From the NCBI RefSeq assembly GCF_004145845.1, contig NZ_SELP01000003.1:496001-560000 (forward strand): DNA of 64,000 nucleotides, in the 5' to 3' direction. The position numbers were made by a program, and so were the translations under genes. Numbering within the stretch: the stretch's first letter is position 1; every line of letters begins with the position of its first letter. Of this stretch, positions 1 through 64,000 are shown piece by piece. Source of the stretch: Loktanella sp. IMCC34160 (GTDB taxonomy: Bacteria; Pseudomonadota; Alphaproteobacteria; Rhodobacterales; Rhodobacteraceae). The notes beneath the pieces were generated by a model, which made no database searches, had not been told where the DNA came from, and was given only the letters and a program-made list of their open reading frames with translations.

Positions 1-855
1 ACCATGTTGTCGACCGCGGCGAAACGCGGTGTTCCCATGATGGTCCTGAACGCGCGGGCCTCTCGCAGTATGCTGCGACACCCGCGGGTCTACCGGCATC
101 TTCTTGGGCATCTCTCGGCCATCCACTGTCGAAACGAGGCGGTTGCGGGTCAGTTTGACCTGTTGGGTGTTGGGCGGGATAAGATGCTTGTGGGGGGCGA
201 TCTGAAGGCCTTCGGTGGAGCCCTGCCTTTGCGAGATGACGAGGTTGCCGCGCTGCAAGGCATGATCGGCGCGCGCAAGACCTGGATTGCCGCTTCGACC
301 CATCCGGCCGATGAACCGGTGGTGCTTAAGGCGGCAGGCCACCTTAAGCGCAGCGAGAGTCCTTTGCTTGTCTGGGCACCCCGCCACCCAAAACGGGCAG
401 CGCAGATCATCGAGGCGGCAGAGGCCGCCGGTCTGACAGTGGCGCAGCGGAGCCGGGGCCAGGCCATCGACGCGTCCACGGATATCTATCTTGCTGACAC
501 CACGGGGGAAATGGGGACGATCTTTGCACTGTCCGACATTGTCTTTCTGGGCGGTGGCTTTGGGCCGGAAGGGGGGCACAACCCCTATGAACCCGCGCGG
601 GAAGGCAAGGCCGTGTTGTCCGGTCCGGGCGTGCGCCACTTTGCCGAGGCATTCGACCTGCTGACCGACGCGGGTGGAGCCGCCTATGTCCACGACGCGC
701 CGGAGCTGGCGGAAAGTGTCTTGGCCCTCCTGAAGGATGAACAGGCAAGGCGCGCTGGTCAGGCGGGCCAGCAGGTCATTTCGGCCATGCCCAATCCGAT
801 TGACGGGATCATCGACATGATCCAGACGGTCGCCTTGCAGAAGAAGGCGCAGTGA
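1..855 (+). CDS. waaA: 3-deoxy-D-manno-octulosonic acid (Kdo) transferase, 5' truncated by window edge
   Basis: This enzyme transfers Kdo from CMP-Kdo to lipid A precursor at the cytoplasmic face of the inner membrane (GT30 family). The frame is open from base 1; 284 residues are visible against about 420 usual, so roughly the first third lies outside the window. The C-terminal GT-B half shows the ASTHP segment near visible residue 98 and the family signature GGHNPYEPA near residue 190, where the nucleotide sugar binds. It overlaps the next gene by one base (stop TGA 853-855, next ATG 855), which suggests coupling to a surface-glycan operon. Confidence 0.9.
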   Translation, partial: TMLSTAAKRGVPMMVLNARASRSMLRHPRVYRHLLGHLSAIHCRNEAVAGQFDLLGVGRDKMLVGGDLKAFGGALPLRDDEVAALQGMIGARKTWIAASTHPADEPVVLKAAGHLKRSESPLLVWAPRHPKRAAQIIEAAEAAGLTVAQRSRGQAIDASTDIYLADTTGEMGTIFALSDIVFLGGGFGPEGGHNPYEPAREGKAVLSGPGVRHFAEAFDLLTDAGGAAYVHDAPELAESVLALLKDEQARRAGQAGQQVISAMPNPIDGIIDMIQTVALQKKAQ

Positions 856-1832
856 TGACCCGGGCAGTTCTCCTCAATGATACTTCGGCCCGCTATCATC
901 ACGGATGTAGCCGCGTGTCCCGACTGCTGAAGGCGGGACTTGCCGCCAGAGGCGTCGAGATTACGGCCTCAGCCTTGGCTCATACGGATTGGACGAGAAC
1001 GCCCGGATTCCTCAGCGCATTGGAAGCGGCTGAACTGGTGGTCATCAACGGCGAAGGGACCCTGCATGGGGGCGCGGAAAAGGGGCAGCTTCTTTTGAAT
1101 GTTGTCGACCATCCCGCCGCCCGGGGTAAACCCGTCGCGGTCGTCAACACGATCTGGCAGAACAACCCGCCGGACTGGGCTGACATCCTTCGTCGCTGCG
1201 CTTTGGTTTCGGCACGGGATAGTGCCAGCCATGCCAACCTTCTGGCAGCGGGCGTCGAACAGGCGGTTCACGTCCCGGACCTGTCCTTGTCTGAACGGGT
1301 CGAACCGCCGACCGGCGGGCGAAAGGGGCTGGTGGTCGGCGACAGTGTTCGGCATTCGGTTCGAACGCATCTGGCGCGCTATGCCCAAAGACAGCACGCG
1401 ACATTCGTCCCATCGAAGACCCTGACATCGACCCTATGGAGCCGCTGGCCCGCCCGGCACCTACTTTGGCGTGTCTACAACGGTGTTTTTTCTGGCAAGG
1501 TTCCGGACTTCATGATGGCCCGTGACGAAGCCGCCTATCTCGAAATCTTGTCCGGTGCGATGGGGCATGTGACCGGGAGGTTTCATGGCGTTTGTTATTC
1601 CATATTGGCCGAACTGCCCTTCCTGGCCGTCGGGTCTGTCACGTCCAAGGTTCAGGTGCTGGTCGCCGACGCAGGGCTGAACCCCGATCGTGTCATCCCG
1701 GTCGAGGCCTTGGCGGACTTGCCGCTTCCCCCGCCCTTCGACGAGACGGAACTGGGCAATCTCAGACGCTACAAGGAAGATGCGCAGGATAAGGCGCAGG
1801 ACCTGTTTGACCGCATCGCGAGGCTGGCATGA
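855..1832 (+). CDS. Polysaccharide pyruvyl transferase family protein
   Basis: A 325-residue protein with the GT-B-like fold of polysaccharide pyruvyl transferases, which add ketal pyruvate from PEP to exopolysaccharide or capsule sugars. Visible cues are the N-terminal RYHHGCSR segment, the INGEGTLHGG motif near residue 60, and the C-terminal GRFHGVC motif near residue 240, a hallmark of the family. I chose ATG 855 over GTG 852 because AAGAAGGCG lies at good spacing upstream. It overlaps waaA and the downstream GT29 gene (ATGA at 1829), so the three are probably co-translated. The acceptor sugar cannot be inferred from the sequence. Confidence 0.8.
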   Translation: MTRAVLLNDTSARYHHGCSRVSRLLKAGLAARGVEITASALAHTDWTRTPGFLSALEAAELVVINGEGTLHGGAEKGQLLLNVVDHPAARGKPVAVVNTIWQNNPPDWADILRRCALVSARDSASHANLLAAGVEQAVHVPDLSLSERVEPPTGGRKGLVVGDSVRHSVRTHLARYAQRQHATFVPSKTLTSTLWSRWPARHLLWRVYNGVFSGKVPDFMMARDEAAYLEILSGAMGHVTGRFHGVCYSILAELPFLAVGSVTSKVQVLVADAGLNPDRVIPVEALADLPLPPPFDETELGNLRRYKEDAQDKAQDLFDRIARLA

Positions 1833-2452
1833 CGCGGTTGGCTTTCACTCTTGCAAAGGTGTTCCGGAACGAGGACGCGTTGCAACGTTTCTCGGTTCCG
1901 CGTTCCGATCTGGCGAACGAAACAGAAGGCAAGACCGTCGCTGTGGTCGGCAATGCCCGGTCGCTAGAAGCGGCAGACCACGGAGCGGCGATCGACACGG
2001 CCGATATCGTGGTCAGGATCAATTCCGCGCCGATCCCTTCCGAGAGATCCCATGGGGGTCGGACCGACTGGCTGGCTGTTTCCACCCCGGTGAGTGCGGC
2101 GACCTTGCAGGCCCGACAGCCGTCCAGACATCTTTGGATGACACCCAAACGCAGGCGGCTGCCCTATGCGTTCGCGGCTGCGGATGGTTTCTACCTCTTC
2201 CCGCAGGAAGAACATCGCCGCCTTTCGTCCGAGGCTGGCGAACGGCCTACGACCGGCTTGATGGTGATCGACCTTCTGTCCCGCCTTCCGGCCGCGCGGA
2301 TCGACCTTTACGGGTTTGATTTCTTTGCGTCGCTGTCCCTGTCCGGCGCCCGCACGAGCGATCAGGTGCCGCATGATTTCAATGCAGAGCGGGACTGGGT
2401 CCACCGTCTGTTGGCCCGCGACGGCCGGTTCACCCTAGTCAGGGCGGGTTGA
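1829..2452 (+). CDS. Glycosyltransferase family 29 (sialyltransferase-like) protein
   Basis: A 207-residue protein resembling the GT29 sialyltransferase core. The cues are VAVVGNARSL near residue 37 with the following ADIVVRIN (sialyl-motif L-like, CMP binding), GRTDWLAVS, a TTGLMVIDLL helix near residue 145 (motif S-like), then LYGFDFF and a C-terminal PHDFNAERDWVH segment. It is compact, with no signal peptide or membrane segment, as in bacterial GT29-like proteins. It directly follows a Kdo transferase and a pyruvyl transferase with a 4-bp overlap, so a nonulosonic or ulosonic acid (sialic acid or Kdo) donor is a reasonable inference but not shown. Confidence 0.7.
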   Translation: MTRLAFTLAKVFRNEDALQRFSVPRSDLANETEGKTVAVVGNARSLEAADHGAAIDTADIVVRINSAPIPSERSHGGRTDWLAVSTPVSAATLQARQPSRHLWMTPKRRRLPYAFAAADGFYLFPQEEHRRLSSEAGERPTTGLMVIDLLSRLPAARIDLYGFDFFASLSLSGARTSDQVPHDFNAERDWVHRLLARDGRFTLVRAG

Positions 2453-2516
2453 AGCACTGGTCATGGGCATTGGCAGATTGTAGGCATAGTCAACAATCAA
2501 ATACGAGGACCGGGCC

Positions 2517-3362
2517 ATGACCGACCACCGCCGCCACCCCTTCCGCGACAGCCATCAGGACCGCGAAGCCGCGACCCATATTCCGGATACGGCACAGACC
2601 CGATCCCCGGCCTACCGACTTGCTTTCGCGGACGATGATTTCCTGTGCAGGGACGAACTGCGGCCGGTTCGGCTTCAACTCGAACTGCTCAAACCCGAAC
2701 TGATGATGAATGAGGCGGGGATCAATTCCACCATCGTCCTGTTTGGCGGCGCGCGCATTCCAGAGCCCGCGAAGAAGGACAAGGCCCGGACCAAGACCCT
2801 TGCCGATCTGTCCGAATATTACGAGGAAGCTAGGCGTTTTGCCCGTCTTATCACCGAGAAGGGACAGGCGAACGGGGGCCTTGAAAACGTCATCGTCACC
2901 GGTGGCGGCCCGGGCGTGATGGAGGCTGGAAGCCGCGGCGCGGCAGAGGCCGGGGGAAAGTCCATCGGGCTGAATATCGTGCTACCGCATGAACAGGCAC
3001 CGAACGAGTACGTGACCCCGGAGCTGTGCTTCAACTTCCACTATTTCGCGATCCGCAAGATGCATTTCCTGATGCGGGCCAAGGCGATCTGCGTCTTCCC
3101 CGGCGGGTTCGGGACATTGGACGAATTGTTCGAAAGCCTGACCCTGATTCAGACCGGCCGGATGGAGCGGGTGCCGTTCCTGCTGTTTGGCCGTGCCTTT
3201 TGGGAGAAGATCGTCAACTGGGACGCGCTGGCCGATGCGGGCACGATTTCAGAGGAAGACCTTGGCCTGTTCCGCTTTGTCGAGACCGCCGAAGAGGCGC
3301 TGGCCGCGATCGAAACCTGGGACGGTAAAGGCGAACGCCGGGGCGCGATTCCGGGACGCTGA
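2517..3362 (+). CDS. LOG/TIGR00730-family Rossmann-fold nucleotide hydrolase
   Basis: A 281-residue LOG-family (lysine-decarboxylase-like) protein. The family hydrolyses nucleoside 5'-monophosphates, in characterised members cytokinin riboside monophosphates, to free the base. It carries the paired signatures GGGPGVMEA near residue 127 and PGGFGTLDE near residue 190. An N-terminal extension of about 70 residues precedes the Rossmann core, typical of the longer bacterial branch. GAGG in ACGAGGACC precedes the ATG at 2517. gntK follows 3 nt after the stop. Older annotations may call it a lysine decarboxylase, which the motif does not support. Confidence 0.85.
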   Translation: MTDHRRHPFRDSHQDREAATHIPDTAQTRSPAYRLAFADDDFLCRDELRPVRLQLELLKPELMMNEAGINSTIVLFGGARIPEPAKKDKARTKTLADLSEYYEEARRFARLITEKGQANGGLENVIVTGGGPGVMEAGSRGAAEAGGKSIGLNIVLPHEQAPNEYVTPELCFNFHYFAIRKMHFLMRAKAICVFPGGFGTLDELFESLTLIQTGRMERVPFLLFGRAFWEKIVNWDALADAGTISEEDLGLFRFVETAEEALAAIETWDGKGERRGAIPGR

Positions 3363-3365
3363 GCG

Positions 3366-3854
3366 ATGCAGAAGATCGTTGTCATGGGGGTGTCGGGATC
3401 GGGCAAATCCACCTTGGGCGTGGCCTTGGCCCATGCCCTTGGAGCCACGTTCATCGACGCCGACGACCTGCACCCGGCTGAGAATGTGGCCCATATGGCG
3501 GCTGGACGTGCCCTGACGGATGCGATGCGCTGGCCGTGGCTGGACCGCTGCGCGGATGCGATGGCGCAGGCAGGCGATGTGGTTCTTGCCTGCTCTGCGC
3601 TGCGCCGGGCCTATCGTGATCGGCTGCGGGCCGGTGTTGCAGGGCTTCGTTTGGTCCATATCGAGGCCACCCCGGACCTGACCGCCGCGCGAATGGCAGA
3701 CCGTGCCGGTCACTTCATGCCGACCACCCTTCTGGACAGTCAGTTCGCCACGCTTGAACCGCCCGACGGGACCGAGGCACCTATAATCAGTGATCCGGCC
3801 TTGCCGGTGGCCGAGCAGGTTGCCGACATTCTGACGAAATTGCGCGAAGTTTGA
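3366..3854 (+). CDS. gntK: Gluconokinase
   Basis: A 162-residue gluconate kinase of the GntK/IdnK type, phosphorylating D-gluconate to 6-phosphogluconate for the pentose phosphate and Entner-Doudoroff routes. The P-loop GVSGSGKST occupies residues 8-16, followed by the family segment DADDLHP and CSALRRAYRDRLR near residue 78, which binds substrate and nucleotide. Length matches the family (about 165-175). It starts 3 nt after the LOG gene stop, so the two are probably cotranscribed. No gluconate transporter lies nearby. Confidence 0.9.
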   Translation: MQKIVVMGVSGSGKSTLGVALAHALGATFIDADDLHPAENVAHMAAGRALTDAMRWPWLDRCADAMAQAGDVVLACSALRRAYRDRLRAGVAGLRLVHIEATPDLTAARMADRAGHFMPTTLLDSQFATLEPPDGTEAPIISDPALPVAEQVADILTKLREV

Positions 3855-3856
3855 CG

Positions 3857-3883
3857 AGGATCAGGTTCCGCCTGCCTGATCCT
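3857..3883. repeat. Perfect inverted repeat between gntK and the ABC operon
   Basis: Nine-base arms (3857-3865 and 3875-3883) pair perfectly around a 9-nt loop. There is no U-run after the stem on the plus strand, so it does not look like a classical intrinsic terminator. It could be an mRNA-stabilising hairpin or an operator for the exporter operon starting at 3898. Confidence 0.5.
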
Positions 3884-3897
3884 GCTAGGGTAGCGGT

Positions 3898-4623
3898 ATG
3901 GATGAACCAAAGCGACAGCCTGAACCGGCCTTCCGCGCCAAGGGTCTGACCAAGACCTATGGCGAGGGGCACAGTGCCGTGCATGCCCTGCGCGGGGTCG
4001 ATCTTGAGATCATGGCCGGTGAGATCGTCGTGCTTCTGGGGCCGTCTGGCAGCGGAAAATCGACCCTTCTGAACATCCTTGGCGGGTTGGACCGGGCCAC
4101 GTCCGGAGAGGCGCATTTCGGGGCCGAGTGCCTGACGGAGATGACCGACCGGGCGCTGACCGCCTATCGGCGCGATCATGTGGGGTTTGTGTTCCAGTTC
4201 TACAACCTGATGCCCAGCCTGACCGCGCGCGAGAATGTGGAGCTCGTCACCGAAATCGCCCGCCACCCGATGGAACCTGAGGCCGCGCTGACCCTTGTGG
4301 GCCTGTCGGAACGGGTGGATCACTTCCCGGCGCAGCTGTCGGGTGGCGAACAGCAGCGGGTTGCCATCGCCCGCGCCGTCGCCAAGGAACCGGAGGTTCT
4401 GTTTTGCGATGAACCAACTGGCGCTTTGGACAGCACGACCGGCCGGGCCGTGCTGCGGGTGTTGCGGGATGTGAACGACAGGCTGGGCACCACGATCCTG
4501 ATCGTGACCCACGCCGCCGCGACAGCGGCCATGGCCGACCGGGTGATTCATTTCGCAGACGGCGAGATCCGTCAGGTCGTGAAGAACAAGACCCGCAAGG
4601 CCCCCGAGGAGATCGAGTGGTGA
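3898..4623 (+). CDS. ABC transporter ATP-binding protein (MacB/LolD type)
   Basis: A 241-residue ATPase of the LolD/MacB exporter class. It has Walker [10 protein letters not shown] near residue 49, the Q-loop region FVFQFYNL, signature LSGGEQQR near residue 147, and Walker [14 protein letters not shown] near residue 168. It would power the FtsX-type permease encoded immediately downstream. The stop at 4621-4623 overlaps the permease start (GTGA), and an HlyD adaptor gene follows, so the three genes form an export operon. The substrate is unknown. Confidence 0.9.
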
Positions 4624-6983
4624 CGCCGCTGCACGCCAAACTGGGCCGCGACCTGTGGCGCATGAAGGGGCAGGCCATTGCCATCGGTCTTGTCATCGCC
4701 ATCGGCGTGGCGATGCAGGTGATGATGACCGGGCTAGTTCTGTCCCTCACAGAAACACGAAACGCCTATTACGACCGCTACCGGCTGGCCGATGTCTTTG
4801 CCCCGGTGGCCCGGGCACCCGAGCGGGTTGCGGAAACGCTGGCGCGGATCGACGGTGTGGCGCAGGTGGAAACCCGGATCACCGGCATGGCGCTTGTGGA
4901 CATTTCTGGGCGCGATTTGCCCGTGTCGGCGCGGGCCTTGTCACTGCCCGACCACGGGGTGCCGGGCCTCAACGATATCCTGCTGACTGCGGGCAGGATG
5001 ATCGACCGGACCCGCCCCGAGGAAATCCTGTTGCTGGACGGATTCGCCGCCGCCAATGGCCTGCGACCCGGCGACCGCATCCGAACCACGATGAACGGCG
5101 CCCGCCGAAGTCTTCTGGTGGTCGGCACCGCCCAGTCGCCCGAATTCCTTTACACGACCGCGCCCGGCGAATTCGTCCCCGACGACGCCCGGTTCGGGGT
5201 GATCTGGATGAACCGCTCTGCCCTTGCGGCGGCCTATGATCTGGAAGGGGCCTTTAACGAGGCGCTGGTGTCCTTGACCCGCAACGCGCGGGAAGAGGCG
5301 GTGCTGGATGCGATCGACCGGATCCTGTCGCCCTTTGGCGGGCCGGGCGCCTATGGGTTGGCCGATCAGTTCTCTAACCGATTCGTGTCCGAGGAAATCG
5401 CCGGACTGGAGGTCTCCTCGACCGGGGTGCCGCCAATCTTTCTCGCCGTCGCGGCCTTCCTTCTTTACATCGTGATCAGTCGCCTTGTGCAGTCAGAGCG
5501 CGAAGAGATCGGCCTGATGAAGGCCTTTGGCTATCGCAATGGCGAGGTGGGCTGGCACTATATGCAGCTTGTGCTGACCATCGCGTTGGGCGGGGCGTTG
5601 CTCGGGTGCCTTTTGGGGATCGCGGCGGGGCGGGCGATGATCCCGGTCTATACAACCTACTACAAGTTTCCATTTCTCCTGTTTCGGCTCGAACCGGCTT
5701 CGTTTTTGACCGGAATCGCGACCAGTGTCTTTGTCGCGTCTATCGGGGGGTTGTTCGTGCTGCGGCGGATTTTCCGACTTGCCCCGGCCGAGGCGATGCG
5801 CCCGCCCACACCGCCCGACTACAGCCGAACAGGGCGGTTCGGGGCCGGGCTGTCGCAATGGCTGGACCAGCCCAGCCGGATGGTCCTGCGCCGGATCACG
5901 CGGCAACCGGGGCGGATGGCCGGGGCGGTCTTTGGCATCGCGGCGGGCATGGGGCTGAGCCTTGGGATGCTGACGATCTACGAAGGGTTCGATGTGGCGC
6001 TTGACCGGACGTTCAACGTGATCGACCGGTCCGACGCGACCGTGACATTCGCCTATCCGGCGTCCGACAAGACGATCCTTGAACTGGCCCGGATGGATGG
6101 GATCACCCTGGCCGAGCCGGTGCGGCAAGTGCCGGTCGTGTTCCGCAACGGGCGTCTGGACCATCAGGGCGCGATCACCGGTCTGGCGCCGGGGGCGCAT
6201 CTGTTCCGGGCGCTGGACGCCAACGAACAGCCCATCGTCCTGCCAGAACGGGGGGTGGTCCTGTCGACCGCGCTGGCCTCGATCCTTGCGTTGGAACCGG
6301 GTGACCCGGTGACAGTCGAGGTGCGCGAGGGAAGCCAGCCGGTGCTGACCGTCCCTGTCACCGGGATCGCGGACAGCCTGATGGGGTCGCCCGCCTATAT
6401 GGATCTGGCGGCGCTGAACCGAATGCTGGGCGAACCGGGGCGGGTGAGCGGGGCCTATCTTGCCGTCGATCCCGACCGTCAGGCCTCGGTTCATGCCGCG
6501 CTGAAGGATATGCCGGTGGTCGCCGGTGTCAGCCTGCGGACCGAGGCATTGGCCGCCTTCCAGACCATTATGGACAGCGGTGCCGGGTCGATCCGCTATG
6601 TCATGGGGTTCATGGCCTTCATCATCACATTCGGGATCGTCTACAATGCCGCCCGCGTGGCGCAGGCCGAACGGTCCCGCGATCTGGCCAGCCTGCGGGT
6701 GATCGGTTTTCATACCGGGGAAACGGCCTTTGTCCTGCTGGGGGAACTGGCCGTGGTCGTTCTGGCCGCGCTGCCCTTGGGCATCCTGATCGGGCGGTCT
6801 CTGTCGTCCGGCATCGCCGCCGGGTTTTCGACCGAACTTTACCAGATCCCCGTGATCTTTGCGCCGCAGGCGCAGGGCCTTGCCATTGCCGTGGTTGTCG
6901 CGGCGGCCCTGCTGTCCGGCTGGCTTGTGAAACGCGATATTGACCGGGCCGATATGATCGAAGCCCTCAAGACAAGGGAGTGA
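4620..6983 (+). CDS. FtsX-like ABC transporter permease, two-repeat type
   Basis: A 787-residue inner-membrane permease. An N-terminal membrane anchor is followed by a large periplasmic domain, three membrane helices near residues 275-390, a second anchor and periplasmic domain, and a final three-helix FtsX block near residues 660-780. This doubled architecture occurs in exporters paired with LolD-type ATPases. GTG 4617 and GTG 4620 are both possible; I prefer 4620 because GTGA overlaps the ATPase stop and AGGAG lies 8 nt upstream. The HlyD-type adaptor follows 7 nt after the stop. Confidence 0.85.
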
Positions 6984-6990
6984 ACGTGCC

Positions 6991-8226
6991 ATGGCCCGTC
7001 GCCGCAAACTGTCCCGCAGCCTTCTGACCCTTCTTGCCGTTCTGGCGGTCGGCGGCGCGCTGATCGCCGCCTTCTGGCCGCAGCCGACCCTGGTCGACAT
7101 GGGGCAGGTGGTGCGCGGCGGTCTTCAGGTCACCATCGACGAAGAAGGACGCACACAGGTGCGCGAGGCCTATGTCGTGTCGACCCCGGTCGCGGGCCGC
7201 TTGCTGCGGGTGCAGGTGCATCCGGGCGATCAGGTGACAGGTGGCGAAACGGTCGTGGCCCAGATGCGGCCCACAAACCCCGCCGCGCTGGACGTTCGGA
7301 CCCGTGAACAGGCCCATGCGGTCGTGCAGGCGGCAGAGGCGGCGCTGCGCGTGGCGCAGGCCGACCTGAACGCGGCGATTGCCGCTGATGATCTTGCCGA
7401 GTCCGATTTGCAGCGCACCCAAAGCCTATTTGATAGCGAAATCGTCAGTCAGGCGGCGCTGGACCGGGCCCGAGGCGCGGCGCGCGCCGCCCGGGCCAGC
7501 CTTGATACCGCCCGCGCCGCCATTTCGATCCGCGAGGCGGAACTGAATAACGCCCGTGCACAACTGATCGGATTCGATGATGTGTCGCTGGCCAATGCGA
7601 TTGGCGAGACATCGGGCGACGAGATCCCGCTCTACGCCCCGATCACCGGGCGAATCCTGCGCATCGTGCAGGAAAGCGAAACCATCCTGCCCGCCGGTGC
7701 GCCAGTGATGGAGATCGGCAATATCGAAAATGATCTGGAGGTCGTCGTGGACCTGATTTCCTCGGATGCGGTGCAGGTGACGGTTGGTGATCCGGTCCTC
7801 CTTGAAGATTGGGGCGGCCCCGTCGCGCTTGAGGGAAGGGTGGCCCGGATCGACCCGTTCGGGGTCACGAAATATTCGGCGCTGGGCGTGGAAGAGCAGC
7901 GCGTCGGGGTCGTGGTCGACATGCTCAGCCCGCCCGAGGCGCGGCCCAGCCTTGGTCACGGCTACCGGCTGGAGGCGCGGATCATCATCTGGCAGGCGGA
8001 TGATGTTCTGAAGGTTCCATCCAGCGCCCTGTTCCGGGAAAGCGACGGCTGGGCCCTCTTCCGGGTTGTCGACGGCATCGCGCGGCTGACCCCGGTTGAA
8101 TTGGGCCATAGCGACGGCATTGAAACCGAGGTGACCTCGGGGCTGTCCGAGGGCGATCCCGTGATCCTCTATCCCTCGGCGGGATTGGCGGATGGGGCAC
8201 AGGTCGCCCCAAGGGGCAACATTTAG
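6991..8226 (+). CDS. HlyD-family periplasmic adaptor subunit
   Basis: A 411-residue membrane fusion protein. A membrane anchor spans about residues 9-29, followed by a biotinyl-lipoyl-like half motif (STPVAGRLLRVQVHPGD, near 63-79), a long alanine-rich alpha-helical hairpin at about 100-195, the second lipoyl half (YAPITGRILRI, near 215) and beta-barrel domains to the C-terminus. It would link the preceding ABC permease to an outer-membrane channel, though no TolC-type gene is in the window. The nearest Shine-Dalgarno-like GGGAG is about 13 nt upstream, longer than usual. Confidence 0.87.
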   Translation: MARRRKLSRSLLTLLAVLAVGGALIAAFWPQPTLVDMGQVVRGGLQVTIDEEGRTQVREAYVVSTPVAGRLLRVQVHPGDQVTGGETVVAQMRPTNPAALDVRTREQAHAVVQAAEAALRVAQADLNAAIAADDLAESDLQRTQSLFDSEIVSQAALDRARGAARAARASLDTARAAISIREAELNNARAQLIGFDDVSLANAIGETSGDEIPLYAPITGRILRIVQESETILPAGAPVMEIGNIENDLEVVVDLISSDAVQVTVGDPVLLEDWGGPVALEGRVARIDPFGVTKYSALGVEEQRVGVVVDMLSPPEARPSLGHGYRLEARIIIWQADDVLKVPSSALFRESDGWALFRVVDGIARLTPVELGHSDGIETEVTSGLSEGDPVILYPSAGLADGAQVAPRGNI

Positions 8227-8234
8227 CGGGGGAT

Positions 8235-9134
8235 TTACTTCGCGCCCTTCCAGCGACGGTGACTCCACAGCCATTGTTCCGGATTTGCGCGGACGCGTGC
8301 TTCCAGACTGTCATTCAAGGCTTGGGTCATTTCTTCGGCGGTCCCTTTTTCGACCGGCGCCTCCAGAACAAGTTCGAACGAAAGTCCATCGGGCTGGCGG
8401 ATCGAATAAAAGGGGACAATCGGCGCATCGTATTTGATCGCAAGCTTCGCGGTCGAGGTCGCCGTCATGGCCGTCTTGTTGAAGAACGTCAGCGGCTCTC
8501 CCTGCCGCATGTGCTGGTCGATCAGGACGGCCAGTGCCCCGCCCCGTTTCAGAAAACGCACCATGTCTGCCATGCCTTCCCGGCCACGGGGGAACAGCGG
8601 TGCCCCGATCTGAAGGATCGAGGCAAGATAGGCATCGTTGAAATACCGGTTGTCCATGGGGCGATAGAGCGCCCCGATCTCAAACCCGCGCGCGCCCAGC
8701 CCTGCGCGCACCACGTCGTAGTTTCCGAAATGTCCGGAGACGAGAATGACGGGCCGTCCAGCCGTCTTGCACTCTTCGAGGACCGCAAGACCGGGGCCGG
8801 TCACGGGTGCCTGTCGCGCGACCTCGGAAAAATCGCGCGGTGAAAAGAGTTCGGTTACGGTCCGGCCGACGAAGTTGGGAACCTGCCGGACAAGACCCTC
8901 CACCCGATCGCGCGGCAGGTCAGACCAGACAAGGGCAAGATTATCCCGAATGCGCTTTCGGTGGCCCGCCACGGGCGCCAACACATGCTGGAACAACCAT
9001 CCGCCGACGGCCACGCGTTTTGGATAGGGCAAGAGGCGCAAAAACCACAAAAGCGACAGGACGACCTTGGCTTGCAGCCAGTCACCCGGTCCACGGCCCT
9101 TGGTGTCGCCGGTCTTGTTTGGGGTGTCAGACAT
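8235..9134 (-). CDS. Lipid A biosynthesis-type lysophospholipid acyltransferase (LpxL/HtrB family)
   Basis: A 299-residue inner-membrane acyltransferase of the LpxL/LpxM family, which adds secondary acyl chains to Kdo-lipid IVA. The catalytic HX4D motif appears as HFGNYD near residue 137. A hydrophobic N-terminal segment (VVLSLLWFLRLLPYP) anchors it. The C-terminus has the W-SHRRWK ending typical of the family. I chose ATG 9134 over TTG 9140. It is convergent with the HlyD gene, 8 nt apart. Which acyl chain it transfers cannot be read from the sequence; ornithine-lipid acyltransferases are more distant. Confidence 0.85.
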   Translation of the reverse strand: MSDTPNKTGDTKGRGPGDWLQAKVVLSLLWFLRLLPYPKRVAVGGWLFQHVLAPVAGHRKRIRDNLALVWSDLPRDRVEGLVRQVPNFVGRTVTELFSPRDFSEVARQAPVTGPGLAVLEECKTAGRPVILVSGHFGNYDVVRAGLGARGFEIGALYRPMDNRYFNDAYLASILQIGAPLFPRGREGMADMVRFLKRGGALAVLIDQHMRQGEPLTFFNKTAMTATSTAKLAIKYDAPIVPFYSIRQPDGLSFELVLEAPVEKGTAEEMTQALNDSLEARVRANPEQWLWSHRRWKGAK

Positions 9135-9274
9135 TCTCAATCCGGGCCATCTTTGCAGCCCGGGTTATCCTTTGAAATGGCAGGTGACGCAACTCTGCCG
9201 TGGCGTGTCGGGGGCGCCATTGCATTCCCGGCACCGATGGGGTCACTTCCTCCGGGCAGAAAAGGAGAGGCGGC

Positions 9275-12200
9275 ATGACCAAGCGGCAATGGGAATTCTG
9301 GATCGACCGGGGTGGCACCTTTACCGATGTCGTGGCCAAGCGCCCCGATGGGACATTGGAAACCCACAAGCTGTTGTCGGAAAACCCGGAACGCTATCGT
9401 GACGCGGCAGTTCAGGGCATCCGCGACCTGATGGGCACGGATGCGCCCGCGCCGGGGTCGATCCGGGCCGTGAAGATGGGGACGACCGTTGCCACCAACG
9501 CCCTTCTGGAGCGCAAGGGCGAGCCCGTCCTTCTGTTGATCACCGAAGGGTTCCGCGACCTTCTGCAAATCGGCTACCAGAACCGTCCTCGCCTTTTCGA
9601 TCTGCATATCAAACGGCCCGATCTTCTGTATTCCGATGTCGCCGAGGTGCGCGAGCGACTGGATGCCGAAGGTCAGGTTCTGACCCCACTTGACGAAGGT
9701 GCCGCCCGTCTTGCCCTGCAGGCCGGATATGATGCGGGCCTGCGCGCTGTGGCGATTGCCTTTCTGCACGCCTACCTTAACCCCGCGCACGAAGACCGGG
9801 TCGCCCAGATCGCGGCCGAGGTTGGCTATACGCAGATCACCACATCGAACGCGGTGTCGCGGCTGGCCAAGCTGGTGGGCCGGGGCGACACAACCGTTGT
9901 CGATGCCTACCTGTCGCCGATCCTGCGCCGCTATGTCGATCAGGTCGCCGGGGCGCTGGATGTGGGGACGGTCTGTGAACGGCTCTTGTTCATGCAGTCG
10001 AACGGCGGGCTGACCGACGCGCGGCTGTTTCAGGGCAAGGACGCGATTCTGTCCGGCCCGGCGGGCGGGATCGTGGGCATGGTCAAGACGGCCGAGGCAG
10101 CGGGCTTTGACCGGCTGATCGGGTTCGACATGGGCGGCACCAGCACCGATGTCAGCCACTACGCCGGCACCTACGAGCGCAGCTTCGAGACCGAGGTGGC
10201 GGGCGTGCGGATGCGCGCGCCGATGATGGATATTCACACGGTCGCCGCCGGGGGCGGGTCGATCTGCAAATTCGCGGAAGGCCGGTTTCAGGTTGGCCCG
10301 GAAAGCGCGGGCGCCGATCCCGGCCCGGCCTGCTATCGTCGGGGCGGTCCGCTGACCGTGACCGACTGCAATGTCATGCTGGGCAAGCTGAACCCCGATC
10401 ATTTCCCGGCGGTCTTCGGGCCGAACGGCGATGAAAAGCTGGACCTGGAGGCCGTGCGCGCGGGCTTTGCCGCGCTTGCCCGTCAGGTGGCCGAGGAAAC
10501 CGGAGACCCGGAGCGGACGCCCGAGGACATGGCCGAAGGCTTCCTGCGGATCGCCGTCGACAACATGGCCAACGCGATCAAGAAGATCAGCGTGCAGCGC
10601 GGTCATGACGTGACCGGCTATACCCTGCAATGCTTTGGCGGGGCAGGCGGGCAGCATGCCTGCCTTGTGGCCGATGCCTTGGGGATGCGCCGGGTGTTCA
10701 TCCATCCCTTCGCGGGCGTCTTGTCTGCCTTTGGCATGGGCCTTGCCGAAATCCGCGCCCTGCGCGAGGTGCAGGTCGATGCGCCCCTGTCCGACCTGGA
10801 TACCGCGTCCGACGCCCTGAACCGTATCTCGGCGGATGCGAGGCAGGAGGTCGCATCGCAGGGCGTGACCGAGGTCCGGATCGAGGCGCAGGCCCATCTG
10901 CGCTATGACGGATCGCACCAACCGCTGCCGGTGCCCTTCGGCTCGGTCACCGAGATGCAGGCGGCCTTCGAGGCGGCGCATGACGCGCGGTTTGGCTTCA
11001 CCTCGCCGGAACGGGCGATCCTGTTCGACATGATCAGCGCCGAGGCAATTGGCACCGCCGACGGCCTGCCGCCGATGGGTACGCCGCAGGGCGCGGCGCA
11101 GCCCATCGCCCATGTGCCGGTATATGGCGCAGACGATGTGCCTTTGTTCGACCGGCTGACCCTGCCCGAGGGATGGACCGCGAAGGGCCCGGCCATCATC
11201 GCGGAACCGACCGGGACCAATATGGTCGAACCCGGCTGGTCCGCCCGGATCGACGGGGCGGGCAACCTGATCCTTGACCGGACAGACGCGGCCCGCCACG
11301 CCCCAGCGGCGGGGACCGAGGCGGACCCGGTGCTGCTGGAAGTCATGTCGAACCTGTTCATGTCCGTCGCAGACCAGATGGGTGCGACGCTTGCGCTGAC
11401 GTCCTGGTCGGTGAACATCAAGGAGCGGTTCGATTTCTCCTGCGCGATCTTCGATGCGAACGGCGATCTGGTGGCCAACGCGCCCCATGTGCCGGTGCAC
11501 CTTGGGTCAATGTCGGACAGCATCAAAACGGTCATGCGCCTGAACCCCGATGTGCGGGACGGCGATGCCTTCATGCTCAACAGCCCCTATAACGGCGGCA
11601 CCCATTTGCCGGATGTGACCGTGGTCACGCCGGTGTTTATCAATGGGCGGCCTGCCTTCTGGATGGGGTCGCGCGGGCACCATGCCGATATCGGCGGTCG
11701 CACCCCGGGCAGCGCCCCGCCCGACAGCAGCCACATCGACGAGGAAGGCGTGCTGATCGACAACGTGCAGCTTGTGCGGGGCGGGCGGTTGTTGGAGAAG
11801 GAAGCGCGGGCGGTGCTGTCCTCTGGCCGCTACCCCTGCCGCAATCCCGATCAGAACATGGCCGACCTCAAGGCGCAGGTGGCCGCGAACGAAACCGGCA
11901 AGCGCGAGCTTTTGAAGGTCTGTGCCGCCTATGGGGCGGATGTGGTCAGCGCCTATATGGGGCATGTTCAGGACAACGCCGAAGAAAGCGTGCGCCGGGT
12001 CATCGACCGGCTGTCCGATGGGCAGTTCACCTATCCGATGGACATTGGGCAGCAGATCGACGTTCGGGTGACGGTGGACCGCGCCCGCCGCGCGGCGGTG
12101 GTAGATTTCACCGGCACCAGCGCCCAGCACAGCGGCAACTACAATGCGCCCTTTGCGGTGTGCCGGGCTGTCGTCCTCTATGTCTTCCGGACCTTGGTTG

Positions 12201-12838
12201 GGGCCGATATCCCCTTGAACGAGGGCTGTCTGAAGCCGCTGGATATCATTGTGCCGGAAGGGTCGATGCTGAACCCGCGCTATCCGGCCGCTGTTATCGC
12301 GGGCAATACCGAGGTGAGCCAGGCAGCCTGCAACGCGCTTTATGGTGCGCTGGGCGTCATCGCGGGCAGTCAGGGGACGATGAACAATTTCATCTGGGGC
12401 AATGATGCGTTCCAGAACTATGAAACCATCGCCGGGGGCACGGGGGCCGGTCCCGGATTTCCCGGCTGTGACGCGGTTCAAAGCCATATGACCAACACGC
12501 GGATGACCGACCCGGAAATCCTTGAAAAGCGGTTCCCGGTCCGGCTGGAGGCCTTTGGCATCCGGCCCGGTTCCGGTGGGGCGGGGAAATGGCCGGGGGG
12601 CAACGGCGTATCACGGCGGATGCGGTTCCTGACGCCGGTGACGGTCACAACGCTAACGTCGCACCGCATCGTCCCGCCGTTCGGCGGCGCGGGCGCGGCG
12701 CCGGGGGCGGTTGGTGTGAACTGGGCCGAAATGCCGGATGGAAGCCGCAAGGACATGGCCGGAAACGACGAGATCGACCTGCCCGCCGGCGCTGCCTTCG
12801 TGATGGAAACGCCCGGTGGGGGCGGCTGGGGCCGCTAG
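9275..12838 (+). CDS. Hydantoinase/oxoprolinase family protein (HyuA-HyuB fusion, 5-oxoprolinase type)
   Basis: An 1187-residue single-chain enzyme with both modules of ATP-dependent 5-oxoprolinases or hydantoinases. The HyuA part (about 1-680) begins with the phosphate-binding DRGGTFTDV near residue 10 and has the second phosphate motif [11 protein letters not shown] near residue 285. The HyuB part (about 685-1187) opens with EVMSNLF and contains [12 protein letters not shown] and the glycine-rich C-terminus. The expected reaction is ATP-dependent opening of 5-oxo-L-proline to glutamate, though hydantoin substrates are possible. AAAGGAGAGG 5 nt before ATG 9275 fixes the start. The neighbouring asparaginase also releases an acidic amino acid. 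Confidence 0.9.
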
Positions 12839-13830
12839 CGCAGCCCCGGCCCCGGCCGGACCATCCCGGTTTCGATCCCGCGCCAGTTACGGATCGGCGC
12901 GTTCAGATATTTGCGGGCCGCCGGATGGTTGGGGTCCAGCACGCCCAACCGCGCAAGGATTGCGGTGATCGCCAGTTCGCTGCCGCGCTTCGCACCGTCC
13001 TCGACCTTCAGCGCGACGCCAAGTTTCAGCCCCGGCAGAATGGCGACGTAATAGCCTTCGGCCCCGCCCTTGATCGCCGCCTGTCCCTTGCAGGCGCGCA
13101 TCAGGTCGGTGCAGGCCTTGTCGTTGCCGGAAACCAGTTCCGGATGGGTCATCATCGCCTCGCGTAGCCGGACCATGGCCGCGTCGCGGTGTCCTGCCGC
13201 CGCACCCGCCGCGGCAAATGTCGCCATGCCCGCGGCCATTGCGCGGACCGAAGTGGCGAAATTCGGGGCGGAACAACCGTCCACGGCCCAAAGTGGGCTT
13301 TCCGTCCCCGTGACGTCTTCAAAGGCGGATCGGACGGCGGTCTGGACCGGGTGGTCGATGTCGACATACTCCGGCCCCGCACCCAGATGCTTGGCCAAGG
13401 TCAGGAACCCGGAATGCTTGCCCGAACAGTTGTTGTGATACTGGCAGGGGCTCTGGTCGGTCTTGATCAGGGCAGTGCTGGCCTCTGGATCAGAGGGCAT
13501 TTGCGGGCCGCACCGGAAGGCGGCGTCGGTCAGACCCAGTTCCGCGATCCATGCGCGGACCCGATCCGTATGGTAAGCGGCCCCGATATGCGAGGCGCAA
13601 CTGAGGGCCAGACGGTCCGACGTCAGGCCAAACCTGTCCGCCGCGCCGCTTTCGACAAGGGGCAGTGCCTGTATCATCTTTGACGACGAACGGGGGTAGG
13701 CGACCGCGTCAGGATCTCCCCAGCTTTCAATCAATTCGCCGGTCGCATCACAGATCGCCGCATGTCCCCGGTGAACACATTCAACGATGTCGCCGCGCCA
13801 AACCTCGGCCAGCATTTCGGAACCAGACAT
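12835..13830 (-). CDS. Asparaginase, type II-like (PF06089 family)
   Basis: A 331-residue asparaginase of the Rhizobium AnsA-like family, unrelated to the E. coli AnsA/B fold, hydrolysing L-asparagine to aspartate and ammonia. It shows the serine-lysine pair in RSSSKMIQ near residue 48, SCASHIG near residue 73 and [11 protein letters not shown] near residue 128. I chose ATG 13830 because GGAAGGG lies just upstream; ATG 13842 is an alternative. The stop overlaps the oxoprolinase stop by 4 bp in convergent orientation. There is no signal peptide, so it is cytoplasmic. Confidence 0.87.
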
Positions 13831-14041
13831 CAACCCTTCCATCCACTCTACGTCTACACAAACACGCGATTTCCCGCGCAATCCAAGGGGCACCCGCCCC
13901 TTTGGGGCTTTCACAAACCGGCAATTTCTTGCTATTGCTAGTGCTATCGAGTTGAAAGGCTGCTCGCCACAGGAAATGGTGCCACAAGAATGCACCGCAG
14001 GCGCAGGAGCAAGAGGCAAGGACAGCTTGGAGGCTGTAGGC

Positions 14042-14569
14042 ATGTTTTCACGAATTTCGCGCATGATTTGCGTGTCCGCTGCGTTGGTCAGCGGTGGGGC
14101 CGCGTTGGCGCAGGAATCCGACAACCGGGTCGCCGCCAATACGGACTGGAGCGTATTTGAAGAGGCCGACCCCCGCGAATGCTGGGCGGTCTCGGCCCCG
14201 AAGGAAACCGTCAACACGCGGGATGGCAATGTCGTCGCCGTGCGGCGGGGCGAGATCCTGTTGATGGTCTTCTACCGCCCGGGCGAAAGCGTCAACGGAC
14301 AGCTTGCCTTTACCGGTGGCTACCCCTTCGCGGGCGGGTCGACCGTTTCTGTCGATATCGGCGGCACCCAGTACCAGCTGTTCACCGAAGGCGAATGGGC
14401 CTGGCCGGCCTCGCCCGAGGATGACCAGCGCATCGTTGATGCGATGAAGCGTGGTGCCGACGCGACCCTGGTTGCGCGGTCCGGGCGCGGGACGGTCACG
14501 ACTGACAAATTCTCGCTTCTCGGCTTTACCGCCGCCGTGGAAGAGGCGGGGCGTCGCTGCAACAGCTGA
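14042..14569 (+). CDS. Invasion-associated locus B (IalB) family secreted protein
   Basis: A 175-residue exported protein. A signal peptide (residues 1-24, ending GGAALAQ) is followed by an IalB-type domain with [12 protein letters not shown] near residue 42, a [12 protein letters not shown] strand and a C-terminal [12 protein letters not shown] strand ahead of a final cysteine. The family is widespread in alphaproteobacteria; only the Bartonella member is tied to invasion, so here the role is unknown and probably envelope-related. GGAGG lies 8 nt before ATG 14042, which rules out the longer upstream reading. An intrinsic terminator follows at 14601. Confidence 0.82.
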
Positions 14570-14600
14570 TCGGCGGGCGCAAGGCCGGCATGACATTTCG

Positions 14601-14634
14601 GGCGGCGGAATCCTTTGGCTTTCGCCGCCTTTTC
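14601..14634 (+). terminator. Intrinsic terminator after the ialB-family gene
   Basis: Nine-base arms (14601-14609 and 14621-14629, one G-U pair) are GC-rich around an 11-nt loop and are followed by TTTT. It separates the IalB gene from rlmN. Confidence 0.75.
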
Positions 14635-14675
14635 CTATATGTGGCCCATCTGCCCAGACTCAGGACATTCGACCC

Positions 14676-15857
14676 ATGACCGCCAGCGCTCCCATCACGC
14701 AGGACCTTGTCACCATTCCGCGCAAGCTGCCGGAGGGGCCAGTCAACATCGTCGGACTGACCCGCGACAAGCTGCGCGAGGCGCTGATCGAGATCGGCAC
14801 GCCTGAAAAGCAGGCCAAGATGCGGGTCAACCAGATCTGGCAGTGGATCTATCATTGGGGCGTGCGTGATTTCGCCACGATGACCAACCTTGCCAAGGAC
14901 TACCGCACCAAGCTGGCCGAGAATTTCGTGATCGACCTGCCCGAACTGGTCACCCGTCAGGTCAGCGCGGATGGCACCCGCAAGTATCTGGTGCGCATCG
15001 CGGGCGGGCACGAGGTCGAGGTGGTCTATATTCCCGAAGAAGATCGCGGCACGCTGTGCATCTCGTCTCAGGTCGGTTGCACGCTGACCTGTTCGTTCTG
15101 CCACACCGGCACCCAGAAACTGGTGCGCAACCTGACCGCCGGAGAGATCATCGGGCAGGTCATGCTGGCCCGCGATGACCTTGGCGAATGGCCCGAACCC
15201 GGTGTCGGCACGGGCGACAATGGCCCGCGCCTTCTGTCGAACATCGTGCTGATGGGCATGGGCGAGCCGCTTTATAACTTCGACAATGTCCGTGATGCGA
15301 TGAAGATCGCGATGGACGGCGAAGGGATCGCCCTGTCGCGCCGCCGGATCACCCTGTCCACGTCCGGCGTCGTGCCGGAAATCGCCAAGACCGCGCAGGA
15401 AATCGGCTGCCAGCTGGCTGTATCCTTCCATGCCACGACCGACGAGGTGCGCAACATCCTCGTCCCGATCAACAAGCGCTGGAATATCGAAGAATTGCTG
15501 AACGCCCTGCGCGAATACCCCAAGGCGTCGAATTCCGAACGGATCACCTTTGAATATGTGATGCTGGACGGGATCAACGACAGCGACGATGATGCCCGGC
15601 GGTTGGTGAAACTGATCAAGGGCATCCCGGCCAAGATCAACCTGATCCCCTTCAACGAATGGCCCGGCGCGCCCTACCAGCGGTCGCCGTGGGACCGGAT
15701 CGAAGCCTTTGCCGACATCATCTACAAGGCCGGATATGCCAGCCCGATCCGCACCCCGCGCGGAGAGGACATCATGGCGGCCTGCGGCCAGCTGAAGTCG
15801 GCGACCGAACGCGCCCGCAAATCCCGCAAGGAGATCGAGGCCGAAGCCGGGCTTTGA
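14676..15857 (+). CDS. rlmN: 23S rRNA (adenine2503-C2)/tRNA methyltransferase RlmN
   Basis: A 393-residue radical SAM enzyme that methylates C2 of A2503 in 23S rRNA and A37 in some tRNAs. The 4Fe-4S cluster cysteines are C135, C139 and C142 (GCTLTCSFC). The GEPL motif lies near residue 198 and the catalytic cysteine in the C-terminal MAACGQL segment near residue 365. Length is slightly above the usual 360-385, with an N-terminal extension common in this order. Start ATG 14676 is the first Met before the conserved region. The ialB terminator lies between it and the upstream gene. Confidence 0.95.
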
Positions 15858-15863
15858 CGCTGT

Positions 15864-16622
15864 TCAGTGTCGTTCTGCCTCGATCCTGCCAAGGGCGTCC
15901 CCGATATCGTTGTGAAACCGACTGTTTCCTGCCGCTTGGATGATCTTTTGCCGAGTCGGTTGAGGCAGTCGACCAAAATTTGTTGCGGCCCCAGTGAAAT
16001 GCCCGTGTAGCGGGTTGTAGCGTCCGCCGGGGTCACGCGACAATCGCTCCCAGTTTTCCCATGGCGTTCCGCGTTTGCCCGCGAGCGCCAATTCAAGGCG
16101 GCGAAAAGACACGATTCCGGCAAATGTGGTTAGGTCGATATTGCCCCAAAGCCCCGGGCCAGCGATGGGGTAACAGTGATTTGCCGGTGCCAGAAAATTG
16201 ATAGCCGTATTGTCGACCCGATAGGTTCGACCACTGGCCACGACATAATCGCCGAAGACTGTCGTCGGGATCGCGGCCTCCATGGCATTTACCGAACCGG
16301 TGATCCCGGTTCCGGCATCCATACCACGACGGACACCAGCCAATTGTTCGGCGAGCGTCGGACGAAAGGGTTGGCCGCCTCCTGCCATTCGGGTTTCGAC
16401 TTGCTGACCCAGTCCGCGCAGATCCGTGTCGATGTCCTGATCCGAAACAGAGTTCAGCAGGACACTGTTTGCCGGCTTTGCCTGCGCTTGCTCTAGGTTG
16501 CGATAACAATGGCGTTGCAGGCTCATGTCGAGATTCAGGATAAGCGGCGGCGCACCGCCGGGGGGATTGTACTGAACCCTGATGTGACAAGCATTCGGAG
16601 TTCGGTTCAAGGTTACAACCAT
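15864..16622 (-). CDS. Hypothetical protein, unrecognised family
   Basis: A 252-residue protein I do not recognise. An excellent ribosome binding site (AAGGAGGACAGA) directly precedes ATG 16622, so the gene is very likely real. It has no signal peptide or membrane segment. Visible features are an N-terminal beta-like region with HIRVQYNPPGG, a middle segment TVFGDYVVASGRTYRVDN, HCYPIAGPGLWGN near residue 165, and a charged C-terminus. Base composition is visibly lower in GC than rlmN upstream. A small divergent ribbon-helix-helix candidate and a tRNA gene lie beside it, suggesting an inserted islet. No function is proposed. Confidence 0.7.
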   Translation of the reverse strand: MVVTLNRTPNACHIRVQYNPPGGAPPLILNLDMSLQRHCYRNLEQAQAKPANSVLLNSVSDQDIDTDLRGLGQQVETRMAGGGQPFRPTLAEQLAGVRRGMDAGTGITGSVNAMEAAIPTTVFGDYVVASGRTYRVDNTAINFLAPANHCYPIAGPGLWGNIDLTTFAGIVSFRRLELALAGKRGTPWENWERLSRDPGGRYNPLHGHFTGAATNFGRLPQPTRQKIIQAAGNSRFHNDIGDALGRIEAERH

Positions 16623-16771
16623 TCTGTCCTCCTTGGATTCGACTGTGTCCCCAATTTCTGGGTTGGCGTGCGGAACTATCCGTTGCAAGGCAACTGACGG
16701 TCTGTGCCTTTGCACACAGTTGCCCGCCATCGTTAACCAAGATGAAAGCCTGCCAAGGCGATCCTTTCCCC

Positions 16772-16990
16772 ATGAAAGCAATTCGAATCACCACTTTCCT
16801 CGCCCCCGATGTCGAGGCCGCCCTGCGGGACACCGCCGCCGAAGATGGTATGACCGTCGCCGAATTTCTCGATGAGGCGATCGGCAAGGAGGTCCGCCGC
16901 CGCATGGCGCGGCGCAAGGCGCTTTATCGAAACCGCCTGTCCGCCCGGCTTGAGCCGCTGGAACCCTCGTCCCGGCTTGAATGGCCCTAG
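16772..16990 (+). CDS. Small ribbon-helix-helix-like protein
   Basis: A 72-residue basic protein. The N-terminal IRITTFLAPDVEAAL beta-helix segment followed by MTVAEFLDEAIGKEV fits the ribbon-helix-helix fold of small DNA-binding proteins and antitoxins. The C-terminal third is arginine-rich (RRRMARRK). ATG 16772 has AAGGCGA about 10 nt upstream; ATG 16742 is possible. It is divergent from the unknown 252-aa gene, 149 bp away, so it could regulate that promoter. This is inference from short motifs only. Confidence 0.5.
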   Translation: MKAIRITTFLAPDVEAALRDTAAEDGMTVAEFLDEAIGKEVRRRMARRKALYRNRLSARLEPLEPSSRLEWP

Positions 16991-17103
16991 TCCCGTTGTG
17001 GTCCGGACTGCAGTGGCAGTCGGGCATCGAACAGCGCGACGCAATGATCCGCCTCGGCGCAGCACGCGGCGCGGGTCTTGGGCCAATCTCCTGTAGGGAA
17101 GGA

Positions 17104-17180
17104 TGGTAGCGGAGGAGGGACTTGAACCCCCGACACGCGGATTATGATTCCGCTGCTCTAACCAACTGAGCTACTCCGCC
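17104..17180 (-). tRNA. tRNA-Met (anticodon CAU)
   Basis: A complete 77-nt cloverleaf with encoded CCA reads on the minus strand. It has acceptor GGCGGAG/CUCCGCU, D-arm GCUCAGUUGGUUAGAGC, anticodon stem GCGGA/UCCGC with loop AUCAUAA (CAU), and T-arm GGGGG-UUCAAGU-CCCUC. The acceptor pairing and lack of a C1-A72 mismatch argue for elongator rather than initiator tRNA; a lysidine-modified tRNA-Ile2 also has CAU in the gene but I judge it less likely. Confidence 0.93.
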
Positions 17181-17190
17181 AGACGCGGTG

Positions 17191-17219
17191 CAAGTAAGCC
17201 GCACCGCCGGGGAGGTCAA
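17191..17219 (-). promoter_or_regulatory. Sigma-70-type promoter of tRNA-Met
   Basis: On the minus strand TTGACC (17219-17214) and TACTTG (17196-17191) are separated by 17 bp, with the tRNA 5' end 10 nt downstream of the -10 element, the expected geometry. Confidence 0.65.
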
Positions 17220-17329
17220 GAGAAAAACCACACCTGCCTGGCCGCTTTCTGCGCCCATACGACCGATGCCGCTTTTCCCCGCCGCCTGCTGGGGGTAGCA
17301 CTTGACCAAACTGCGTTTGGGTGGCGGCG

Positions 17330-18739
17330 ATGGACCTTCTTGAACAGCTTGGCAACGTGATCGGACCGGCCAATGTCCTGACGGGCGATGACCGTGGGCC
17401 GTGGCTTTCGGATTGGACCATGGCCTACCCGAGCGACCCTATCGCGGTGTTGCGTCCAGCGACCACGGCCGAAGTTTCCGCCATCCTCAGGATCGCCAAT
17501 GACACGGGGACCCCGGTGGTCCCCGCCGCGGGCCGAACCGGCCTTGTCGGCGGGCTGAAGGCCGATGGCGCACTGGTTCTTTCTGTTGATCGCATGAACA
17601 AGATCCGCGAAATCCGGCCCGACGGCCGGATCGCCATCGTCGAGGCCGGTGTCATTCTTTCATCCCTGCATGACGCGGCAGAGGCCGAGGGGTTGATCTT
17701 TCCCCTGACCTTCGGCGCGCGCGGGTCGGCGATGATCGGCGGGGTTCTGGGCACCAATGCGGGCGGGTCCAATGTTCTGCGCTACGGCAATACCCGCGAC
17801 CTGTGTCTGGGGCTCGAGGTGGTTCTGGCCGACGGTCGGGTGATGAACCTGATGAGCGAACTGCACAAGGACAACAGCGGTTTCAACCTGCGCCACCTGA
17901 TGATCGGGTCCGAAGGGACGCTGGGTGTGATCACCGCCGCCGTGCTGAAGCTGCGGCCCAAGCCCCGCGCCTATGCCACCGCCATGGTCGCGCTGCCCTC
18001 GCTTGCCGATGCCCTTGGGTTGCTCAACCGGGTGCAGGACGAAACCGGCGGCGCGGTCGAAGCGTTTGAATACATGCCGCGCGGCTACATCGACCGGCAT
18101 CTTGAGGTAATCGAAGGGGTAAAACCCCCGTTCGAACAGCGCCATGACGTCAACATCCTGATCGAGGTCGGCGCGACGGCCCCCCGTGATGCGACCGCAG
18201 GTGACGACGGGCAGATTCCGGTCGTGGCCCATCTGGAAACGGTTCTTGCCGAGATGATGGAAGACGGGACCCTGTTGGATGCCATCATCGCCCAGAACGA
18301 GGCGCAGCGGCGCGAGATGTGGGCCCGCCGCGAGGCCGCCGCAGAGATCGCCCATGGCTGGATGCCCTTTGTCGACACCGACATCGCCCTTCCGCTCGAC
18401 AAGGTCGCGGTGTTCTTCGACATGGTCCGCCCCCGGATCGAGGCGATCAAACCCGGCTGCGCCGATCTGGCGGTTGCCCATCTGGGCGATGGGAACATTC
18501 ATTACTCCATGTATCCCGGGGACGATGACAAAGGTCTTCAGGATCGGCTGATGGAGGCCGTCGAAGACGTGGTTGAAACGCTTGGCGGGTCTTTTTCGGC
18601 TGAACACGGGATTGGCCTGTCCAAACTGTCGTCGATGCGCCGCCGCAAGGATCCTCTCGCGCTTGACGTGATGCGGGCGATCAAGGCGGCGCTTGATCCC
18701 AAGGGCATCCTGAACCCCGGCAAGGTCCTGCCGGAATGA
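17330..18739 (+). CDS. FAD-binding oxidoreductase (D-2-hydroxyacid dehydrogenase, GlcD/DLD type)
   Basis: A 469-residue FAD-linked dehydrogenase of the vanillyl-alcohol oxidase superfamily. The PP-loop/FAD-binding region has [13 protein letters not shown] near residue 63 and [22 protein letters not shown] near 140; the C-terminal domain ends with [13 protein letters not shown] near 385 and EHGIGLSK near 425. This layout fits D-lactate, D-2-hydroxyglutarate or glycolate dehydrogenases; the exact substrate is open. ATG 17330 is taken as start; GTG 17321 is an in-frame alternative. The MFS gene overlaps its stop by 4 bp. Confidence 0.87.
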
Positions 18740-19938
18740 CCCATCATCTGCGCCAGTATTTCGCCAACCCGGTTCTTCGCATGGTGTTCTGGGCCACGGT
18801 CCTGTCCGGGGCGATGGCCGCGCCCATTGGCACCTATCAGTCGCTGATCGCCATCGAGCGACTGGGCGTGGCGGATGGGCAATTCGCGGCGATCCTTTTT
18901 CTGGGGCTTGTCGTGGGCACGATTGCATCGCTTTGGATCGGCGTGGTCACCGACCAGCGCCCGTGGCGGCGCAAGGCGGGGCTGGCGGTGGCGGGCGGTC
19001 TGGCGCTTGGCAACATCCTGATGTGGCTGGCCCCCTCTGCCCCGATGTTTCTGGCGGTTCACGGCTTCCTGTTGCCGCTGATGGTGACGCTTTTTGGACA
19101 GTTGTTCGCCCTGGCTCGGCTTGCGGCCGGAAACCTTCCTGCCGCCGACAGGGACGCGGCGGTGGCCAACGTCCGGGCCTTCTTCGCTGTGCCCTTCATC
19201 TTTGTCTTGCCGATCTGGGGGTGGCTGGTCGGGTCGGGGGCGTCCCTTCTTTCGGTCTATGGCGCGGGCAGTGTGCTGGCCCTGATCATGGTGGCGGTGA
19301 TCTATCGGGGTTGGCCCGACGATGCGAACGCCCCTTGGGAAGACAGGAAATCGGGCTTGACCCTGCGGGGATCACTGGCCGAGATCGCCGACCCCGCGGT
19401 CATCGTCCGGGTCGCCCTGATCGGGCTGATCCATGTCGGCGCCTCTGCCTCTGGCATCGTGCTGGGCCTGATATTTGCCCGCGCGGACGGACAGGGGGCG
19501 GGCGATGTGGCGCTGTTCTTCGGGGCCTTTGTCGCCATCGAATTCGCGGTGATGATGATGATCGGAATCCTGCGCGCCCGCTGGCGGCGCCTGCATATCA
19601 TCACGGTCGGCGTGATCCTTTATGGGATATACCTTGTGGGCCTGCCGCTGTTGGCCGGGTCGCCGCTGGTCTGGCTGCTGATCCTGCCCGCCGGGGCCGG
19701 GGGCGCGATGATCTATGCGCTGGCAGTCGGTTACTTGCAGGATTTGCTGGGCACGCGGGCAGGGGCCGGATCGTCCCTGATTGCCCTGCAGCGGGCGGTG
19801 GCCGAAGGCACGGGGGCGGCGATTTTCGCCTTCGGAACATGGGTCTATGGATATGGCATCGTGCCGTGGATCGCGGCGGCGATTTCAATCCTTGCCATGG
19901 CGGCGATCATCCGGCTGGACCGGTTCCGCCCGAACTAG
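18736..19938 (+). CDS. Major facilitator superfamily transporter
   Basis: A 400-residue inner-membrane protein with about 12 predicted helices arranged as two six-helix halves. The halves are split by a charged loop near residue 195 ([16 protein letters not shown]). Its shape and the loop between helices 2 and 3 ([12 protein letters not shown]) resemble sugar-efflux (SetA-like) and drug-efflux members. ATGA overlaps the FAD oxidase stop, suggesting co-translation and possibly export or import of a related hydroxyacid. It ends convergently with hemC with a 4-bp overlap. Substrate unknown. Confidence 0.82.
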
Positions 19939-20882
19939 AAGAAGTCGGGCCCGGCACGTTCCAGAAGCTTGCGGGCCATTTCCTCGGCTATTGGAACGGC
20001 ATCCTCGACAGCACAGTCTTGGTCGTCCGACAGCACCTGGGATCCGTCCACGCGCAGGATTTCGCCCCGCAGGCGCAGGGTTCCGCCGTCCAGCGTTGCC
20101 AGCCCGCCGATGGGGGTCTGGCACGACCCGTCGAGCCGGGCAAGGAACGCCCGTTCGGCAGACAGGCGCAGGCCGGTTGGGGTGTCGTGGATCGCCTCCA
20201 GCATCCCGGCGGCGCGGCTATCGGTTCTGCGCCGTTCGATGCCAATTGCCCCCTGCGCCACGGCCGGAAGCATGTCGTCCTCGCTGATCGGGGTTGCGGG
20301 TACATCCGCCATCCCCAACCGGTTCAGCCCGGCCATGGCAAGGAAGGTCGCGGTCGCCACACCATCGTCCAGTTTCTTCAACCGGGTTTGAACGTTGCCC
20401 CTGAATTCAACCACGTTCAGGTCCGGCCGCCGCGCCAGAAGCTGCGCCCGCCGCCGCAGCGACGAGGTGCCAACTGTTGCGCCTTCGGGCAGATCGGCAA
20501 GGCCAGCCACGGTCGGCGAGACAAAGGCGTCGCGCACGTCTTCGCGCGGCAGGTAGCAGTTCAGCAGCAACCCGTCGGGCTGGTCCACCGGCATGTCCTT
20601 CATCGAATGCACGGCGATGTCGATCGACCCGTCCAGAAGCGCATCCTCGATCTCTCGGGTGAACAGCCCCTTGTTGCCGATGGCCTTCAGCGGCGTGTCG
20701 CTGGCGATCAGCGACCGGTCATCGCCACGCACCTTGATCACGACGATCTCGAACGCCTCGGGCGGCAGGGAAAAGGCCGCAGCCAGCCGGTCACGGGTTT
20801 CATGCGCCTGGGCAAGGGCCAGCGGCGAACCACGGGTTCCGATCCGGAAGGGCGAGGCGGGAGAGGGCAATTCCAATGTCAT
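19935..20882 (-). CDS. hemC: Hydroxymethylbilane synthase (porphobilinogen deaminase)
   Basis: A 315-residue cytosolic enzyme that polymerises four porphobilinogens into hydroxymethylbilane. The N-terminal [12 protein letters not shown], the active-site aspartate in VHSMKDMP near residue 95, the [11 protein letters not shown] basic stretch near 138-148, and the dipyrromethane-cofactor cysteine C254 in GSCQTPIG are all present. It is divergent from hemE across 93 bp, an arrangement typical of Rhodobacterales, and the shared intergenic region should hold both promoters. Confidence 0.96.
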
Positions 20883-20975
20883 ATGCGCTTTCTAGCCGCG
20901 CCCATTGCCCCCTACAATGGCTTGACAACACCTGCGGCACTTGGGACCACCCATGCCAAGTTGCACGAGGCTCCA

Positions 20976-22007
20976 ATGACCCAGAAAACCATCCTTCGCG
21001 CCCTAGCGGGTGAAACGCTGCCCACCCCGCCGATCTGGATGATGCGGCAGGCGGGTCGCTACCTGCCGGAATACCGGGCCACCCGCGCACAGGCGGGGGA
21101 TTTTCTATCCCTGTGCTACAATCCGGACCTTGCGGCCGAAGTGACCTTGCAGCCGATCCGCCGCTACGGGTTCGACGCGGCGATCCTGTTTGCCGATATT
21201 CTTCTGTTGCCGCAGGCGTTGGGCACCGATCTGTGGTTCGTGACCGGCGAAGGGCCGCGTCTGTCCACCGTGACCACCGGTGCCGAACTGGCCGCGCTGA
21301 AGCCCAAAGAGGCGATCCATGACACCCTGTCGCCCGTCTATGAAACCGTGCGCATCCTGTCTCGGGAACTGCCTAGGGAAACCACGCTGATCGGCTTTGC
21401 CGGGGCGCCCTGGACCGTGGCCACCTATATGATCGCCGGGCGCGGCACGCCGGATCAGGGCCCGGCCCACGCGCTCAAGGATGCGGATCGTGCGACCTTT
21501 CAGGGCATCATTGATCTGCTGACCGATGCGACCGTGGATTACCTTTCGGCGCAGGTCGACGCAGGGGCCGAGGTCGTGAAGATTTTCGACAGCTGGGCCG
21601 GGAGCCTGAAGGGCGCGGATTTCCACGATTTCGCCGTTGAACCCGCGCGCAAGATCACCGCTGCGATGAAAGAACGGCACCCCGATACCCCGGTCATCGC
21701 CTTCCCGCGCGGGGCGGGCGAACGCTATGCCGGGCTGCATCAGGCGATCGGTGCGGATTGCATCGCGCTGGATGACGGGGTCACGGCGGCCTGGGCGGCG
21801 GCGAACGTGCAGACCGGCGGATGCGTTCAGGGCAACCTGAAATCCTCGCATATGGTGACCGGGGGCGATGATCTTGTCCGGGAAACCCGCCGGATCGTCG
21901 ATGCCCTGTCGAACGGGCCACACATCTTCAACCTCGGCCACGGGATCACCCCGGACGCGGACCCCGAAAACGTGCAGTTGATGATCGACACGGTGCGGTC
22001 CACCTAG
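20976..22007 (+). CDS. hemE: Uroporphyrinogen decarboxylase
   Basis: A 343-residue enzyme that decarboxylates uroporphyrinogen III to coproporphyrinogen III. The N-terminal signature [12 protein letters not shown] lies near residue 22, the catalytic aspartate in the FADIL segment near residue 73, and FDSWAG near residue 205. The start is ATG 20976, directly before the family's conserved ILRAL segment; the open frame continues far upstream only because it runs antisense to hemC. Together with hemC and hemF it makes a heme-synthesis locus. Confidence 0.96.
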
Positions 22008-22143
22008 GGCCGTTCGCGCCAGTTCTCCTGTTCAGGCAAACCCTCAATTATACCGCGAACCGGCCAAACGCGCGTTGGCCCGGGTCAAGGCGCGATGGCA
22101 TTTCCGGACGTATCATCTGCTGATCCATAGAAGGAGGATCACG

Positions 22144-22590
22144 ATGTATGTTCCACGCATGATTTGCCTTGCCGCGACGTTCGCGATGGTTGGCGGGGCC
22201 GCCCTTGCCGATACAATTCGTCTGCCCCCTTCGGTCGGCGCGACGCCGATCGAGATACCCTATGTCGATCCGGATGCGCCCTTGGCAATCAATCCGAATG
22301 CCCTTGGTCAGTCCGGGCAGATCGGCACGCAGACGCCACGCCTTGGTGACCCTTACATGGTTTTACCTGTGCCCCTTCCCTCGCCGAATATCACGATGGT
22401 CGATCCACGTCGTCTTCCCGGCGCGTTCAGTAGTTTGCCGATCCCGATCCCGGACCCGGTTCGGGTCGGGCGTGAAGGCCGGTTCGCCTATGCGCTGCTG
22501 AACGACGGCACGGTCTACGGCGATACGAACTTCGGATACGCCCGGTTCGAAAACATGGCGACCTACCGGGCGTTTCTGGAAAGCCACTAG
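22144..22590 (+). CDS. Hypothetical secreted proline-rich protein
   Basis: A 148-residue exported protein with a signal peptide (residues 1-22, ending GGAALA). The mature part is rich in proline with IP and LP dipeptides (YVDPDAPLAINPN, LPVPLPSPN, LPIPIPDPV) and ends in a more globular GDTNFGYARFENM segment. AAGGAGGATCACG gives a strong ribosome binding site at ATG 22144. A GC-rich imperfect hairpin lies at about 22060-22083 upstream. No family is recognised; it sits between hemE and a LysE exporter and may be a lineage-specific periplasmic protein. Confidence 0.7.
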   Translation: MYVPRMICLAATFAMVGGAALADTIRLPPSVGATPIEIPYVDPDAPLAINPNALGQSGQIGTQTPRLGDPYMVLPVPLPSPNITMVDPRRLPGAFSSLPIPIPDPVRVGREGRFAYALLNDGTVYGDTNFGYARFENMATYRAFLESH

Positions 22591-22616
22591 TCGGCAGTGT
22601 GGCAGCCCGCCTCGCG

Positions 22617-23246
22617 TCAGGCCGTCTTCCAGGCGAACCAGACAGCGACGAGGGCAAGCGCCACGGCAAGGGTCTTTCGGACGACCATGCTTCGATATGG
22701 ATCGTCCAGTAGTACCCTTGCCGTACCTGCCAGCAGGACGATCGTCGCGTGAATGCCGGTCGCCACCCCGACATAAATCGCGGACAGGGTCAGGGTCTGC
22801 CCGGTAACATTCCCGCTGGGCAGGACAAACCCGGGCAGAACGGCAACGTAGAAGACCGCGGCCTTCGGGTTCAGCAGGTTGGTGATCAGCCCGCGCCGGA
22901 AATACCGTGCAAGGGTCGACCCAAGGGGTGCGTGCTCGATATCTTCGCCCGCCCCGCGCCAGCCATCCCAGGCCAGCCAAAGCAGGTAAATCACGCCGCC
23001 CCAGCGCAAAGTCTGATAGAGCACATCGGAGGACGAAATGACCGCCGCAAGCCCAAGCGCGGCGGCGATCCCCACCAGACCAAGCCCAAGCGCCACGCCC
23101 GCGACGGCCGACATTCCCGGCCTGCGCCCCTCGGTCGCGGCGACCAGCGCAAGATAGGCCATGTTCGGCCCCGGCGTGAGTTCGATCAGCGCCGAGGTCA
23201 GGGCGAAAGCCCCAACCGTGACAAGCGGCAGCCCCGCTAGATCCAT
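22617..23246 (-). CDS. LysE family amino-acid/metabolite exporter
   Basis: A 209-residue inner-membrane protein with about six helices and the LysE/RhtB signature ELTPGPNMAYLAL near residue 24. The LLNPKAAVFYVAVLPGF motif lies near residue 125 and the GGVIYLLWLAWDGWR segment near residue 80. Such carriers export basic amino acids, homoserine or related compounds; the substrate here is unknown. Its start overlaps the hemF stop by 10 bp, so it is probably transcribed with hemF, though a functional link is not obvious. Confidence 0.87.
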   Translation of the reverse strand: MDLAGLPLVTVGAFALTSALIELTPGPNMAYLALVAATEGRRPGMSAVAGVALGLGLVGIAAALGLAAVISSSDVLYQTLRWGGVIYLLWLAWDGWRGAGEDIEHAPLGSTLARYFRRGLITNLLNPKAAVFYVAVLPGFVLPSGNVTGQTLTLSAIYVGVATGIHATIVLLAGTARVLLDDPYRSMVVRKTLAVALALVAVWFAWKTA

Positions 23247-24130
23247 TTGGCCAACGGCGGCAGGGACATCAGAACGGCATTCGCGTCATGCCCGGTCGCC
23301 AACCCGAATTTCGTGCCCCGGTCGTAGACAAGGTTGTATTCGGCATAAAGGCCGCGATGCACCAGTTGGGTATCCTTGTCGGCCTCGGACCAGGGGGTGT
23401 TCCGCCGCCGCTCGGTGGCCGGCAGGAAGGCGGGCAGGAAGGCGCGGCCAATGTCCTGCGTCAACGCAAAGTCCTTTTCCCAGTCGCCGGTGCAGTGGTC
23501 ATCCATGAAGATGCCGCCAACACCACGGGCGCGGCCCCGGTGCGGGACATAGAAATATTCGTCAGCCCAATCCTTCAGGCGAGGGTAAAGGTCTGCCCCA
23601 TGCGGGTCGAGGTGCTGTTTCTGGACCGCATGGAAATGCGCGGTGTCCTCGGCGTATTCGATGCAGGGGTTCAGGTCGGACCCGCCCCCGAACCACCACG
23701 CGCCGGGGGTCCAGAACATGCGGGTGTTCATGTGCACCGCAGGGGTATGCGGGTTCTGCATATGCGCGACCAGCGAAATGCCAGAGGCCCAGAACCGCGG
23801 GTCGGCTTCGATCCCCGGCACGCCACGAGCGGCCATTGCCTGCTGCGCGGCCTTGCCAAGGGTGCCATAGACGGTGGACACATTGACCCCGACCTTTTCG
23901 AACACCCGGCCGCCGCGCATCACGCTCATCAGCCCGCCGCCGGCATCGGACCCGTCGTCGCTGGCCCGTTTGGTTTCCGTCACCTCGAACCGGCCTGCGG
24001 GCAGGTCCGCGAACGGGCCTTCGGACTGGCTGTCCTCCAGTGCCTCGAAGGCCGCCACGATGTCATCCCGAAGCTGTCGGAACCAATTGGAAGCGGTCGC
24101 CTTTTCGGTCTGCATCGCGGTCTCGGTCAT
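23237..24130 (-). CDS. hemF: Oxygen-dependent coproporphyrinogen III oxidase
   Basis: A 297-residue enzyme converting coproporphyrinogen III to protoporphyrinogen IX with O2. Conserved blocks are GGGLMSVMRGGRVFEK near residue 65, NPHTPAVHMNTR near 123, WWFGGGSDLNP near 142 and FMDDH near 204, with the C-terminal EYNLVYDRGTKFGL. ATG 24130 has AAGGACA upstream. It is the third heme gene in the window after hemC and hemE. A LysE gene overlaps its 3' end. Confidence 0.95.
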   Translation of the reverse strand: MTETAMQTEKATASNWFRQLRDDIVAAFEALEDSQSEGPFADLPAGRFEVTETKRASDDGSDAGGGLMSVMRGGRVFEKVGVNVSTVYGTLGKAAQQAMAARGVPGIEADPRFWASGISLVAHMQNPHTPAVHMNTRMFWTPGAWWFGGGSDLNPCIEYAEDTAHFHAVQKQHLDPHGADLYPRLKDWADEYFYVPHRGRARGVGGIFMDDHCTGDWEKDFALTQDIGRAFLPAFLPATERRRNTPWSEADKDTQLVHRGLYAEYNLVYDRGTKFGLATGHDANAVLMSLPPLAKWI

Positions 24131-24229
24131 GGTCGGCTGTCCTTGATATTGTATAACCACGCCCTCTAGCATTCATTGGGGCAGGCTTCCACTGCCCGGT
24201 GGTCGCAGTTGCTGTCACGGAGAGTTCCC

Positions 24230-24619
24230 ATGCGTAAGACCCTTTTGATCCTGCCTGTTCTTGGCATCCTTGCCGCCTGCGCCACCCCGCGCGAGGCCTG
24301 TATCAACGATGCGCGCCGCCACGTGGTGCTTCTGGATCAACAGATCGCCGTGACCCAAGGCAACATCAGCCGCGGCTATGCGCTGGCGACGGTGCAGGAT
24401 GTTCAGGTCGTCACCGAAGTGTGCCGGGGAACGAACGAGGATGGATCGACCTTCAGCTTCCCCTGCCAGAAGACCCGCGTTGTTGACCGGCAGGAACCCG
24501 TGGCCATCAACGTGGCCGAGGAACGGGCAAAGCTGGCCGATCTGCAAGCGCGTCGGGCCGCCGCCGAACGCACGGCGCAGGCCACCATCCAGCAATGCGT
24601 CGCGACGCACCCCGAATAG
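24230..24619 (+). CDS. Hypothetical lipoprotein
   Basis: A 129-residue putative lipoprotein. The signal peptide ends in a lipobox LAAC with the acylated cysteine at residue 17. The mature chain has four further cysteines, an ACINDARRHVVLLDQQI segment and a C-terminal alanine/arginine-rich coiled-coil-like stretch (AEERAKLADLQARRAAAER). ACGGAGAG precedes ATG 24230 and the gene is divergent from hemF. I do not recognise the family; the role is presumably in the envelope. Confidence 0.7.
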   Translation: MRKTLLILPVLGILAACATPREACINDARRHVVLLDQQIAVTQGNISRGYALATVQDVQVVTEVCRGTNEDGSTFSFPCQKTRVVDRQEPVAINVAEERAKLADLQARRAAAERTAQATIQQCVATHPE

Positions 24620-24622
24620 GGA

Positions 24623-24973
24623 TCAGGTAAATTCAATCCTGTTGCAGAAGGGATCGTCGGTGAAGAACCGCCGGCGATCTGTCAGGGCCGTATCCCACCT
24701 GACCTCATGCCCCTCCACGACAAGCCTTCTGGCGATGTCGTCAAGGTCAGGCACCCGGAAACAGGGATGCGCCTTGCGCGCGGGGCTAAACGGTTCTTCC
24801 ACGCCAAGGTGCAGTTCGACCTCTCCCGCCCGCAGCCAAAGCCCACCGCGACCGGCCAAGGCTTCGGGTTTCGGAAGCTCTGTCATGCCAAGGATACCGA
24901 CCCAGAAGGCGCGCGCGTCGTCCTCGCCGCCCTTGGGGATGGCAAGCTGAGTGTGATCGTAGGTCCAGCTCAT
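24623..24973 (-). CDS. VOC family (glyoxalase/bleomycin-resistance fold) protein
   Basis: A 116-residue single vicinal-oxygen-chelate domain. The opening DHTQLAIPKG strand supplies the first metal histidine, a short helix follows (ARAFWVGILGM), then VELHLGV in the middle, HPCFRVPDLDDIARRL, and the closing RRFFTDDPFCNRIEFT. The histidine and terminal glutamate positions fit the usual metal site. Its ATG overlaps the metallophosphoesterase stop by 4 bp (24970-24973), so the pair is co-translated. Substrate unknown; lactoylglutathione lyase is not implied. Confidence 0.82.
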   Translation of the reverse strand: MSWTYDHTQLAIPKGGEDDARAFWVGILGMTELPKPEALAGRGGLWLRAGEVELHLGVEEPFSPARKAHPCFRVPDLDDIARRLVVEGHEVRWDTALTDRRRFFTDDPFCNRIEFT

Positions 24974-25719
24974 TCCGCGCTGGGCCACAGAAGGGATCGG
25001 CCAGCTTCGTGAACCGTGTGCCAGTCGCTGCCGTCGAAATGAACGGGCACCAACGGACGGCCATAGCCCGCCCCGCCGTCGATGTTGATCCGGTTGCCAT
25101 GGTGGGCCGGGTGATCCAGCGCCGTGTGACCATGCACGACCATGCTGCCATGATCGCGCGTATCCTCCAGCCATCCGTTGCGAATCCAGATCAGGTCGTC
25201 TTCCTCCTGATCGGCCATCTCGATACCTGGGCGAATGCCCGCATGGACAAAGATTGCCGCCTCGGCCCGGTGCCACAGCGGGCGGCTTTCCAGAAAATCG
25301 AGGTGGGTTTCGGGGACCTTGGCGCGAGCCTCTTTCGCGATCTCCTCGACAAGGCCGGGGTCGCGGATTTCGGCGTCGGTATCGGGCAGGGTCACCCCGT
25401 AGGACCGCAGTGTATCGCGGCCACCCAGAGCGGGGTGGAGCCAGCCCTTGCCCGACGCGATCTGCGGGTCGTCGATGACCCCGTCGCGGACAAAGCGGGT
25501 GAACATCCGGTCGTGGTTGCCCCGCAGCACGGTCCAGTTCCGGCCCGCCTCAACGCCGGCGATCAAGGCGTCGATCACGCCGCGCGTGTCCGGGCCACGG
25601 TCGGTGTAATCGCCGACAAAGACCACCTCTGCCCCGGTGCCGCCATCCGCACCAATCAGCGCAAGCGCCCGGTCCATCTGAGTCTTCTGTCCGTGGATGT
25701 CGCCGATTGCATAGATCAT
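24970..25719 (-). CDS. Serine/threonine-phosphatase-type metallophosphoesterase
   Basis: A 249-residue cytoplasmic calcineurin-like phosphoesterase. It shows the dinuclear metal motifs in order: GDIHGQ near residue 6, GDYTDRGPDT near 36, RGNHDRM near 68, and VHAG near 155 with a C-terminal VHGHTALD near 205. The closest characterised relatives are bacterial PP1/PP2A-like and diadenosine tetraphosphatase-type enzymes. ATG 25719 follows AAAGGCGGG. It leads a two-gene operon with the VOC protein. Confidence 0.85.
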   Translation of the reverse strand: MIYAIGDIHGQKTQMDRALALIGADGGTGAEVVFVGDYTDRGPDTRGVIDALIAGVEAGRNWTVLRGNHDRMFTRFVRDGVIDDPQIASGKGWLHPALGGRDTLRSYGVTLPDTDAEIRDPGLVEEIAKEARAKVPETHLDFLESRPLWHRAEAAIFVHAGIRPGIEMADQEEDDLIWIRNGWLEDTRDHGSMVVHGHTALDHPAHHGNRINIDGGAGYGRPLVPVHFDGSDWHTVHEAGRSLLWPSAE

Positions 25720-25801
25720 TGGGCCCGCCTTTCCGGGCCGCAATAGCACGGGGCGGAGAGCGGGGGAACGGCGCCCGGATCAAGGCAGCCTTGCAGCCAG
25801 A

Positions 25802-26413
25802 TCAGGCCTGCGCCTCGACCTGCGGGTCCGGCAGGAACCGGTAGGAATGGGTGTTGATGTCACCGCTCCACCGCCACAGGGCGACAAAGCCTTCGGGGCC
25901 GGTGCGGAACGCGTGCGGCATCAGGGATGGATGGTGAATCATGTCCCCCGCGGGCCGGTGCCGCGTGTCGTCGCCCGCCGTCCAAATCGCCGACCCGGCA
26001 AGGATGACATAGGTTTCATCCGCGTCGTGATTGTGCAGGCCGTAGTAGCTGTTCGGCGCCATATAGACGAGGCCGAGCCGGTGATCGGGGCAAGGAATCG
26101 GGCCCTCTGGCCCCATCAGCGTCGCGACAGCGATGATGGCGGCGGCTGTAACGGTCATCCGATCTTCGACCGGGTTCACGCTCCAGTCGATCAGGTCATG
26201 GGCGGCAAGCGCGGCCCGCGCGGCCGGATGGTCCGACCCGGCCAGACAGGTCCGGATGCCCAGGTCAAAGGCACAGGCTGACGGGGTGACGGGCATGTCG
26301 ATGGCAGTCTGGGTCAGCGCGTCGGCGGCAGCGGCGCCTTCCGAACGCCCTTCGGCGCGGTAGACGGCGGCAAGCTCGTCCAGAAGGGCGGTGAATCGGG
26401 GTTGATAGGCCAT
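25802..26413 (-). CDS. DMSP-lyase-family cupin (DddQ/DddL-like)
   Basis: A 203-residue cupin of the dimethylsulfoniopropionate lyase type, which cleaves DMSP to dimethyl sulfide and acrylate. The metal-binding cupin motif 1 reads YYGLHNHDADETYVILAG (H127, H129, E133) and motif 2 HHPSLMPHAFRT (H167). The spacing, the APNSYY lead-in and the HHPS-MPHA block match the DddQ/DddL group rather than ordinary cupins, and length fits DddQ (about 200). No dddP, acrylate-use or CoA-pathway gene is beside it. Activity is inferred; non-DMSP members of the fold exist. Confidence 0.68.
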   Translation of the reverse strand: MAYQPRFTALLDELAAVYRAEGRSEGAAAADALTQTAIDMPVTPSACAFDLGIRTCLAGSDHPAARAALAAHDLIDWSVNPVEDRMTVTAAAIIAVATLMGPEGPIPCPDHRLGLVYMAPNSYYGLHNHDADETYVILAGSAIWTAGDDTRHRPAGDMIHHPSLMPHAFRTGPEGFVALWRWSGDINTHSYRFLPDPQVEAQA

Positions 26414-26514
26414 GTCGCCCTCCGGCAGGTCAATGCCTGAGGGTCGCGCGAGCGGGCAGCGCGGTCTGACACTGTCACGACATCAGCGGGTCGAAAACGG
26501 GTCGCCTGAAAACG

Positions 26515-26541
26515 ACACGAGCCGCCCGGTCTGGGCGGCTC
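26515..26541 (-). terminator. Probable intrinsic terminator of serA
   Basis: Perfect 9-bp GC-rich arms (26519-26527, 26533-26541) enclose a 5-nt loop 20 nt past the serA stop. On the minus strand the stem is followed by GTGTCGTTTTC, an imperfect U-run. Confidence 0.55.
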
Positions 26542-26561
26542 GGTCAAGGGTCTGGGATGGA

Positions 26562-28157
26562 TCAGGCCACGTCGAAGGTCAGCGGCTTGATCTGTCGGAA
26601 CATGCCGGTTGCCTCCAGCTTGGCAATGACCGGGGCCGGCACCGGATCGTCGACATAAAGAAGCGCGATAGCCTCGCCATTCCGGGCGGCGCGGCCAAGG
26701 GTAAAGTTGGCGATGTTGACGCCATTTTCGCCCATGGTCTGGCCAAGCGTGCCGATGATGCCCGGCACGTCCTCGTTGGTGGTGTAAAGCATGTTCGCAC
26801 CGACCTCGGCATCAATGTTGATGCCCTTGATCTGGATAAAGCGCGGCTTGCCATCGCTGAATACGGTGCCCGCGATGGAGCGTTCCCGCTCGGCCGTGAC
26901 GACCGTGACCTTCACATAGCCTTCGAAGGCGCCGGACTGGTCCTGCTTGGTCGTGGAAATCTGGACGCCGCGTTCCTTGGCCATGACCGGGGCCGATACC
27001 ATGTTCGTGTCCGGGTTCGTCTTCTTCATGATCCCGGCGATGGTCGCGGCGGTCAGGGCCTTGAGGTTCATCTCGGAAGCTTCACCGTCAAACAGGATGT
27101 TGATCGCCTTGATCGGCTCGTCCGTCATCTGGCCGATGAAGTTGCCCAGATGGCCCGAGAGCTTGATCCAGGGGCCCATGACCTTGGCCTCTTCGGCGGT
27201 GACGGAGGGCATGTTCAGCGCGTTTTGCACCGCGCCCGTCAGCAGGTAGTCGGCCATCTGCTCGGCGACCTGAAGGGCGACGTTTTCCTGCGCTTCGGTC
27301 GTGGCCGCGCCAAGGTGCGGGGTGCAAACCACGTTGGGCAGGTTGAACAGCGGGTTTTGCTTGGCCGGTTCCTCGGCAAAGACGTCGAAGGCGGCGGCGG
27401 CGACATGGCCGGACTTCAGCAGGTCGGCAAGGGCGGCTTCGTCTACCAGACCGCCACGGGCGCAGTTGATGACGCGAACGCCCTTCTTGGTCTTTTCAAG
27501 GTTCTCGCGGCTGAGGATGTTGCGGGTCTGATCGGTCAGCGGCACATGCAGGGTGATGAAGTCGGCCCGCTTCAGCAGCTCTTCCAGATCCACCTTCTCC
27601 ACGCCGATTTCGGTGGCGCGCTCTTCGGACAGGAAGGGGTCGTAGGCGACGACCTTCATTTTCAGGCCAAGGGCGCGGTTGCAGACGATCGACCCGATGT
27701 TACCTGCGCCGATCACGCCAAGGGTCTTGCCGGTCAGTTCGACCCCCATGAACTTCGACTTTTCCCATTTGCCCGCATGAGTCGAGGCGCTGGCCTCGGG
27801 GATCTGGCGGGCGGCGGCGAACATCATTGCGATGGCATGTTCGGCGGTGGTGATCATGTTGCCGAAGGGGGTGTTCATCACGATGATCCCCTTCTTCGAA
27901 GCCTCGGGAATGTCGACGTTGTCGACCCCGATCCCGGCCCGGCCAATGACCTTGAGGTTGTCGGCGGCGGCGATGATCTTTTCGGTCACCTTTGTGGCCG
28001 AACGGATGGCAAGGCCGTCATATTGGCCGATGACTTCAAGAAGCTTGTCCTTGTCCTTGCCAAGTTCAGGCTGGAAATCCACCTCGATGCCGCGATCGCG
28101 GAAGATCTGGACGGCGGCTTCGGACAGCTTGTCGGAAATAAGTACGCGGGGGGCCAT
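26562..28157 (-). CDS. serA: D-3-phosphoglycerate dehydrogenase
   Basis: A 531-residue enzyme catalysing the first step of serine synthesis, 3-phosphoglycerate to 3-phosphohydroxypyruvate with NAD+. The NAD-binding GAGNIGSIV lies near residue 147, the catalytic arginine in NCARGGLVDE near 233, and the histidine in PHLGAATTEAQ near 285. An intervening ASB-like domain and a C-terminal ACT domain (about 455-531) mark the long class. ATG 28157 follows AAAGGACC, so the upstream Met at 28172 is rejected. It lies downstream of serC on the same strand. Confidence 0.95.
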   Translation of the reverse strand: MAPRVLISDKLSEAAVQIFRDRGIEVDFQPELGKDKDKLLEVIGQYDGLAIRSATKVTEKIIAAADNLKVIGRAGIGVDNVDIPEASKKGIIVMNTPFGNMITTAEHAIAMMFAAARQIPEASASTHAGKWEKSKFMGVELTGKTLGVIGAGNIGSIVCNRALGLKMKVVAYDPFLSEERATEIGVEKVDLEELLKRADFITLHVPLTDQTRNILSRENLEKTKKGVRVINCARGGLVDEAALADLLKSGHVAAAAFDVFAEEPAKQNPLFNLPNVVCTPHLGAATTEAQENVALQVAEQMADYLLTGAVQNALNMPSVTAEEAKVMGPWIKLSGHLGNFIGQMTDEPIKAINILFDGEASEMNLKALTAATIAGIMKKTNPDTNMVSAPVMAKERGVQISTTKQDQSGAFEGYVKVTVVTAERERSIAGTVFSDGKPRFIQIKGINIDAEVGANMLYTTNEDVPGIIGTLGQTMGENGVNIANFTLGRAARNGEAIALLYVDDPVPAPVIAKLEATGMFRQIKPLTFDVA

Positions 28158-28180
28158 GTCTGGTCCTTTCATTGGGCGGG

Positions 28181-28241
28181 GGTGGGTTGAAACCCACCTT
28201 GCGATTCACGGGTGAGGGGGTAGGGTGGGCCAAGGCCCACC
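28181..28241. repeat. Two tandem related palindromes between serC and serA
   Basis: The first perfect palindrome is at 28181-28198 (arms GGTGGGTT/AACCCACC) and the second at 28224-28241 (arms GGTGGGCC/GGCCCACC), each with an 8-bp stem and 2-base centre and followed by TT. They share the GGTGGG/CCCACC core and resemble small REP-like elements. Placed in the serC-serA gap, they could act as mRNA-stabilising or attenuating hairpins. Confidence 0.8.
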
Positions 28242-28248
28242 TTACGCG

Positions 28249-29403
28249 TCATGCAGCGTCGGACTGCGCTTCGATCTCGGCGGCAAAGGCCCATTCGAGC
28301 CAGGGCAGCATCGCCTCGATATCGGCGGTTTCCACGGTGGCACCGCACCAGATCCGCAGTCCGGCGGGGGCGTCGCGGTAGGCACCGATATCCAACGCGA
28401 TGTTTTCCGCCTCCAGCCGCTTGGCAACCGCCTTGGCAAAGGCCGCACCATCGGTGATCCGGTCGTCGGTGAACTTCAGGCAGACGCTGGTGTTGGACCG
28501 GGTGGCCTTGTCATTGGCAAGGTTGGCGATCCAGTCGCGGCTGGCGCAGAAATTCCAGACGGCGCGGGCGTTCGCATCGGCCCGGTGGATCAAGGCGTCC
28601 AGCCCGCCGATGGACTTGGCCCATTTCAGCGCGAACAGGTAATCCTCGACTGCCAGCATCGACGGGGTGTTGATGGTCTCACCCCGGAAGATGCCTTCGA
28701 TCAGCTTGCCGCCCTTGGTCATGCGGAAAATCTTGGGCATCGGCCAAGCGGGGGTATAGCTTTCCAGCCGTTCGACCGCGCGGGGGCTGAGGATCAGCAT
28801 ACCGTGGGCCGCTTCACCGCCCATGACCTTCTGCCAGGAGAAGGTCACCACATCCAGCTTGTCCCAGGGCAGATCCTGCGCAAAGGCGGCGCTGGTCGCG
28901 TCGCAGATGGTCAGGCCCTTGCGGTCCGACGGGATGACTTCGCCCGACGGCACACGCACGCCCGAGGTGGTGCCGTTCCAGGTGAAGACCACATCGTTGT
29001 CGTAGTTGAGCGACGACATATCGACGATATCGCCATAGTCGGCGGTGTGGGCGGTTGCCTCGATCTTGAGCTGCTTGACCACATCGGTGACCCAGCCAGC
29101 CCCAAAACTTTCCCAAGCGACCATTTCCACGGGCCGCTCGCCCAAGAGCGACCACATCGCCATTTCGACGGCGCCTGTGTCAGAGGCAGGAACGATGCCG
29201 ATCCGGTAGTCGGAGGGAACCCCAAGGATTTCGGCGGTCAGGTCGATCGCCTCTTTCAGCTTGGCCTTGCCGACGGCGGCACGGTGCGACCGGCCCAGCG
29301 GTGCGTCGCCAAGCGCGGCAAGATTCCATGTGGGGGGTTTGGCACAGGGGCCAGAAGAAAAGCGCGGATTTTCCGGGCGCGCAGCCGGTTTGGTCAAAGC
29401 CAT
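28249..29403 (-). CDS. serC: Phosphoserine aminotransferase
   Basis: A 384-residue PLP enzyme converting 3-phosphohydroxypyruvate to O-phosphoserine. The N-terminal [10 protein letters not shown] block, PLP lysine in [10 protein letters not shown] near residue 197 and C-terminal GLRIWCG mark the longer alphaproteobacterial SerC branch. ATG 29403 is preceded by GAGGG held in a hairpin loop (see leader). serA follows on the same strand after the tandem palindromes, so serC-serA is probably one transcript. Confidence 0.94.
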
Positions 29404-29446
29404 TATCTGATACCCTCTCAGATATTCGCCCCTCGTTGGGGAGGGG
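29404..29446 (-). promoter_or_regulatory. serC leader-like RNA structure
   Basis: On the minus strand two stems precede serC. The distal one pairs 29446-29441 with 29434-29429 (CCCCUC/GAGGGG). The proximal one pairs AUCUGA (29423-29418) with UCAGAU (29410-29405) and holds the Shine-Dalgarno GAGGG in its 7-nt loop, ending one nucleotide before the ATG. A terminal stem overlapping the serC ribosome binding site is the stated feature of the alphaproteobacterial serC leader motif. The match is by structure only, not by covariance model. Confidence 0.55.
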
Positions 29447-29588
29447 TGTCCCAAGGCCGGAGATACGGGGGGCAGAGGTCTTTCACAACGGGCAAAATGC
29501 CGCTAGACCGCCGGTTGAGGCGCGAAAAGCGACCCTTGGCGACTACGATCGGAAACTTGCATCCGCATTCGGGAAGGCGGGACACGGC

Positions 29589-30440
29589 GTGAACTGGGTG
29601 TTGAAAAAACTGACCGAGTCGCTGTCGGACCCGTTCCGGGAGATTCCGCAAAAGCCCGACTACCGCGCCCAGGTCCTTGCCATGCCTGCGCCGGAACGCC
29701 GCTATGCCATGTTCTTTACGCCGCGCAGTGGATCGTCACGTCTGACGGAACTTGCGGATCAGACAAAGGTGCTTGGCCGGCCGGGCGAAATTTTCAACCC
29801 CGCCCTCCTTCCCAAGATCGCGGTGCACTATGGCGCGCAGAGTATGGGCGACTACATTGACCTTCTGTGCCGGGCCCGGAATCACGATGGGACATTCGGG
29901 TGCCAGATTACCTATTCCCAGATCCTGTCGCGGTTCCGCACAGGGCATAGGTTCCTCGACGCGGTGGAACCCACCCACGTCATATGGCTGTACCGCGAAG
30001 ATATCGTTGCGCAGGCGGTGTCGATCAGCCGGATGCGGCAGACCCGGTTGGGGCACGCGACTGCGGCGACCGCGGCGATCGAAGCCGATGCGGAGGCACG
30101 ATTTGTCTACGACCCGCGTGCGATCCGGCGGATCATCCGGTTTCTGCGCTGGATGGAGACCCGGACCGAGGCGCTGTTTCGTCGGGAAGGGCTGCAACCG
30201 CTGCGGCTGAGCTATGAACAGAGTATCGCCCACCCGCCGATGGCTGTCCTTGCGGCAATGGCCGGGCATCTGGGGGTTGATCTGGACCCCGGCGTCGAAA
30301 TCGTCGAAAAGCACCGGAAACTGTCCGGCAGCAAGGGGCGCAGTTTCGCCGAGCAATTCCGGGCCGAAAACGCCGATTTTGTCGCTCGCATAGAACAACA
30401 GCGGGCCCCGATGCTTGCGCGCCTGACCGACTTGGGCTGA
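29589..30440 (+). CDS. Stf0-type sulfotransferase family protein
   Basis: A 283-residue cytoplasmic sulfotransferase-like protein. The PAPS 5'-phosphosulfate loop reads FFTPRSGSSRLTEL near residue 42, followed by GRPGEIFNP as in Stf0 (trehalose 2-sulfotransferase), and the 3'-phosphate-binding region near residue 130 has WLYREDIVAQAVS. A GTG start at 29589 is chosen because GGGAAGGCGGG lies upstream at suitable spacing; no closer ATG precedes the conserved loop. It sits between divergent serC and serB, which starts 12 nt after its stop. Acceptor unknown. Confidence 0.75.
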   Translation: MNWVLKKLTESLSDPFREIPQKPDYRAQVLAMPAPERRYAMFFTPRSGSSRLTELADQTKVLGRPGEIFNPALLPKIAVHYGAQSMGDYIDLLCRARNHDGTFGCQITYSQILSRFRTGHRFLDAVEPTHVIWLYREDIVAQAVSISRMRQTRLGHATAATAAIEADAEARFVYDPRAIRRIIRFLRWMETRTEALFRREGLQPLRLSYEQSIAHPPMAVLAAMAGHLGVDLDPGVEIVEKHRKLSGSKGRSFAEQFRAENADFVARIEQQRAPMLARLTDLG

Positions 30441-30452
30441 AGAAAGAACACA

Positions 30453-31337
30453 ATGACCCATTCGCATATCGTCACCCTGTTGACCAACCCCGCCAAACCC
30501 ACACTCGATCCCGCGTTGGTCGACTCCCTGCGCAATGCCTGGGGCGGGGGAGAGGCCCGTTGGCTTTCCGTCGATGAGGCGGCGGAATTCGGAATTCCGC
30601 AAGTTCCCGGCAATGCCGAGGAGATCTGGGCCAGTCTTCAGGATCAGCGGGTGGACCTAGTGATCCTGCCCGCCGAAGGGCGGCGCAAGAAGATGCTTCT
30701 GGCGGATATGGACAGCACCATGATCCAGCAGGAATGCATTGATGAACTGGCCGCCGAGGCGGGCGTCGGCCCGCGCGTGGCCGAGATCACGGCCCGGGCC
30801 ATGAATGGTGAGTTGGACTTCGAAGGGGCGCTGATTGAACGGGTCGGTCTTTTGGCGGGGTTGGATGAGGCGATCATCGACCATGTTCTGAAAACCCGGA
30901 TTACCCATATGCCGGGCGGGCGCGCGCTCTTGGCGACGATGAAGGCGAATGGCGCCTATGCGGCGCTGGTGTCTGGTGGGTTTATATCCTTCACCGCAAG
31001 GGTGGCGGCGGATCTTGGGTTCGACGAAAACCGCGCCAACACGCTGCTGACCGAAAACGGCAAGCTGACGGGCAAGGTCGGGATGCCGATCCTTGGCCGC
31101 GAGGCGAAGGTGCAGGCGTTGGAAGAGATCACCGCCCGTCTGGGACTGTCCGACACCGATGTGCTTGCCGTGGGGGATGGGGCCAATGATCTGGGGATGC
31201 TGACACGCGCGGGCACGGGCGTGGCCCTGCACGCCAAACCCAGCGTGCAGGCCCAATGCGATGTGCGGATCAACCACGGCGATCTGACGGCCCTTTTGTA
31301 TGTTCAGGGCTATACTAGGGGCGACTTCGCGGCCTAG
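30453..31337 (+). CDS. serB: Phosphoserine phosphatase
   Basis: A 294-residue HAD hydrolase catalysing the last step of serine synthesis. An N-terminal ACT-like region of about 75 residues precedes the catalytic domain. HAD motif I is DMDSTMI near residue 88, motif II is VSGGF near 171, the lysine lies in the REAKVQAL segment, and motif IV is VGDGANDLGM near 243. It follows the sulfotransferase gene by 12 nt and ends convergently with rsgA with a 4-bp overlap. With serA and serC it completes the pathway in this locus. Confidence 0.95.
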   Translation: MTHSHIVTLLTNPAKPTLDPALVDSLRNAWGGGEARWLSVDEAAEFGIPQVPGNAEEIWASLQDQRVDLVILPAEGRRKKMLLADMDSTMIQQECIDELAAEAGVGPRVAEITARAMNGELDFEGALIERVGLLAGLDEAIIDHVLKTRITHMPGGRALLATMKANGAYAALVSGGFISFTARVAADLGFDENRANTLLTENGKLTGKVGMPILGREAKVQALEEITARLGLSDTDVLAVGDGANDLGMLTRAGTGVALHAKPSVQAQCDVRINHGDLTALLYVQGYTRGDFAA

Positions 31338-32356
31338 CGCCGCTTGGCGTCGCCCCGCGCCTTGCCGGTCTTGTAAAGCTTGTTCAGCTTGCGATAGCGG
31401 GCGCGGGATTCGGCGACGGTTTCGGTGTTGTACTGGTCTTCGCGGGACAGTTTCTGCCAGCGCTCGTAACGCGCTTCGTCCAAACTCCCTGCGTCGATTG
31501 CCGCGCGGATGGCACATCCCGGTTCGGTCTCGTGCTTGCAGTCGCTGAACCGGCACTCCAGCGCCAGATCGGCAATATCGGCGAAGACCGCATCTATCCC
31601 CTCGGCGGCCTCGGTCAGGCGCAATTCGCGCATCCCGGGCGTGTCGATCAGCCACCCGCCGAACAAGGTCGGGCGCAGCGCGCGCGATGTCGTGGTGTGG
31701 CGCCCCTTGGCATCGTCTTCGCGGATGCCCTGTGTCGCGTCCTCTATCCCGGTCAGACAATTCTGAATCGTGGTCTTGCCGACCCCGGACGATCCGACAA
31801 GGGCCAGCGTCTGGCCATCCTTGCACCACGGCACGAGGCGCTTCACCTCCTCCGGGTCGCGGGCGTCAATGGCCAAGGCGGTCACAAGGGGCGACAGTGC
31901 CTCTGCCCGGCGGACATAGTCGGCAGGGTCTTCAGCCTCGTCGGCCTTGGTCATGACAATCAGCGGCAGACAGCCCGCGGCAGCGGCCATGGCAAGGTAG
32001 CGTTCCAGTCGCGCCGGGTTGAAATCGGCGTTGCAACTGGTGACGATCCCCAGCGTATCGACATTTGCGGCGATCAGCTGGCCTTTGACCTCGTGCCCGG
32101 CGGCGCGGCGCTGAATCATCGTGGACCGGTCCAAAAGGGCCGTGGCGCGGCCGCCTTCAGACAAGACCCAGTCACCGACGGCATAGGCGCCGGTTTCCAT
32201 CGGGGTCACCAGGGTCACCGGCCCGTCCGGGCCAAGCCCTTCGACATCGCGCCGGTTGACCGCGGTCAGTCGCACGGGGGTTGCGGTTTCGTCAGCGTCG
32301 AGCTGACGGGCGAAATGGGCCGACCATCCAAGGTCGGAAAGGGAAAATCGGGTCAA
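31334..32356 (-). CDS. rsgA: Ribosome small-subunit-dependent GTPase A
   Basis: A 340-residue circularly permuted GTPase assisting late 30S maturation. An OB-fold N-terminus precedes the permuted G domain, with TKAD (G4) near residue 136, GSSGVGKTT (G1) near 183 and DTPGMREL (G3) near 230. The C-terminal zinc finger is represented by CRFSDCKHETEPGC. The start codon is TTG at 32356 with AAGGG 8 nt upstream; there is no better ATG before the OB fold. Confidence 0.93.
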   Translation of the reverse strand: MTRFSLSDLGWSAHFARQLDADETATPVRLTAVNRRDVEGLGPDGPVTLVTPMETGAYAVGDWVLSEGGRATALLDRSTMIQRRAAGHEVKGQLIAANVDTLGIVTSCNADFNPARLERYLAMAAAAGCLPLIVMTKADEAEDPADYVRRAEALSPLVTALAIDARDPEEVKRLVPWCKDGQTLALVGSSGVGKTTIQNCLTGIEDATQGIREDDAKGRHTTTSRALRPTLFGGWLIDTPGMRELRLTEAAEGIDAVFADIADLALECRFSDCKHETEPGCAIRAAIDAGSLDEARYERWQKLSREDQYNTETVAESRARYRKLNKLYKTGKARGDAKRR

Positions 32357-32426
32357 TTCGGAAAGCCCTTGAACGTGTGAGGTTTGGCTGTGCGGACACA
32401 GCGATGGTCACATCGGGCGGCGCGGG

Positions 32427-32468
32427 TCACTTCGACGGCGCGGCCCGGAGGCAGGTCACATTCTCCAT
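32427..32468 (-). CDS. Candidate 13-residue leader ORF upstream of rsgA
   Basis: ATG 32468 follows a strong ribosome binding site (ACGGAGGACG) and reads 13 codons (MENVTCLRAAPSK) to a TGA, 70 nt before rsgA and 32 nt after ffs. The CGGAGG of its binding site can pair with CCTCCG inside the ORF, so its translation could be self-occluded. A real product is unproven; this is offered as a possible leader peptide only. Confidence 0.3.
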   Translation of the reverse strand: MENVTCLRAAPSK

Positions 32469-32500
32469 GATCGTCCTCCGTCCAATTGGCGTTTCTAGGT

Positions 32501-32594
32501 GAGAGGCTGGACAGCGACCCAAGCGGGGCTCGTTGCGGCTGCTTCCTTCCGGACCTGACCGGGTTGGCGAGGCGCTCGCCCGCGCCAACCTCTC
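32501..32594 (-). ncRNA. ffs: Signal recognition particle RNA (4.5S, small bacterial type)
   Basis: On the minus strand the conserved SRP domain IV is unmistakable: GGTCAGGTCCGGAAGGAAGC near 32559-32540. The ends GAGAGGTTGG and CCAGCCTCTC pair over 10 bp, giving a 94-nt hairpin of the alphaproteobacterial 4.5S type. It binds Ffh for co-translational targeting. Exact processed ends are set by the terminal stem and may differ by a few bases. Confidence 0.93.
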
Positions 32595-32602
32595 GATCCT
32601 GC

Positions 32603-32630
32603 ATATAAGGCGGGACGCAGGCCCGCGCAA
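32603..32630 (-). promoter_or_regulatory. Probable sigma-70-type promoter of ffs
   Basis: On the minus strand TTGCGC (32630-32625) and TTATAT (32608-32603) are 16 bp apart, and the predicted RNA 5' end lies 8 nt beyond the -10 element. Confidence 0.55.
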
Positions 32631-32635
32631 CCCGG

Positions 32636-32974
32636 CTAGCGGCGAAGGCCCGACGGGCAGAAGACCTGCGTAAAGGCGGCAAGGCAGTTGGCGCTGCGGC
32701 CGTAGCCCGCGACATTGACCTGCGCGAACAGCTTTCGGTCGACATAGCCGACGGACAGGCCCAGCCGGGCCAGATCGGCGCAGGCGTTGGCATCCGCCTT
32801 GCAGGCCGCGAACAAAAGCGCGGCAACGGGATCCTGAATATCGTCAAGGCTGCCCGCTTCGATTTCTGACCGAATCATCGCGCCAATGGCGGTTTCCACA
32901 GTTTCCGGTCCGGGACGGGTCAGGGCGGCTGCGGCGATCAGGACAAGGACAAGAACGACAAGAAAACGAAACAC
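32636..32974 (-). CDS. Small membrane-anchored hypothetical protein
   Basis: A 112-residue protein with one strongly hydrophobic N-terminal segment (residues 3-18), acting as signal peptide or anchor. A predicted extracytoplasmic domain with four cysteines (FAACKADANACADL, NCLAAF, VFCPSG) could form two disulfides. The start is GTG 32974 with only a weak ribosome binding site. It ends just upstream of the ffs promoter. Family not recognised. Confidence 0.65.
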   Translation of the reverse strand: MFRFLVVLVLVLIAAAALTRPGPETVETAIGAMIRSEIEAGSLDDIQDPVAALLFAACKADANACADLARLGLSVGYVDRKLFAQVNVAGYGRSANCLAAFTQVFCPSGLRR

Positions 32975-33025
32975 GGCGGCAGGTCCATCTTGGGGCGGGG
33001 CTTTGCCCGTTATCCGCCCAAAACG

Positions 33026-34912
33026 TCAAAGCTTCAATCGAAACCAGTCGAACCCTTCCGGCCCAGCGCCAACGCGGTCGATAACATGTGTGCTGTTGGT
33101 CGCAGTGCACCTTCTGGCCCGCGGGTTGGACAGGAAAAGCCCGCTGCTTTTTGCCACTGCGGCCAGCCGCCACCCGTCCCGCGGCGCCGGATTGATCGGG
33201 CCGGACCTGCGAATGTGGTTGATCAGGATGTCGCGGGCCGCGGTCCGGGTTTCGCGGATGACGTTTGCCTGACCCAGCATCCCGAAATCGCCGCCACCCC
33301 CGGCCCGGTAGCTCGACGCCGCAACGATGATCCGTGCATTGGGCGCAAGGGGCTGCCCATTGATCTTCGGATCGCGAATCCGCTGGGCAGAGCCGACTGG
33401 CGCCGCGACGTCGATCCGGTAGTCGATCCCGTCGAAGGTATCGAAGGTATAGCTGGGCAGGTCTTCGTTCAGAAGCAGTGCGTCGGCTTGTCCCGTAGCA
33501 ACCTGACGGAAGCAATCCGTGGTTTGCAGCAGCCACTCCAAGAGCGCCGCACCCGATACCTCGACCGCGCAGATTGTGTTGGGATAGGGATAGAGTTCGG
33601 CAGCATTGCGCAGGGTCAGAGGGCCGGGCGCGATGTCGACATAGTTGTCCACGCCGGTCAACCCGCCGGCCCTGAAGGGCGCAACGGCGATGACAAGCGG
33701 CAGGTGTTCGAAGGCGCTGCCCGCAAGCAGATCCTGCATCACGCTGCGCTGTGAATCGGCGATGACGGCGAGGGTCTGGTCCGGCATGACCCGCGAGAAA
33801 TAGCTGTGAAGCGGAACCTCTGTTTCGCCAATCGGTCGCCGGATGTGGGCAAGGGTCACTTCATGGGCCTCGTTGACCGAGGCAATGATGTCCGGATCGG
33901 TCGGAACCAGCGGTTCAAAGCTGTTGTCCTGTTTGCGGCGGGCAATGGGCCATGCCGCCGTCGAGGTGTCCTTTCGGGGGGACCATACGCAATCGGTTCG
34001 TTCAAGGGTCAGGTCGATCACCCCAAGATGCGACCCGAGCGACCCGGCGATGACCACCGGCGTGCCATGGATCGTGCCGCGGACCGGGTCGACCGGACCA
34101 GAGGCCGGGATCGCGGGTCCGGGAAAGACAAGGTGGGTATGCCCCCCGATGATCGCGTCTATGCCGGGAATGGCGGCCAGCGGAACAATTGCGTTCTCCA
34201 TCCCGGGTTTGTGGCATTCCGCGCCGATCCCGGAATGGCACAGCGCCACGACAATGTCGGCCCCACGCCGGCGCAGTTCCGGGACATGCGCCCGGGCCGC
34301 TTCGATCATGTCCCGGGTCTGGAGCGTATTGGCAAGCCGCTGCCGATCCCAGTCGATGACCTGGGGCGGGGTCAGGCCAATCACCCCAACCCGCAACGGC
34401 AGCCAGCGCCCCTCTGTCGTGGCGATCGTCCGGTCTAGGATGACAGAGGGCGGCAAAAGCGTTTCGTCCTCCAGCGGCGTTGCGCCGACCTTTCGCAAGA
34501 CGTTGGCGGACAACAGGGGAAACCGTGCGGACTGCGCCACGCAATCAAGGATATCGAGCCCGTAGTTGAATTCATGGTTTCCCACGCAGGCCGCATCATA
34601 GCCAAGGCTGTTCATCGCGGCGATGGACGGGTGAAGGCAATCGGGATCATTGGACCGGGTTTCGATGATAAGGTCGGACAAGGGCGTGCCCTGAAGGAAA
34701 TCGCCATTGTCGAACAATAGGCAATTCCGGCTTTCCCGCCGCATCTGCCGGACAAGGCTGGCGGTCATGGCCAGCCCGAAGTGGGACACGGGTTTGTCGA
34801 CGAAATAGTCGTAGGGCATCAGATGCGCGTGCAGGTCCGTCGTCGCAAGAATGCGTAACTGCGCCCGGGTTCTCTGTTTTCGGTCTCTTTTCAAATGGCG
34901 GACCTGTTCCAC
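33026..34912 (-). CDS. 2',3'-cyclic-nucleotide 2'-phosphodiesterase/3'-nucleotidase family protein
   Basis: A 628-residue CpdB/5'-nucleotidase-type phosphoesterase. The N-terminal metallophosphatase domain has ATTDLHAHL near residue 24, DNGDFLQGTP near 68, GNHEFNYG near 111 and GGHTHLVFPG near 250. The C-terminal nucleotidase domain (about 360-600) carries the substrate-stacking region and YRAGGGGDF near 560. Unlike E. coli CpdB there is no signal peptide: the start is GTG 34912 after AAGGACA, and the in-frame upstream sequence meets a stop without a hydrophobic segment. It is divergent from nudC. Confidence 0.82.
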   Translation of the reverse strand: MEQVRHLKRDRKQRTRAQLRILATTDLHAHLMPYDYFVDKPVSHFGLAMTASLVRQMRRESRNCLLFDNGDFLQGTPLSDLIIETRSNDPDCLHPSIAAMNSLGYDAACVGNHEFNYGLDILDCVAQSARFPLLSANVLRKVGATPLEDETLLPPSVILDRTIATTEGRWLPLRVGVIGLTPPQVIDWDRQRLANTLQTRDMIEAARAHVPELRRRGADIVVALCHSGIGAECHKPGMENAIVPLAAIPGIDAIIGGHTHLVFPGPAIPASGPVDPVRGTIHGTPVVIAGSLGSHLGVIDLTLERTDCVWSPRKDTSTAAWPIARRKQDNSFEPLVPTDPDIIASVNEAHEVTLAHIRRPIGETEVPLHSYFSRVMPDQTLAVIADSQRSVMQDLLAGSAFEHLPLVIAVAPFRAGGLTGVDNYVDIAPGPLTLRNAAELYPYPNTICAVEVSGAALLEWLLQTTDCFRQVATGQADALLLNEDLPSYTFDTFDGIDYRIDVAAPVGSAQRIRDPKINGQPLAPNARIIVAASSYRAGGGGDFGMLGQANVIRETRTAARDILINHIRRSGPINPAPRDGWRLAAVAKSSGLFLSNPRARRCTATNSTHVIDRVGAGPEGFDWFRLKL

Positions 34913-35035
34913 GATCTTGTCCTTTTTGCCAACCCGTTCCCAACATCCAGCCTAACAACCATAGGGAGAGTTTGGAAAGCCCTGTCCTCGGTTTTCGGGT
35001 TTGTCTTTTTTCCGGTGACGTGCCAGAGGTCGGCC

Positions 35036-36004
35036 ATGAAACAGGCGGAAACAGTCACATTCGGTGGGTCCGGGCTTGATCGTGCGGCACATCTGCGCGG
35101 CGATGATACGCGTCTGGACCCGCTTCGGCGCGACCCGGACAGTCGTGCGATCGTTCTTTGGCGGGGCAAGCCGCTGGTCGTTGGGCCGGACGGCGGGGCG
35201 CTGGCGCGGGTTGGTCTGGATAGTGCGCTTTGCCGGGCCGCGTCCAGCCCGATGATCTTCCTTGGCCTTGATCATGGCCGGGCGGTCTTTGCCGCCGATA
35301 TCAGCGGCTGGGTTCCTGACACCGACAGCACCCCTGACCCGTCGGGCTTTCTTGATCCATCCCTGCAACGACACCCCGATGCGCCGCAGGACGCCGTCTT
35401 TGCCGAGCTTCGGTCGATCATGACAAGCCTTGGCGCGCGGGATGCGGAACTTGCCGCAACCGCCAAGGCGATCTTTGGCTGGCACGAAACCCATTTGTTT
35501 TGTTCCCGCTGCGGCGCCCCGAGTGCCATGGCCATGGCCGGATGGCAGCGAAACTGCCCAACCTGCGGCGGTCAGCATTTCCCGCGGACCGACCCAGTCG
35601 TCATCATGTTGATCACCCGCGGCAACTCTGTCCTTCTCGGGCGGTCGCCCGGCTGGCCGGACGGGATGTATTCTTGCCTTGCCGGCTTTGTCGAACCGGG
35701 CGAACCGATCGAGGCCGCGGTGAGGCGCGAGGTCCTGGAAGAGGCCGGGATCAGGGTCGGGCAGGTCGACTACCTTGCCAGTCAGCCCTGGGCCTTCCCC
35801 ACATCGCTGATGTTCGGCTGCAAGGGCGAAGCCCTGACCGAGGAGATCATCCTTGATCCGGCAGAGCTTGAAGACGCGCTATGGGCAACGCGAGAGGAGA
35901 TCGCGAAGGCCTTCATTGGTCAGCATCCCAAGATCCGGCCCGCGCGAAAAGGCTCCATCGCGCATTTCCTTCTTTGGAACTGGCTCTCGGATCAGTTGAC
36001 TTGA
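35036..36004 (+). CDS. nudC: NAD(+) diphosphatase / NADH pyrophosphatase
   Basis: A 322-residue Nudix hydrolase that cleaves NAD(H) to NMN(H) and AMP and can remove NAD caps from RNA. An N-terminal NUDIX-like domain is followed by a zinc ribbon (CSRCGAP and NCPTCGG, near residues 156-180). The Nudix box GX5EX7REVXEEXG starts near residue 220 and the family-specific SQPWAFPTSLM follows near 250, which separates NudC from other Nudix enzymes. ATG 35036 has AGAGG upstream. It is divergent from the cyclic phosphodiesterase gene, with 123 bp between. Confidence 0.95.
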   Translation: MKQAETVTFGGSGLDRAAHLRGDDTRLDPLRRDPDSRAIVLWRGKPLVVGPDGGALARVGLDSALCRAASSPMIFLGLDHGRAVFAADISGWVPDTDSTPDPSGFLDPSLQRHPDAPQDAVFAELRSIMTSLGARDAELAATAKAIFGWHETHLFCSRCGAPSAMAMAGWQRNCPTCGGQHFPRTDPVVIMLITRGNSVLLGRSPGWPDGMYSCLAGFVEPGEPIEAAVRREVLEEAGIRVGQVDYLASQPWAFPTSLMFGCKGEALTEEIILDPAELEDALWATREEIAKAFIGQHPKIRPARKGSIAHFLLWNWLSDQLT

Positions 36005-36059
36005 CAGGTGGGCCAGGGCTACCCGAAAGGTTAAGAAACCAAGAAATGGGGGGAGCAGG

Positions 36060-36527
36060 ATGAAACTCAGCACGCGGGAGGATATCGAGGCGCCGATCGA
36101 CTATGTGTTCGGGCGCGCGACGGATTTCGCGAGCTTCGAACGGTCCGCCCTGCGGCGCGGGGTGGAGGTTCATCGTCTTGATGTCGGGCAGGATGTCGGC
36201 AAGGGCGCATCCTGGCGGGTCGAGTTCGTATTCCGTGGTCGACCCCGGAAAGCCGAGGCGGTCATCGCGGATTTCGATCCGCCGAATGGGTTCGCGGCCA
36301 AATTCGAATCCGGGGGGCTGCAGGGCCAGACCGTGGTCGAACTGGTGCCCCTGTCGCCGGGTCGGACCCGTCTGACCCTTTCGGTCGAAATGACGCCCAA
36401 GACCCTTGCGGCCCGTCTGTTGATCCAGTCGCTGAAGCTGGCCAAGACCAACCTGCACCGCAAGTTCAAGACACGGGTCGCCGATTTCGCGGAAGACGTG
36501 GAAGAGGACTATTCCGCCCGCAGTTGA
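36060..36527 (+). CDS. SRPBCC (START/Bet v1-fold) family protein
   Basis: A 155-residue protein of the polyketide-cyclase/SRPBCC type, folding as a helix-grip over a hydrophobic cavity. The opening KLSTREDIEAPIDYVFGRATDF, the central WRVEFVFRGRPRKAEAVI strands and the long C-terminal helix fit the family. AGGA of GGGAGCAGG is close to ATG 36060. There is no enzymatic signature; lipid or hydrophobic ligand binding is a family-level guess. Its stop abuts the pheA stop (convergent). Confidence 0.72.
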   Translation: MKLSTREDIEAPIDYVFGRATDFASFERSALRRGVEVHRLDVGQDVGKGASWRVEFVFRGRPRKAEAVIADFDPPNGFAAKFESGGLQGQTVVELVPLSPGRTRLTLSVEMTPKTLAARLLIQSLKLAKTNLHRKFKTRVADFAEDVEEDYSARS

Positions 36528-37376
36528 TCAGCGCTGCGGTTTTTCGTGCCGACGGGCCGATGCCGGGAAGACCCCCATCAGCCGGATGTGGTCAGTGAAA
36601 TAATCCAGCTCTTCCAGGGCCAGTTGAACGTTCCGGTCGTCGGGATGACCTTCGATCTCGGCATAGAACTGGGTGGCGTTGAAATTTCCGCCGACCATAT
36701 AGCTTTCCAGCTTGGTCATGTTGACGCCGTTGGTCGCAAAGCCCCCCATCGCCTTGTAAAGCGCGGCGGGAATATTGCGGACCCGGAAGATGAAGCTGGT
36801 CATCATCCCCGCCTTGCCCCGGCGGGTATAGTCAGGGTCGCGGGCCATGATCAGGAACCGGGTGGTGTTGCGGTCGTGGTCCTCGATATGGCGTGCAAGG
36901 ATCTTCAGCCCATAGATTTCGGCCGCGAGTTCCGACGCCAGCGCCGCCTTGGTCTTGTCGCCGCCCTCTGACACGTCGCGCGCGGCGCGGGCGTTGTCAG
37001 AACTGGCCTTCGGGCTGATGCCGTGTTCGCGCAGGAAGCCCGCGCATTGCGGCAGGATCACCACATGGCCTAGCGCGGTTTCGATATCCTCGACCCGCGC
37101 GTCGTGCAGACCCAGCAGGTTGATATGAACCCGGACAAAGGCTTCGTCGACGATATGCAGCCCGCTTTCCGGAAGCAGGTGATGCACGTCGGCAACCCGG
37201 CCATAGGTCGAATTTTCCACCGCGATCATGCCCAGTTCGGCATCGCCCTTGCGCACCGCTTCAATGGCGGCGTCGAAGGTCGGGCAGGGCAGGGGTTCGT
37301 GCCCCGGGCGCGTTTCGATACAGGCCTGATGGCCATAAGCGCCCAGTTCCCCCTGAAATGCGATCTTGCCAGTCAT
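36528..37376 (-). CDS. pheA: Prephenate dehydratase
   Basis: A 282-residue monofunctional prephenate dehydratase converting prephenate to phenylpyruvate. The N-terminal IAFQGELGAYGHQA and VENSTYGRV blocks and the catalytic TTRF motif (NTTRFLIM near residue 173) belong to the PDT domain. An ACT domain follows from about residue 195 (MTSFIFRVRNIPAALYKAM) with LESY in place of the classical ESRP, as in other alphaproteobacterial enzymes. ATG 37376 or 37385 may be the start. Phenylalanine feedback through the ACT domain is expected. Confidence 0.93.
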   Translation of the reverse strand: MTGKIAFQGELGAYGHQACIETRPGHEPLPCPTFDAAIEAVRKGDAELGMIAVENSTYGRVADVHHLLPESGLHIVDEAFVRVHINLLGLHDARVEDIETALGHVVILPQCAGFLREHGISPKASSDNARAARDVSEGGDKTKAALASELAAEIYGLKILARHIEDHDRNTTRFLIMARDPDYTRRGKAGMMTSFIFRVRNIPAALYKAMGGFATNGVNMTKLESYMVGGNFNATQFYAEIEGHPDDRNVQLALEELDYFTDHIRLMGVFPASARRHEKPQR

Positions 37377-37493
37377 GACGGTCATCCAAACGTTGTTCTG
37401 AAAAAAGGGCAATAAGTCGCGGTACTATAGCTTGCAAGACCCCGCCGTAACCGGATACATAGCCGCGAAACTGCGAACGAGATGGAACGCGAC

Positions 37494-38021
37494 ATGTTCG
37501 ACACAATGACCCTCACCAAGGCGGTGGCCGGCGTTTGCGGCGCGCTTCTGGTCTTCCTCTTCGGCAACTGGGCTGCTGAAACCCTGTATCACGGTGGCGG
37601 TGCCCACGGTGATGAACACGCACAGGCCTATGTGATCGAGGTTGAAGGCGCTGACCACGGCGGCGAAGAAGCCGCTGTCGAAGAAGGCCCGGACTTTGCC
37701 GAAGTGTTTGCCTCGGCCGATGCGGCTGCGGGCGAAGGCCTGTGGCGCAACTGCCGCTCCTGTCATGCTCTCGAAGAAGGCCAGAATGGCACCGGCCCGT
37801 CGCTTTACGGCGTCGTCGGACGTCCGATCGACGCGATCGACGGTTTCGCCTATTCCGGCGCCCTTCTTGAGGTCGGCGAGACCTGGACACCGGAAAACCT
37901 GAACACCTTCCTGGCCGACCCCAAGGGCGCTGCGCCGGGGACCAAGATGAGCTTCCGCGGTCTGCCGAAGATCGAAGACCGCGCCAACCTGATCGCCTAT
38001 CTGTCGACCATCGGCGGCTGA
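37494..38021 (+). CDS. cycM: Membrane-anchored cytochrome c (c552/CycM type)
   Basis: A 175-residue class I cytochrome c. An uncleaved N-terminal membrane anchor (residues 9-30) is followed by a flexible His- and acid-rich linker (HGGGAHGDEHAQ, DHGGEEAAVEEG) and the heme domain with CRSCH near residue 84. The axial methionine is in TKMSFRGL near 150. In Paracoccus this protein carries electrons from the bc1 complex to the aa3 oxidase. ATG 37494 begins the conserved MFDTMTLTK; ATG 37482 is possible. An intrinsic terminator follows. Confidence 0.9.
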   Translation: MFDTMTLTKAVAGVCGALLVFLFGNWAAETLYHGGGAHGDEHAQAYVIEVEGADHGGEEAAVEEGPDFAEVFASADAAAGEGLWRNCRSCHALEEGQNGTGPSLYGVVGRPIDAIDGFAYSGALLEVGETWTPENLNTFLADPKGAAPGTKMSFRGLPKIEDRANLIAYLSTIGG

Positions 38022-38047
38022 TCAGCGCATCAGGCAAAGAATTTTGG

Positions 38048-38075
38048 GGGCCGCACCATCTGTGCGGCCCTTTTT
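38048..38075 (+). terminator. Intrinsic terminator after cycM
   Basis: Perfect 9-bp arms (GGGCCGCAC 38048-38056 and GTGCGGCCC 38062-38070) with a 5-nt loop are followed by five T. Confidence 0.92.
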
Positions 38076-38117
38076 CTTTGCGCGCGCACCCACCGTGACG
38101 GTCCATTCACCGCTTGA

Positions 38118-38144
38118 TCACGCATTCTCAACTTGAATGCGTGA
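38118..38144. promoter_or_regulatory. Long perfect inverted repeat upstream of yejA
   Basis: Ten-base arms (TCACGCATTC 38118-38127, GAATGCGTGA 38135-38144) flank a 7-nt spacer, 65 bp before the yejA start. The lack of a U-run and the 17-bp centre-to-centre spacing suit a dimeric repressor operator better than a terminator. No cognate regulator gene is adjacent. Confidence 0.6.
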
Positions 38145-38208
38145 CACCGCCCCCGTTAGCTTTATCTTGGCAGGCAACAATGCCCAAAGACCCCATCAGG
38201 AGAGCGCA

Positions 38209-40131
38209 ATGAAACGTCCCGAACCGCACCGCCCCAGAACCAAGGCGCAGGCAAAGGCCCTCCGGGTGGACGCCCGGCCGTGGCTGTTCGGCGCGGGGGC
38301 GCTGCTTGGTCTGGCGATGATCGCCGGTCAGGCATTTGCCGCTGGGCACGAGGAGGTCACGGTCAGCCACGGCTACACCAACTTTGGCGAACTGAAGTAT
38401 CCCGCTGACTTCGCACATCTGGACTATGTCAATCCGGACGCACCGAAGGGCGGCGAGATCAGCATCTGGGCGCAGGGCACGTTCGACAGCTTCAACAACT
38501 TCGCCCGCGAAGGCGTGGCCGCAACCATGGCCACGATTGCGCAGGAATCGATCATGATCGGCACCGCGGACGATCCCTATGGCGTCTACTGCTACCTGTG
38601 CGAGACAATTGAATATCCCGAAAGCCGCGACTGGGTGATCTTCAACCTGCGTCAGGACGTGACCTTCTCGGATGGCCGCCCGATGACGGCGGCGGACGTG
38701 GAATTCACCTTTAACCTGTTCATGGAGCAGGGCATCGCGGAATACCGCAATGTCGTGTCCGGTTTCGTGTCCGAGGTCGAGGTTCTGGGCGACTACAAGA
38801 TCAAGTTCACCTTTACCGAAGAGGCGCCGCGCCGCGATGTGATCAGCTTTGCCGGGGGCACGTCGGTCTTCTCCAAATCCTGGTTCGAGGAGCAGGGCGT
38901 CCGGCTGGACGAGGCGGCCGATGCGCCGTTCCTCGGCACCGGGGCCTATATGCTGGACAGCGTGGATATCGGGCGGCAACTCGTCTACGGTCGCAACCCC
39001 AATTTCTGGGGCGCGGATCATCCGATGAACGTCGGTCAGAACAATTTCGACACGATCAGGGTCGAGTATTTCGCCGACGGCTCTGCCGCCTTCGAGGCCT
39101 TCAAGGTCGGTGAATATACCTTCCGCAATGAAAACTCCTCGCTGCAATGGGCGACGGGCTATGACTTCCAGGCGCTTGAAAATGGCTGGGTGCAAAAGGT
39201 CGAATTGCCCGATGGCAACATCGGAACAGCACAATCCTGGGTGTTCAACCTTGACCGGGAAGTCTGGCAAGACCCCGATGTGCGCGCGGCGGTCGCCCTG
39301 ATGTTCAACTTTGAATGGTCGAACGAGGCGCTGTTCTACGGCCTTTACGAACGCGTGAATTCATTCTGGGAAAACAGCGATCTTGAGGCGACGGGCACCC
39401 CGTCCGATGCAGAAATTGCCCTGCTGCAGCCGTTGGTGGACGAGGGCCTTTTGCCCGCCGAGATCCTGACGGCAGAGGCTGTCATGGCCCCGACCTCGGG
39501 CACCCGGTCGCTGGACCGGGGCAATCTGCGGGCAGCGTCGGAGCTGCTGGATGCAGCAGGTTGGGTCGCCGGGGACGATGGGATGCGGTCGCGGGATGGC
39601 GTGCCGCTGAAACTGGTCGTCCTGAACTACAGCCCGGCTTTCGACCGGATCATCAACCCCTATATCGAAAACCTGCGGGCGTTGGGCATTGATGCGTCGA
39701 TGGACCGTGTCGACGTTCCGCAATACATCGAACGTCGCCGGAGCGGGGATTTCGACCTTGTCAGTCACAGCTTCAGCATGGGCTTTGAACCGGGTGTGGG
39801 CCTGCGCCAGTGGTATGGCTCCGAAACCGCAGACGACAGCAGCCGCAACCTGATGCGCCTGCGCAACCCGGCGGTGGATCGCCTGCTGACGACTGTGATC
39901 GACTCCCAAACCCTCGATGACCTGACAACCGCGACCCATGCGCTGGACCGCGTGCTGCGCAGCGAAGGGTTCTGGGTCCCACAGTGGTTCAAGGATGTTC
40001 ACACCGTCGCCTATTACGACATGTACCGGCACCCGGAAAACCTGCCGCCATTTGCGCTGGGCGAGATGTCCTTCTGGTGGTACGACGCCGAGGCCGCCGA
40101 ACGGCTCCGGTCCGAAGGCGCCTTCCAGTAA
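38209..40131 (+). CDS. yejA: Peptide/microcin-type ABC transporter substrate-binding protein
   Basis: A 640-residue periplasmic solute-binding protein of the SBP_bac_5 class. A signal peptide with an unusually long basic n-region (about 27 residues) ends at AGQAFAAGHE. The mature chain begins with YTNFGELKYPADFAHLDYVNPDAPKGG, the YejA signature. Length fits YejA (about 600). GGAGAG precedes ATG 38209. It heads yejABEF; the E. coli system imports microcin C and other oligopeptides. Confidence 0.9.
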   Translation: MKRPEPHRPRTKAQAKALRVDARPWLFGAGALLGLAMIAGQAFAAGHEEVTVSHGYTNFGELKYPADFAHLDYVNPDAPKGGEISIWAQGTFDSFNNFAREGVAATMATIAQESIMIGTADDPYGVYCYLCETIEYPESRDWVIFNLRQDVTFSDGRPMTAADVEFTFNLFMEQGIAEYRNVVSGFVSEVEVLGDYKIKFTFTEEAPRRDVISFAGGTSVFSKSWFEEQGVRLDEAADAPFLGTGAYMLDSVDIGRQLVYGRNPNFWGADHPMNVGQNNFDTIRVEYFADGSAAFEAFKVGEYTFRNENSSLQWATGYDFQALENGWVQKVELPDGNIGTAQSWVFNLDREVWQDPDVRAAVALMFNFEWSNEALFYGLYERVNSFWENSDLEATGTPSDAEIALLQPLVDEGLLPAEILTAEAVMAPTSGTRSLDRGNLRAASELLDAAGWVAGDDGMRSRDGVPLKLVVLNYSPAFDRIINPYIENLRALGIDASMDRVDVPQYIERRRSGDFDLVSHSFSMGFEPGVGLRQWYGSETADDSSRNLMRLRNPAVDRLLTTVIDSQTLDDLTTATHALDRVLRSEGFWVPQWFKDVHTVAYYDMYRHPENLPPFALGEMSFWWYDAEAAERLRSEGAFQ

Positions 40132-40152
40132 GAACGAAAGGACGGGTTCGCC

Positions 40153-41307
40153 TTGGGCGCCTACATCCTGCGCAGACTGCTGCTTGTGATCCCCACGCTG
40201 TTGGGGATCATGATCATCAACTTCACCCTGACCCAATTCGTGCCGGGCGGCCCGATCGAACAGATCATCGCCCGCATGGAAGGGTCCGGGGACGCCTTTG
40301 AAACCATCTCCGGCAGCTCGGCCGAAATTGCCGAAACCGACACGGATTCAAGCTATGCCGGGGCCCGTGGCCTGCCCGAGGATTTCATCAAGGAACTGGA
40401 GGCGGAATTCGGTTTCGACAAACCGCCGCTGGAGCGGTTCCTGCTGATGATGTGGAACTATATCCGCTTCGATTTCGGCGAAAGCTACTTCCGCAATATC
40501 AGCGTCGTGGACCTTGTTCTTGAAAAGATGCCGGTGTCGATCACGCTGGGCCTGTGGTCCACGCTGATTGCCTACCTTGTGTCGATCCCTCTTGGGATCA
40601 GGAAGGCGGTGCGCGACGGGTCGTCCTTTGACACATGGACCAGCGCGGCAATCATCGTGGGCTACGCGATCCCCGGCTTCCTGTTTGCGATCCTGCTGAT
40701 CGTGCTGTTCGCCGGGGGAAATTGTTACCGCTTTGGCTTTGGCGTGTCGGACTTCTTCCGGCAATACCTGCCGTGGCTTTACGACTGGAACCCGACCTGC
40801 CGCCAGACCTTTCCGCTGCGCGGGCTGACCAGCGCGAACTGGGAAGACCTCAGCGCTTGGGGCAAGGTGAAGGATTACCTTTGGCACATCACCCTGCCGG
40901 TGCTGGCCTCGACCATTTCGGCCTTTGCGACACTTACGCTTCTGACCAAGAACAGCTTTCTGGACGAGATCAAGAAGCACTACGTCATGACCGCGCGGGC
41001 CAAGGGGCTGAACGAACGGCGGGTGCTGTATGGCCATGTGTTCCGCAACGCCATGCTGATCGTCATCTCGGGCTTTCCGGCACTGTTCATCGGGGTGTTC
41101 TTCGGCGGGTCGCTGATTATCGAAACCCTGTTCAGCCTTGACGGGCTGGGCCGTCTTGGGTTCGAGGCGGCGGTTGCGCGGGATTATCCGGTGGTGTTCG
41201 GGACACTGTTCGCCTTTTCGCTGATGGGTCTGGTCGTGGGGATACTTACCGATATCACCTATATCTTCATCGATCCCCGGATCGATTTCGAAAGCAGGGA
41301 GGGCTGA
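40153..41307 (+). CDS. yejB: Peptide ABC transporter permease YejB
   Basis: A 384-residue inner-membrane permease. The first helix is [21 protein letters not shown], as in DppB-type subunits, then a periplasmic loop precedes a five-helix BPD_transp_1 core, with the coupling EAA-like loop near residue 280 ([21 protein letters not shown]). The insertion [19 protein letters not shown] near 195 is characteristic of YejB. The start is TTG 40153 with AAAGGACGGG upstream. Confidence 0.92.
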
Positions 41308-41311
41308 CCGG

Positions 41312-42418
41312 ATGCGCCTGTCCCCGCTTAATCAGCGCCGCTGGCGCAATTTCCGCAAGAACCGGCGGGCCTATTGGTCGCTGTTCATCTTTTCGTTCCT
41401 GTTCGTCCTCAGCCTCTTTGCCGAGTTCCTCGCCAACGACAAACCGATCCTCGTCAGCTACCGGGGCGAGATGCGGATGCCGATCTTCAGCTTCTATTCC
41501 GAACGGGATTTCGGCGGCGATTTCGCGACCGAGGCAACCTATCGTTATCCAGAGGTCGAATGCCTGATCGTCACCGGCGGGCTGGAAGAATGTTTCGACG
41601 ACCCCGAGGCGCTGGTCAAAGCCGCCGCTGCGGGGACGGTCGAGATCGAAGGGTTCGAGCGGGGTTGGGTGCTGTGGCCGCCGATCCGATATTCCTACGA
41701 CACGATCGTCGATATCCCCGGCGTCGCACCCTCTCCGCCGTCGGACACCAATTGGCTTGGCACCGACGATACGAAACGGGACGTGGTCGCGCGCGTTATC
41801 TACGGGTTCCGCCTGTCGGTGCTGTTTGCGCTGATCGTGGTCACCCTGTCGTCCATCGTAGGGATCATCGCGGGGGCGGTGCAGGGGTTCTTTGGTGGCT
41901 GGACCGACCTGTTGTTCCAGCGGTTCATCGAAATCTGGACTGGGGTTCCGTCCCTCTATGTCATCATCATCCTCTTCGCGATCCTTGGGCGAAGTTTCTG
42001 GCTTCTGGTCTTTGTGACCGTGATCTTCGGCTGGCCGGCCCTGACCGGCGTGGTCCGGGCCGAATTCCTGCGAGCGCGGAATTTCGAATATGTGCGGGCG
42101 GCGCGGGCGCTGGGGGTCGGCAACTGGACGATCATGTTCCGGCACGTCTTGCCCAACGCCATGGTGGCGACCGTAACAATGCTGCCCTTCCTTGTGACCG
42201 GGGCCATCGGCACGCTCGCCAGTCTTGATTTTCTTGGCTACGGGCTGCCGTCCTCGTCACCCAGTCTTGGGGAACTGACACGGCAGGCGAAGCAGAACCT
42301 TCAGGCCCCATGGCTCGGGTTCACGGCCTTCTTCACCTTCGCGATCCTGCTGTCGCTTCTGGTGTTCATCTTCGAAGGCGTCCGCGATGCCTTTGACCCG
42401 CGAAAGACCTTCAAATGA
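41312..42418 (+). CDS. yejE: Peptide ABC transporter permease YejE
   Basis: A 368-residue inner-membrane permease, the second translocation subunit. An N-terminal RRWRNFRKNRRAYWSL segment precedes helix 1, a large periplasmic insertion covers about residues 45-145, and the five-helix core has the EAA loop near residue 262 (RARNFEYVRAARALGVGNW). The start ATG 41312 lies 4 nt after yejB with GGAGGG upstream; the stop overlaps yejF (ATGA). Confidence 0.92.
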   Translation: MRLSPLNQRRWRNFRKNRRAYWSLFIFSFLFVLSLFAEFLANDKPILVSYRGEMRMPIFSFYSERDFGGDFATEATYRYPEVECLIVTGGLEECFDDPEALVKAAAAGTVEIEGFERGWVLWPPIRYSYDTIVDIPGVAPSPPSDTNWLGTDDTKRDVVARVIYGFRLSVLFALIVVTLSSIVGIIAGAVQGFFGGWTDLLFQRFIEIWTGVPSLYVIIILFAILGRSFWLLVFVTVIFGWPALTGVVRAEFLRARNFEYVRAARALGVGNWTIMFRHVLPNAMVATVTMLPFLVTGAIGTLASLDFLGYGLPSSSPSLGELTRQAKQNLQAPWLGFTAFFTFAILLSLLVFIFEGVRDAFDPRKTFK

Positions 42419-44010
42419 GCGCGGTTCTGAACGTGTCCAACCTGAACGTGACCTTCCGGCAGGACGGGCAGGTGACCCATGCTGTGCGGGATGTGTCCTT
42501 TACCGTGGGCAAGGGCGAAACTGTGGCGCTGGTGGGGGAAAGCGGGTCCGGGAAATCCGTCACCGCCCTGTCCACCGTGCAGCTTTTGGGCGACAGCGCC
42601 GAAGTGTCGGGATCGGTGACCTATGCGGGCACCCAGATGATCGGCGCGTCGGATGCCGACCTGCGCCGGGTCCGGGGCAATGACATCAGTTTCATATTTC
42701 AGGAACCGATGACCTCGCTCAACCCGCTGCACACAATCGAAAAGCAGCTGCGCGAAAGCATCGAACTGCATCAGGGCCTGCGCGGCCCGGCGGTGCGCGA
42801 CCGGATCATTGATCTGCTGAATCAGGTCGGCATCCGTGAACCGGAAAAGCGACTGACATCTTACCCGCATCAATTGTCCGGCGGGCAGCGGCAGCGGGTG
42901 ATGATCGCCATGGCGCTGGCGAACCAGCCCGAGCTGCTGATCGCCGATGAACCGACCACGGCGCTGGACGTCACCATTCAGGCGCAGATTCTTGAACTTC
43001 TGGCAGACCTGAAGGCCAAGGCGGGGATGAGCCTTCTGTTCATCACCCACGACCTGACCATCGTCCGCAAGATCGCCGACCGCGTCTGCGTGATGAAGGA
43101 CGGGCAGATTGTCGAACAGGGACCAACGGCCGAGATTTTCGCGAACCCGCAGCACCCCTATACCCAGATGCTGCTGGCCGCCGAAAGCGCGGGCGAACCC
43201 GCCCCGGTGCCCGACGGGGCTGAGGTTGTGGCCGAAACGGAAAACCTGAAGATCTGGTTCCCGATCCACCGGGGCCTGCTGAAACGCACGGCGGGCTATA
43301 TCAAGGCGGTGAACGCGGCCAGCCTGTCGGTTCGGGCGGGCGAAACGGTGGGGATCGTGGGCGAAAGCGGGTCGGGCAAGACGACGCTGGCGCTGGCCAT
43401 CATGCGGCTGATCCGGTCCGAAGGGCGGATCGCCTTTCTTGGCCAATCGCTGGAGGGGCGGAACCAGAAACAGATGCGCCCCCTGCGCCGTGACATGCAG
43501 ATTGTGTTCCAGGACCCGTTCGGAAGCCTGTCGCCGCGCATGACCGTGTCCGAAATCATCGCCGAGGGGTTGGGCATCCACGGGGTCGACAGAACGCGCA
43601 GCCACGACGATCTGGTGGTCGAGGTGATGCGCGAGGTCGGGCTTGATCCAGAGCTGCGCGACCGCTACCCGCACGAGTTTTCCGGCGGGCAGCGCCAGCG
43701 GATCGCCATTGCCCGCGCGATGATCCTGCGGCCCCGCCTCCTGGTTCTGGATGAACCGACCAGCGCGCTGGACATGACCGTGCAAGTGCAGATCGTGGAA
43801 CTGCTGCGCGAATTGCAGCGCAAGCACCGGCTGGCCTATCTGTTCATCAGCCACGACCTCAAGGTGGTCCGGGCCCTGTCCCACAAGGTCATGGTCATGC
43901 GGGCGGGCGATGTGGTGGAAGCCGGTCCGGTCCAGCAGGTCTTCGACAACCCGCAGTCGGACTACACCAAGGCGCTGATGGCCGCGGCCTTCGAGGGCCG
44001 CGTCGCCTGA
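42415..44010 (+). CDS. yejF: Peptide ABC transporter ATP-binding protein YejF (double ATPase)
   Basis: A 531-residue protein with two tandem ABC ATPase domains, like DppD and DppF fused. Domain 1 has Walker [10 protein letters not shown] near residue 39, signature LSGGQRQR near 156 and Walker [13 protein letters not shown] near 176. Domain 2 repeats these with GESGSGKTT near 315, FSGGQRQR near 423 and [12 protein letters not shown] near 445. Both sets of catalytic residues look intact. It completes yejABEF. Confidence 0.94.
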
Positions 44011-44013
44011 ACC

Positions 44014-45468
44014 TTAGTCGGTGCCAATCATGAAACAGGTCATCCCGCGCGCCTGCAGCCTGCGACAGGCCAGATCGGCGGTTTCCCGGGTCAGCCCCAT
44101 GAAATTAGCGTCGAACCCGCCCGACCGCTGAACCACGCGGCGCAGCGATCCGTCCAGCGTCGCCATCTCGTTCAAGGCAACCCGCAGCAAGATCCGTTCC
44201 GCCTCGTAGCGAGAGTTGTAGCGGCCAACGTTGATCCCCCAGTGACGCCCGCCGGATGTCGACACGCGGGTCACAACTTCGGGCTGGGGCGGAACCTCTG
44301 GCGCGGCGACCTGGCTGGCGGCCATGACAACCTCGGGCCGGGCGCGGGGGGTCACACCCACCTCGGTCGGGGCAAGGTCGGTTGGGGGCGGGGCCGCGGC
44401 GGCGGTCTGCACCACCTCTGCCAGCGCCTCGGCGATCACGTCCGCATCGGCGACCAGAAGTTCCGGCGGCGGGGCGGCGGGCTCGGGGGCGGGGCGGGCA
44501 ACGGGGCGCAACGACGCGGTCACCTGCCCGGTCACGCGGATCGTCTTGCCCGCAACCCCCTGTTCGCCGTCGTTCGACCCGACCACGACTTCGGCAGTCG
44601 GGTTGCCCATCGGCCCCATAGTGGGCGCACGAAACCGCGCGTTCGCCGGGGCGCGGGCAAATCCCATGTCCAGAAGTTCGGCCACCCGCGCATTCCGGGC
44701 GGCAGTGGACGACCCGCCGAACATGGTCGCGATAATCCGCACGTTCCGGCGTTCGGCCGAGGCGACAAGGTTGAACCCGGCGGCGTTGGTATAGCCGGTC
44801 TTGATCCCGTCCGCCCCGTCATAGGCGTCAAGGAACCGGCGGTTGGTGTTGTTCACCGTGGCCATCCCCGCATCCGCCGACCGGCGCGAGAAGATGTTGT
44901 AATACTGCGGGTAGTCATAGATCACATGCCGCCCAAGGATCGTCATGTCGCGGGCCGTGGACAGGTGCCCGTTTTCCGTCAGGCCGTTCGCATTGCGGAA
45001 CGTCGTGCGGGTCATGCCCATCGCCTCGGCGGTGCGGTTCATCCGGCGGGCAAAGGCGGCTTCGGACCCTTCGATGGCAATCCCGATGGCCGTGGCCGCG
45101 TCATTGGCCGATTTCACCGCGGCCGCGCGGATCAGATAGCGCAGGCGGATCTGCTGTCCCGCCCGCAGGCCGAGCTTTGACGGCGGTTCGGCGGCGGCGG
45201 CGGCGGTCACGGTCACAAGGGTATCAAGACTGATCTCGCCCCGTTCCACCGCCTGAAAGGCGATGTACAGGGTCATCATCTTGGTCAGAGAGGCGGGATG
45301 CAGGCGGGTGTCGGCGTTTCGGGAATGCAGAACCTCGCCCGTGCGCGCATCCATGACCAGCGCGGCATAGGGCGCCGCCGCCACGGAAAACGGGGTAACG
45401 ACCGCAAGGAATACCCATACGATAAGGAATAGCCCTGCCCGGGCTGCCTGTCCCAAACGACTTGCCAC
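44014..45468 (-). CDS. D-alanyl-D-alanine carboxypeptidase with C-terminal SPOR domain
   Basis: A 484-residue class C penicillin-binding protein (DacA/PBP5-like) trimming the terminal D-Ala from peptidoglycan stems. A signal peptide (VWVFLAVVTPFSVAAA, ending near residue 32) precedes the catalytic triad motifs SLTK near 60, SAN near 120 and KTGYT near 222. After a proline/alanine-rich linker (about 320-410) comes a SPOR-like domain (about 410-484, starting RHWGINVGRYNSRYEAE), which could target denuded septal glycan. The start is GTG 45468 with AAGAGG 7 nt upstream. It is convergent with yejF. Confidence 0.88.
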   Translation of the reverse strand: MASRLGQAARAGLFLIVWVFLAVVTPFSVAAAPYAALVMDARTGEVLHSRNADTRLHPASLTKMMTLYIAFQAVERGEISLDTLVTVTAAAAAEPPSKLGLRAGQQIRLRYLIRAAAVKSANDAATAIGIAIEGSEAAFARRMNRTAEAMGMTRTTFRNANGLTENGHLSTARDMTILGRHVIYDYPQYYNIFSRRSADAGMATVNNTNRRFLDAYDGADGIKTGYTNAAGFNLVASAERRNVRIIATMFGGSSTAARNARVAELLDMGFARAPANARFRAPTMGPMGNPTAEVVVGSNDGEQGVAGKTIRVTGQVTASLRPVARPAPEPAAPPPELLVADADVIAEALAEVVQTAAAAPPPTDLAPTEVGVTPRARPEVVMAASQVAAPEVPPQPEVVTRVSTSGGRHWGINVGRYNSRYEAERILLRVALNEMATLDGSLRRVVQRSGGFDANFMGLTRETADLACRRLQARGMTCFMIGTD

Positions 45469-45887
45469 GTCGCTGCCTCTTTTCTGCCTCAGGGCCCGCT
45501 TCTTTGGCGGCGCCTTTTGATTTGCGACTAGCCTAGCAGAAAGACAGCGATGAGAAAACCGCCTATTTTCAATGGGTTTTTGTCTGTTGGTAGAGGGGTC
45601 CATCTATATCTTGGGGGTGACGGAAGGTGACCTTCAAGATGCTGATCAGCCGATGGTCCATCCTTCCAGAGACGCTGACCTGGTTGTCATCGAACGTATC
45701 ACACACCGCACTTGGCGACGTAGGGCTGATAGGATCCGCCATTGGCAATTTCCGCTGACCTATTTCGATGGTGAGTGGATAAGATAGAACAAGAAATGCT
45801 AACGTACTCGAGCGGCTCGGACGGCTGGTCAGTGGCGGTCGGCGATTTCTTGATCACCAGATTGGTCCGTCTGGCTGGGTAGGATGC
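45469..45887. other. Intergenic region at the left edge of a lower-GC islet
   Basis: This 419-bp gap contains the dacA promoter region on the left and then AT-richer sequence from about 45540. An open frame at 45572-45787 exists but lacks a ribosome binding site and starts inside the dacA leader. A second short reading (39 codons from ATG 45640) also lacks support. No repeat, tRNA or terminator was found. Confidence 0.5.
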
Positions 45888-46283
45888 ATGAAGCGAATTA
45901 TTCGAAATTACCGACTTTTCAGAGTTGATCGACTGTCACGGCAGGGCAGACACGTGCAAGCGAAGAAGGCAGCAATCTCGCTTCTTCGAAGTCAGAGCCA
46001 GTCCATAGTTTATAATATGCTTCTCGCCGATGTGCTGTTGGCGTCCCAAGAGGTTGACGCAGCGCGGAAGCAATATGAGCTCGTTGGTCGCATGTTGGAC
46101 AGGTCGAAAAATCTTGCCGGAGAGAACAAGCGCTACCTTCAAGCATATAAAAACTATCGGTTGGTTGAAATTAGTTTCTACCTGGCGGATCAGGATTTCA
46201 ATAAAGGGAAAGAGATTGCAGGATTAATTCATGAAATAGATGCGGACAGACAGTACAAGCGGCTATTCTCGCTGCCGGGCTAG
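45888..46283 (+). CDS. Hypothetical helical (TPR-like) protein in lower-GC islet
   Basis: A 131-residue basic protein. Successive amphipathic helices (RHVQAKKAAISLLRS, NMLLADVLLASQEVDAARKQYELVG, RYLQAYKNYRLVEISFYLADQDFNKGKE) give a tetratricopeptide-like pattern, suggesting a small protein-interaction module. It has no signal peptide. AGGA sits close before ATG 45888. Codon usage is AT-richer than the flanking genes, so recent acquisition is likely. No family assigned. Confidence 0.6.
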   Translation: MKRIIRNYRLFRVDRLSRQGRHVQAKKAAISLLRSQSQSIVYNMLLADVLLASQEVDAARKQYELVGRMLDRSKNLAGENKRYLQAYKNYRLVEISFYLADQDFNKGKEIAGLIHEIDADRQYKRLFSLPG

Positions 46284-46473
46284 GATGTGAGCTGAAGCTA
46301 TCGAGTTACCGGAGCTATCTGAGGGAAGATGGTAGACCTTGACCGACTTTTTTACTAAGGACTTTGGCCTTTCGAGCCTGACGTTGGCCGGCGAAACCGG
46401 AGCCGGATGTGCCTATCAGTCGATCTAGGTGTTTGGCTCCGGAATATGGTGGTTCGGGGGAACGGAGCAGTTC

Positions 46474-46842
46474 ATGGGTTTGTTTAGGATGGGCACTGGA
46501 CGTCGATTTCTCAAATCATGCGTCCTGATCGTTCTTGTTTCAGGATGCCGCGCGCCCGTAGAAGGCGGAGAGCAGAATAACTCTGACTTGGAGTCGAAGC
46601 TCGTCGAGTTGATTGAACAAGAGTCGCTCCGTGACGGGAGTTTTCTTTCCGGTCGCGAATTGCAGCTTGCTCGTGGCACCGAGTTAGGGCTTTGCAGTGG
46701 ATACACAAGAATTGTCGTGTTCGAGCAGGTTGGTGAGCAATTGGGCCAGCTTAGTATCTATTTTGATCAAGTGGATACTAGCCCGCGTATACTCTTGTAT
46801 GAAACCGGACCCGGTGGATGCCCGATAGAGCTCCTCGACTAG
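46474..46842 (+). CDS. Hypothetical lipoprotein in lower-GC islet
   Basis: A 122-residue putative lipoprotein. After a basic n-region (GTGRRFLKS) a hydrophobic core ends in the lipobox VSGC at about residue 26. The mature part is acidic, with [19 protein letters not shown] and two further cysteines ([16 protein letters not shown]) that could form a disulfide. GGAG lies 7 nt before ATG 46474. Base composition is below that of the core genes. No family recognised. Confidence 0.6.
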
Positions 46843-47044
46843 CATGTCGCCCGGTCGTTTTTGGAAGTCGAGGCTGAAGGCCTCGGGTCCTCGCCTAATT
46901 CCCTCGACACCGGACAACCGCCGTCACGGGGCGCGGGGACGGTCGGTTCCGCTTAACCCCGTCGTCCGAGGGGGGTTCCCATGTCCCGTCACTGGCCTAT
47001 ATAAGTCCAGCCGGACTGGCATGACCACTGACCCGAAGGGCTCC

Positions 47045-47386
47045 ATGGCTTCAACGATCTACATGATGGCGGACAAGGACGATGACGACCAGACCGGCGT
47101 CGGCGTTGCGCTGGAAACGCGCCCGAAGACAAAGCGCCCGCCGATGTACAAGGTTCTGATCCTGAACGACGACTATACGCCGATGGAATTCGTCGTGCAT
47201 GTGCTGGAGCGGTTCTTTGGCATGTCGCACGCGCAGGCGGTGGAACTGATGCTGACCGTCCATAAGAAGGGCGTCGCGGTTGTGGGCGTCTTCTCGCACG
47301 AGATTGCCGAAACAAAAGTGGCGCAGGTGATGGATTTCGCGCATCGCCACCAACATCCCCTGCAATGCACGATGGAGAAGGAATAG
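47045..47386 (+). CDS. clpS: ATP-dependent Clp protease adaptor ClpS
   Basis: A 113-residue adaptor delivering N-degron substrates to ClpAP. After an acidic flexible N-terminus ([11 protein letters not shown]) the core has [28 protein letters not shown], including the N-terminal-residue binding Asn-Asp pair, then [15 protein letters not shown] and [10 protein letters not shown]. Start candidates are ATG 47021, 47045 and 47063; 47045 is preferred for GAAGGG upstream. The clpA gene is not adjacent. Confidence 0.93.
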
Positions 47387-47410
47387 GCCCCGCGCCGTTC
47401 CGCAAGACAG

Positions 47411-48382
47411 ATGTCCCAGACCCGACTTGCCACCGCCCTTGACGAGGGGCTTTTGTCCCTGCCCGAAGGGGGGATCGCCCTGCTGCGCCCTGCCGCCGAT
47501 TGGGATGCCGAGGGGCTGACCCCCGCCGATCTGACCGTCGTGCACGGGTTTCGCCCGGATATGGATGCCTGGGCCGCGCGGGGGGCCACTGTCACCCGCG
47601 ACATGCCCGAATGCGATCTGGCGATCGTGGTTGTGCCCCGGTCGAAATCCCTTGCCCGGGCGCAGGTCGCGCAGGCGGCGAGCAGCGCCGCGCGCGTTCT
47701 CGTGGATGGGCAAAAGACCGACGGGGTCGACAGCCTGTTCAAGGAATGCCGCAAGCGGCTGGGCGATCTGCCAAGCGTGACCAAGGGCCATGGCCGCCTG
47801 TTCTGGTTTGACCGGACCGATGCTTTCGCCGATTGGGCCGCCCCGCCCCCGGCGCTGGGCGATCACGGGTTTCATACCACCGCCGGGGTGTTTTCCGATG
47901 GCGCGGTGGACAAGGGATCCGCCCTTCTGGCCGAGGCGCTGACCGCCAAGCTGCCCGCCCGGATGGCGGATTTCGGGGCTGGCTGGGGATATCTGTCGCA
48001 AGCGGTCCTGACGCGCGACGGGGTAACCAGCCTTGACCTGATCGAGGCCGAGGCGCTGTCGCTGGACTGCGCGCGCCTGAACGTCACCGACCCGCGGGCC
48101 GGTTTCCTGTGGGCCGATGCAACCCGCCACAAGCCGAAAGAGCCCTATGGCGGCATTGTCATGAACCCACCCTTTCACACCGGTCGCGCGGGCGACCCGG
48201 CACTGGGCCGGGCGTTCATCGCGGCGGCGGCGGCGGCACTGTCCCCCAATGGCCAGCTGTGGATGGTGGCGAACCGCCACCTGCCCTATGAAACCGCCCT
48301 GCGGGAACGGTTTCGCACGGTTGACGAGATCGGCGGCGACCGCAGTTTCAAGCTGTTTCACGCGACTCGCCCTTTGCGCTGA
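47411..48382 (+). CDS. Class I SAM-dependent methyltransferase (RsmC-like)
   Basis: A 323-residue methyltransferase resembling RsmC/RsmD-like 16S rRNA guanine-N2 methyltransferases. The N-terminal half is a degenerate methyltransferase-like domain; the C-terminal half has the SAM-binding DFGAGWGYLSQ near residue 183 and the catalytic NPPFH near 252. RsmC methylates G1207 of 16S rRNA. The ribosome binding site before ATG 47411 is weak, 24 nt after clpS, so the pair may be cotranscribed. Confidence 0.8.
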   Translation: MSQTRLATALDEGLLSLPEGGIALLRPAADWDAEGLTPADLTVVHGFRPDMDAWAARGATVTRDMPECDLAIVVVPRSKSLARAQVAQAASSAARVLVDGQKTDGVDSLFKECRKRLGDLPSVTKGHGRLFWFDRTDAFADWAAPPPALGDHGFHTTAGVFSDGAVDKGSALLAEALTAKLPARMADFGAGWGYLSQAVLTRDGVTSLDLIEAEALSLDCARLNVTDPRAGFLWADATRHKPKEPYGGIVMNPPFHTGRAGDPALGRAFIAAAAAALSPNGQLWMVANRHLPYETALRERFRTVDEIGGDRSFKLFHATRPLR

Positions 48383-48420
48383 AACCGCCTAGGGTCCACC
48401 GGGTCAGAAGGAGGCTGCCC

Positions 48421-49224
48421 ATGTCCTTTTCCATCGCAGGCAAGACCGCAATCGTCACAGGCGCGGCCAATGGGGTCGGTCTGGCCATCGGGCGGCAGTT
48501 CGTCGAAGAGGGCGCGAATGTCGTCTTCTGCGACATGGACGAAGCGCGTCTGGAGAAGGAACTTTCGGGCGAGGTGACAGAGGACGGGCGGGTCAGAATA
48601 TTCGCGGGGGATCTGCGTAAGAAGCTGACCATCGCGAACCTGCTGTCGGCCACCGTCGATGCCTTCGAAAAGGTGGATATCCTTGTGAATGCGTCCCGGC
48701 AGGTCGAAACCTCCGACCCGCTGAACCCGGACGACGATTCCGTCATGGCGCTTCTGGAACAGAACATGCTGACCGCGCTGCGGCTGACGCAGGCCGTGGC
48801 CAAGCGGATGATCAAGCAGGCCGAGGGGCAGGACGAAGGCTGTGTCGGGTCGATCGTCAACCTGTCGTCCATCGCCTCGCGCCGGGCCCATCCGGAACTT
48901 CTTGGCTATTCCATTTCAACGGCGGCGCTGGACCAGATGACCCGCTCCATGGCCGTGGCGCTGGCCCCTAAACGGATCCGGGTGAACGCAGTTGCCTTCG
49001 GGTCGGTGATGAGTGCGAGCCTTAAAGGGGCGTTGAAAGCGCACGAGGGGTTCCGGTCCGAGATCATCGACCACACGCCCTTGTCCCGCATCGCCGGGCC
49101 GGGAGAGGTCTGCGATGCCGTGCAATATCTGGCATCAGACGCCAGTGCCTTTGTGACGGGTCAGGTGATTACCGTGGACGGCGGGCGCACCCTGATCGAC
49201 CCGGTTGCGGTCGGGGCGCACTGA
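48421..49224 (+). CDS. SDR family protein lacking the catalytic lysine
   Basis: A 267-residue classical short-chain dehydrogenase fold. It has the cofactor motif TGAANGVG at residues 13-20, an LVNAS in place of NNAG near 88, the serine region IVNLSS near 145-150 and Tyr163. The usual YxxxK reads YSIST: residue 167 is threonine, not lysine, so ordinary dehydrogenase chemistry is doubtful. The C-terminus has the typical DASAFVTGQVITVDGG. AAGGAGG precedes ATG 48421. It ends next to the CoA-transferase gene in convergent orientation. Confidence 0.87.
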   Translation: MSFSIAGKTAIVTGAANGVGLAIGRQFVEEGANVVFCDMDEARLEKELSGEVTEDGRVRIFAGDLRKKLTIANLLSATVDAFEKVDILVNASRQVETSDPLNPDDDSVMALLEQNMLTALRLTQAVAKRMIKQAEGQDEGCVGSIVNLSSIASRRAHPELLGYSISTAALDQMTRSMAVALAPKRIRVNAVAFGSVMSASLKGALKAHEGFRSEIIDHTPLSRIAGPGEVCDAVQYLASDASAFVTGQVITVDGGRTLIDPVAVGAH

Positions 49225-49227
49225 TCC

Positions 49228-50559
49228 CTACCAATTTGCCGCGACCGAGCCGAGCGCCGAGGCCGGGCGGTCCCATGTCATCGGCGTTCCGTCGATCGTC
49301 AGGGCGGGGCGCAGCCTGAATGCAGCACCCCAGGGCGTATGTTCCATCTCGGGCGACAGGTCCCGCTGATCCGGACGTTTGTCCAGCGCACCAATGCGGT
49401 CCTGCCGATAGCCCTTGAGCAACTCTGCCGTGCGGGCCAGTGACAGACGCGCCGTGCCGATCCCTTCGCCCTGTGCGGCCCGGTCCAGAAGACGCACGGC
49501 CGCCACCGCCATCAGGTAGCCCGTCGCATGGTCCAGCGCCTGAACCGGCAGCGGCGAGGGCTTGGACGAGGACGCGCAGTCGCGCCCCGTGTCGGCAATT
49601 CCGCAGCTCATCTGGACAAGGCTGTCAAAGCCGCGCCGCCCCGCCCAGGGGCCGGTCCAGCCGTAGGCATCCAGCGACACCTCGATCAGGCCGGGGTTCA
49701 TGTCGTGCCGCGTCGCCGCGTCATAGCCCAGCCCCGCCAATGCGCCGGGGCGGTAGCCGTGGATCAGAATATCCGCCTCGGCCAATAGCACCTCGAACGG
49801 GCCGCGGTCGGCAAGATGGCGCAGGTCCAGCCGGGCGCAGCGTTTGCCCAGCGTGATGTCTGGCACCACGTTGGGTTCGTCCCAGCCCGGCGGATCGATG
49901 CGCAGCACCTCGGCCCCATAACCGGCAAGCGTGCGTGTCGAGACGGGACCGGCCAAGACGCGGGTCAGGTCCAGCACCTTAAGCCCGGCCAGAGGCCGGT
50001 CGGGCCGCCTGTCCCAGGTTTTCGCGGGGGCAGGGCGGTTTGACCAATGGATCAGGGGCTCAGCCGCGACAGCGGCCCCCTGCGGATGCGCCGCCCATTC
50101 CGCCTCTGACCGCATCATGGCGGCGACCCCGCCTTCGGCAACGACGGCGCTTTCCACTTCATCCCCGCCCCACGCCTTCATGGCGCGGCGCACGGCATCC
50201 ACATCCGCATCGCAGCCCAGCACCCGCAGCACCGCCGCCTTGTGGTGAGGCAGGTTGGTGTGCAGGCGGACCCATCCGTCGCGGGTTTCATAGACCCCGG
50301 CAAGGGCGTCCCAGACCGGCGGCAGCTCCCAACCAAAGGGGTGAATGGATTGCGCATACCAAAGCGAGGCAAGCCGCCGATCGACCGTCACTTTCGGACG
50401 GGCGCCATCCTGCCCAATCAGCCCGGCAAGGGCCGCACCAAGATACCCGTAGGCCGCAGTCGCAAGATCGGTGACCGCGAAGGCGGAAGGAAAATCGCCG
50501 CTTCCGGTGATGTCGAACCCGCCTTCGGGCAGGCCAAGGGATTCGGCAATCTCTTTCAT
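49228..50559 (-). CDS. CaiB/BaiF-type CoA transferase with rearranged domain order
   Basis: A 443-residue class III CoA transferase. The normal family start, LKVLDLTRVLAGPVSTRTLAGYGAEVLRID, appears only near residue 195. The first 190 residues resemble the part that usually follows it: a helix TDLATAAYGYLGAALAGLIG, then VWDALAGVYETRDGWVRLH. A second Asp-bearing helix, ALDHATGYLMAVAAV near 345, aligns with the catalytic-Asp helix. The order suggests circular permutation with partial duplication. ATG 50559 has only a weak ribosome binding site. The acyl substrate is unknown. Confidence 0.8.
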   Translation of the reverse strand: MKEIAESLGLPEGGFDITGSGDFPSAFAVTDLATAAYGYLGAALAGLIGQDGARPKVTVDRRLASLWYAQSIHPFGWELPPVWDALAGVYETRDGWVRLHTNLPHHKAAVLRVLGCDADVDAVRRAMKAWGGDEVESAVVAEGGVAAMMRSEAEWAAHPQGAAVAAEPLIHWSNRPAPAKTWDRRPDRPLAGLKVLDLTRVLAGPVSTRTLAGYGAEVLRIDPPGWDEPNVVPDITLGKRCARLDLRHLADRGPFEVLLAEADILIHGYRPGALAGLGYDAATRHDMNPGLIEVSLDAYGWTGPWAGRRGFDSLVQMSCGIADTGRDCASSSKPSPLPVQALDHATGYLMAVAAVRLLDRAAQGEGIGTARLSLARTAELLKGYRQDRIGALDKRPDQRDLSPEMEHTPWGAAFRLRPALTIDGTPMTWDRPASALGSVAANW

Positions 50560-50634
50560 GGTCAAAGCTTTGCGCCGATTTGGACCCCGCGCAATACTCT
50601 TTCCTCTGCCGGGACAAGCAGGTAGATCACCGCT

Positions 50635-51687
50635 ATGCCCCTGCAATTCGACACACTTTCTGATCTGCTGAACCACGGTTTCGACACGGTGATCGATGTG
50701 CGGTCGCCCGCCGAATACGCCGAGGATCATGTGCCCGGCGCCGTCTCCATGCCCGCCCTGTCGAACGCGGAACGCGCCCACATCGGCACGATCTACAAGC
50801 AGGTCAGCCCGTTCGAGGCCAAGAAGGCTGGGGCGGTTCTGGTCGCCCGCAATGCGGCAACGGCGATCGAGGCGCAGATGCAGGACAAGGATGGCGGCTG
50901 GCGTCCCTTGGTTTATTGCTGGCGCGGCGGGCAACGGTCCGGCAGCTTCTCGACCATACTGGCGCAGATCGGATGGCGGACCGATACGATCAAGGGCGGC
51001 TATCAGACCTATCGCCGGCTGGTCTATCGCGCTGTCTATGAGGACAGGGTTCCGCATCGTGTCGTCCTGCTTGATGGGCTGACCGGCACCGCAAAGACCG
51101 AAATCCTCAACCGCCTGCCCGACCTTGGGATTCAGGTTGTCGATCTTGAGGGATTGGCCAACCACCGGGGGTCGCTGATCGGTGCGCTGGACGGCGGCCA
51201 GCCCAGCCAGAAGGCGTTCGAGGGGGCGATTGCCTGTGCGCTTGCCCAGCTGGACCCGGACCGTCCCGTGGTGTTTGAGGCTGAAAGCAGCAAGATCGGC
51301 CGCCGGATCATTCCGCCCATGGTCTGGGAGGCGATGTGTGCCGCCCCCCGGATCGAGATCCGATCCCCCGTCCCGTCGCGGGTCGAGTATCTCTGCCGGG
51401 CCTACGCCGACGCGGCGGCGGACACGGACTGGCTCAAGGCGCGGTTTCAACCGATCCGCCATCACCGGGGGCACGACCTTGTTGACCGGTGGGAGGCGCT
51501 GTTGCAGGCCGGGAATATGCCGGAACTGGCGCGGTCCCTGATCGTGGATCATTACGACCCGTCCTATACGAAGTCCCGCGCGGCCCATGACCCCGTGGTG
51601 ATCGGGGCTGTAGACGTGCCCAGTCTGGACGACGCCGGCCAGGACGCGGCGGCCCGCAACGTCGCCGAAATTGTCAGATCACTGTGA
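50635..51687 (+). CDS. mnmH: tRNA 2-selenouridine(34) synthase
   Basis: A 350-residue enzyme replacing sulfur with selenium in 2-thiouridine-34 of tRNA, using selenophosphate. The N-terminal rhodanese domain has DVRSPAEYAEDHVPGA near residue 22 and the catalytic cysteine in YCWRGGQRSGSF near residue 97. The C-terminal P-loop domain has the atypical Walker A GLTGTAKTE near 147 used in the geranyl-transfer step. It converges on selD with a 14-bp overlap. Confidence 0.94.
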   Translation: MPLQFDTLSDLLNHGFDTVIDVRSPAEYAEDHVPGAVSMPALSNAERAHIGTIYKQVSPFEAKKAGAVLVARNAATAIEAQMQDKDGGWRPLVYCWRGGQRSGSFSTILAQIGWRTDTIKGGYQTYRRLVYRAVYEDRVPHRVVLLDGLTGTAKTEILNRLPDLGIQVVDLEGLANHRGSLIGALDGGQPSQKAFEGAIACALAQLDPDRPVVFEAESSKIGRRIIPPMVWEAMCAAPRIEIRSPVPSRVEYLCRAYADAAADTDWLKARFQPIRHHRGHDLVDRWEALLQAGNMPELARSLIVDHYDPSYTKSRAAHDPVVIGAVDVPSLDDAGQDAAARNVAEIVRSL

Positions 51688-53839
51688 TCTGGCCCGGCTG
51701 GTCGGTGATCCGCCCGATACGCGCCGCCGGATAGCCCGCCAGCCATAGCTTGCCCAATGTCTCGTCAACCCGGCTTGGGTCCACGGCGGCCAAAAGCCCG
51801 CCCGCTGTCTGCGGATCGAACAACAGGTCGCCCCGCGGCCCCTTGGCCCCAAAGACCGGCCCGGCCCCGTCCCGGTTGTCTGCGAATAGCGTCGACCGGA
51901 CTCCGGCCTCTGCCAGCGCCTCTGCCCCTTCCATGGCCGGCACCTCGCCAAGGTCGATTTCGGCCCCGGTGCCAGAGGCGTCGCAGATGCCCGCCAGATG
52001 CCCGGCCAACCCAAAGCCGGTCACGTCGGTCATTGCATGGGCCACGTCCCGCAACACGCGCGACGCGACAGCCTGCGGACGTTCCATCAGGGCAAAGGCC
52101 GCCGCCACGTCCTGACCCCGCGCCTTGCGCTGCATTTCGGCGGCCATGATCGTGCCCGACCCGATCGGCTTGGTCAGGATCAGCGCATCCCCGGGCTTTG
52201 CGCCCGCAAGGGTGATTGGCGACCCCGGGCATAGTCCGGTGACGGTAAATCCAATGGTCAGTTCGTCCCCCAGCGAAGAATGTCCGCCGACGATCACCGC
52301 CCCGGCGGCTTCGACCACCTCTTGCGCGGCGGCCATGATTTCGGACATGGTCCGGCGCTGCAGGTCCGCGGACATGCGTGGCAGGATGATCGAGGCGGTG
52401 ACGGCCTGCGGATCGGCCCCCATCGCCCAGCAATCGCCAAGGGCGTGTATCGCCGCGATCCGGGCCATGAGGACCGGGTCATTGGTGAAGGCGCGCAGGT
52501 GGTCGGTGGTCATGATCTGGCGCAGCCCGCCTGTTATCAGGACCGCCGCATCGTCGCCCGGCAGGCTTTCGACATCATCGCGCGGGGTGGTTGGCAACTC
52601 TGCCAACACATCGCGCAGGGCCCCCCGGCCCACCTTGGCGCCGCAGCCGCCGCACATTGGTTTGTCGCCCAGTGCCTCGCGTACCCCTTCTGCCATGGTC
52701 AGCGGCAGATCCGGGCCGGGCATGTCCGGCAAGTCCTTGAACTGGGCCATGAAAGTCCGATCGATCCGGTCCTTCCAGCGCCACAAGAGCCCACCCTTCG
52801 CCGCCGTGCCCAGTTTCTCGGCCAGCGCCTTTTTGCCGCCAAGCGAGATCAGTTTCAGATAGTCCTTCTGCGGCGCGTAATGGTCCATCTCGCCCCCCGA
52901 CAGGGCGGCGCGCAGGTTGTCGAACAGGACCGGGGCCTGCCGCACCGCGAAGACCCCGGCCTTCGGGCGGGGGGCAAACCCCATATGGGCGCAATCGCCC
53001 GCCGCGAAGATCGCGGGGTCGCTGGTCCGCAGGGTGTCGTCGATGGTCAGATAGCCGTCTTCGTGGGCCAGCCCGATTTCGGCGACCCAGTCATGGGGCC
53101 GCGCCCCCGCTGCCCCGGTCGTGAAGGCAGAGGGGATGCGTTGGCCGTCCGCAAGGATGACCTCTGCCTCGGTCACACGCGCCACATGGGCGTTCTCGAT
53201 GACCGCGACGCCGTTGTCCGCCAGCGCCCGCAACAGATGGCTACGCGCGGTCTTGTTGAACCCCTTCAACACCGCCCCGCTATCGATCAGTGTGACCTTC
53301 GCGCTTTTGCCGCGCTCGGTCAGGGCAAAGGCCATTGCCATGGACAATTCGGCCCCGGCCACGCCGCCGCCGATCACCGCGACATCCCCTGCGTCCGGGG
53401 CATCCCGAAACGTGGCCCAGCGGCGGGCAAAGCTGTCCAGCGGTTTGGCGGGAATGCCGTTGTCCGCGAACCCGGGCAGGTCTGGCATCCGCGTGTTGAT
53501 CCCCACATCGACCGAGGCCACGTCATAGGCTATCGGCGGACGGCCCGGCACCGTGATGGTCTTCTTGTCCGGGTCGATCCCGGTCACCTCGCCCAGGATC
53601 ACCCGCGCGCCCGCGAAACGGGCCAATTGCACAAGGTCGATATCCAGATCGTCCTTGCCATAATGCCCCGCGACAAAGCCGGGTAACATGCCGGAATAGG
53701 GGGCGGTCGGGGCGGGATTGATCACCGTCAGCCGAACACCGGCCAAGGGTTTCATCCCCCACATTCGCAGGACAAGCGCGTGGGTGTGCCCACCGCCAAC
53801 AAGAACAAGATCACGGGTAAGGGGAAGCTGCATCATCAT
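51674..53839 (-). CDS. selD: Selenide, water dikinase fused to N-terminal FAD/NAD(P) oxidoreductase
   Basis: A 721-residue fusion. Residues 1-375 form an NDH-2-like oxidoreductase with dinucleotide motifs LVGGGHTHA near 12 and VIGGGVAGAE near 151 and the FAD segment FAAGDCA near 275. Residues 390-721 are SelD, which makes selenophosphate from selenide and ATP, with active-site CGGCGAKV near 402, GDDAAVL near 435 and MTDVTGFGL near 615. The Cys/Lys pair is intact and there is no selenocysteine codon in the active site. Such fusions are known; the oxidoreductase may supply reduced selenium. Confidence 0.93.
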   Translation of the reverse strand: MMMQLPLTRDLVLVGGGHTHALVLRMWGMKPLAGVRLTVINPAPTAPYSGMLPGFVAGHYGKDDLDIDLVQLARFAGARVILGEVTGIDPDKKTITVPGRPPIAYDVASVDVGINTRMPDLPGFADNGIPAKPLDSFARRWATFRDAPDAGDVAVIGGGVAGAELSMAMAFALTERGKSAKVTLIDSGAVLKGFNKTARSHLLRALADNGVAVIENAHVARVTEAEVILADGQRIPSAFTTGAAGARPHDWVAEIGLAHEDGYLTIDDTLRTSDPAIFAAGDCAHMGFAPRPKAGVFAVRQAPVLFDNLRAALSGGEMDHYAPQKDYLKLISLGGKKALAEKLGTAAKGGLLWRWKDRIDRTFMAQFKDLPDMPGPDLPLTMAEGVREALGDKPMCGGCGAKVGRGALRDVLAELPTTPRDDVESLPGDDAAVLITGGLRQIMTTDHLRAFTNDPVLMARIAAIHALGDCWAMGADPQAVTASIILPRMSADLQRRTMSEIMAAAQEVVEAAGAVIVGGHSSLGDELTIGFTVTGLCPGSPITLAGAKPGDALILTKPIGSGTIMAAEMQRKARGQDVAAAFALMERPQAVASRVLRDVAHAMTDVTGFGLAGHLAGICDASGTGAEIDLGEVPAMEGAEALAEAGVRSTLFADNRDGAGPVFGAKGPRGDLLFDPQTAGGLLAAVDPSRVDETLGKLWLAGYPAARIGRITDQPGQITVI

Positions 53840-53899
53840 GGCGGCAGATAAGCAGAACCACCGACCCTGTTCCAGTGACGGGTGGTCACAGGCCCGGCA

Positions 53900-56280
53900 T
53901 CAGCGTTCCGCCGCGAAGACGCGCAACAATCGGTCCGGCGGAATTCGCGACAGGCGGATCGCGGGCCACCCCGCCGCCAGCGCAGCGGCAAGGATCGCCT
54001 CGACCCCCAAAAGGGCATAATCCGCCGGGAACAGGAACATCGGCAGCCGCCAGCCAAAGGCCGCGACGTTGACGATGGCCAGAAGCGCCCAGGCCAGTGC
54101 CAGCCCCAACGGGATTGCCAGAACGGTCGTCAATCCGGCCAGCAAGACGGCCCGCAGCAGGTCCAGACCACCTAGCCGGGACCGGGTCAGCCCCATCGCC
54201 CAGACCGGCGCAAGTTGCGGCAACCGCATGCTGCCCAGCGTCAGAAGGCTCATCAGAATTGCAAAGCCCGCGACGCCAAGGGTCAAAAGGTTCAGCGCGC
54301 CGGTGACGGCAAAGGTCCGTTCGAACACCTGAAGCGACACCGCTTTGATCCCTGCCTGATCAATGGCGCTGTCGGGCGCGATACCAAACTCGGCTTGCAT
54401 CGCCTCGATCATCCCCGGAACGGCGGCCGGATCGGTTCGAACCGCAAAGCGGCGCGGCACCTCGTTCGGGTAGGCGTCGGTCCAAAGGGGTTCTGCAATC
54501 ATCGCCTGACCAATAGGATTGCCGTAATCGCCAAAGACGCCAACCACGGGCAGATCCTGTCCGGCGAGGGGGAGGATATCTCCCACACCGATTCCGCCAC
54601 GCCGGGCCAGTTGTTCATTGATCAGGACGCCCCGGCCGTCGAACATGGTCTGCCACGCCGCCGCCCCGCCTTCCAGCAGCCGCCAGTTGTCGGGATACAG
54701 CGGGTCGGGCCGGGTTCCGTAAAGATCGGTGGGCAGGCCCCGCACCTCGACCTCGACCGATTGCACCGGCAGAACGGCGTCGGACCGGTCGGTCAGCCAA
54801 GCCTCCAGCCCCGGTTCCTCCTTGGTGTCGACATACAGCTCTGCCGCGAGCCGCTGATCCAGAAACCCGATGAAAGTCAGCCGGAACGAGGAGACCATGG
54901 TTGATACGCCGGCATTGGCGGCCATCGCCAGAAGCAGCGCCATCAGGGCCAGGGACAGGCCCGGCAGCTGCTGGCGGCTGTCGGCCCAGAACCATTCCGC
55001 AACCGGGCCATTGGCGCTGCTTTCGCCAAAGCGCAGCACCGAAGACAGGATCGCGGGCAGGATTGCCGCCGCCCCCAGAAGGACCGCCCCCACAAGCGCG
55101 AAACCGGCCACGAGCGAGGTGCCCCAAAGCGCCAGACCGCCTGCCCCCGCCAATGCGGCCATCCCGACCCCGGTCAGGACCCGCTGCCCCTTGCGGTGTC
55201 CCATGGCCCAGGCGCGGGGCCGGGCCGCCGCAAGGATCGGAAGCCGCGCGACCTTGACCAAGGCCCCGGTTCCCGCAATCGCCACCCCGGCCAAGGACAT
55301 TGCCAGCCCCGCCGCGATCCAGCCGGGGCGAAGGGTCAGTTCTCCGCTGATGGCCGCGCCGTAAAGCCCCCGCAGGCTTGACGCCACATCGGGCAACAGT
55401 GCCCCGGCAATCAGATGGCCAAGGATCAGGCCAAGCGCGCCGCCCGCAAGGGCAAAGATCAGAAGCTCCAGCCCAAGCCCCCACAGCAGAAGACGCAGGG
55501 GAACACCCACCGCCCGCAGGGTCCGCACCATCGGGCGGCGTTGTTCGATGGCAAGGCCCACGGTGCCATGGACAATGAACAGCCCCACCACAAAGGACAG
55601 GGCGCCAAAGGCGGTCAGGTTCAGGTGGAAACTGTCGGTCAGCCGCGACAGGTCTGTCCCGCCACCGGCCGCCACGCGTGACAGCCCCGGCGCGATTTCT
55701 GCCAGGCGTGGCAGGCCGTCCGGTTGATCCGGGTCCAGCAGAAGGAAGTCGATATGTCCCGCGGGCCGGTCAAGCAGCCGCTGTGCGACACCAATCTGGG
55801 TAACGACGGTCCCCGGCGCGATCTCGGCGACCGGGACCGGTTCGGGGGGCACGGGCCCCAGCCGGTCCAGCGCCTCGGCCCGGCCGAAGATCTGACCGTC
55901 GCCGGTGCGGAATGCATCGGCATCGGCGCGGTCGGCAATGTCGATCTGACCAACGCCCGCGGGCACGGTATTGGGGTCCAACCCCAGAATACGCACCCCA
56001 TTCAACCGGCCTTCGGCCACCGGGCTGACCCGCCAGCCCGCCATGCGCAGGGCAAGGTGGTCGGCCTGCGTCACGGCCCCGCCATCGGCAGGGACCAGCC
56101 TGTCCACCTGTCCGTCAAGAAGGGTTTGGGCAGCGGCGTCATAGCTGGACCGCGCTTCCGCGTTGATGGCCTGAACCCCGGACCAAAGCGCCGTGGCCAG
56201 CGCAAGACCGGCCAGAAGCGCGATGAACTGAAGCGGGGCGCGCCGCCAATGCGACAGGATCGCGGACAGAACCGCGAAGG

Positions 56281-56284
<4 letters not shown>
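53900..56284 (-). CDS. FtsX-like ABC transporter permease
   Basis: A 794-residue inner-membrane permease with two FtsX-type repeats. An N-terminal anchor (LQFIALLAGLALATALW) leads to a periplasmic domain, three helices near 225-350, a second block near 400-470 with another periplasmic domain, and final helices near 660-780. It overlaps the upstream ATPase stop by 4 bp, forming the end of a four-gene operon with that ATPase and two very small proteins. The exported substrate is unknown; lipid or lipoprotein handling is typical of the class. Confidence 0.85.
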
Positions 56285-56931
<647 letters not shown>

Positions 56932-56972
56932 GGCCGATTGATCGCAGGACTGCGCGGTCAAGGCAACAGAGG

Positions 56973-57227
56973 CTATCGGGTAAGGGTGAACAGTGCCGAC
57001 ACCCCGACAAGCGCGGCGGTCAGGCCTGCCAGGGCCATGTGCCAGCGTCGCTCGTCCGGATCGGCCAGCCATTCGCGCGTGACCCGCACAAAGGTGATCG
57101 GGCCGGGAAAGCCGGTTCCGGTCCGGTCCACCGCCCGGCGCCGCAGATGAAACAGAACCCGGAATGCCATCCCCGCCCAAAGCGCAAAGATCACCCCCTG
57201 AAGGATCAGCAACGGCGGGACCGTCAT
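56973..57227 (-). CDS. Small two-helix membrane protein, exporter operon
   Basis: An 84-residue protein with two predicted membrane helices (about residues 5-26 and 63-82) joined by a basic and aromatic loop (LRRRAVDRTGTGF, REWLADPDERRWHM). Its ATG overlaps the stop of the 42-residue gene upstream (ATGA), and the ABC ATPase follows 41 nt later. I do not recognise the family; the position suggests an accessory subunit of the exporter. Confidence 0.65.
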   Translation of the reverse strand: MTVPPLLILQGVIFALWAGMAFRVLFHLRRRAVDRTGTGFPGPITFVRVTREWLADPDERRWHMALAGLTAALVGVSALFTLTR

Positions 57228-57352
57228 AGGATGGCCCCGACCAGAGGCGTGACCAATCCGGGCAGCACGACGCCGACCGCATAGGATCGCGCCGCAATCC
57301 GCAGGAACCGACAGGATGTGTGAACGGCCCCAACCGCTGCTGTCCCGAACAT
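57224..57352 (-). CDS. Very small (42-aa) hydrophobic protein, exporter operon
   Basis: A 42-residue ORF, MFGTAAVGAVHTSC onward, with a C-terminal hydrophobic stretch (SYAVGVVLPGLVTPLVGAIL) likely to be a membrane segment. The stop overlaps the next gene's start as ATGA, a sign of coupled translation that supports it as real. The ribosome binding site is a G-run (GGGGGG about 9 nt upstream), not classical. It would be the first gene of the four-gene export operon. Confidence 0.5.
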   Translation of the reverse strand: MFGTAAVGAVHTSCRFLRIAARSYAVGVVLPGLVTPLVGAIL

Positions 57353-57524
57353 GGGCAAGCCCCCCCAAAGAGCCCCGACAGAGTGGCAGCGCCACCGCAA
57401 AGGTCAAGTCATTCGAGCTTGATTGAAATGCAGCTGGATTGGGCCAACGGGATTAACAGTTTGGCAAGCGCCCCCGATCAGGCTGCCCCGTGTTGGGGGT
57501 CAATCAGGCTAAAAGGGTGAGAGT

Positions 57525-57695
57525 ATGAAGACAACAACGATGATTGATGGTGTGAAGGTGATCAAGCTTTCCGAAACGCACGCCGAAGAGTACGGGCGGC
57601 CAAGCGACTCCCTCGCGATGTTCCATATCTGGACCTTGCTGACGGGGGCGGAAACACTGCGGGACCTCACGGTCAGCAACCGGGCGGTTCGCTAG
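57525..57695 (+). CDS. Orphan 56-residue protein
   Basis: A 56-residue ORF, starting MKTTTMIDGVKVIKLSE, with a ribosome binding site AAAAGGGTGAGAG before ATG 57525 and an intrinsic terminator 25 nt past the stop, so it looks like a complete monocistronic unit. The middle reads LAMFHIWTLLTGAETLRDL, an amphipathic helix. No signal peptide or zinc motif is seen. Family not recognised. Confidence 0.6.
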   Translation: MKTTTMIDGVKVIKLSETHAEEYGRPSDSLAMFHIWTLLTGAETLRDLTVSNRAVR

Positions 57696-57719
57696 GACGC
57701 CATCGGTTATCCAATCAAA

Positions 57720-57752
57720 AAGGCCCGGTCCTGTCGGTCCGGGCCTTCTTTG
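57720..57752. terminator. Bidirectional intrinsic terminator
   Basis: Arms AAGGCCCGG (57720-57728) and CCGGGCCTT (57739-57747) pair perfectly around a 10-nt loop. T-rich sequence follows on the plus strand (CTTTG) and an A-run precedes it, so it can stop both the 56-aa gene and the convergent NYN gene. Confidence 0.85.
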
Positions 57753-57769
57753 TCTGGTCGTTGGTCATC

Positions 57770-58339
57770 CTAGCTTTCTGCGTAGGCGTCCTGACCTTCC
57801 GGGCGCGGCTCCCGCGGGGGGCGCCCAACCACATCACGCAGTTCATCCAGTTCGATGAAATTGTCTGCCTGACGCCGCAGTTCATCGGCAATCATCGGCG
57901 GTTGGCTGCGTACGGTCGACACGACCGACACCCGCACACCGCGCCGTTGCACCGCCTCGACCAGAGGGCGGAAATCGCCGTCACCGGAGAACAGGACGAT
58001 ATGATCGACATGCGGCGCAATTTCCATCGCGTCGACGGTCAGTTCGATATCCATGTTCCCCTTCACCTTCCGGCGACCCATGCTGTCGGTGTATTCCTTG
58101 GCCGGTTTGGTGACCATGGTGAAGCCGTTGTAATGGAGCCAGTCGACGAGCGGCCGAATCGGCGAATACTCGTCATTTTCTAGAAGGGCGGTGTAGTAGA
58201 ATGCGCGAAGCAGCTTGCCCCGGCGCATGAATTCCTGCCGAAGCAGTTTGTAGTCGATGTCGAAACCCAGCGCCTTTGCAGCAGCATAGAGGTTCGACCC
58301 GTCAATAAATAGAGCGAGTCGCTCATCCCGATAAAACAT
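57770..58339 (-). CDS. NYN domain (LabA/DUF88) protein
   Basis: A 189-residue PIN-like NYN-domain protein, predicted RNase. The acidic metal-site residues lie in LFIDGSNLYAAAKALG near residue 11, and FSGDGDFRPLVEAVQRRG near residue 118 with the preceding DHIVL strand, as in LabA/DUF88 proteins. The C-terminal tail is charged and probably disordered. ATG 58339 follows GAAGGA; TTG 58342 is less likely. It is divergent from folK across 99 bp. Confidence 0.87.
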   Translation of the reverse strand: MFYRDERLALFIDGSNLYAAAKALGFDIDYKLLRQEFMRRGKLLRAFYYTALLENDEYSPIRPLVDWLHYNGFTMVTKPAKEYTDSMGRRKVKGNMDIELTVDAMEIAPHVDHIVLFSGDGDFRPLVEAVQRRGVRVSVVSTVRSQPPMIADELRRQADNFIELDELRDVVGRPPREPRPEGQDAYAES

Positions 58340-58438
58340 CAAAATTGTCCTTCAGAAACTGTATCCGCCCGTTGTCCGTGAGTGTGGTTCGTGAAAAAAG
58401 TTGGGCGGAACCACCGGGCAATCTAAGGAAACATTTCG

Positions 58439-59026
58439 TTGCTGCAAGGTATTAGCGCCTGTTCAAAAGGCCAGTTTTCGCTCATCGCACTGGGTGGGAA
58501 CGTAACGTCAAACGAAATTACGCCTGAAAAACGCCTGTTGCTGGCGATGGATCGGATCGCTGAAACGGTGGGTGACATCACCGATCAAAGCGCCATTTAC
58601 CGGACGCCGTGCTTCCCCGCCGGCGCGGGCCCTGACTATGCCAATGCAGTCATTCGGGTGCGCACCGATCTTGAGCCCGCCGACATTCTGACCCGCCTTC
58701 ACGAGATCGAAGCGGCTTTCGGCCGGGAGCGGGTCCAGCGATGGGGAGAGCGGACGCTTGACCTTGATCTGCTCGCGGTGGGGGATGCGGTGTTGCCGGA
58801 TCGCGCGACATGGGACCATTGGGCGGGTCTGCCGCTGGACGACCAGAAAGTCGCGGCACCCGATCAGCTGATCCTGCCGCATCCGCGGATTCAGGACCGG
58901 GCCTTTGTGCTGGTGCCCCTATGCGATGTCGCGCCTGACTGGACCCATCCGGTCCTTGGCAAAACGGCGGCCGACATGTGTGCAGCCCTGCCCGCCGAAC
59001 AGCGGGCCGAGGTGGTCGCGCTGTGA
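58439..59026 (+). CDS. folK: 2-amino-4-hydroxy-6-hydroxymethyldihydropteridine diphosphokinase
   Basis: A 195-residue folate-pathway enzyme transferring pyrophosphate from ATP to 6-hydroxymethyl-7,8-dihydropterin. It has the N-terminal ALGGN near residue 18, YANAVIRV near 63, the ERVQRWGERTLDLDLL block near 95 with the catalytic Asp residues, and LILPHPRIQDRAFVLVPL near 142. The start is TTG 58439, supported by AAGGAAAC 6 nt upstream; no in-frame ATG precedes the conserved strand. Confidence 0.92.
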   Translation: MLQGISACSKGQFSLIALGGNVTSNEITPEKRLLLAMDRIAETVGDITDQSAIYRTPCFPAGAGPDYANAVIRVRTDLEPADILTRLHEIEAAFGRERVQRWGERTLDLDLLAVGDAVLPDRATWDHWAGLPLDDQKVAAPDQLILPHPRIQDRAFVLVPLCDVAPDWTHPVLGKTAADMCAALPAEQRAEVVAL

Positions 59027-59061
59027 CCGTCCAAGTGTCCGTGGCGCAAGGCACTATCTGC

Positions 59062-59090
59062 TTGTCATTTCCAGATGCAGCCCTTATGTG
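59062..59090 (+). promoter_or_regulatory. Possible sigma-70-type promoter of rpoZ
   Basis: TTGTCA (59062-59067) and TATGTG (59085-59090) are spaced 17 bp. The -10 element lies inside the loop of a small perfect hairpin (arms AGCCCT 59079-59084, AGGGCT 59092-59097). Weak evidence. Confidence 0.35.
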
Positions 59091-59133
59091 GAGGGCTTCC
59101 TAGGACCCGCCGAATGAAGATTGGAGAGCGCTG

Positions 59134-59487
59134 ATGGCCCGCGTTACCGTAGAAGATTGCGTCGACAAGGTTCCGAACCGGTTCGAACTGGTGATGCTTG
59201 CCTCGCACCGCGCCCGCGAAATCTCGTCCGGTGCGCCGGTGACCGTGTCGCGCGACAACGACAAGAACCCGGTCGTCGCCCTGCGCGAAATCGCCGATGA
59301 AACCCAGCTTGCCGACGACCTGCGCGAGCGGATGATCGAGTCGCTCCAGACCCAGATCGAAGTGGACGAACCGGAAGACGACGCGATGGCGCTTCTGATG
59401 GGCGCCGAAGCCGACAAGCCCGTCGACGACGACATGTCCGAAGAAAAGCTTCTTCGGGCGCTGATGGAAGCACAGGGCCAGCGCTAA
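59134..59487 (+). CDS. rpoZ: DNA-directed RNA polymerase subunit omega
   Basis: A 117-residue omega subunit that helps assemble RNA polymerase and binds ppGpp at one site. It has the conserved [30 protein letters not shown] start and the [15 protein letters not shown] segment near residue 47, followed by an acidic alphaproteobacterial C-terminal extension. TTGGAGAG precedes ATG 59134. The rsh gene follows 33 nt after its stop, linking polymerase and ppGpp synthesis. Confidence 0.96.
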
Positions 59488-59520
59488 CTGCGTCCGGCCC
59501 GTCCAAGGGCGGTGGCGCCG

Positions 59521-61677
59521 ATGGAGCAAAGCACAAGCGTCGGCGATCTTGTCGCCCTTGTCCGGGCCTATAACCCCAGAACAAACGCGCGTCTGTTGAC
59601 CGAGGCCTATGCCTTTGGTGAACAGATGCATGATGGGCAGTTCCGCCATTCGGGGGAACCCTATTTTACCCATCCCGTCGCCGTGGCCCGAATCCTGGCC
59701 GAACAGCAGATGGACGATGCAACCATCGTCACGGCGCTGCTGCATGACACCATCGAAGACACCAAGGCCTCTTATTCCTCTGTCGCAGACAAATTCGGTG
59801 CGGAAGTGGCCGAACTGGTAGATGGCGTCACCAAGCTGACCAATCTGCAACTGTCGTCGACCCAGACCAAGCAGGCGGAAAACTTCCGCAAACTGTTCAT
59901 GGCCATGTCCCGCGACATTCGCGTGATGCTGGTCAAGCTGGCCGACCGGTTGCACAACATGCGCACGATCAAGTCGATGCGCCCCGACAAGCAGGCCCAG
60001 AAGGCCCGCGAGACGATGGAAATCTTCGCCCCCCTCGCTGGCCGCATGGGGATGCAGTGGATGCGCGAAGAGCTGGAGGATCTGGCCTTTGCCGTCCTCA
60101 ACCCCGAGGCGCGAACCTCGATCATGCGCCGCTTCCTGACCCTGCAAAAGGAATCAGGCGATGTGATCGAAAAGATCACCAGCGACATGCGGATCGAACT
60201 GGACCGCGCCGGGATCGTCGCCGAGGTGACGGGCCGGGCCAAGCGCCCCTATTCGATCTGGCGCAAGATGCAGGAGAAGGATCAGGGGTTTTCCCGCCTG
60301 TCCGATATCTACGGGTTCCGCATCATCACCGCGACCGAGGCAGATTGTTACCGGGTTCTGGGCGCGGTTCACCAGCGCTGGCGCGCGGTTCCGGGCCGGT
60401 TCAAGGACTACATCAGCCAGCCCAAATCGAACGGCTACCGGTCGATCCACACCACGGTATCGGGGCGCGACGGCAAGCGGGTCGAGGTGCAGATCCGCAC
60501 CCGCGAAATGCACGAGGTGGCGGAAACCGGGGTTGCGGCCCATTGGTCCTACAAGAACGGGGAACGGGTCGAAAACCGCTTTGCCGTCGATCCGGTGCAC
60601 TGGATTTCGTCGCTGACCGAACGGCTGGACGATGAACACGACCACGACGAGTTTCTCGAGGCCGTCAAGCTTGAGATGTATCAGGACCAGGTGTTCTGTT
60701 TCACACCCAAGGGCGACGTGATCAAGCTGCCGCGCGGGGCGACGCCTATCGACTTTGCCTATGCGATCCACACGCGAATCGGCCACGCCTGTGTGGGCGC
60801 CAAGGTGGACGGCCTGCGGGTGCCGCTGTGGACCCGTCTGAAGAACGGCCAGTCCGTCGATGTGATCACCGCCGAAGGGCAGACCCCGCAGGCCACATGG
60901 ATCGACATCGCCGTGACGGGGCGCGCGAAATCCGCCATCCGCCGCGCCCTGCGCGAAGAGGACCGGGAACGCTATGTCAAACTCGGCGCTGAACTGGCGC
61001 GGGTGGCCTTCGAAAACATCGGCAAGAAGTCGACCGAAAAGGCCCTGAGAACCGCCGCCAAGGCGCTGGCGCTGGACAACGAAAAGGAACTCCTCGCCCG
61101 GCTTGGCTCGGCCGAGTTGACCTCGCGCGAGGTGGTCCGCGCGATTTACCCGGACCTTGCCGAACGCAATGGCGAAGAGGTGGAGGCCGCCCGCGCCGTC
61201 GTGGGCCTTGCGCAGGGGCAGTCGTTCCGCCGCGCCCCCTGTTGCCAGCCGGTGCCCGGGGAACGGATCATCGGGATCACCTTCCGGGGGCAGGGCGTGG
61301 TCGTGCATGCCATCGACTGTCAGGCCCTTGCCGAATACGAGGACCAGCCGGAACGCTGGCTGGACCTGCATTGGCAGGAGGGAACTCACTCCGCACACAA
61401 CAATGTGACGCTCGATCTGACGATCTCGAACGATGCCGGGGTGCTGGGGCGAATTTGCACATTGATCGGGGAACAAAGCGCCAATATCTCGGACCTTGTC
61501 TTCATCGACCGCAAGCCGGACTACTACCGGCTGTATCTTGATGTAGACCTGCGTGACGCGGAACACCTGCACAGGGTGATGACGGCGCTTGAGGCGGAAA
61601 GCAATGTTTCGTCCATCCGTCGCCTGCGGGATCCGGCGCGCTGCATAGCCGCACAGCGGCCCGAAACCGGAGCCTGA
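59521..61677 (+). CDS. rsh: Bifunctional (p)ppGpp synthetase/hydrolase (RelA/SpoT homolog)
   Basis: A 718-residue Rsh protein making and degrading (p)ppGpp. The HD hydrolase domain is intact (HPVAVARIL, ALLHDTIEDT near residue 82), followed by the synthetase domain with GFRIITATEADCY near 267 and YRSIHTTV near 308, a TGS domain (FCFTPKGDVIKLPRGATPIDFAYAIHT near 395) and a C-terminal ACT/CC region ending near LRDPARC. ATG 59521 is chosen over GTG 59512 because AAGGGCGG is at better spacing. Confidence 0.95.
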   Translation: MEQSTSVGDLVALVRAYNPRTNARLLTEAYAFGEQMHDGQFRHSGEPYFTHPVAVARILAEQQMDDATIVTALLHDTIEDTKASYSSVADKFGAEVAELVDGVTKLTNLQLSSTQTKQAENFRKLFMAMSRDIRVMLVKLADRLHNMRTIKSMRPDKQAQKARETMEIFAPLAGRMGMQWMREELEDLAFAVLNPEARTSIMRRFLTLQKESGDVIEKITSDMRIELDRAGIVAEVTGRAKRPYSIWRKMQEKDQGFSRLSDIYGFRIITATEADCYRVLGAVHQRWRAVPGRFKDYISQPKSNGYRSIHTTVSGRDGKRVEVQIRTREMHEVAETGVAAHWSYKNGERVENRFAVDPVHWISSLTERLDDEHDHDEFLEAVKLEMYQDQVFCFTPKGDVIKLPRGATPIDFAYAIHTRIGHACVGAKVDGLRVPLWTRLKNGQSVDVITAEGQTPQATWIDIAVTGRAKSAIRRALREEDRERYVKLGAELARVAFENIGKKSTEKALRTAAKALALDNEKELLARLGSAELTSREVVRAIYPDLAERNGEEVEAARAVVGLAQGQSFRRAPCCQPVPGERIIGITFRGQGVVVHAIDCQALAEYEDQPERWLDLHWQEGTHSAHNNVTLDLTISNDAGVLGRICTLIGEQSANISDLVFIDRKPDYYRLYLDVDLRDAEHLHRVMTALEAESNVSSIRRLRDPARCIAAQRPETGA

Positions 61678-61697
61678 GGCGCAAGGAAGGAACGACG

Positions 61698-62354
61698 TTG
61701 GTCTTCAAACGCAGGGATAGGCGGCCACTGTGGAAGGTCGTGGCCGAATTTCTCTATCCGCGTGGGGGATGGGTCCGGGCCTTCGAATATGTCAAACACC
61801 GGGTCCGGCGACTGCCCGACACGCCCGAAAAGATCGCGCGCGGGATTTGGGCCGGGGTGTTTACCACCTTCACGCCCTTTTTCGGGCTGCATTTCATTAT
61901 TGCCTTCATCATTGCCAAGATCATGCGGGGCAATATCCTTGCCGCGCTTCTTGCAACCTTCTTTGGCAACCCGCTGACCTATGTGCCGATTGCGGCTGTG
62001 TCCCTACAAACCGGGCACCTTCTGCTGGGGCGGCGGCCGCACGGGCCGGTCGAGACATCCTTGGGCGAGAAGTTCGCAGGCGCCTGGGCGGACCTGTGGC
62101 ACAACGTCATGGCCATCTTCACGCCCGACCGGGCCGATTGGCACGGGCTGCGCCTGTTCTATGACGAGGTGTTCTTTCCCTTCATGGTGGGCGGCATCAT
62201 CCCCGGTATCATCGCGGGCTCGATTGCCTATTACCTGTCGGTTCCGCTGATCCGCGCCTACCAGAACCGCCGGAAAAAGGCGCTTCGGGCCAAATTGGGC
62301 CAACTGGTGCGTGGGACGGAGAATCCCGCTGACGACGGCCCCGGATCGGGCTAG
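61698..62354 (+). CDS. DUF2062 domain-containing membrane protein
   Basis: A 218-residue inner-membrane protein with a basic N-terminus (FKRRDRRPLWKVVAEFLYPRGGW, as in this family), an RLPDTPEKIARGIWAGVFTTFTPFFGLHF segment near residue 34 and three or four hydrophobic helices, then a C-terminal YLSVPLIRAYQNRRKK tail. Function is unknown. The gene lies between rsh and pdxJ in Rhodobacterales. A TTG start at 61698 is preceded by AAGGAAGGAAC. Confidence 0.85.
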   Translation: MVFKRRDRRPLWKVVAEFLYPRGGWVRAFEYVKHRVRRLPDTPEKIARGIWAGVFTTFTPFFGLHFIIAFIIAKIMRGNILAALLATFFGNPLTYVPIAAVSLQTGHLLLGRRPHGPVETSLGEKFAGAWADLWHNVMAIFTPDRADWHGLRLFYDEVFFPFMVGGIIPGIIAGSIAYYLSVPLIRAYQNRRKKALRAKLGQLVRGTENPADDGPGSG

Positions 62355-62386
62355 TCTCAAACTTGATCAAATAGGGAGGGCGACCG

Positions 62387-63136
62387 ATGACGGCGACCGG
62401 AAAACTGCGTCTTGGCGTGAACATCGACCACGTGGCCACCGTGCGGAACGCACGCGGGGGCGCCTATCCCGACCCGCTGCGCGCCGCCCAGATTGCCGAA
62501 GCGGCCGGCGCGGACGGGATCACCGCCCACCTGCGCGAGGATCGCCGCCATATCACTGACGCCGATATCGACGCGCTGATGGCGGCGCTGACGGTTCCGC
62601 TGAATTTCGAAATGGCCGCGACCGAAGAGATGCAAAAGATCGCCCTGCGTCACCGCCCCCACGCGGTCTGCATCGTCCCCGAAAAGCGCGAGGAACGCAC
62701 GACCGAAGGCGGGCTGGAAGTCGCGCGCGATGAAAACCGCCTTGCCCATTTCATCGCCCCCCTGCGCGAGGCCGGATGCCGCGTGTCGATCTTTATCGCC
62801 GCCGACCGCAAGCAGATCGAAGCCGCGCACCGGATCGGGGCGGAAGTGATCGAACTGCACACTGGCGCCTATTGTGACGCCCATGCCGAGGGCGATTTCA
62901 CCGCCCGCGATGCAGAGCTTGAGGCGCTCCGCGACATGGCGGCGTTTGCCCATTCGCTGGGGCTGGAGGTGCACGCGGGCCATGGGCTGACCTATGACAC
63001 CGTCAAACCCGTCGCCGCCTTCCCCGAGGTGATGGAACTGAACATCGGTCACTTCCTGATTGGCGAGGCGATCTTCCGGGGTCTTGACCCGGCAATCCGC
63101 GAGATGCGGGCCCTGATGGACGAGGCGCGGGCATGA
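62387..63136 (+). CDS. pdxJ: Pyridoxine 5'-phosphate synthase
   Basis: A 249-residue TIM-barrel enzyme condensing 1-deoxy-xylulose 5-phosphate with 3-amino-2-oxopropyl phosphate in the DXP-dependent B6 pathway. Conserved blocks are [18 protein letters not shown] near residue 8, HLREDRRHI near 48, FEMAATEEM near 74, ELHTGAY near 157 and [12 protein letters not shown] near 222. AGGGAGGGCGACCG precedes ATG 62387. Its 3' end overlaps the LysE gene (ATGA). Confidence 0.96.
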
Positions 63137-63735
63137 CACTTTCGGCACTCTTGCTCTTGTGTGTCGGATGGGCCATCGCCGGTGGCAGCCCCGGCCCCGC
63201 AACGCTCGCAATTTCTGGAACATCCATGGCGCATGGCCGTCGCGCCGGATTGGCCATCGCGTCGGGTGTCCTGACCGGATCGGCGATCTGGGGCATTGCA
63301 GCCGCCTTGGGGCTTAGTGCCGTGATGATGGCAAATTCGTGGGTGGCCGAGGTGCTGCGCTATTTCGGGGCCGGATATCTCTTATTCCTCGCGGTCAAAT
63401 CCCTGCGCTCCGCAGTGCGTCCCAAGTCGCTCGAGGCGACCGCCCGGAAGAACCGGCTTTATCTCAAAGGTGCGCTTATTCATTTGACCAATCCAAAAGC
63501 GATCCTTGCCTGGGGTTCCGTCTTTGCTATCGCCGTTCCTGTCGGGGCAAGCCCGGCTGTGATCTGGGAAGTCTATGCCGCCATGATTTCAACGTCCGCC
63601 ATCGTGTTTCTGGGCTACGCAATCCTGTTCTCCAATCCGGCGATCGCGCGGGGCTACAAGCGCATGCGCCGCTGGTTTGAATTCACCTTTGCCGGGCTGT
63701 TTGGCGCGGCATCGGTCAAGGTTTTCGTCGGGTAG
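63133..63735 (+). CDS. LysE family exporter, inserted in the pdxJ-acpS cluster
   Basis: A 200-residue inner-membrane protein of the LysE/RhtB family with about six helices and the signature [13 protein letters not shown] near residue 14. The gene begins in the pdxJ stop (ATGA), and acpS starts 10 nt after it, so it lies inside the conserved pdxJ-acpS block. Its 3' half is slightly AT-richer than pdxJ. Substrate unknown; it is distinct from the LysE gene at 22617-23246. Confidence 0.85.
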
Positions 63736-63744
63736 GGACACAAC

Positions 63745-64000
63745 ATGATCCTTGGTATCGGCACTGACCTTGCGAATATCGAGCGGATCGCCGGGACGCT
63801 GGACCGGTTCGGCGACCGGTTTCGCAACCGCGTCTTTACCGAGGTCGAACAGCGCAAGGCCGAGCGCCGCAAGGATGTGGCCGGAACCTACGCCAAGCGT
63901 TGGGCCGCGAAAGAGGCCTGCTCCAAGGCGCTGGGCACGGGCCTGCGCATGGGGATTTCGTGGAAAGACATGGCGGTGACCAACTTGCGCAGCGGCCAGC
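63745..64000 (+). CDS. acpS: Holo-[acyl-carrier-protein] synthase, 3' truncated by window edge
   Basis: The first 85 codons of AcpS, which transfers 4'-phosphopantetheine from CoA to acyl carrier protein. The opening [15 protein letters not shown] contains the Mg-binding Asp, and [21 protein letters not shown] and the [15 protein letters not shown] motif with the conserved Glu follow near residue 57, as in the family. The gene continues past base 64000 (usual length about 125-140). Confidence 0.92.

Follow-up and report, generated by a model that had tools for sequence, protein, structure and literature searches.

Dimethyl sulfide is a climate gas that is released by bacterial DMSP-cleaving enzymes. 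Several of these enzymes are cupins, namely DddL, DddQ, DddW, DddK, DddY and DddU, and the DMSP lyase family, by the title of the study of Lei et al. in 2018, is said to hold true lyases and also enzymes of unknown function. In DddQ of R. lacuscaerulensis, the residues Y120, H123, H125, E129, Y131 and H163 are reported to be essential (PMC4437653). In R. sphaeroides, acuR, acuI and dddL are described as an operon, and the same 2012 survey is reported to place acuI near dddQ or dddW in no bacterium (PMC3338564). The cupin lyase DddU was described in 2023 (cited in PMC10686828), and a criterion used for its assignment is at least 40% identity across 70% of a ratified DddU (PMC13310141).

The window, the whole stretch of 64,000 nucleotides of Loktanella sp. 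IMCC34160, carries a lyase-like cupin gene on its (-) strand at 25802..26413 (stop included), encoding a protein of 203 aa termed P0001, as supported by the list of open reading frames, PF16867, the alignment and dN/dS. The open reading frame spans 25802-26413 exactly, so that its coordinates were retained, and starts with an ATG, 5 bases upstream of which a GGAGG sequence resembling a ribosome-binding site can be read (26419..26423, (-)). A Pfam profile search matched P0001 to PF16867 (DMSP_lyase) with 69.8 bits at a cut-off of 27 (E 2.9e-19), while none of the NCBIfam models matched it. No other match in this genome exceeds the PF16867 cut-off; the second one reached 20 bits and falls below it. 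From genome contigs, 32 related loci were found, of which 30 were aligned after the fragments L033 and L034 had been left out; their products share 51-70% identity with P0001. Five pairs gave dN values of 0.24-0.37 and dS values of 0.85-1.87. As silent change far exceeds protein change, and in view of the aligned relatives and the PF16867 match, the gene is real and under selection.

The initial annotation had proposed a DMSP lyase because of the cupin residues H127, H129, E133 and H167 and an HHPS-MPHA block. All of these are present in P0001, the block forming residues 160-168, and Y124, Y135 and W182 occur in addition. In the alignment columns, cupin motif 1 (residues 124-140; 25994..26044, (-)) comprises Y124, H127, H129, E133, Y135 and G140, each of which is conserved in at least 90% of rows in the P0001 subfamily, in DddQ and in the group that we term DddL-like. 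Aligned cupin motif 2 (residues 156-167, GDMIHHPSLMPH; 25913..25948, (-)) ends on the putative metal ligand H167. The alignment further places W182 of the W180-R181-W182 stretch (25868..25876, (-)) at W178 of DddQ, and W180 at a position that is mostly V176 there. The six residues essential in DddQ, Y120, H123, H125, E129, Y131 and H163, correspond to Y124, H127, H129, E133, Y135 and H167, and the two tyrosines among them are retained in 43 and 44 of the 44 subfamily rows. However, this likeness does not identify a DMSP lyase, because the key residues are common to the PF16867 family: all six are retained in 153 of 168 rows and all seven, including the Trp, in 141 of 168. Ten of the 15 rows departing from the six-residue set belong to one sister group, here called 'ext'. 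Across 44 subfamily, 36 DddQ and 31 DddL-like rows, nine columns are alike at 90% or more, namely the seven residues, W77 and G140. An assignment of P0001 to DddQ or DddL based on residues was therefore rejected.

Other positions set P0001 apart from the lyase groups. One case is P81 (26171..26173, (-)), which in the alignment columns replaces a Tyr found in 36/36 DddQ and 31/31 DddL-like rows; Pro occupies the position in 43 of 44 subfamily rows. The same Tyr is found in the majority of rows in five of six other groups but is absent from the sister group (0/12) and from the L035 group (0/9), so that its exchange for Pro, while speaking against a lyase, is not decisive. Compared to DddQ, Tyr77 is changed to Pro, Phe140 to Trp (position 144 of P0001), Val176 to Trp and Arg179 to Ser; at position 180 of P0001, the DddL-like group has Tyr. 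With this latter group P0001 shares membership in PF16867 and the nine columns, and at DddQ positions 176 and 110 both have an aromatic residue and Gly, respectively. Members of the L035 group (L035, L036, L038, L040, L042, L060 and L101) reach high Pfam scores and lack the Trp of DddQ position 178, which is Leu in 7/9 and a gap in 2/9 rows.

The AlphaFold2 model of P0001 (pLDDT 92.7, pTM 0.90) found its best structural matches in five DddQ entries, both by Foldseek (E 1.5e-14 to 3.1e-12) and by Z-score comparison (Z 20.3-21.8 over 180-191 aligned residues, with an rmsd of 2.6-3.3). In contrast, DddY reached Z 13.6, DddK Z 11.8 and unrelated cupins at most 11.9. P0001 is thus predicted to adopt a DddQ-type fold along its whole chain. 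The part of the annotation that placed P0001 in a family holding DMSP lyases is borne out by this modelled fold, the PF16867 score and the complete DddQ catalytic set. With the DddQ proteins of R. pomeroyi (5cu1) and R. lacuscaerulensis (4la2) and with RnDddQII (4b29), P0001 has in common the modelled whole-chain fold (Z 20-22), the six essential residues and W178, its size and the stand-alone position of its gene. The structural matches, in which the DddQ entries are clearly the best, also bear on the possibility that P0001, as a metal cupin, catalyses a different type of reaction, for example as an isomerase or as an oxidase or decarboxylase that needs oxygen and acts on a small thiol or amino acid. 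An analogy would be SbzM, a cupin with Fe or Ni that is reported to convert L-cysteine to 2-sulfamoylacetic aldehyde (PMC6331615), and one relative (L020) lies, by eye only, beside a gene resembling PLP-dependent desulfhydrases and a TauE-like exporter gene. However, the retention of the tyrosines required in DddQ and the varying gene neighbours among relatives argue against such chemistry as well, and we regard it as unlikely.

Phylogenetic placement was determined with a FastTree tree of 168 sequences and, for 74 of those rows, a more careful tree. The lyase groups in the comparison were the DddQ and DddL-like clades, with DddW, DddK, DddY and DddU left out of the trees; the three PDB rows are sequence fragments. 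Groups were named after the first tree had been seen and before the AU tests, and seven of the 168 rows fall outside any named group. As at least 11 PF16867 places (G125, G179, G211, G234, G223, G136, G241:C35, G082:C8:402106, G090:C12 and two of G175) were omitted, clade sizes are lower bounds. The name DddL-like we inferred from AcuI, which lies within about 2 kb of 6/31 members and beside no other tested group.

The subfamily of P0001 formed one clade in both trees (support 99/97 in the careful one), joined with the sister 'ext' rows at 100/99, and both the DddQ clade (100/99) and the DddL-like clade (100/99) stood apart from it in the free trees. A forced union of the subfamily with DddQ was rejected (p-AU 5.0e-6). 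The union with the DddL-like group cost 21.8 log units and was not rejected (p-AU 0.079). P0001 scored 298 bits against the profile of its own subfamily, from which it had been left out, and 176 bits against that of the sister group, but 58-64 bits for DddQ and 40 bits for the DddL-like group; members of these two groups score at least 198 bits with their own profiles, those of the DddL-like group at least 277. Apart from the subfamily and its sister group, none of the other eight group profiles gave more than 73 bits. Identity to DddQ is only 18-30%. P0001 as a DddQ was therefore rejected, as it lies in a clade separate from 5cu1, 4la2 and 4b29. The phylogeny that the annotation had called for hence placed P0001, among the two lyase groups compared, outside DddQ altogether and outside the DddL-like group in the free trees only. 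Likewise, the label 'DddQ/DddL-like' holds for the DddQ-like fold and residues, but not for the DddQ clade, and the free trees and the profile speak against its second half, for which the union was not rejected (p-AU 0.08). Judged from trees and profiles, P0001 lies in its own well-supported Rhodobacteraceae subfamily of PF16867 and has earned neither the name DddQ nor the name DddL. As it occupies its own branch of the family, its substrate is not set by kinship, and either label would be unfit.

The subfamily is present in 24 of the 394 Rhodobacteraceae genera sampled; this set of 24 genomes is the part of 37 matches with E <= 1e-45, a line that was drawn to fit the clade. Its sister group 'ext' (12 Rhodobacteraceae rows, among them L158, L169, L173, L094 and L170) likewise lacks the lyase-group Tyr, but differs in its gene neighbours and in the replacement of H127 by Arg in 10/12 rows and of Y135 by Phe or Met in 5/12; by these residues, 'ext' appears to have a changed metal site. 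Elsewhere in PF16867, tandem gene pairs occur at L124, L128, L153 and L164, and at L124, L128 and L164 the two copies group with different DddQ proteins, one with 4la2/4b29 and one with 5cu1.

Within the window, serC, serA, the P0001 gene and a metallophosphoesterase gene follow each other in this order, all on the (-) strand. The upstream neighbour, serA (26562..28172, (-)), encodes phosphoglycerate dehydrogenase (TIGR01327, 671 bits, cut-off 454), and the calcineurin-like metallophosphoesterase gene (24970..25749, (-); PF00149) follows 52 bases downstream. A Stf0-type sulfotransferase gene (PF09037) is located at 29301-30440, between serB and serC. The gene thus stands alone and outside a ddd cluster, as had been annotated, its nearest neighbours from serB to the phosphoesterase gene being neither acrylate-use nor DMSP transport genes. 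As the P0001 gene follows serC-serA on the same strand, a part in serine synthesis was considered. In favour of this reading, 23 of 45 subfamily loci, reaching into the deepest branch, have serA as the immediate upstream gene. The phosphatase gene is present in 21 of these 23. However, among 30 serA control loci, the most similar of 77 serA matches in 80 genomes, 25 have no P0001-type gene within about 1.5 kb. In 15 of these 25 the phosphatase gene directly follows serA (64-146 bases from the aligned ends), in four it lies farther away, and in six it was not seen, one of these being at a contig end. Since serA and the phosphatase gene adjoin even without the P0001 gene, the neighbours tell little about its function. 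In addition, serA does not precede the gene in the other 22 subfamily loci, 21 of which have at least 3 kb of sequence on that side. What is conserved is the genomic place as such, and not a partnership with serA.

Between serA and the P0001 gene, the hairpin scan identified a terminator-like hairpin (26518..26542, (-)) with 10 pairs, nine of them G-C, and a T-rich tail, although the scan of the region gave four terminator-like sites compared to 4.0 in shuffles and hence no excess. A hairpin after serA occurs in 14 of 24 serA-bearing loci including this one, while seven have none, one has a weak one and two were unscored; no shuffle control accompanies these counts. The hairpin suggests that the P0001 gene may be transcribed separately from serC-serA. 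The serine-operon reading was rejected by the serA control, and the hairpin lowers its likelihood further, leaving a role of P0001 in serine synthesis highly improbable.

Loci without serA provided no common theme from which a function of the subfamily could be derived, and a neighbour-based function was rejected. Their neighbours are mixed and include TruB with a BCCT transporter, a MYG1-type protein, a Rieske oxygenase with GcvT, ornithine cyclodeaminase and GNAT; in another relative a tRNA-synthetase-like neighbour gene was identified by eye. Around 63 loci (45 of the subfamily and 18 of its kin), no AcuI was found within flanks of up to 5-8 kb, 16 loci having a flank under 5 kb on one side. 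The same scan gave one weak DmdA match (32%), of the GcvT type and beside a Rieske oxygenase gene (L009), and one BCCT transporter (L018). P0001 and its kin thus differ from dddL of R. sphaeroides with its acuR-acuI neighbours, a trait that is not universal for dddL. As acuI is generally not near dddQ or dddW either, its absence from the vicinity is no argument for or against a lyase.

Some members and relatives are carried by plasmids. A conjugative plasmid from Sulfitobacter sp. SK012 carries a subfamily member (L175:7917-8546). A PF16867 relative on a Sinorhizobium meliloti plasmid (L176:5671-6339) shares a cluster with a gene annotated as hutH, LysR regulators and an ABC transporter; this setting may indicate that an amino-acid-like compound, and not DMSP, is taken up and degraded. 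Another, on a plasmid of Gemmobacter fulvus (L177:5620-6303), is located near genes for a CaiB-type CoA-transferase, enoyl-CoA hydratases, an AMP-binding protein and an ABC transporter, possibly a catabolic cluster.

The annotation had further stated that acrylate-use and transporter genes were missing next to the gene. This is correct for the neighbourhood, consisting of serB, the sulfotransferase gene, serC, serA and the phosphoesterase gene, but not for the genome, as dmdA, acuI and a BCCT transporter gene are located on another contig, C10 (L268:7042-11265), and DddP is encoded about 16 kb beyond them (L277:1447-2898). DmdA (NF009133, 562 bits, cut-off 410), AcuI (TIGR02823, 428 bits, cut-off 297) and DddP (NF043017, 902 bits, cut-off 600) all exceeded their cut-offs, AcuI falling below that of the narrower NF051456. 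The BCCT transporter matched PF02028 but scored below the cut-off for each named NCBIfam transporter model; a plasmid search with a piece of its gene returned one weak record. DddP, a DMSP lyase by sequence, is of the M24 family and unrelated to P0001. The host also encodes a protein very close to the ectoine hydrolase DoeA (L273).

Co-occurrence with DmdA and DddP was compared by Fisher tests, which ignore kinship, with group counts covering retrieved places only. DmdA was found in 13 of 24 subfamily genomes and in 177 of 394 overall (p 0.40). The DddQ groups, in contrast, were linked with DmdA (14/16 and 14/17, compared to 111/248; p 0.0004 and 0.0017). The DddL-like group showed no such link (9/30, p 0.12), and a missing DmdA link therefore does not exclude a lyase. 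DddP occurred in 19 of 24 subfamily genomes compared to 218 of 394 (p 0.019). When the cut-off was made stricter, as gauged against the host genome's own DddP, the numbers were 18/24 compared to 148/394 (p 0.00015). The corresponding numbers were 16/16 and 16/17 for the DddQ groups (14/16 and 16/17 at the stricter cut-off) and 16/30 for DddL-like genomes. The DddP co-occurrence speaks for some link of the subfamily with marine DMSP users.

These findings have to be weighed with regard to P0001 being a stand-alone DMSP or DMSOP lyase that works alongside DddP, either as a cupin type additional to DddL, DddQ, DddW, DddK, DddY and DddU or as DddU or its close kin. The complete DddQ catalytic set makes DMSP cleavage chemically plausible, and the DddQ-like predicted fold, the dmdA-acuI genes, BCCT transporter and DddP of the host, the enrichment of DddP among subfamily genomes and the BCCT transporter gene adjoining the relative L018 are all in line with it. 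So are the distance of known dddQ and dddW from acuI, as recorded in the survey (PMC3338564), and the union with the DddL-like group that was not rejected. Against it stand the placement in a separate clade, apart from DddQ and, where the trees were unconstrained, from the DddL-like group, the Pro in place of the lyase-group Tyr and the lack of a link with DmdA. A weak argument, also as a pointer to DddU hosts, is that the G+C content of subfamily loci is 51.5-70.5%, whereas AT-rich sampled genomes (37-40%) carry other PF16867 groups. On balance, we consider such a lyase possible, though less likely than not.

The annotation had left room for a paralogue with another substrate, and this option is slightly favoured here. 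Accordingly phrased, our reading, held with evenly balanced confidence, is that P0001, a mono-cupin of its own PF16867 subfamily, most likely acts in a DddQ-like manner and that its main substrate is more likely a related small metabolite than DMSP. As every residue reported to be necessary in DddQ is retained, it probably shares the DddQ mechanism, depending on a metal and a tyrosine. A divalent metal would be held by H127, H129, E133 and H167 and would bind a small carboxylate substrate; Y135, aided by Y124, may then abstract a proton from the carbon adjoining the carboxylate, and the leaving group on the next carbon would be expelled in an elimination reaction. With confidence just short of an even balance, we propose that the subfamily represents a new type of enzyme, a metal- and tyrosine-dependent lyase of an undescribed substrate that may be a sulfonium or betaine compound related to DMSP. 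No described function for the subfamily was found in the open-access literature; Lei et al. 2018 or the authors of the DddU work may have tested members.

The placement of P0001 also has consequences for the reading of such genes in sequence data. Key-residue checks are reported to have been used in curating DMSP-cycle enzymes from metagenomes (PMC8520302), and public plasmid records label genes of the family 'dimethylsulfonioproprionate lyase family protein' or 'dimethylsulfoniopropionate lyase'. With six residues kept in 153 of 168 rows, which span many groups of PF16867, key residues alone cannot part DddQ from its sister branches, and where such genes are counted as DMSP lyases, the potential for DMS production could be overstated. 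The subfamily would be either a further source of DMS or a new activity.
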